From positions 1 through 22,300 of the IMG/VR virus record IMGVR_UViG_3300032561_000144: DNA of 22,300 bases; one strand, 5' to 3'. Made by a program: the position numbers and the translations under genes. The DNA comes from a virus. The notes under the pieces are model-generated. The model did no database searches and was not told the origin of the DNA. It saw nothing but the letters and a program-made list of their open reading frames with translations. Below are positions 1 through 22,300 of this stretch, in pieces. Each line of letters starts with the position of its first letter. Position 1 is the stretch's first letter.

Positions 1-1885
1 GCGCCATGAACTGCTCAGGGTTGCTGAAGCCGATCGCTTGGATACACGCCTGATCTATGGCAATCGGGTCATACATCGTCGGAGACGCCGCCTGTAGCTG
101 CTTCAGCGCCGCCAGCTTCATCAACCGTTGACCATGCGACGACGTGTTAGGATCGGCCTGCGGCGTCAGTTCGCAGTTCTGCAAGGCAGCCAAGAACGTC
201 TGTTCATCCCACTGATAAGCTGGCTTCTTATTGCGCTGCCAGAAACTCTCGGGATGCTCACGAAACACCCGCACCAGCAACTGAAACTCCTCGGCCTGGG
301 CGGCGTGCATGCGCTTATGCACCGCGTTCATGACCTTGGTGGCTTGCTCGATCATCGCCAGCGTCGTGCCGACCGGCGCATCAGCGCGCCCTTCACCGAC
401 TTGCTGCTCGCTTGTCCCACCAATCCGCATACCCGTCTGCGCCATGTCGCCGACAAGGTTCATCAACGCCCCGGACGGTTCCTTGTATGGAAGGGGCATG
501 ATGGCTTGCGAAATAGGCATCCCTCCGGTCTTGACAAGCGCGCCACCACCCGGCGGAACGCGGAATATGTTCGTATTCTGGCGAGCGCCAGTGTCAGCCA
601 TAAGGAAACCAGGGAACGACGCAAACATGCCAGCATCGAGCAACTCGCGCCAAGCAGCAGTGATAGCATTTGTAGTGTTACCAAGAATATGAAGAAGACC
701 AATATCGTAGAAGCCCAGACCGGGAACAAAAGTATACTTAACAAAGTTGGCTCTGGCACTAGGAAGTTCTTTATCATCCTCATCATAATTCCTAACAATC
801 GACAATATCTGCTTAGATGAGACATCAATCGTGACACGATACGGGACTTCCAGGCCACTGTCCTTCCCCTTATACTTGTGTTCAAACCCAGATATATTTA
901 ACTCACAGTAGCATTCGTAGATTTCGCGGTCGCGGTCGTCGGGATCGCCGGCATCAACAGAAATACCCTGCTGGCTGTTTTCCTCCTCACGCACTGCATC
1001 CAGCTTGGGCATGTCGGCGCGTGGCAGGTCGGTATCCTTGTAGACGCCCAGGATCTGCAACCGGCGCACCGTGCTAGGCTTCATCATCGTCCGATGCGTC
1101 ACCCGGCGAGCGTTCATCAGATCGGTCGCCTGATTGGACACGATCAGGTCGTTGGCATCGACGCTCTCGCTGACCGGCCTGTTCCGCAGCGGGCAGAAAT
1201 AGACTTTCTTAAACGCCGTGCCGCCGAAGCCCAGCATGAACAGCATCTTGTCGGTGTCGGGGTAATACTCGGTCGCCACCGCCGTCAGAAAATGGTTCAG
1301 GTCGCGCTCTAGCGCGTCGGCCAGACGATCCTCCTGCATGGTGTCGCCATTGCTATCGTCGCGGATTTTAACCGGGCCATCGGTCGGCAGCATCTCGCTA
1401 CGCGCATTGGCCTGGAACCGCAGCACCGCCTCTAACAGCAGCGGGTGCCGCACCCGGCTCATACCCTCGACCGGCGCCCCATCGGACGCACCGGCAAGAT
1501 TGGGGATTTCAATTTCAAGGCCGAGCAGCTTGATACCCTGGGCGCGATCCTCGATCCACTTCTGTCGGCTCTTGATGTCGTCCTCAATACCGCGCATCAG
1601 ATCGGCGCTGATGCGGTTTAACTCCATCTCGTCTATTTCATCGACCAGATTGTCAAACCAGCCTGTAGGGCCTTTGTCGGCCTTCTGAACGGGTGATCCG
1701 TTGAGGCTGACGGTGATCGAACCATCAGGATGCTCGATCCGCAGCACGTTGCCCTTGTCGTCATACTCGGGCGTGTCGTTGCCGTCGTCCTGCCCATCCA
1801 CCACCACTTCGATGCCTTCCGGCATATCAGCTGGCGGAGGTTCCGCCACCCTGACGTTAGAAGATAGGCCGGGGACGAGGGGCAT
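1..1885 (-). CDS. phage portal protein (3' end beyond window)
   Basis: Twelve copies of this protein normally form the ring at the capsid vertex through which DNA enters and leaves. From the ATG at 1885 the frame stays open to the window edge, giving 628 codons with no stop. I recognise the class from the acidic, proline-rich N-terminus followed (about residues 75-125) by a helical segment containing GWFDNLVDEIDEMELNR and DDIKSRQKWIEDRAQG, the segment MLFMLGFGGTAFKKVYF near the middle, and a late helix-rich region with GGTSEQQVGEGRADAPVG; this is the pattern of podovirus-type portals. An AGGA lies six bases before the ATG. The gene begins two bases after the stop of a 65-aa gene and follows terL, the usual packaging-module order. 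Codons around 640-900 are clearly AT-richer than the rest. I cannot test the fold; a structural alternative is unlikely given position and size. Confidence 0.85.
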   Translation of the reverse strand, partial: MPLVPGLSSNVRVAEPPPADMPEGIEVVVDGQDDGNDTPEYDDKGNVLRIEHPDGSITVSLNGSPVQKADKGPTGWFDNLVDEIDEMELNRISADLMRGIEDDIKSRQKWIEDRAQGIKLLGLEIEIPNLAGASDGAPVEGMSRVRHPLLLEAVLRFQANARSEMLPTDGPVKIRDDSNGDTMQEDRLADALERDLNHFLTAVATEYYPDTDKMLFMLGFGGTAFKKVYFCPLRNRPVSESVDANDLIVSNQATDLMNARRVTHRTMMKPSTVRRLQILGVYKDTDLPRADMPKLDAVREEENSQQGISVDAGDPDDRDREIYECYCELNISGFEHKYKGKDSGLEVPYRVTIDVSSKQILSIVRNYDEDDKELPSARANFVKYTFVPGLGFYDIGLLHILGNTTNAITAAWRELLDAGMFASFPGFLMADTGARQNTNIFRVPPGGGALVKTGGMPISQAIMPLPYKEPSGALMNLVGDMAQTGMRIGGTSEQQVGEGRADAPVGTTLAMIEQATKVMNAVHKRMHAAQAEEFQLLVRVFREHPESFWQRNKKPAYQWDEQTFLAALQNCELTPQADPNTSSHGQRLMKLAALKQLQAASPTMYDPIAIDQACIQAIGFSNPEQFMA

Positions 1886-1887
1886 GG

Positions 1888-2085
1888 CTATTCCTGTGCG
1901 GCGTAATGCTCAACAAAGCGGTCAATCGCCGCTTGGGCCGCAGCAGTATCATCTTCTGCCGGTAAAGTATAGGTTTCAATCCACTTGGCATTGTCAGGAC
2001 ATGAGACAGTCACTTCAAATACCCGCTTACCGTTCAAAGTAACGCCTTTGATTTCATCAACGGTCGCGTCGGCCCTTATGAACAT
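1888..2085 (-). CDS. 65-aa protein of unknown function between terL and portal
   Basis: I do not recognise this protein. It starts MFIRADATVDEIKG and ends HYAAQE, is mildly acidic, and looks like a small beta-strand protein (KGVTLNGKRVFEVTVSC) followed by a C-terminal helix (DDTAAAQAAIDRFVEHY). A longer frame opens at 2157 inside terL, but the ATG at 2085 is preferred: it has GGAG eight bases upstream and lies 13 bases after the terL stop. The stop is two bases before the portal start, so it is cotranscribed and probably translationally coupled with both. Small genes in this slot are common in podovirus packaging modules, but no role can be assigned. Confidence 0.7.
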   Translation of the reverse strand: MFIRADATVDEIKGVTLNGKRVFEVTVSCPDNAKWIETYTLPAEDDTAAAQAAIDRFVEHYAAQE

Positions 2086-2098
2086 TTCGTTGGCTCCA

Positions 2099-3778
2099 TC
2101 ACACGGGATATAGCGGTTGCAGGGGCTTGTTGCCCTTAAACCTCGTAGCGTCTTCAACCTCGGCCATACGCTCCGCCGACCGGGTCAGCAGGCCGACCTC
2201 GCGCATATGTCGTAACGCTTGCGAAAGGGTGTCCGTCAAATCATCATTCCGCCCCTTGGGGAACTGGCCGACCTGCGTGATGACCATGTCCGCCCAAGCA
2301 CGGTCGGGCGCATAGATCATCTCCTCGGCGAACAGGTGCTGCACCGAATACAGCCGCGCCAGCTTGTCCTGCCCACGCGGATCGACAAGCTGAACGGCAA
2401 ATTCCTCATGACCGTAGATGCGGCGTATTTCCTGCGCGACGCTGATGCCGCTGGCTTTGTTCTCGATCAGCAACCGGTCAACCTTCAGCCTCCGGCAGGT
2501 ATCGCCGACCTTAGTGACGAGGTTGTGCAGTTCCAGTCGGTCTTGGAAGGCGGTCATCAGCATGACGCGGGGCAGACCGTCGATGTCGTCAACTTCGCCC
2601 GGCTGGATGACGCTCTGCTTGCCGTATCTGTTGACGTGCCGGGTCGAGCGTATCTCGCTGGTGCCGTAGAACACGCCCCAAACGGTCAGCGCGCTGTAGT
2701 CGTTTTCTTCTTTCAACCCGTAGGCGGTGTCGAGGCTGGCGACAATGAAGTGGAACGGCGGGAAGGCTTCGTCGATCCAGGTCTGCCACCATTCGCGCTT
2801 GATGATACCGCCGCCCGCCGGTTCAGGACGCTGCTGTAGCTGGCCGGCAGCGCCCCAGGGACCGAGCGTCTTTTCCAACAGCCGAACCTGCTCTTCATCG
2901 AACCGCTCGGGCCAGAGCAGTTCACCCGGCACGGTGCGGGGGTCGGACCACTTTACCGGCTGGTTGTCTTCGGTCAAATGGGCAGGGACCAGGGTCGTGT
3001 GAAAGGATCGCTCTGGTTCGTAGCGCATCGGCAGGCAAAGGTGCTGCCAATCGCCGACGCCTTTCTCAAGAACATGCCCGCTGATGTCTAGTTCGCTTAA
3101 ACGCTGGGCGATGACGATGCGGCAGCCATGGCCCGGCTTAGAGTTATTGAGGCGGTTATACCAAGCCATGTCCCACCACTCGATGGTGCTGTTGATGATG
3201 GCTTCGCTGTTCGCCTCGGCGCTGTTGTTGAGATCGTCGCCGATGAGGTAATTGCCGCCCAAGCCCGTCGTCGCGCCGCCGACCGACACAGTATTTCGTA
3301 TGCCGTTCTTGTTGTTTTGAAATCTAGTCTTAGTATTCATGTCGCCAACTAACTGGAATCGGTCGCCCCATCTTTTCTGATACCAGTCAGATTGAAGTAA
3401 TGTGCGGCATTTTACTGAGTCCTGCAAAGACAACGCCATTGCATAACCAGCGTGCAGGAACTGCGCGCCTGGGCCGGCAAGCGGCGTGTTAGCGCGCTGC
3501 GTCCAGACCCAAGCCGGGAACATAACACCGCAAATGGTTGACTTGCTAAAGCGCGGCGGCACGTTGATGAGCAGGTTGGGGATATAACCGTCGCAACACG
3601 CCTCTAAATGCTCGCATATAGCCTGTAGGGCGTAGCCGCCATGAGCAAAGGGGGCGCTGTCGATAGTCGGCCATGCGGCGACGGTAAAGTCGTATAGCGA
3701 CGCTTCCAGTTCGCACCGCTCGATCTCCAGCAGCGCCTCGTCCCGGTCAATCAGATCAGCGCCGAGACGGATGAGCAT
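2099..3778 (-). CDS. terL: terminase large subunit (ATPase-nuclease DNA packaging motor)
   Basis: The 559-aa protein translocates phage DNA into the prohead and cuts the concatemer. The N-terminal ATPase shows a deviant Walker A, VPPRFSKST (residues 73-81), a Walker B LIGDD (178-182) and a coupling motif IVIAQR (221-226). The C-terminal RNase H-like nuclease shows its three acidic positions: D350 in IVASLDTAYG, E439 in RLLIENKASG, and the cluster GRNDDLTDTL (509-518). Length and order fit complete, active TerL of the Terminase_6 type. The start ATG overlaps the dUTPase stop by one base (TGATG), so translation is coupled. TerS is encoded upstream but separated by five genes. A stretch around 3290-3440 is AT-richer than the flanks, without any break in the reading frame. 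Confidence 0.97.
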   Translation of the reverse strand: MLIRLGADLIDRDEALLEIERCELEASLYDFTVAAWPTIDSAPFAHGGYALQAICEHLEACCDGYIPNLLINVPPRFSKSTICGVMFPAWVWTQRANTPLAGPGAQFLHAGYAMALSLQDSVKCRTLLQSDWYQKRWGDRFQLVGDMNTKTRFQNNKNGIRNTVSVGGATTGLGGNYLIGDDLNNSAEANSEAIINSTIEWWDMAWYNRLNNSKPGHGCRIVIAQRLSELDISGHVLEKGVGDWQHLCLPMRYEPERSFHTTLVPAHLTEDNQPVKWSDPRTVPGELLWPERFDEEQVRLLEKTLGPWGAAGQLQQRPEPAGGGIIKREWWQTWIDEAFPPFHFIVASLDTAYGLKEENDYSALTVWGVFYGTSEIRSTRHVNRYGKQSVIQPGEVDDIDGLPRVMLMTAFQDRLELHNLVTKVGDTCRRLKVDRLLIENKASGISVAQEIRRIYGHEEFAVQLVDPRGQDKLARLYSVQHLFAEEMIYAPDRAWADMVITQVGQFPKGRNDDLTDTLSQALRHMREVGLLTRSAERMAEVEDATRFKGNKPLQPLYPV

Positions 3779-4230
3779 CAGACGCCCGTGCTACCGAAGC
3801 CACCGCCGCCACGACCGGTGTCAGGCAGTTCGACGACCGGCTGCCAGTCGATTTGGACAATAGGACAAAGAACCGCCTGGGCGATCCGCATGCCACGGGT
3901 GATGATGAAATGAGTATCGCCATGGTTGACGAGGACGACGTGGATCTCGCCACGGTAGTCAGCGTCGATAGTGCCGGGCGTGTTGATGACGGTGACACCG
4001 TGCTTGGCAGCCAACCCGGATCGAGGACGGATTTGTAACTCGTAGCCGGACGGAACGGCGACGGCGATGCCGGTCGGTATGACGCGCCGGTCATACGAAT
4101 AAAGCACGATGTCTCTTTCTACAGCAGCCAGCAGATCGACGCCGGACGCGCCAACGGTCGCGTAGGACGGCAGCGGCAGCGTGGCAGCGTGCGGCAGACG
4201 TTTGACGTGGATCGGTATTGTGCGGATCAT
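3778..4230 (-). CDS. dut: dUTP diphosphatase
   Basis: Trimeric dUTPase hydrolyses dUTP to dUMP and pyrophosphate, keeping uracil out of phage DNA and feeding thymidylate synthesis. All five family motifs are present in the 150-aa product: GASGVDLLA (27-35), PRSGLAAKHG (69-78), the tyrosine-bearing NTPGTIDADYRG (83-94), GMRIAQAVLCP (113-123) and the glycine-rich C-terminal arm GRGGGGFGSTG (139-149). Nothing essential is missing, so it should be active. The start overlaps the stop of the DUF6378-like gene (ATGA) and its own stop overlaps the terL start (TGATG), placing a nucleotide-pool enzyme inside the packaging operon. Confidence 0.98.
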   Translation of the reverse strand: MIRTIPIHVKRLPHAATLPLPSYATVGASGVDLLAAVERDIVLYSYDRRVIPTGIAVAVPSGYELQIRPRSGLAAKHGVTVINTPGTIDADYRGEIHVVLVNHGDTHFIITRGMRIAQAVLCPIVQIDWQPVVELPDTGRGGGGFGSTGV

Positions 4231-4535
4231 GCCTTAACCTTCTCATGCACCTCGGCGGCAATAGCAAGATAAGCCGCGCCGTCGGTATAATTGTCTTCGT
4301 GAAACCCGGAACCAGCGGCGATTCGGGCGACCTTTGAGAGCACCATAATCATCGCAGCGTCGTGCGCTGTTAAACGATAGCCGCTGAAGTCTAAATAACC
4401 GTTCACTAGACGGGCAAAGCACGCCATGTTGCGCTCGGGCGGGCCATATACCTTGTCCCTCGTCTGCGTCGTCAGTTCGATGGCGTTTCGCAGGATGCTT
4501 TCGCGTTTGGATGGCATGTCGATGGGATCAATCAT
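4227..4535 (-). CDS. DUF6378-like phage protein
   Basis: The 102-aa protein contains the pattern I associate with DUF6378: a helix ending in TRDKVYGPPERN (26-37), a central AHDAAMIMVLSKVARI, and a C-terminal NYTDGAAYLAIAAEVHEK. The family occurs in many phages; its helical repeats with acidic residues resemble all-alpha NTP pyrophosphohydrolases (MazG-like), but a catalytic role is not established and I do not claim one. It lies directly before dut with an ATGA overlap, which would suit a nucleotide-metabolism function. A strong GAGGAGG lies before its ATG, which itself overlaps the preceding stop by four bases. Confidence 0.75.
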   Translation of the reverse strand: MIDPIDMPSKRESILRNAIELTTQTRDKVYGPPERNMACFARLVNGYLDFSGYRLTAHDAAMIMVLSKVARIAAGSGFHEDNYTDGAAYLAIAAEVHEKVKA

Positions 4536-4759
4536 TTATTGACCTCCTCGTGCCACTGCACGGCAGCCTGCGGCGTCGGCATGCAGTCCATCAGCAACCG
4601 GCGCAGGCGGGCAACGTCGGCCTCCAGGACCGCAACGCGGTCATCGAGGCTGGGTGAACGGATCGAGGTTATGTGCAGCGAACCTGACACGCCCACAGGG
4701 CCGTCGGGATCGAGGGCCATGCGGGCTTCGTCGTAAGCGAGGGGGCCGAGCGTCGTCAT
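4532..4759 (-). CDS. 75-aa hypothetical protein with a short coiled coil
   Basis: Unrecognised. The N-terminal half (MTTLGPLAYDEARMALDPDG) is followed by a probable coiled-coil helix, LDDRVAVLEADVARLRRLL, with heptad-like leucine and valine spacing, and a short tail ending VQWHEEVNK. The ATG is one base past the preceding stop and has a purine-rich AGGAAGGATTGAT leader, a convincing ribosome-binding site. Its stop overlaps the start of the DUF6378-like gene by four bases. It is a tightly coupled operon member; oligomerisation through the coiled coil is an inference. Confidence 0.65.
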   Translation of the reverse strand: MTTLGPLAYDEARMALDPDGPVGVSGSLHITSIRSPSLDDRVAVLEADVARLRRLLMDCMPTPQAAVQWHEEVNK

Positions 4760-4760
4760 A

Positions 4761-5000
4761 TCAATCCTTCCTTTCCTTCTGCGCGGTTTCTAACGCCTCT
4801 TGCTTGCTCATGCCCAACGTCGTCAGTTGACGCACGCGCTGCATGATCTTGACAAGCATCTCGGCGTCGTCGGCAAACCGCAGCAGCACGGCGCGATCGT
4901 AATCATCGACCATCCGGTGCGACAGAGCGCGACATACGGCGATAACCGCATGCTCGCGCTCGATGACAGCATCGCCGGGGTCGTAAGGGAGATTGGTCAT
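4761..5000 (-). CDS. 79-aa hypothetical protein
   Basis: Unrecognised, predicted mostly helical (AVIEREHAVIAVCRALSHRM, then LLRFADDAEMLVKIMQRVRQ) with a charged C-terminus. No signal peptide or membrane segment is visible. The ATG overlaps the preceding stop in an ATGA and there is no good Shine-Dalgarno, so translation probably depends on coupling to the 84-aa gene upstream. The stop lies one base before the next start. Confidence 0.6.
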   Translation of the reverse strand: MTNLPYDPGDAVIEREHAVIAVCRALSHRMVDDYDRAVLLRFADDAEMLVKIMQRVRQLTTLGMSKQEALETAQKERKD

Positions 5001-5251
5001 GCCGATGCTTTCAGCAGCTTCATTTCATCGCGGTTTCCAACAATTTGTCTAAATTCCGGCGGATAGACTGCAAAACAATGCGACCCAGGCCCATTGGTTT
5101 TATGGCGTAAAGACTTGACAGGGTAATTACCGACCACCTTGCGATAAGCTTCGCGAACCATTGCCCCGGCAACCCATGTGTCCGCCGGGATCGGCTCAAA
5201 ACCCAGTTCTACAAAAACGCTCGGGACGGTAATCCAGTTATTGTTTTCCAT
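4997..5251 (-). CDS. 84-aa hypothetical protein
   Basis: Unrecognised. The sequence begins MENNNWITVPSVFVELGFEP and contains AMVREAYRKVVGNYPVK and HCFAVYPPEFRQIVGNR, a mixed alpha/beta pattern that could be a small winged-helix or phage regulatory fold, but no signature is strong enough to name. It starts four bases after the terS stop and overlaps the next gene by four bases. The upstream sequence has only a weak GCGGA-type site. Confidence 0.6.
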   Translation of the reverse strand: MENNNWITVPSVFVELGFEPIPADTWVAGAMVREAYRKVVGNYPVKSLRHKTNGPGSHCFAVYPPEFRQIVGNRDEMKLLKASA

Positions 5252-5255
5252 GTCT

Positions 5256-5789
5256 TTAATCCGCTTGGTTCTTCACCGCCAACAGTGCCTGCTTTAGAGC
5301 ATCACGCGCATCAGCATCAAGCGCAGTCGCGTCGATGGTCTTAACCTGCTCGGTCAGGATCGGTCCACCATCCTTGCCTGTCGCCTCCACACGCGCCGTC
5401 GGCGAGTAGCTGCGCGCCTTCAACCGTTCTGCCCGCCACTTCAGCGCATCCAGCTTAACGCGATCCGCAGACGCCGACTCGGGCGTGACAGTGCGCGCCA
5501 ATTCGGCGATCTCGTCGGCTGCGTGGTCGCCAAGATCTTCTCGCGCACGCGCATATTGAGCCGACAAAACGGGGTTGTCGCGCATCCAACGATAAAAACT
5601 TTCTCTTGGCGGCGCTTCTTCGTCCTGACAAATCGAAAGTAAAGACCGACCATAAACGCTCATTTGCGTCAGAACATACTGCGCCTGTTCTTCGTTATAT
5701 GGATTTAATTCTCTTTTGGGTTTGCCTTTCTTTGGCAACAACTCATCCCAATCAGCGGTAATGCCTTTCTTTACTTTACGGCCCGCCAC
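5256..5789 (-). CDS. terS: terminase small subunit (Sf6-type)
   Basis: TerS binds the packaging-initiation site on phage DNA and loads TerL. The 177-aa product has an N-terminal helix-turn-helix-like block, LLSICQDEEAPPRESFYRW (about 50-68), followed by MRDNPVLSAQYARARED and DHAADEIAELA, the arrangement seen in the Sf6 gp1-like family, then an Ala/Asp-rich C-terminal helix that in relatives contributes to the ring and TerL contact. The start is GTG, chosen because GGAGG lies about six bases upstream and the protein begins with the expected basic tail (MAGRKVKKG). A stem-loop stands in the 64-bp gap just upstream. Unusually, five small genes intervene before terL. Confidence 0.85.
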   Translation of the reverse strand: MAGRKVKKGITADWDELLPKKGKPKRELNPYNEEQAQYVLTQMSVYGRSLLSICQDEEAPPRESFYRWMRDNPVLSAQYARAREDLGDHAADEIAELARTVTPESASADRVKLDALKWRAERLKARSYSPTARVEATGKDGGPILTEQVKTIDATALDADARDALKQALLAVKNQAD

Positions 5790-5807
5790 TTTAACCTCCG
5801 ATCAATA

Positions 5808-5840
5808 CAGGAAACCGCCCAACATATAGGCGATTTCCTG
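5808..5840. other. 12-bp imperfect inverted repeat upstream of terS
   Basis: CAGGAAACCGCC (5808-5819) and GGCGATTTCCTG (5829-5840) can pair over 12 positions with one wobble (in leftward RNA) and a nine-base loop. It occupies most of the 64-bp gap between the 71-aa gene and terS, about 15 bases before the terS Shine-Dalgarno. There is no U-run on the leftward side, so it is not a standard terminator for that operon. It could be an RNA processing or translation-control hairpin, or a TerS recognition site; I cannot choose. Confidence 0.55.
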
Positions 5841-5853
5841 TTGTTTTCAAACA

Positions 5854-6069
5854 CTAAGCCTCACCTGCGGGTTCGATTGCGGCGAGGCGTTGCAGGTCTT
5901 CGTTACCCATCACTTGCAGGATGCTTTCGACGCCGCGTCGGAAGATGATCCAAAACTCGTCCTGAGATTTTGCGTCACAACCATACAAAGATTGGGCGAC
6001 AATCGCACCGGCAGCGAGCAATGCGGCTGTTTCCTGTCTTTGTTCGCTGGTTGCCTTGCGTTTAGTCAT
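5854..6069 (-). CDS. 71-aa hypothetical protein
   Basis: Unrecognised helical protein: a basic start (MTKRKATSEQRQETAAL), a small hydrophobic central stretch (LLAAGAIVAQSLYG) too short and polar-flanked for a confident membrane helix, and DEFWIIFRRGVESILQVMG. ATG overlaps the gapR-like stop by four bases and GAGG is seven bases upstream. It is the last gene before the terS stem-loop. Confidence 0.6.
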   Translation of the reverse strand: MTKRKATSEQRQETAALLAAGAIVAQSLYGCDAKSQDEFWIIFRRGVESILQVMGNEDLQRLAAIEPAGEA

Positions 6070-6356
6070 GAACGATCCTCAGAGGCGTATTTCGACAGCG
6101 GCGTACTATCCCATCCAGCCAGCGCATCGCGGTAGATTGCGAGCATGGCATTTTGCTCTTCGGCCTCGTCCGGCTTACGACGCTCGGCGAGCAAAGCGCG
6201 GATTGCTTTGACGTCGAACCCGGCAGACTTCGCTTCGGTGTAAACGTCCTTGATGTCGGACGCCAGGGTGCGCCGTTCGTCTTCCAGCCGCTCGATACAT
6301 TGGATGATGGATTTCAGGCGTTCGACGGCAACGCCGCTATTGTGTCCCTCAGTCAT
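6066..6356 (-). CDS. GapR-like nucleoid protein (DUF2312)
   Basis: The 96-aa product matches DUF2312 closely: VERLKSIIQCIERLEDERRT (11-30), SDIKDVYTEAKSAGFDVKAI (33-52) and RRKPDEAEEQNAMLAIYRDA (59-78). In Caulobacter the family member GapR forms a dimeric/tetrameric clamp on overtwisted, AT-rich DNA ahead of replication and transcription and stimulates topoisomerases. Here it sits between the replication genes and terS, which would suit relief of supercoils during phage replication, or interference with the host GapR; the role is inferred. A longer frame opens at 6419, but the ATG at 6356 has AAGGAG six bases upstream and leaves the family start intact. The C-terminal tail (GWDSTPLSKYASEDRS) extends beyond the usual domain. 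Confidence 0.88.
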   Translation of the reverse strand: MTEGHNSGVAVERLKSIIQCIERLEDERRTLASDIKDVYTEAKSAGFDVKAIRALLAERRKPDEAEEQNAMLAIYRDALAGWDSTPLSKYASEDRS

Positions 6357-6420
6357 ATCAATCTCCTTTTGGCATGACGCCGGGCGCAGGATAGCAGGGA
6401 AAAACATTTTGGGAAACATC

Positions 6421-7047
6421 CTAAAATGGCACTTCGTCGTCTAACCCATCATCATCGCACGGCAACGCCGATCCGGTCACAATGACGACTGGGTCGGCGC
6501 GTTCGCGTCCCATGGGCTTGACGGTTGCGCCAGGAAAGGCGCGCTTGATGTCGATGACCTCGGCATACTTGGACAGGATAAGACCGATCTCTGCCAAACT
6601 GTAGACCACCGACGCTCGACCTGATCGCACGACGTGCGCCGCGTCGATATTGTCCCGGCAGATGAGTATCACTTCGCCGGTAGCCGGGTCGTGTGTCTCC
6701 CAGACCTCGGGATCGAGGTGCTTGTGACCGGCTTCGGCTGCGACCTGATCCAGACGCCGCCATGCGGCTGACATACGCTTACACTCGCGCTCCAGCACCT
6801 CACTGTCGCCCTCGCGCACGGCGTCGTAGAATAATTTCCTTTGCCGGTCGAACTTCTCGCGCAGGTCAGCATCAACCAGCAGCCGCAACCTACCGATCCC
6901 CCACCGCCGTTCCATCTCCGTCGCCAGGGCGTCAACAGCGTCCAGATGCGACCTGCCGGTGAGGTATACATCGGGGCCACGGTTCATCCAACCAGCCGAT
7001 GATGCCGGTGGGTTGGGGGGTGATTTGTTTATCGGTTTCTTCGCCAT
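6421..7047 (-). CDS. 208-aa unknown protein with SSB-like acidic C-terminal tip
   Basis: I do not recognise the body of this protein. It starts with a basic, proline-rich tail (MAKKPINKSPPNPPASSAG), then a helical charged region (DADLREKFDRQRKLFYDAV, EVLERECKRMSAAWRRLDQV) and a C-terminal beta-looking part. It ends CDDDGLDDEVPF, matching the acid-rich tip with terminal Pro-Phe of bacterial SSB proteins (DDDIPF), which recruits replication and repair enzymes. The start at 7047 is preferred over 7149 because AGGAG stands nine bases before it and the basic tail begins there. It directly follows the repeat-rich segment downstream of the helicase gene. No OB fold is evident by eye, so SSB itself is only one possibility; an SSB-mimicking partner protein is another. 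Confidence 0.75.
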   Translation of the reverse strand: MAKKPINKSPPNPPASSAGWMNRGPDVYLTGRSHLDAVDALATEMERRWGIGRLRLLVDADLREKFDRQRKLFYDAVREGDSEVLERECKRMSAAWRRLDQVAAEAGHKHLDPEVWETHDPATGEVILICRDNIDAAHVVRSGRASVVYSLAEIGLILSKYAEVIDIKRAFPGATVKPMGRERADPVVIVTGSALPCDDDGLDDEVPF

Positions 7048-7066
7048 TTGTTTTTTCTCCTGTACC

Positions 7067-7091
7067 ATTATGCCAACTAGCAGACTGCTAG
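7067..7091 (-). promoter_or_regulatory. possible operator palindrome beside a CATAAT box
   Basis: CTAGCAGACTGCTAG (7077-7091) is a perfect 7-bp inverted repeat around one base. Reading leftward it is followed four bases later by CATAAT (7067-7072), a five-of-six match to a -10 box, 20 bases before the ATG at 7047. No convincing -35 is seen at the right distance, so a promoter would need an activator or be weak. The palindrome is in the place expected of an operator or activator site. Confidence 0.35.
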
Positions 7092-7103
7092 CGCGATCCC
7101 CTT

Positions 7104-7258
7104 CCCCCACTCGTGCAATGCTGACTTGTGCAGCCTCCGGCGGAGGCAAGTCAGCAGGTTGCTGACTGCAACTTGCACTAGTGGGGGTTTTGAAGTCAGC
7201 AGACCGTTTTGCTGACTTGTTGCTGACTTCAAACCCACTTTTAAGGTTGTAGTCAGCA
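7104..7258. repeat. nested inverted/direct repeats, possible replication origin
   Basis: Seven copies of TGCTGACT occur in 140 bp: forward at 7119, 7160, 7210 and 7221, reverse ending at 7156, 7201 and 7258. Copies at 7119-7128 and 7147-7156 form a perfect 10-bp inverted pair enclosing CCTCCG/CGGAGG. TTTGAAGTCAGCA (7189-7201) pairs perfectly over 13 bp with 7221-7233. An outer pair, CCCCCACTCGTGCAA (7104-7118) and 7173-7187, matches at 14 of 15 positions. The segment is non-coding, immediately after the PrimPol-helicase stop. Clustered iterons beside the replication gene are typical of origins, though a multi-site operator is also possible. Confidence 0.75.
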
Positions 7259-7262
7259 AAAT

Positions 7263-9590
7263 CTACTCTTCCTCTGATTGCGGAGCATAGGCGCTCTGGC
7301 GCTTAAAATCCGCTAACTTTTGCGTGTCAACGAAGACATGTAACCGCTCTGAACGGTCCTTGCCGGGATACATTTTCTCAAAAATAAATCCATCTTTCTT
7401 CCAAAGATCGAGCATACTTTGCGCCCTACTTCTGTAGTTCTTACGGTCACCGTCGGGCGGCATAATGTGGTCGATAATGACATCACCGGCCCAAACTTTC
7501 GAGTCGGCACGCCCCCTTAGGATATAGCGAATTTTTTCCTTTTCGCCGGGCATACCCGCCTCGATCTGCTCCAGCATTTTGGCGGTCAGGGGATCGGAAA
7601 CACCATCGAACAAGCCGGGTGGATCCCAGGCATCGACGACCTGGACGTAATCAGCAGGGTAATCGTCGGTGGCGTTGTCGAGGCAGACGCTGACAAGCTG
7701 GAACCAATGCGCGTGATCGGCGGGGGGTGCCATGTTGGCTTTGGCATTGTCTGATCTGATGTAAGTGCGTCGATCCTCGCTCTTGATGCCTAACTTGGCC
7801 GCATCCTCTTCTGACATGGCTGATAGTGTCGTCATGACGCGAGCGGCGCCTTGTAGAGCAGATGCGCCACGGAAAGACTCGCCATCGCCGGACGTGCCGC
7901 CTTTGCGGAAATGATGGACCAGCTGGATGGCGCAGTTTGCTTGATCGGCAACCTGGGACCAAAGCGCCATGACCTTGACCATTTCTTCGTTGCGGTTTTC
8001 CTCGGCGGTATGGGTATGCGCGAAAGGGTCAACGACAAGTAGCTTGATGTTCTTGGCAATCAGCGCCGCGACTAACTCATCGACGATGGGCGACGCTATC
8101 AAGCCGCCGTCGGTGCGTTGCGTGATGATGATGGGCTGGTTACGACCGCTGTCGAGGTAGATTGGGTGCTTGAAGTCGGCGGGGGTTAAACGGTAGTGCC
8201 GCATGATGCCGGCAACCCGGCGAAGCATCTCGTCGATGGGATCTTCGCCGTTGAAAATCCAGACAGCACCAGATGTATGAACGGCTTCGTAGAATGATTT
8301 AATGGTGCGTTCGATCAGCGAGTAGCCCAAAGCGACGCTAAATGCGTCTACCATCGACTTGGCCGTCTTACCGACGCCGCCCGGCGATCCAAGCAGGGAA
8401 ACGAATTTGAGGATTGTTTCCCGGCCATAAACCCATTGGCGTGGAGGTATTTTGCTTTGATCGTATGAGAATAAGGGTGTCGGCGTTAGACCGCGCTGGG
8501 GTTCAAAATCTTCCTCAAAGCCGGTATTTTGCTCTTTGCCGGTAGGTTCGTCAGGCTCGCCGTCGTCGGTGGTGCTAGAGCCGCTATCACCGGCCTTGAC
8601 GCGGTCCTTAGGCGGTTCTGGCTTCTGGGGTGGTGCTTTTTCGGCAGCCTCACGAACCTCATGATCCCACTTGGCATAGGCATGATCCCACTTTTCGCGG
8701 AACATTGTGATGCCGCGACCTTCGCGTTCAAGCAGGAAATGCTTGGGCGTGCTGGGTTCGTAAATGCGAGATTTGACGTTTCGGACGTAAGTTTCAAAAG
8801 CCTTCATCATGAAGGTCTTTGCCAACGCATCCGACATGATCGGCGATTCGCGGTAGGCATTGACCAAAGCTGCCCACACGATGCGGGTCATATAGGTTTC
8901 GCGACCATCGACAACTTCGTCAGTCAGCGTATTTCGCAGGATGCCGCCGTCGGGGTTATTTGGCCCAGGCTGGCGTTCTGCTGGCCCTGTGGTGCTGCCG
9001 CCGCCATGCTCCCGGACTAGCTTGTCGATGGCGTCACAGAGCCATCTGGGGGCTTCCATGACGGGCTTTTCCCACGGCCCGCACCCAGGCTTCCAGTCGT
9101 AGCGTTTGCCGCTCTCGTGGCTGCTTGGCGGTGCCATGACGAACCCGCCTTGCCCCCGTATATCGACGCCGATGGATGTCTTGTTCGTCGGCGGCATCCA
9201 GCTAGCAGGGGCGCGCAGGAATATCTGCCACCCACCGCCGCCGGTCACTTGCATAGGCGTGTCAAGCATCATGACGTCGTGGTCGGTCAGCAGGGCCTGC
9301 CACCAGTCCGATGCCGCGTGTGTTTTGTGTGTATCGAGGTCGATCACGAACAGCCCACCGGACGCAGCGCCAGTGATGATCCCAAGCTGATCGGTCGATC
9401 TGCCGCGAAACCAGCCTTCGAGGGTATCCTCGTCGGCCAGGGTGCTTTGATTCGCCTTCCAGGCGATGCTGGGGCGTTTCCAGTTGCTGCCGTTGGATGG
9501 GTGATTGGCGGGGACGACCTGCCAGCCCAAGCTGCGATACAGCCGGATGTAATCCCCACCGCCCGCGAAATCAGGATCAAAATCAATCAT
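7263..9590 (-). CDS. primase-polymerase/helicase fusion (PrimPol + RepA-type AAA)
   Basis: The 775-aa protein should prime and unwind at the phage fork. The N-terminal bifunctional primase-polymerase domain (about 12-195) shows GGLFVIDLDTHKT with the metal-binding DLD (84-86), TGGGGWQIFLRAP (116-128) and SIGVDIRGQGGFVMAPPS (139-156, D143). A charged, low-complexity linker (about 315-365) leads to a RecA-like AAA_25 helicase: Walker A GSPGGVGKT (401-409), NGEDP (447-451), Walker B LLVVDPF (517-523) and LVHHFRKGG (557-565). The usual histidine of PrimPol motif II appears to be Gln122. The ATG is preferred because AGGTGA lies just upstream, 17 bases after the resolvase stop. The C-terminal 120 residues look like a winged-helix region but are not identified. 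Confidence 0.92.
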   Translation of the reverse strand: MIDFDPDFAGGGDYIRLYRSLGWQVVPANHPSNGSNWKRPSIAWKANQSTLADEDTLEGWFRGRSTDQLGIITGAASGGLFVIDLDTHKTHAASDWWQALLTDHDVMMLDTPMQVTGGGGWQIFLRAPASWMPPTNKTSIGVDIRGQGGFVMAPPSSHESGKRYDWKPGCGPWEKPVMEAPRWLCDAIDKLVREHGGGSTTGPAERQPGPNNPDGGILRNTLTDEVVDGRETYMTRIVWAALVNAYRESPIMSDALAKTFMMKAFETYVRNVKSRIYEPSTPKHFLLEREGRGITMFREKWDHAYAKWDHEVREAAEKAPPQKPEPPKDRVKAGDSGSSTTDDGEPDEPTGKEQNTGFEEDFEPQRGLTPTPLFSYDQSKIPPRQWVYGRETILKFVSLLGSPGGVGKTAKSMVDAFSVALGYSLIERTIKSFYEAVHTSGAVWIFNGEDPIDEMLRRVAGIMRHYRLTPADFKHPIYLDSGRNQPIIITQRTDGGLIASPIVDELVAALIAKNIKLLVVDPFAHTHTAEENRNEEMVKVMALWSQVADQANCAIQLVHHFRKGGTSGDGESFRGASALQGAARVMTTLSAMSEEDAAKLGIKSEDRRTYIRSDNAKANMAPPADHAHWFQLVSVCLDNATDDYPADYVQVVDAWDPPGLFDGVSDPLTAKMLEQIEAGMPGEKEKIRYILRGRADSKVWAGDVIIDHIMPPDGDRKNYRSRAQSMLDLWKKDGFIFEKMYPGKDRSERLHVFVDTQKLADFKRQSAYAPQSEEE

Positions 9591-9607
9591 GTGTCACCTA
9601 TTCGGTG

Positions 9608-10054
9608 TTATTGGCGGACGACCTCAGCCCCGTATTTCGCCATCAGCGCCGCTTCCGCACGGCCATGGTCCTTCTTGCGCCGGAAATCAGCCGACGTAGG
9701 CCACAGATGGATAGCCAGGGCGCGGCTGGCCTCTTTATCGGCACCAAGCCGATAATGGCGCTTCCACACCGTCGGCGATACCAGATGCAGTGGAATGCCC
9801 AAGGCGACGATGACACCGCGCAGGACGCCGGCAGAGTATCCGAAGGTGAAGGTCGAAGACACGCCCTGCTTTGGCATGGAATGGACCCGTTCGACGACCG
9901 CGCAGGAGACATCCATGCTACGGATTAGCCGCGTCAGTTCGGCAGCATCGACGCCGCCATCCACGACCGGCATGTCGTATGTGACAAGGGTGGTAGGGCT
10001 GTAGAAAGCCAAAGCGCCGCTGAGGCCGGGATCAACACCGAGAATATAAGACAT
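9608..10054 (-). CDS. RuvC-like Holliday junction resolvase
   Basis: The 148-aa product cuts branched DNA, in phages used to resolve recombination intermediates or trim concatemers before packaging. RNase H-like landmarks are YILGVDPGLSGALAF (D8), CAVVERVHSMPKQG (E55) and the C-terminal KKDHGRAEAALMAKYG (D129, E134). The order and about 150-aa length match phage and bacterial RuvC-type resolvases; the family is clear, exact substrate specificity is not. GAGG lies seven bases before the ATG. It is the first gene after the terminator at 10121-10151 and so probably has its own promoter in the roughly 65 bases between. Confidence 0.9.
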   Translation of the reverse strand: MSYILGVDPGLSGALAFYSPTTLVTYDMPVVDGGVDAAELTRLIRSMDVSCAVVERVHSMPKQGVSSTFTFGYSAGVLRGVIVALGIPLHLVSPTVWKRHYRLGADKEASRALAIHLWPTSADFRRKKDHGRAEAALMAKYGAEVVRQ

Positions 10055-10081
10055 TTGTTTCCTCTAACTCAGAAGCCGACA

Positions 10082-10110
10082 GGATGATCTGTTGTGCCGG
10101 GTGATGTCAA
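10082..10110 (-). promoter_or_regulatory. candidate promoter for the resolvase-helicase operon
   Basis: Reading leftward, a perfect TTGACA (10105-10110) lies ten bases beyond the terminator at 10121-10151 and about 50 bases before the resolvase ATG. The -10 at the normal distance is poor (TCATCC at 10082-10087). The call rests on the -35, the position after a terminator and the need for a promoter here. Confidence 0.35.
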
Positions 10111-10120
10111 TCATGCGTCG

Positions 10121-10151
10121 AAAAAACCCCCGCCAGCGGCTGCTGACGGGG
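10121..10151 (-). terminator. intrinsic terminator closing the leftward early cluster
   Basis: Leftward RNA would fold CCCCG-U-CAGC / GCUG-G-CGGGG (one internal mismatch, four-base loop; 10128-10151) followed by a run of six U (10121-10126). It lies about 65 bases after the stop of the 54-aa membrane protein and 67 bases before the resolvase ATG. Both features are textbook for factor-independent termination, so it separates the regulatory cluster from the replication genes. Confidence 0.85.
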
Positions 10152-10217
10152 TAGTTTGGAGATCAACAAGAGGAAACGCCGTGAGTGTAGAGGTGTTCTA
10201 TGTTGTTGTCCATAGTG

Positions 10218-10382
10218 TCAGAGAAATACAAGCAGCAGGAACATCGACGCAGATAGGCTGATGAACCCGTAGCTAAATCCATGCGCGCCGCACGCCCAAG
10301 CAAAAGAGGCTGCCCAGACTAAGGCGAAGGCATTTATCATCAGGACTATGGCAATCAGCCAGCCTTTGATAGCCAGTATCAT
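10218..10382 (-). CDS. 54-aa membrane protein, two predicted helices
   Basis: A short frame starts at the ATG overlapping the stop of the double-HTH gene (ATGA) with GGAG nine bases upstream. The product reads MILAIKGWLIAIVLMINA, then FALVWAASFAWACGAHG, then FSYGFISLSASMFLLLVFL: a long hydrophobic stretch near residues 8-31 and a second at 38-54, joined by a small glycine/histidine turn. There is one Lys and no acidic residue. It fits a small two-pass inner-membrane protein; holin or superinfection-type function is possible but nothing shows it. It is the last gene before the terminator at 10121-10151. Confidence 0.65.
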   Translation of the reverse strand: MILAIKGWLIAIVLMINAFALVWAASFAWACGAHGFSYGFISLSASMFLLLVFL

Positions 10383-10723
10383 GACAGTTTCTCCCGATAA
10401 CGGCGGTGGAAGCCGACGATAGCTGCCTTGGAGCAGCCCTCCCGGTCGGCGATCTCATCCCAGGTAGTGCCGGTATTGCGGGCCTTCTCGACCCGCTTCC
10501 AGCGTTTGATTTGCTGAGTCGTAGGATCGCGCACAGCATCGGCGTATGCCGACGGCGGTGCTGATCCTGTCCGCGACGGTATCATGTCGAGGAAGGCAAA
10601 GACTTTGCCGCAGGTGGCGACCTGCGACAGGCTGATGTTCGTCTTCCGGGCGATCTCGGTGTAGGTCAAGCGCGGGGTGCGCTTGAGCAGGTCGAGCATG
10701 AGAACGACGTCTCTTTTAATCAT
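10379..10723 (-). CDS. double helix-turn-helix protein, probable regulator
   Basis: The 114-aa basic protein contains two HTH-like segments: TYTEIARKTNISLSQVATCG (20-39) and TTWDEIADREGCSKAAIVGF (86-105), with a Pro/Ala-rich linker between. Both have the spacing of resolvase/MarR- or Sigma70-region-4-like HTHs, so DNA binding is likely. No dimerisation, protease or ligand domain is visible. The start has GGAG six bases upstream. Because it is in the leftward cluster beside two candidate promoters, it may control early or late genes; which targets, and whether it represses or activates, cannot be read from the sequence. Confidence 0.8.
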   Translation of the reverse strand: MIKRDVVLMLDLLKRTPRLTYTEIARKTNISLSQVATCGKVFAFLDMIPSRTGSAPPSAYADAVRDPTTQQIKRWKRVEKARNTGTTWDEIADREGCSKAAIVGFHRRYREKLS

Positions 10724-10754
10724 GATGATCTCCTATAGATAAAGGTTTGGGGGC

Positions 10755-11045
10755 TTACGCCCCCTTGACCTTGGCCTTGATATTGAGCGCGGTATAGACC
10801 GTCGCTTTGTTGCGGCACGCCGCCAGTTCGTCTGGCGTGATCAGGCGCAGCAGCGCCTTTTCGTCCAAAGATCCCTTACGCTCGCGCAGGTCGATGACGA
10901 CATCGCAGTCGTCGCCTTCCAGGCGTTCGAGGCCGGTTGCCTCGATCTCGGCCTTCAGAGCCGAAACCAGCTTGGCGGCTTCTGCCTCAGCCGCCTTGGC
11001 AGCGGCGTAGCGGTCGGCGAGGGTGCGGTTAGAAGCGTTCGTCAT
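10755..11045 (-). CDS. 96-aa coiled-coil protein, unknown
   Basis: An N-terminal alanine- and glutamate-rich helix (LADRYAAAKAAEAEAAKLVS, then ALKAEIEATG) is followed by a small beta/alpha part (EGDDCDVVIDLRERKGSLDE) and ALLRLITPDELAACRNK. The layout is familiar from small phage proteins encoded near recombination nucleases, vaguely like Gam-type inhibitors, but this is too weak for a name. The ATG at 11045 is chosen over 11057 because GGAG sits six bases before it in a leader shared with the next gene upstream. It has its own candidate promoter (11087-11115). Confidence 0.75.
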   Translation of the reverse strand: MTNASNRTLADRYAAAKAAEAEAAKLVSALKAEIEATGLERLEGDDCDVVIDLRERKGSLDEKALLRLITPDELAACRNKATVYTALNIKAKVKGA

Positions 11046-11086
11046 GTCAATCTCCATCAGGTTGCCGGTCTTGCGCCGGTAGGAAT

Positions 11087-11115
11087 GTTTTATGATAGGT
11101 CGTCGGGGGTGTCAA
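11087..11115 (-). promoter_or_regulatory. candidate promoter for the 96-aa gene
   Basis: Reading leftward, TTGACA (11110-11115) is separated by 17 bases from TAAAAC (11087-11092), giving a six-of-six -35 and a four-of-six -10. The -10 ends 41 bases before the ATG at 11045. Two tandem AT-rich units lie directly upstream and could act as an UP element. Confidence 0.7.
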
Positions 11116-11137
11116 CAGATATTTTTCAGATATTTTT
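11116..11137 (-). repeat. tandem 11-bp AT-rich repeat abutting the -35
   Basis: CAGATATTTTT occurs twice head to tail (11116-11126, 11127-11137). Reading leftward this is AAAAATATCTG twice, ending exactly at the TTGACA -35. The position and A/T tracts suit an RNA polymerase alpha-subunit UP element; the exact duplication also permits binding of a regulator. Confidence 0.7.
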
Positions 11138-11139
11138 GC

Positions 11140-11155
11140 AGGGGCCGAAGCCCCT
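11140..11155. other. UUCG-type stem-loop after the 87-aa gene
   Basis: AGGGGCCGAAGCCCCT (11140-11155) forms a six-base stem; in leftward RNA the loop is UUCG, one of the most stable tetraloops. It overlaps the TAG stop of the 87-aa gene. No U-run follows, so termination is uncertain; protecting the mRNA 3' end or attenuating readthrough is plausible. Confidence 0.6.
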
Positions 11156-11417
11156 ACGCTATGGCCCAATCGACGGCTTCATCGTGGTTCAGTTCAAACC
11201 ATGCCTTAATCTGTGCCTTTTCGGCGTCGGTCAACGGCGGGACATCTTCGCCGTAGCGATACAGCTCGATGTCCACGATTTCGCACTCATACTCGTCCGC
11301 CATCGGCGGGTCGTAGTAGGTGCCTGCATAACCCTTTTCCTTGAGTTCGCAGTCATATTCGATGACGACGTCATATTCGACGTCGTCGCGGATGAGGTTG
11401 TAGAACATTTCCGACAT
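11154..11417 (-). CDS. acidic 87-aa protein, first gene of the leftward operon
   Basis: Unrecognised. I count 24 Asp/Glu against six Lys/Arg, giving a net charge near -18; the acidic residues are spread along the chain, as in FYNLIRDDVEYDVVIEYD and ADEYECEIVDIELYRYGED. The pattern around GTYYDPPMADEYECEI and VPPLTDAEKAQIKAWFELN is reminiscent of small beta-rich phage proteins of unknown role. Its early position and charge would also fit a DNA mimic of the Ocr or anti-restriction kind, but that is speculation. The start at 11417 (not 11429) is backed by GGAG six bases upstream. A candidate promoter is at 11462-11490. Confidence 0.75.
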   Translation of the reverse strand: MSEMFYNLIRDDVEYDVVIEYDCELKEKGYAGTYYDPPMADEYECEIVDIELYRYGEDVPPLTDAEKAQIKAWFELNHDEAVDWAIA

Positions 11418-11461
11418 TTCGATCTCCATCAGGTCAAAACCGGCATCAGCGCCGTGGCACC

Positions 11462-11490
11462 CTTCTACGGTAACCCCACCCCACCGTCAA
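11462..11490 (-). promoter_or_regulatory. candidate promoter for the 87-aa gene
   Basis: Reading leftward, TTGACG (11485-11490) and TAGAAG (11462-11467) are 17 bases apart, with T-rich sequence upstream. The -10 ends 44 bases before the ATG at 11417. Like the 11087-11115 promoter it carries TCTG directly before the -35 and the same leader near the start codon. It lies in the 143-bp divergent gap between 11417 and 11561; no equally clear rightward promoter was found there. Confidence 0.6.
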
Positions 11491-11560
11491 CAGAAAAAAT
11501 ACAGAGACAACGAAAAAACTTTTGGTCATAGTCAGAGCGTTGAAATTGATCGAGATTGAC

Positions 11561-11737
11561 ATGACATACGAAGCCAATTTGATCGACATGAACCGCCACA
11601 CATACGTGTCGGTCGAGAGTGACGGCGACACCGTTCGCCTGTCGGTGTGCGAAGAAACAGCCGGGCTGCCGGGCTGCATGACGACGGTCGAAATACCCAT
11701 CCAGATTATGCGGCAGCTTCGGAATATCGCGCTATGA
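11561..11737 (+). CDS. 58-aa hypothetical protein, first gene of rightward operon
   Basis: Unrecognised. Starts MTYEANLIDMNRHTYVSVES, with alternating hydrophobic residues suggesting a small beta-sheet, and ends IQIMRQLRNIAL, a short basic helix. The ATG at 11561 follows GAGATTGAC, a one-base variant of the GGAGATTGAC leader of the 96-aa gene. A longer TTG-initiated frame from 11522 lacks a ribosome-binding site. The stop overlaps the next start (ATGA). Confidence 0.6.
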   Translation: MTYEANLIDMNRHTYVSVESDGDTVRLSVCEETAGLPGCMTTVEIPIQIMRQLRNIAL

Positions 11738-12048
11738 AAATCATGCCACGCATTAAAACGACAGTCGAAGCGCAGTCGATCAACGACCTCGTTGACGACA
11801 TTTGGCGCATCGTCGCCCGCCGGACGGTCAATTCAAAGGGGTTCTACGTCTGGCATTTCAACGGCGATCTGGCGGACAAGGACGAGCATGAGTTGTTTAT
11901 GTCGCTCGCTTTTCCCCGCGAACCTCGCCACGCGAAGATCTCATGCGTGACCGGCAAATTGCCGGATACGAACATCACCGTGCTGTATGCGCGGAAAATG
12001 CCCGAGTCGCAGCCGAAATCTACCCGTCAAAATGGAAGGAACACATGA
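11734..12048 (+). CDS. 104-aa hypothetical protein
   Basis: Unrecognised basic protein with an N-terminal helix (TTVEAQSINDLVDDIWRIVA), then likely beta strands (GFYVWHFNGDLA, HELFMSLAFPRE, KISCVTGKL). The ATG at 11734 overlaps the previous stop by four bases, so it is preferred over upstream codons. Its own stop overlaps the next start in the same way. Nothing marks a catalytic site. Confidence 0.6.
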   Translation: MKIMPRIKTTVEAQSINDLVDDIWRIVARRTVNSKGFYVWHFNGDLADKDEHELFMSLAFPREPRHAKISCVTGKLPDTNITVLYARKMPESQPKSTRQNGRNT

Positions 12049-12533
12049 TGCTGAAAGACAAATTAGCCAATCTGTTGGCAGAAGCAGAAGCCGAATATGA
12101 AGCCGCATTGAAGCAGCTTGATGCCGCGCACCGGCAGTTGAAATTAATCCAGTCGGTGATTGTCGAGCCGGTGCAGCAGAAGTCTGTTCCGTTAATGCCG
12201 TATATTTTTAGCGAAGACACGCAGGACGAAAAAAGAAAAGCATCACCGCGGCGTAGTTTGGGACGGATGATGACTGTCGTTAATTATTTGAAGGAAAAAC
12301 CCGAAGGGGAGAATTTCCGGCAAGTCGCTAAAGGCTTAGGGGTGCGAGAAGCATCAGTCAGCCCGTTATTGTCAGTCATGTATTTGAACGGGTTTATCGG
12401 TCGAAAGAAAATACCGCTTAAACGTGAAATGGTGTATTTTTTCACGCAAGACCTGCCCGACGAATATCTTGCGCTACTTCCCGAAAAAGCGCATGACATT
12501 GCTCATATTGATGAAGGATTCCCCAATGTCTGA
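12045..12533 (+). CDS. coiled-coil plus winged-helix protein, likely DNA-binding
   Basis: The 162-aa product has an N-terminal coiled coil (KDKLANLLAEAEAEYEAALK to about residue 38), a linker, and a winged-helix-like domain at about 72-134: GRMMTVVNYLKEKPEG, FRQVAKGLGVREASVSPLLS (recognition helix) and VMYLNGFIGRKK, with a basic wing and aromatic strand MVYFFT. This suits a dimeric or oligomeric DNA-binding regulator or replication accessory. AAGGA stands five bases before the ATG at 12045, which overlaps the preceding stop. Codon use turns slightly AT-richer here than in its neighbours. Confidence 0.75.
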   Translation: MMLKDKLANLLAEAEAEYEAALKQLDAAHRQLKLIQSVIVEPVQQKSVPLMPYIFSEDTQDEKRKASPRRSLGRMMTVVNYLKEKPEGENFRQVAKGLGVREASVSPLLSVMYLNGFIGRKKIPLKREMVYFFTQDLPDEYLALLPEKAHDIAHIDEGFPNV

Positions 12534-12795
12534 ATGGAAGCAAATCAAAATCGCCACCACTAAAATCAAAAACTCCATGAAGCGTTCGCTTTACGAACGC
12601 CTTGGTCCTGATGCCACGCTCGGCGACCTGTCGGAACTGTCAATCGACGAACTGCGGGAAATCCCGTATGCCGGCGAGAAGGCGATTGAAAGCGTCTTGG
12701 AGGCCCTGCGCGTCGCGGTGCAGGGTATCCCTCCGAAGCCCTCTGTGAACGTCCTCGAGGCGGCCTTGGGGGCGTCTAATGAAGAACCCGTTTGA
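12526..12795 (+). CDS. helix-hairpin-helix-like 89-aa protein
   Basis: The middle, LGDLSELSIDELREIPYAG followed by EKAIESVLEAL, fits a helix-hairpin-helix pair as in the RNA polymerase alpha C-terminal domain, where the hairpin contacts the DNA backbone. The N-terminus is basic (KTKIKNSMKRS region). It starts eight bases inside the previous gene with AAGGA eight bases before the ATG, and its end overlaps the nuclease start by 17 bases. Function is likely DNA or protein contact in the nuclease operon; it could equally be an RNA polymerase-directed factor. Confidence 0.65.
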   Translation: MSEWKQIKIATTKIKNSMKRSLYERLGPDATLGDLSELSIDELREIPYAGEKAIESVLEALRVAVQGIPPKPSVNVLEAALGASNEEPV

Positions 12796-13537
12796 GACGC
12801 ACGGCATCGAGCATCTGTCGCCATCCTCGATCAACCTCTACGCCGCCGCACCTGCCGTTTTTCTTTTAGAGAAGGTTCTAAAGAAACGCAGTGGTGGTGT
12901 GGGTCCTGCGGCTCATCGCGGCACGGCGGTCGAGCATGGTATCGTCCACGGGCTTTCGACCGGCGCGGATTTGCGTGAATGCCAGGACAAAGCCAGGAAG
13001 GAGTTTTCCACTCTGACTGCCCTGCAATCCGGCGACAAGGTCGATAAGGAAACCAAGGCGGTGCCGGATATGGTCGCCGTTGGCCTTGCAGAACTGCGTA
13101 GTTATGGCCCGCCATCTTCGACGCAGGGCAAGGTCGTCCATCACGTTGACCGGCTTGCTGTGCCGATCCTGGGCTATTACGACCTTGAGTGGGAAAAGAA
13201 GGGTATCCTGATCGACATCAAGACAACGCACGCTTTGCCGTCGCGGATCAGCACCGCGCATGCTCGGCAAGTTGCGTTGTATCACGCCGGTCGGGGTGGC
13301 AATCTTGATTGCCGTCTGACGTATGTGACACCGAAGAAGTCGGCCACGTATTCGTTGGAAAACCCCGAAGAGCATCTGAAGTCGTTGATTAACATGGCAT
13401 ACGCCATTCAGCGGCTTCTATCCATCAGCGCCGACCCGATGGAACTGGTCGGCCTGTTCGCCCCTGATACCGAATCGTTCTACGTGACCGGCGATCCCGT
13501 CACACGGCAGCACGTATTTGATGTTTGGGGTGTTTAA
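12779..13537 (+). CDS. PD-(D/E)XK nuclease, RecB/Cas4 type
   Basis: The 252-aa product carries the RecB-family exonuclease signature: LSPSSINLYAAAP near the N-terminus, RGTAVEHG (47-54), GYYDLEW with D135, LIDIKTT (D146, K148) and the QxxxY motif QVALY (164-168). Such phage enzymes resect DNA ends for annealing-type recombination or degrade host DNA. Only two cysteines, far apart, are present, so the iron-sulfur cluster of Cas4 and AddB is not expected. It precedes a probable ssDNA-binding protein by 49 bases, a typical exonuclease/SSB pairing. The start is the ATG at 12779 preceded by a G-rich run; the 17-base overlap with the upstream gene suggests coupling. Confidence 0.88.
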   Translation: MKNPFETHGIEHLSPSSINLYAAAPAVFLLEKVLKKRSGGVGPAAHRGTAVEHGIVHGLSTGADLRECQDKARKEFSTLTALQSGDKVDKETKAVPDMVAVGLAELRSYGPPSSTQGKVVHHVDRLAVPILGYYDLEWEKKGILIDIKTTHALPSRISTAHARQVALYHAGRGGNLDCRLTYVTPKKSATYSLENPEEHLKSLINMAYAIQRLLSISADPMELVGLFAPDTESFYVTGDPVTRQHVFDVWGV

Positions 13538-13586
13538 GGCACCGTTCGCAGCCTCGATGCGGACATAACGGTAAAAGGTAATGGAC

Positions 13587-14255
13587 ATGGGTTTCTATAA
13601 TAAAGCTGGTAACAACGAAAGCAGCAGCTTCTTGCCGCACATTAAATATGATGCACGGTTTGGAGAAATTATTCGCCCGGACAAAGAAACCGGCGACCAA
13701 AACATCACGTCAACATTCAAAGCCGTATTTGACTTTGAAAATCTGGAATGTGGTTTTGCTCGCTTTATCAGTGGTCAAGCGCCTGAATATCGCATGACCC
13801 CATACTACGCGCCGGGTGGGTGGCAAGCGCCAGAGAAGCCAGAAGGTAAATTCAAATCTGGGTTTCGTATCTACATCAAACTGTCAAAGGAATGCGGTGG
13901 AGACATTCGGGAATTAGCCGGATCTGCGGCATTGCTTTGCAAGGCGTTTGATGCGTTGCAAGATGAATATGATGCTGGTCGGGTAAACAACCCCGGCAAA
14001 CTGCCCGTTGTCGTGTTGAAAGAGACAATTTCAATCACGTCAGAAGTGACAAACGAAGTCGGCGAACGTGTTAAGGTGAAAAACAAGCAGCCGGTTTTTG
14101 GGATCGTAAGCTGGGTATCACGCCCGGATGGTTTTCCGGTGGTTGCCAAGGCTGCCCCAGCACCAGCACCGGCTCGTGCTGCGCCGCCTTCGACGGGGTC
14201 TTCACGGGCTGCGCCGCCGCCTGTTGTTGAAGTAGACGAAGACGATTTCGGCTGA
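13587..14255 (+). CDS. putative phage ssDNA-binding protein
   Basis: The 222-aa product has a globular N-terminal part with alternating beta-like segments (ITSTFKAVFDFENLECGF, GFRIYIKLSKECGG, LPVVVLKETISITS, VFGIVSWVSRPDGF), then a low-complexity Ala/Pro linker from about residue 180 and an acidic end, VEVDEDDFG. Core, flexible linker and acidic tip is the standard SSB plan, although the last residues lack the usual Pro-Phe. Together with the neighbouring RecB-type nuclease this supports ssDNA binding in recombination or replication; I did not identify an OB fold by sequence. The ATG at 13587 has AAAGG eight bases upstream, unlike 13581. A good terminator follows. Confidence 0.7.
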   Translation: MGFYNKAGNNESSSFLPHIKYDARFGEIIRPDKETGDQNITSTFKAVFDFENLECGFARFISGQAPEYRMTPYYAPGGWQAPEKPEGKFKSGFRIYIKLSKECGGDIRELAGSAALLCKAFDALQDEYDAGRVNNPGKLPVVVLKETISITSEVTNEVGERVKVKNKQPVFGIVSWVSRPDGFPVVAKAAPAPAPARAAPPSTGSSRAAPPPVVEVDEDDFG

Positions 14256-14263
14256 TAAGATGG

Positions 14264-14290
14264 AAGGGCGGTGTAACAACCGCCCTTTTT
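14264..14290 (+). terminator. intrinsic terminator after the ssDNA-binding gene
   Basis: AAGGGCGGT (14264-14272) and ACCGCCCTT (14279-14287) form a nine-base stem around GTAACA, followed by T-rich TTTTTCTT. It lies just after the stop at 14255 and 16 bases before the next ATG at 14306. It probably reduces transcription of the last three rightward genes. Confidence 0.85.
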
Positions 14291-14305
14291 CTTGGAGCCG
14301 ATTAA

Positions 14306-14569
14306 ATGAAATCCCGTTTTTTACTTACCCTTAATATGCCAGCACGATCCGGTCAGATGGTTCATCAAGTGACGTGCGAGCATTATTCTGAAGATATTGA
14401 CACTTTTACCGAAATGATGAACAATTGGGAATTTATCGTCGTAGAAGAACTGTATCGTGACAAAGAAGGCCAATGGTATTCTGTTGGCCCTCTGTCATTG
14501 AATACCGCCGTCATCGGCAAGGTCAAGCAGGTTCAGAACAGCTTCCGCCCACACGACGAGCGCGAATGA
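14306..14569 (+). CDS. 87-aa hypothetical protein
   Basis: Unrecognised. It starts MKSRFLLTLNMPARSGQMVH and includes EDIDTFTEMMNNWEFIVVEE and YSVGPLSLNTAVIGKVKQVQ, a small alpha/beta pattern. GGAG sits nine bases before the ATG. It follows the terminator and its stop overlaps the HNH start (ATGA), so it pairs with the HNH gene in one transcript. Confidence 0.65.
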   Translation: MKSRFLLTLNMPARSGQMVHQVTCEHYSEDIDTFTEMMNNWEFIVVEELYRDKEGQWYSVGPLSLNTAVIGKVKQVQNSFRPHDERE

Positions 14570-15120
14570 AACTCTCACATCCATTCCCAAGGGTTTCCGA
14601 AGACGCCCGTTTAAAAATTGAGAAGGCTCTTGATGGAGGCTGTTACTGCGGTGGCGACAGCGCTCGCATGACTAAACGCTTCATCAATAAGGGTAAGGGG
14701 TTGACGGTGCATATCCAATGCGAGACATGCGGTCGATCCCTTATTGGCTCAATGAAGCGTATTGAGCATTTTCGGGCAGATGATTACCCAGATTGGAATG
14801 AACAACTGCGATATCAATACAATGAGATACAACACCTAGACAGAGAAAAATACGCAGAAGAGCGAAGGAAGGCATATATTGAGGCCCGCAAAAATTACCG
14901 TAACAATTTTTTATGGTCGAATGAATGGAGATGTCTTCGCCAGCGCGTTCTTATCCGCGACCGATTTCTATGCCAAGCGTGCTTAAGCGCCGGGGCTACA
15001 GACGTCCATCACCAACGGTATGGTTTGGATTGCCTACCCCCGGCGTGGGATTTGAAATCCGTCTGTAGAAGCTGCCATGACAATTTACATGGCAATTCTG
15101 CTGCATGGACAGGAAAATGA
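14566..15120 (+). CDS. HNH endonuclease-like protein with two zinc modules
   Basis: The 184-aa protein has an N-terminal cysteine pair module (CYC at 26-28 and CETC at 52-55), a charged helical middle (EEIRYQYN-type, about 80-118) and a C-terminal HNH core: LIRDRFLCQACL with C136 and C139, TDVHHQRYG with H148/H149, and SVCRSCHDNLHG with C167, C170, H171 and H175. This is the McrA/HNH layout for metal-dependent DNA cleavage. In phages such proteins may cut DNA for packaging, transposition-like homing, or host attack; the operon gives no decision. The start at 14566 overlaps the preceding stop by four bases; the longer frame from 14473 lies inside the upstream gene. Confidence 0.82.
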   Translation: MKLSHPFPRVSEDARLKIEKALDGGCYCGGDSARMTKRFINKGKGLTVHIQCETCGRSLIGSMKRIEHFRADDYPDWNEQLRYQYNEIQHLDREKYAEERRKAYIEARKNYRNNFLWSNEWRCLRQRVLIRDRFLCQACLSAGATDVHHQRYGLDCLPPAWDLKSVCRSCHDNLHGNSAAWTGK

Positions 15121-15323
15121 TCGTTCGCATTGACCCACCCTTGCCGTTGATGACCCCTCGCGGCAAGGGGTTGGCGCATTTCCTGATTGACAATGGCGTC
15201 GAGACGCACTTGCAGTGGGTCGTCTTTCAGGACGATACCGGCGAGATATGGACTTATCAGAACCCCGACGTTCGAGCGCAAACGAATATCACGATGGGGC
15301 GGGTTATGCCGCCGCATAAATGA
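15117..15323 (+). CDS. 68-aa conserved-looking phage protein
   Basis: The sequence begins MIVRIDPPLPLMTPRGKGLA and continues HFLIDNGVETHLQWVVFQDD to RAQTNITMGR. I associate this pattern with small phage proteins of unknown function found beside HNH or structural genes, but I cannot name a role. The ATG at 15117 overlaps the HNH stop (ATGA), with AGGA just upstream. Its last 20 bases overlap the end of the oppositely transcribed fibre gene, so the two operons converge tail to tail. Confidence 0.7.
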   Translation: MIVRIDPPLPLMTPRGKGLAHFLIDNGVETHLQWVVFQDDTGEIWTYQNPDVRAQTNITMGRVMPPHK

Positions 15324-16329
15324 TGTAGTTAATGATTGCCGTCGGTTGGACGTTGCCCGAACTACCCGCACCTGTATTGGCAATGCTGATACCAGTGTAT
15401 GAGTAATTTAGATAAATTCCGGTGTAACCGGTGGATGTTTGAGTTTGTCCGTAAAAATTATTTGGTGAAGCGTTAATTTTACTGACAAAAGGCCACGCTG
15501 AATCATTAGTCCAAACATTGTCTAGTCCGTGAATATGCCCTGGATCATTGACTCCGTGGCTGTGAGTCGGGTCATTAACGCCGTGAGCATGCGCTTGAAG
15601 GTTCTGATCGCCGCCCGCAGCCCCGAGCGTTGTGCTGGATAAGACCGATGATAGGCGATTAGCGTTTGTGCCGCCCATGTTATCCAGACCCGCCAAGGTT
15701 CGACCACGCAGGTCTGGCACGTTAAACGACCCACCGCTGCCGCCATACGTATAGCCGATGGCAGAAAACAACGCGGAGTAAGTGGTCGTTGATAGAGATT
15801 GACCGTAGCAAAGATACCACTGCGACGGCGCTGTCGTGCCAGCAAAAGCATTGATGGTGCCAACGGGTAAGGAAGAGGTGGTAGCTACCGTCACCCCATA
15901 AGACACGCCCCCGTCGCACAGGATCTGCGCCCTTGATCCTTGCGGGATTGTCACGCCACCGGCAACAGACCCGGCAGAGGCGATTGTGAGGGTGTATGCG
16001 CCGCTTGTGGCGTTGTAGACGTTCCACATGCCGGAAACGCCCGACGGGATCAGGTATGTCAGGTTGACGCCCAGCGTGCCGGTGAAGATCAGCGTTTGGC
16101 ACTGATACTGGAAAATGCCGATTGTGATGGCACCGTTGGTGATCGGCGATCCGACAACCGCATTTAACGTCTGCGTCGTAGAAACGCCGGTAACGGTGAC
16201 TGTTGCCTGCCGACCGAGGGCCGCGTCGATGACGGTGAAATTGTTGTTGTTTGGGATGTTCCAGAGGTTAACATAATCGCCGTTGGCGGGTTCTTCGAGG
16301 TATTTGTTGCCGGTGAAGGTGCTGGTCAT
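15304..16329 (-). CDS. tail fibre with collar domain
   Basis: The 341-aa product has an N-terminal attachment region (EEPANGDYVNLWNIPNNNNF), a repetitive Thr/Ser/Gly beta region, and a phage tail collar domain at about 155-210 (PVGTINAFAGTTAPSQWYLC, FNVPDLRGR). Three HxH motifs follow: HAH (247-249), HSH (256-258) and HIH (265-267), spaced nine residues apart with NDP between, a design that coordinates metal ions inside trimeric T4-type fibres. The C-terminus ends VQPTAIINYIIYAAA, the usual final strand of collar proteins. It should form a trimeric receptor-binding fibre or tail tip. Its ATG overlaps the stop of the preceding gene by one base (TGATG). Confidence 0.9.
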   Translation of the reverse strand: MTSTFTGNKYLEEPANGDYVNLWNIPNNNNFTVIDAALGRQATVTVTGVSTTQTLNAVVGSPITNGAITIGIFQYQCQTLIFTGTLGVNLTYLIPSGVSGMWNVYNATSGAYTLTIASAGSVAGGVTIPQGSRAQILCDGGVSYGVTVATTSSLPVGTINAFAGTTAPSQWYLCYGQSLSTTTYSALFSAIGYTYGGSGGSFNVPDLRGRTLAGLDNMGGTNANRLSSVLSSTTLGAAGGDQNLQAHAHGVNDPTHSHGVNDPGHIHGLDNVWTNDSAWPFVSKINASPNNFYGQTQTSTGYTGIYLNYSYTGISIANTGAGSSGNVQPTAIINYIIYAAA

Positions 16330-18146
16330 CAGATGGCCTCGTTAGCTGCCGACAATGCCTTCGTGATGGCTTCGTCGGGGAGGTTAAGCAGGGGTTCGGT
16401 CGTCTCGTTCTCGGCCTTCTTGGCCCGTTCTGCGGCCCGCATTAAAGCCTCTGCGGCGGATTTGTGATCCAGACCGGCACGGCCACCACTTGCACGCTGG
16501 ATCCGACCGCCGGTGGCGTGGGGTTGCTGATTAATTTGCGATGCTTGATATGCTATATCGCCCTGCAATGGCGATATGCTGGGTAATTTCCCCATCATTC
16601 TAGAGCCAGCCCCAGCGGCGTAATTCAAATTTCCCATGAGTTTTGGCGATGCCGCCGCAAAGGCAGGCAATGCACCAGGATGCGTCATTAGGGCATAAAG
16701 TGCAGCAGGACTATCAATCGCCTGTCGTATGCGATCCGGCAACCATTCGCTAAGAGCATGACCCGCTAGCATGTAAGGAATACGAGGGTCTTTTTGACCA
16801 AGTTGTTGAATGAGATCTTCACCAGACTGCGATTTATAGGAATTGAAAATTTTCTTCATTTGCTGAGATGTAGCTAATCTGTTTGAATTTCCTATTTGTG
16901 CTTTCAAATCTTTTAATTGATCTGAGGCATTTCCATAATTTTTCATAATTTGGGCATATTCTGGATGCACCGCAGATATAGCATCAACTACTGATTGGCG
17001 TAATTTTGTCGCCATTGCATTTTGCACCGGGCTTACTGAACCTCCTTGATAATTTCCAATAAACCGTTTTAACCCATCAAAACCTTCAAGATTATGAAAC
17101 AATGATCCTTCAGGCGCTGATTGACGCATGTGTATTTCTGAAGCTATTTGTCTATATGCCTCAGCCGCATTGGGATCAATTTTAGAAATCATACCAGTAA
17201 CAGGATCAGTTTGATGCGCCATATCAAAGGCTTCTTGTAGCTTTTGATTAATTCCACTCCAATCTAATGAAGGCAAAGTTCCGGGATCAGCGCCACGCAA
17301 CCCTGCTTGTTTTGCAGCAGCTATATAGTTGTCACTTCTATCTTTAGCAATTTGGTTTACGGCATCATTGACCGCATCAAGAATATCTGCTCGACTTCCT
17401 GCTCCTGTAAGGTGTTGCATAAATGCCGATTTCAGCGCAGGATTATCTGTAGCACCCGCCGCCGCAGCAGTTTTTAACGCTGTAACAGGGGCGCCAGTCA
17501 ATCCAGATTGAATATATGGGGCAACCTTTTCAACACCCTTTGTTGCCACAGAAAAAGGCATTTTTGCTAAACGAAGTGTATTTTGTAATGGATCAATCGC
17601 AGATCCTACTTTCCCAGCTATTGAAGAGGCTTTACCTACAATGCCTGGAGCCTTTGCTGCAATTCCTGCCCCGCCTAATACCGTCGAAAGATCCATAAGG
17701 GGAGAAGCAGGATCAGTGGCTAATGCTTCTTTTAATCCAGCAATAGACCCATAAGTATGAGCATAATGCTCTCCTACTGCATCTGCGACATTAGAAGACT
17801 GCTGCATTGTCTCTGGCGAAAATAACTGATTTGCAACTGATCCAACGCCAGGAATTTTAGACGCTGCTCCCAATCCAAGCATGCCAATATTTTGCGCCGT
17901 TTCCACAGGATGAGCGCCTGCATGCACTATATCGCCAAGCATATTGCCAACACTAGACGGTAATGCCCGAACCCCTTTTTCAGCCACCTCCGACCATGGC
18001 ATATTGGCATAATTTTCCGTAGATACTGGTTCTTCAGAAACCGGGGAAAATATTTTGTCTAATCCAGAGGAATTATCACTTGAAGCGGCATTTTGCCCCA
18101 GTAATTGATCAATAGAAGTGATGTCAGAGTCATTGAAAGCTGGCAT
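16329..18146 (-). CDS. 605-aa virion protein, likely internal or ejected
   Basis: A long Ala/Gly/Ser-rich protein with many predicted helices and weakly hydrophobic stretches (MLGLGAASKIPGVGSVANQL, LSTVLGGAGIAAKAPGIVGK), typical of phage internal or pilot proteins that insert in the envelope during DNA entry. The C-terminus has ATGGRIQRASGGRAG and a helix with AAERAKKAENETTEPLLNLP and DEAITKALSAANEAI, a tail I associate with phage structural proteins of alphaproteobacterial phages. The start is the ATG at 18146, overlapping the stop of the large gene upstream (TGATG) with AGG seven bases before; a GTG three bases earlier is less likely. Its middle is conspicuously AT-rich against a GC-rich context. 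Exact role is inferred. Confidence 0.7.
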   Translation of the reverse strand: MPAFNDSDITSIDQLLGQNAASSDNSSGLDKIFSPVSEEPVSTENYANMPWSEVAEKGVRALPSSVGNMLGDIVHAGAHPVETAQNIGMLGLGAASKIPGVGSVANQLFSPETMQQSSNVADAVGEHYAHTYGSIAGLKEALATDPASPLMDLSTVLGGAGIAAKAPGIVGKASSIAGKVGSAIDPLQNTLRLAKMPFSVATKGVEKVAPYIQSGLTGAPVTALKTAAAAGATDNPALKSAFMQHLTGAGSRADILDAVNDAVNQIAKDRSDNYIAAAKQAGLRGADPGTLPSLDWSGINQKLQEAFDMAHQTDPVTGMISKIDPNAAEAYRQIASEIHMRQSAPEGSLFHNLEGFDGLKRFIGNYQGGSVSPVQNAMATKLRQSVVDAISAVHPEYAQIMKNYGNASDQLKDLKAQIGNSNRLATSQQMKKIFNSYKSQSGEDLIQQLGQKDPRIPYMLAGHALSEWLPDRIRQAIDSPAALYALMTHPGALPAFAAASPKLMGNLNYAAGAGSRMMGKLPSISPLQGDIAYQASQINQQPHATGGRIQRASGGRAGLDHKSAAEALMRAAERAKKAENETTEPLLNLPDEAITKALSAANEAI

Positions 18147-21100
18147 CACATCACCTGCGGAGAGAAGTAGCGATAAAGACCGGGATTTTTGTAAAACCGT
18201 TCTATATCTGCTGGGTTACGAAACGCTTTTTGTGCATTAGGAGATTTTTCAGTTCCAGGGCTACCTAAGATAAATTGGACGGGTGAATGGGGTTGTTTAT
18301 CTTCCGTCATAAGCCGATCTGTTGGGGTCATCATTGACATCAATGCACTTCTATCTCGATAATAAGAACTAATATTATGATCTGCATCAAATGCTTGATT
18401 GATGTTCAATCCAATACCTAAGGGTGTAGTAGAAACGTATTTGCGAGCATAAGCAGCGCGCTCAATATCTCTCTGTGACCCAATTAAACTATCTGCCAAT
18501 ATTTGTTTTATGGCTTCTGGCGTCATTGAATTATTGGCATTAGCTGACAGTAAAAGCGGTATTGCACCCAATGCACGTTCACCCATGCCCCTAGCTTCAA
18601 GTGCGCTTTGGGCAAGGATTAATTTTTCTGCTACTTGTTGTTGGGTAAGAGCGCCTGAATTACCCCACCCGTTTGGCATATATTTGTCTAACCCGCTGCT
18701 ACGCGCCCATGTATCAACAAGATTCATCACATTGGCACGATCTTCTATACCAGCACCGGTAGCTAAGGGTCCGCTAGGACGAACCATATTAGCTAACAGT
18801 TCAAGCATTTTTTGACGGCCATCTTGTGATATTGCCGCACGATTGTTAATTTCTTCAAGATTTTTATTTATATTTTCGCGATTTACATCTCCATGAATAG
18901 CAGCGTAGTTGGCTTCATCACGCGCAATAGTTGATCCAACAGGTCCTATGGGAACCGTATAAGAATATTCTCCCGGTGTAGTAGCTTTTGACGGTATGCC
19001 AGGAGCAGCATCTCTTGGCGCTTCTGGCGCGTTTAGTCCAGTATTAGCACCTAAGGGTGCTGGAGTAGCAGCTTGCTGCTGTTGCTGGCGAAGCGTGCGA
19101 ACGGATGGGACGTAGTTCTGGGTTTCAGCGGGCAAATGCGAAAGCCACGGACGCCCATCTATTTGCGATTTGGCCAGCGCGCTTTGAACGGCCTGCGGAC
19201 CAGCATTGTAAGCGGCTGCGGCCATATCCGGGTCACCGAAGGTTGCGCGCTGTTTGGCATAATACGCTTTGCCAAGCGCCTCATTATACGCCGAATCGTA
19301 TTTGAACCGGGTTTCATCCCACGGCAGCCCGGCCAGTTGCGCGGCTTCTGGACCGGTTCCCGGCATGACTTGACCAATTCCAACCGCCCCAGCGCCTGAA
19401 ACCAAAGGCATGCCATCTGACCGGAATTGGTGGCCGCCGCTTTCCTGCTGACGGATCGCCGCCCATTCAGGATCATCAATAATACCCGATGGATTTAGTC
19501 CATAACGTCGTGCTGTTGCCATTGCAGCGTCGCCGCTCAATGTTGGGCTAGGGTGTTGTAACCATTCGCCCAAAAGAACAGGCGTGCCATCAGCTTTCAA
19601 AACCCATTGGCGTCCACCAGCTTCAAAGATGGCATTTTTCGCCAAACCTTGCGCCGCAGCAGCTTGTGTAAGTGCCGCAGTTGTCGGGTAAGCATTAGCT
19701 TGTGCTTGCGTAAGATTGCCCCTTGTCATCGCCTCAGTTGTTTCAGCCGCTTGTTTTTCGCGGGCTTGCATCTGGTTCTGGACGCCTTCATACGCTTGCG
19801 CGCCAGCACCAAGTCCCTGCAATAGGGCGGACCCTAGATAACGGCTGTTCGACGAAGCCATGCCACCGATGCCAGACAGCAGGGGAACCAACCAGCTTTG
19901 GTTGCGTTCCATCCAACCGCCTTTGTCAAATGCGCCAGGGCCTTCAGGCGTCTGTCGCGTTGCTGCTGGAGTTTGCCCCTCGCCGCCGACCGGCGTAGGT
20001 GCGGCATTGTTAGAGGGCGCAACGGACGATGTTGGAAGAAGGCCACCCGGCGGGGTGGCCGCACCAGCCGGCAGCCGCGCCGCACCCGCGACGCCAGCAT
20101 TTGCGGGAGCAGCGGCATCAGCCGGAGAGATATTTAAGCGCGGTTCATTGAAAGGACGATCACCTGGAGGATAAGATCCTGCAGGCACCAATCCACCTGC
20201 AACAGACGGCTCATTAAAAGGATAATCACCTGGAGGATAAGACCCCGTTCTACCCGCAACAGGTGTAGATACGGGTCCTGAATTGACAATGGTTTCTGGA
20301 ACATTTGTCCCATAAGGATCGCTTAATACGCCTAATCCACTGCGATCTGGTTCAGCAGTATTACCCCACGGTCTCGTAGCAAGCCAAGCCACTTCGGCTT
20401 GTCTGCTATTTTTCATGGCTTGAACGGAATTTGGATCATCGGGATGGTGCGCGATCAGACTTGCTAGTTGGTCTTGATTTAATCCCATATCAAAACCGGT
20501 CGTAAGGGGGTTAGTCGCGCCTTGCGAAGCAGCCCAACGCTCCATTATCTCTTGCCGCGTCGGTCGCCCAATAATCCTATCATAAAGAGATGGACCATTA
20601 GGGTTTACATCCTGTGACGTATCCTGCGACCCATCCTGCGTATCATCCGTGACCGCCCCGTCACCCTGATACCCCTTCCGCCCCACCAGCCCACCGGCTG
20701 CCCGGCGGCGTGCGGCAAGAGCGCCAAAGCCCATCAGTCCCTCGCCACCGCCATGATGGTGCGGCGCGTCGTCGTGGTAAGGTTCGTGGATGAAGCCGCC
20801 ATTTCGAGCGGCTAATAGCGGCAAAAGTTTAGAAAGACCGCTGGCAGCCATACCAACACCGCTAGCAAGACCTCCAATGCCGCCCGCTAGGCTACCCAAC
20901 TGCTGTGCGCCACTTGGCCCTTGCGACGGCGTAGAGGCTGTCTGTAGCTGTTTGGGCGGTGCGGGCTGAGCATCCTGGGCTTCACCCATATACCCTTTGC
21001 TATCGTCCCCGGTGTTCTCATACGGCGTCGATATGCCGCCAGCAGCATAGGGATGGCGCGGGACTAGACCACCGTGGGCTTCATGAATACGACCGCCACG

Positions 21101-22300
21101 ATAATTTGTGCTGGGTGATGCGTCAGAAGCCACAGGAGGCGGTTGAGATGGATCGCCATATTTACTACGTAGATTGTTTACGACATCCTCTTGGCTATTG
21201 CCGCCAAAGGTGCCGCCCGCATTGATATTTTGAAAGCCTTGAGAAAGGGATTTGATCCCCCCAACCAACCCACCGTCCCCAGTCTTACCAAACAGCGCAG
21301 CGTCGCCCTTTTCACCCAGGTTCGCCCAGTTGCTCATGCTCTGGGCAGCATCCATCATCGTCGGCTGATGTTGCGTCGGCTCATGGGCAACCATCAACTG
21401 ACGCGGTTGACCACCGCCCATGCCGCCAAGACCGCCCGATCCTGTCGAAGGCATGTATGGATTGCCCTTGCCGGGTATCAGGCCAAGGTTGCTGTAAAGG
21501 TTTAGTTGCTGGGCAGCCACTCCCGGCATGCCACCATCAGCAAACCCCTCACCAGCATGCTCGATCCCAACCGCGCCGCCTTCAGATGACGGAACCAACC
21601 CGCCAGAGTAAAAGTGACCACGGTGGGCAGCTTCATCAGTAGCGCGATCATAATCAACAGTCTTATACCCACCCATCAACCCAACAGCATCTGGGTGATG
21701 CTTTTCGACATCTTGCGCGATAAGGCCAATCTGCTTACCGGGTTTACCTTTATACTTAAACTTGACTATCTTCTGGCCGTCGTATGTTTCACCGATCGGC
21801 TGAATGTCTTCCTTCAACCGCTCGTCAGAGAAGAACGACGACGGCTGCGTCGAGGTGGTCGTCGATCCCGACAGCGCGCCAATGCCTTCCGAAATGTTCG
21901 CCAGTTCGCCAAGCGTTTGGAACGGGTAAGCCTGCGCCTGAAGGAACTGGTTATACAGCGCCTGCAAACCGGCCTGAGCCGTCTGCTGCTGGGTAAGACC
22001 GGCAGCCTGCTGCGCTTGCGCGCCCTGCAACCCGGCAGTCTGAGCAGCCGTGCCAAGGCCACCCAACTGCGCCCCGGCACTTGTCAGGCGGGCAAGGTTC
22101 GCCTGCTGCGCCGCCAACTGCGCGGCCTGCTGCTGCGCGGCAGTATTCTGCGCCTGCGTATACCCAGCCTGTAGCAACCCAGCGTTCGTCTGGTTGTTGG
22201 CAAGGTTCTGCTGATAGGCAAGGTTCGCGGCAGCAACGCCCGACCGGTCGCCACCAAACGCCCCAGCCTGGATTGCCTGACCCTGCAACCCGCTCGCCTG
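18146..22300 (-). CDS. giant virion protein with S74-like and transglycosylase domains (5' end beyond window)
   Basis: The frame is open to the right edge, so the true start is outside; 1384 residues are visible. First comes an Ala/Gln-rich helical region (about 1-150). Next is an S74-like intramolecular chaperone segment: SDERLKEDIQPIG (Ser about 158, Lys five residues on), QIGLIAQDVEKHHPDAVG and YKTVDYDRATDEA. Long Gly/Pro-rich low-complexity regions follow, then a lytic transglycosylase SLT domain (about 940-1050): IRQQESGG with the catalytic Glu encoded at 19442-19444, GAVGIGQVMPGTG, and AAAAYNAGPQAV. This enzyme would cut peptidoglycan while DNA enters the cell. The C-terminal third is helical and AT-rich. 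A T7 gp16-like ejected protein is the best parallel; the S74-like motif in the middle is unusual. Confidence 0.88.
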   Translation of the reverse strand, partial: QASGLQGQAIQAGAFGGDRSGVAAANLAYQQNLANNQTNAGLLQAGYTQAQNTAAQQQAAQLAAQQANLARLTSAGAQLGGLGTAAQTAGLQGAQAQQAAGLTQQQTAQAGLQALYNQFLQAQAYPFQTLGELANISEGIGALSGSTTTSTQPSSFFSDERLKEDIQPIGETYDGQKIVKFKYKGKPGKQIGLIAQDVEKHHPDAVGLMGGYKTVDYDRATDEAAHRGHFYSGGLVPSSEGGAVGIEHAGEGFADGGMPGVAAQQLNLYSNLGLIPGKGNPYMPSTGSGGLGGMGGGQPRQLMVAHEPTQHQPTMMDAAQSMSNWANLGEKGDAALFGKTGDGGLVGGIKSLSQGFQNINAGGTFGGNSQEDVVNNLRSKYGDPSQPPPVASDASPSTNYRGGRIHEAHGGLVPRHPYAAGGISTPYENTGDDSKGYMGEAQDAQPAPPKQLQTASTPSQGPSGAQQLGSLAGGIGGLASGVGMAASGLSKLLPLLAARNGGFIHEPYHDDAPHHHGGGEGLMGFGALAARRRAAGGLVGRKGYQGDGAVTDDTQDGSQDTSQDVNPNGPSLYDRIIGRPTRQEIMERWAASQGATNPLTTGFDMGLNQDQLASLIAHHPDDPNSVQAMKNSRQAEVAWLATRPWGNTAEPDRSGLGVLSDPYGTNVPETIVNSGPVSTPVAGRTGSYPPGDYPFNEPSVAGGLVPAGSYPPGDRPFNEPRLNISPADAAAPANAGVAGAARLPAGAATPPGGLLPTSSVAPSNNAAPTPVGGEGQTPAATRQTPEGPGAFDKGGWMERNQSWLVPLLSGIGGMASSNSRYLGSALLQGLGAGAQAYEGVQNQMQAREKQAAETTEAMTRGNLTQAQANAYPTTAALTQAAAAQGLAKNAIFEAGGRQWVLKADGTPVLLGEWLQHPSPTLSGDAAMATARRYGLNPSGIIDDPEWAAIRQQESGGHQFRSDGMPLVSGAGAVGIGQVMPGTGPEAAQLAGLPWDETRFKYDSAYNEALGKAYYAKQRATFGDPDMAAAAYNAGPQAVQSALAKSQIDGRPWLSHLPAETQNYVPSVRTLRQQQQQAATPAPLGANTGLNAPEAPRDAAPGIPSKATTPGEYSYTVPIGPVGSTIARDEANYAAIHGDVNRENINKNLEEINNRAAISQDGRQKMLELLANMVRPSGPLATGAGIEDRANVMNLVDTWARSSGLDKYMPNGWGNSGALTQQQVAEKLILAQSALEARGMGERALGAIPLLLSANANNSMTPEAIKQILADSLIGSQRDIERAAYARKYVSTTPLGIGLNINQAFDADHNISSYYRDRSALMSMMTPTDRLMTEDKQPHSPVQFILGSPGTEKSPNAQKAFRNPADIERFYKNPGLYRYFSPQVM
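20142..20246 (-). repeat. 66-bp-spaced direct repeat in the giant virion gene
   Basis: Two 39-bp copies (20142-20180 and 20208-20246) match at 33 of 39 positions, 66 bp apart, encoding GSYPPGD-x-PFNEP twice with a 22-residue period. They lie in the Pro/Gly-rich linker before the transglycosylase domain. Most differences are silent, so the peptide is conserved more than the DNA. Confidence 0.85.

Follow-up and report, generated by a model that had tools for sequence, protein, structure and literature searches.

We identified a candidate replication origin in the 215 bp non-coding gap at positions 7048..7262 of a 22.3 kb virus record (the whole stretch analysed, hereafter the window). With a probability of about 0.72, we regard this gap as the place where an alphaproteobacterial phage starts to replicate its DNA and where its own replication protein lands. 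It carries an array of seven exact copies of the octamer TGCTGACT together with nested inverted repeats, unique in the genome known here, and arrays with a similar layout and different units recur 3' of RepA-like helicase genes in many lineages. An origin had been proposed in an earlier sequence-only reading of this DNA; it is now the best-supported reading, supported rather than proven, through analogy with the plasmid pRN1 and co-variation of the unit with the helicase C-terminal domain. Because the layout recurs with lineage-specific words, it points to an origin that the C-terminal end of the helicase recognises.

Structure of the repeat array

All seven octamer copies in the window, in both orientations, fell inside 7119-7258, against an expectation of 0.43 in 22.3 kb (shuffle mean), and none of 100 shuffles reached seven. 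Further exact copies were found neither elsewhere in the window nor in the remainder of a 31 kb sister contig, and there was no regulon-like scatter upstream of genes. Counting from the helicase gene, unit 1 (7251..7258, minus strand) lies 5 bp past the stop codon and is followed by units 2 (7221..7228, plus) and 3 (7210..7217, plus), which are 11 bp apart, unit 4 (7194..7201, minus), units 5 (7160..7167, plus) and 6 (7149..7156, minus), again 11 bp apart with opposite orientations, and unit 7 (7119..7126, plus). The 7-mer word of this array is AGTCAGCA, and the 11 bp spacing at 7210/7221 and 7149/7160 resembles a helical turn.

A perfect inverted 10 bp pair links 7119-7128 with 7147-7156, whilst a 16 nt inverted pair (7186-7201/7221-7236, 94 %) contains a perfect pair of 13 bp. 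The left arm of an outer 15 nt stem (7104..7118) is 93 % complementary to the right arm (7173..7187), with one mismatch. The sequence-only reading had described the seven copies, both perfect pairs and the mismatched outer pair, and all were recovered here. Units 6 and 7 enclose a GC hairpin, GCCTCCGGCGGAGGC (7133..7147; sequence and fold), and the loop that separates units 1 and 2 contains TTTTAA, a short A/T tract (7239..7244; sequence). No clear AT-rich unwinding element was found. Folded as single-stranded DNA, the gap reached -56.4 kcal/mol versus -27.9 +/- 3.8 in shuffles (z -7.5). The window thus displays a trait of iteron origins, namely seven copies of one short unit beside a replication-protein gene, and a pRN1-like trait, a large stem-loop just 3' of the replication gene, which is also present in most relatives. 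A separate palindrome, CTAGCAGACTGCTAG, lies between the array and the next gene (7077..7091; sequence and fold) and has no exact-match relation to the octamer.

Replication protein and genomic context

The adjoining gene (7263..9590, minus strand) encodes a 775 aa replication protein that combines a PrimPol and a RepA-like helicase, assigned by Pfam, profile and fold comparison, with a predicted C-terminal winged helix. The Prim-Pol domain occupies residues 19-183 (9042..9536, minus strand; PF09250, E 1.2e-25) and the helicase domain residues 374-565 (7896..8471, minus strand; AAA_25, PF13481, E 1.9e-28). The latter matched RSF1010 RepA by profile (1g8y, E 3.7e-24) and by fold (1nlf, E 2.1e-14), and its class is RecA-fold RepA type, not superfamily 3. 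An AlphaFold2 model of the full-length protein, built with a 38-sequence alignment, predicted helices at residues 666-678, 701-709 and 716-732 followed by strands at 736-742 and 748-754. Three helices and then two strands is the order of a winged helix, and the predicted domain (residues 666-755; 7326..7595, minus strand) is our candidate reader of the array. Block pLDDT was about 79-94 over residues 700-760, and W700 and G702 were invariant in 38/38 aligned sequences; modelled alone from a single sequence, the C-terminal part was poor (pLDDT 58).

The gap is bordered by the helicase stop at 7263 and by the ATG of the next gene at 7047, which has AGGAG ahead of it. This gene (6421..7047, minus strand) lies on the same strand as the replication protein and encodes 208 aa without a match in Pfam or PHROG; by eye, the frames following the arrays of relatives L025 and L152 resemble it. 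A 242 aa ORF with a TTG start (6421-7149) was rejected as a mechanical over-extension into the array. Genes for a Holliday-junction resolvase, terminase subunits and a PD-(D/E)XK nuclease in the neighbourhood identify it as a phage replication and packaging block.

The 31 kb sister contig was 99.7-99.8 % identical to the window, and in three contigs besides the window (99.7-99.9 % identical) the gap was unchanged. Sister contigs displayed 6-23 differences per 6.6-9.4 kb and zero inside the gap, a level of similarity too high for conservation inside the gap to be assessed from them. The differences were bunched in short tracts (window 6964-6982, 8184-8203 and 8724-8763), with seven in the 19 bp at 6964-6982; such bunching among near-identical contigs is like short gene-conversion or assembly patches.

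Distribution of arrays among relatives

Profile searches of viral contigs and bacterial genomes yielded 161 loci with relatives of the PrimPol and RepA-like helicase, representing 65 independent lineages (one representative per 75 %-identity cluster). Their named hosts were Alphaproteobacteria, with a few titles giving only Proteobacteria. An array was defined as a 7-mer that occurs five or more times within 250 bp, counting either strand, an exact criterion that misses degenerate arrays. In the viral set, arrays were present downstream of the helicase in 22/80 loci and in none upstream or inside the gene. A second set of named genomes, collected later, gave 39/75 downstream, 3/73 upstream and 3/80 inside. 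By lineage, 30 carried an array downstream only, two upstream only, one on both sides and 32 on neither, so that 31/65 lineages had a downstream array versus three with an upstream one (McNemar p=2.5e-7); no shuffled control reached the same threshold (0/65). Comparison of the gap with related phages therefore placed a repeat cluster 3' of the same helicase in many lineages, and 26 of the lineage arrays begin no more than 120 bp past the helicase stop codon. About half of the lineages were without an array of at least five exact copies, and the 31 loci of the L039-type group had at most four exact copies, 0.5-2.9 kb away.

In many relatives a cluster of a different word starts a few bases past the helicase stop codon. 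The words differed by lineage, with AGTCAGCA in the window versus GTGGAGCA (L040, L074 and L089), CTGGAGCA (L036), GTGCGGCA (L050), ACTGTGCA and others, including GTGATGCA (L025), ACCGGGG (L053) and GTGGGGCA (L066). That the unit differs in each lineage agrees with the remark in the sequence-only reading that it was not recognisable from a named system. Searching viral contigs for a pattern of three spaced window-type units gave no match, as expected given that the unit changes between lineages. A DNA similarity search in cultured phages returned chance matches only, and a scan of genome contigs with the single replication protein as query gave no match.

In L022, L049, L055 and L120-L123 the array was located further down, with other genes or inserted sequence between it and the helicase. 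The interval holds an antisense 410 aa gene in L022 (8230-9462) and a short reading frame in L120-L123, and in these loci it resembles a spot at which additional genes are inserted. In L154 and L030, the frame after the array resembles a single-strand-binding protein by eye (L154: MAGSLNRVTLVGNVG), which would suit a replication module.

Despite the differing words, a layout recurred: an inverted copy, a forward copy 22-30 bp on and the next 10-11 bp later, then an inverted copy, a GC hairpin and forward copies. Unit offsets from the first were 0-, 30+, 41+, 57-, 91+, 102- and 132+ in the window and 0-, 23+, 34+, 43+, 60-, 99+ and 128+ in L089, where three units have one mismatch. Both orientations were present in 41/42 distinct arrays. 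Neighbours in the same orientation were 8-11 bp apart in 61/117 cases, and the spacing of opposite neighbours peaked at 21-25 and 36-38 bp. In many arrays a perfect hairpin (e.g. CCCC-TTTA-GGGG) separated an inverted unit from a forward one; at the place matching GCCTCCGGCGGAGGC of the window, many relatives had a hairpin rich in GC or in AT, and several had an A- or T-rich loop matching the position of TTTTAA. As arrays of mostly same-orientation units also exist (L031 and L065), what the arrays have in common seems to be the unit and not the hairpin.

Some relatives were circular replicons with ParA genes. Methylobacterium indicum pVL1_6 (circular, 31.5 kb) carried a TOPRIM primase, a RepA-like helicase and a seven-copy array, and no other replication initiator was found among its annotated genes in the PLSDB gene table, which is incomplete and lists several hypothetical proteins. 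Plasmid 1 of Rhodoplanes serenus, a circular phage-like replicon, had an eight-copy array after the helicase, with the 10-mer AGGTGACGCA present six times, only in the array, within the stretch read. The gene adjoining the helicase in Methylobacterium and Microvirga plasmids encodes a TOPRIM primase. In M. lotononidis, repB/repC accompany the helicase and array, so that it is uninformative on the origin.

Co-variation of the unit with helicase domains

Unit similarity was correlated with identity of the helicase C-terminus (r=0.31, p=0.004), versus p=0.065 for RecA identity and p=0.39 for PrimPol identity, and the association with the C-terminus was retained in a partial test given RecA (p=0.002). 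The unit register in this main test was set by hand. Automatically derived units gave the same direction more weakly, with p=0.043 (n=30) and 0.036 (n=19) for the C-terminus and p=0.010 and 0.09 in the partial test. It is thus partly shown that the unit co-varies with the C-terminal domain, the predicted winged helix, and these sequence comparisons suggest that it follows that domain rather than the motor or primase domain.

The pair L040 and L097 provides an example, being 97 % identical in PrimPol and 96 % in RecA but 40 % at the C-terminus, with units GTGGAGCA and ACGTGCA, respectively. Their DNA similarity breaks off 266 bp short of the L040 stop codon and picks up again on the far side of the array; recombination has apparently replaced the C-terminal part of the helicase, the array and following genes as one block. 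Arrays were also present in L043, L065 and L066, where a Prim-Pol match was absent.

Comparison with known replication systems

The closest known systems are the pRN1 stem-loop origin 3' of orf904 and the IncQ plasmid RSF1010. Berkner et al. reported that replication of pRN1, a Sulfolobus plasmid, needs a stem-loop of ~100 nt 3' of the PrimPol-helicase gene, which functions when relocated and whose stem symmetry matters in one tested position (PMC4234260). Like the window, pRN1 has a non-coding region with a stem-loop no more than about 170 bp past this gene, an archaeo-eukaryotic primase (AEP) domain in its replication protein (PF09250, E 1.2e-25, in the window), a C-terminal winged helix (predicted in the window protein) and structure kept while sequence diverges. 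It differs in its SF3 helicase, that of the window being RepA-like, and no unit array was found in the 300 bp after its gene (best 7-mer cluster, three copies). A similar stem-loop has been noted 3' of the replication gene of Bordetella phages BPP-1/BIP-1 (PMC4234260), in which, as in the window, the replication protein is of AEP type and the proposed origin directly follows the gene encoding it. These phages also differ in having an SF3 helicase, and the 400 bp after the BPP-1 gene contained no repeated-unit array (best three copies). By analogy, the window may be read as the pRN1 principle with a RepA-type helicase and iteron-like units added.

RSF1010 resembles the window in its RepA-type helicase and in having repeats and hairpins beside a primase and a ring helicase. 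It divides the work between three separate proteins, RepC with iterons, the RepA helicase and the RepB' primase with ssi hairpins (PMC4234260), whereas in the window a single fused protein unites primase, helicase and predicted DNA reader, and the 8 bp units occur in both orientations. The primase-polymerase of phage NrS-1 recognises the octamer TTTGGTTA as a start site (PMC8718748). NrS-1 is alike in having a phage PrimPol and an octamer, and differs in that the window-type unit appears to vary with the C-terminal domain and persists beside helicases that lack a fused PrimPol. Phage P4, too, has a primase-helicase with a winged helix (predicted in the window) and repeats, although its primase is TOPRIM, unlike the PrimPol of the window. 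The winged helix of the P4 alpha protein binds origin repeats (PMC4234260). The same domain order as in the window is given for AEP-RepA-winged-helix proteins (PrimQH and related families) in the part of PMC5862659 that we draw on, where their C-terminal winged helices were proposed to recognise origins; no DNA array was found described for the PrimQH-type families in that part.

Alternative explanations

The array might instead be a set of operators, at which the replication protein's winged helix, or another phage repressor, represses or times replication-gene transcription with no initiation there. Autoregulation would likewise be consistent with a short unit clustered in two orientations close to where a DNA-binding protein is encoded, and the array does precede the next gene on the same strand. 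However, no sigma-70-type promoter was found, the array lies 3' of the helicase gene and not 5', and arrays are kept before differing downstream genes; we consider this explanation unlikely. Alternatively, the helicase transcript may end in an RNA-level element that serves as a terminator or attenuator or stabilises the mRNA, which would account for the first inverted pair directly past the stop codon and for the folding of minus-strand RNA of the gap far above chance (z -5.9). The chances of this reading nonetheless appear small, as a scan for intrinsic terminators (a GC stem and then a T-run) found none, an Rfam scan gave no match, and an RNA hairpin leaves unexplained the third and later copies, the 8-11 bp spacing and the mostly same-orientation arrays of L031 and L065. 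In pRN1, moreover, the terminator hairpin is dispensable and the larger stem-loop is not (PMC4234260).

ParA genes on some circular relatives raise the possibility of a centromere-like partition or incompatibility site of a phage-plasmid, yet the arrays track the helicase and not a Par gene, and we view this as very improbable. Nested inverted repeats would also be expected of a MITE- or REP-like mobile element inserted in the gap. Such an insertion is scarcely credible here, given that no terminal inverted repeat was found around the entire array, that lineages which have diverged carry arrays of different sequence at the same position, and that the genome known here holds no second copy.

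GC skew, a further check on the proposed origin, agreed in part. In the window and the sister contig its minimum lay about 300 bp from the array; it was not near the array in six relatives, in one of which (L049) the maximum coincided instead. Since agreement is confined to the window and sister contig, we do not use skew as support, and in the relatives it does not decide the matter.

Proposed mechanism and implications

Initiation at the proposed origin might proceed as follows. The predicted winged helix would bind the 8-9 bp units, whose spacing of about one helical turn (8-11 bp) could place several subunits on the DNA. Inverted units and hairpins may help to melt or extrude the duplex, after which the RepA-like ring would load, and the first primers would be made at the array by the fused PrimPol or, in relatives, by a separate TOPRIM primase.

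The helicase C-terminal winged helix and the array may further constitute one exchangeable origin cassette, with a lineage-specific unit, that moves between phages by recombination while the primase is interchangeable, a proposal for and against which we see even odds. If true, the cassette would determine replicon identity across a wide class of phages and phage-plasmids of Alphaproteobacteria. The origins of PrimPol phages are mostly unknown, the pRN1 stem-loop being the main precedent. Since position alone was enough to locate arrays in about half of the tested lineages, sequence data may allow origins to be predicted across a large group of phages of Alphaproteobacteria. Paired changes in unit and C-terminal domain supply natural material for working out the DNA code of this winged helix, and such pairs make the published proposal of origin recognition by winged helices directly testable.

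Other features of the window

G+C content at window positions 16500-19000, inside large structural genes, was 0.42-0.45 versus about 0.5-0.6 elsewhere. A 1380 aa ORF at 18146-22288 carries, by eye, an apparent S74-type chaperone motif (SDERLKEDI) that precedes a lytic-transglycosylase-like stretch, an unusual order.
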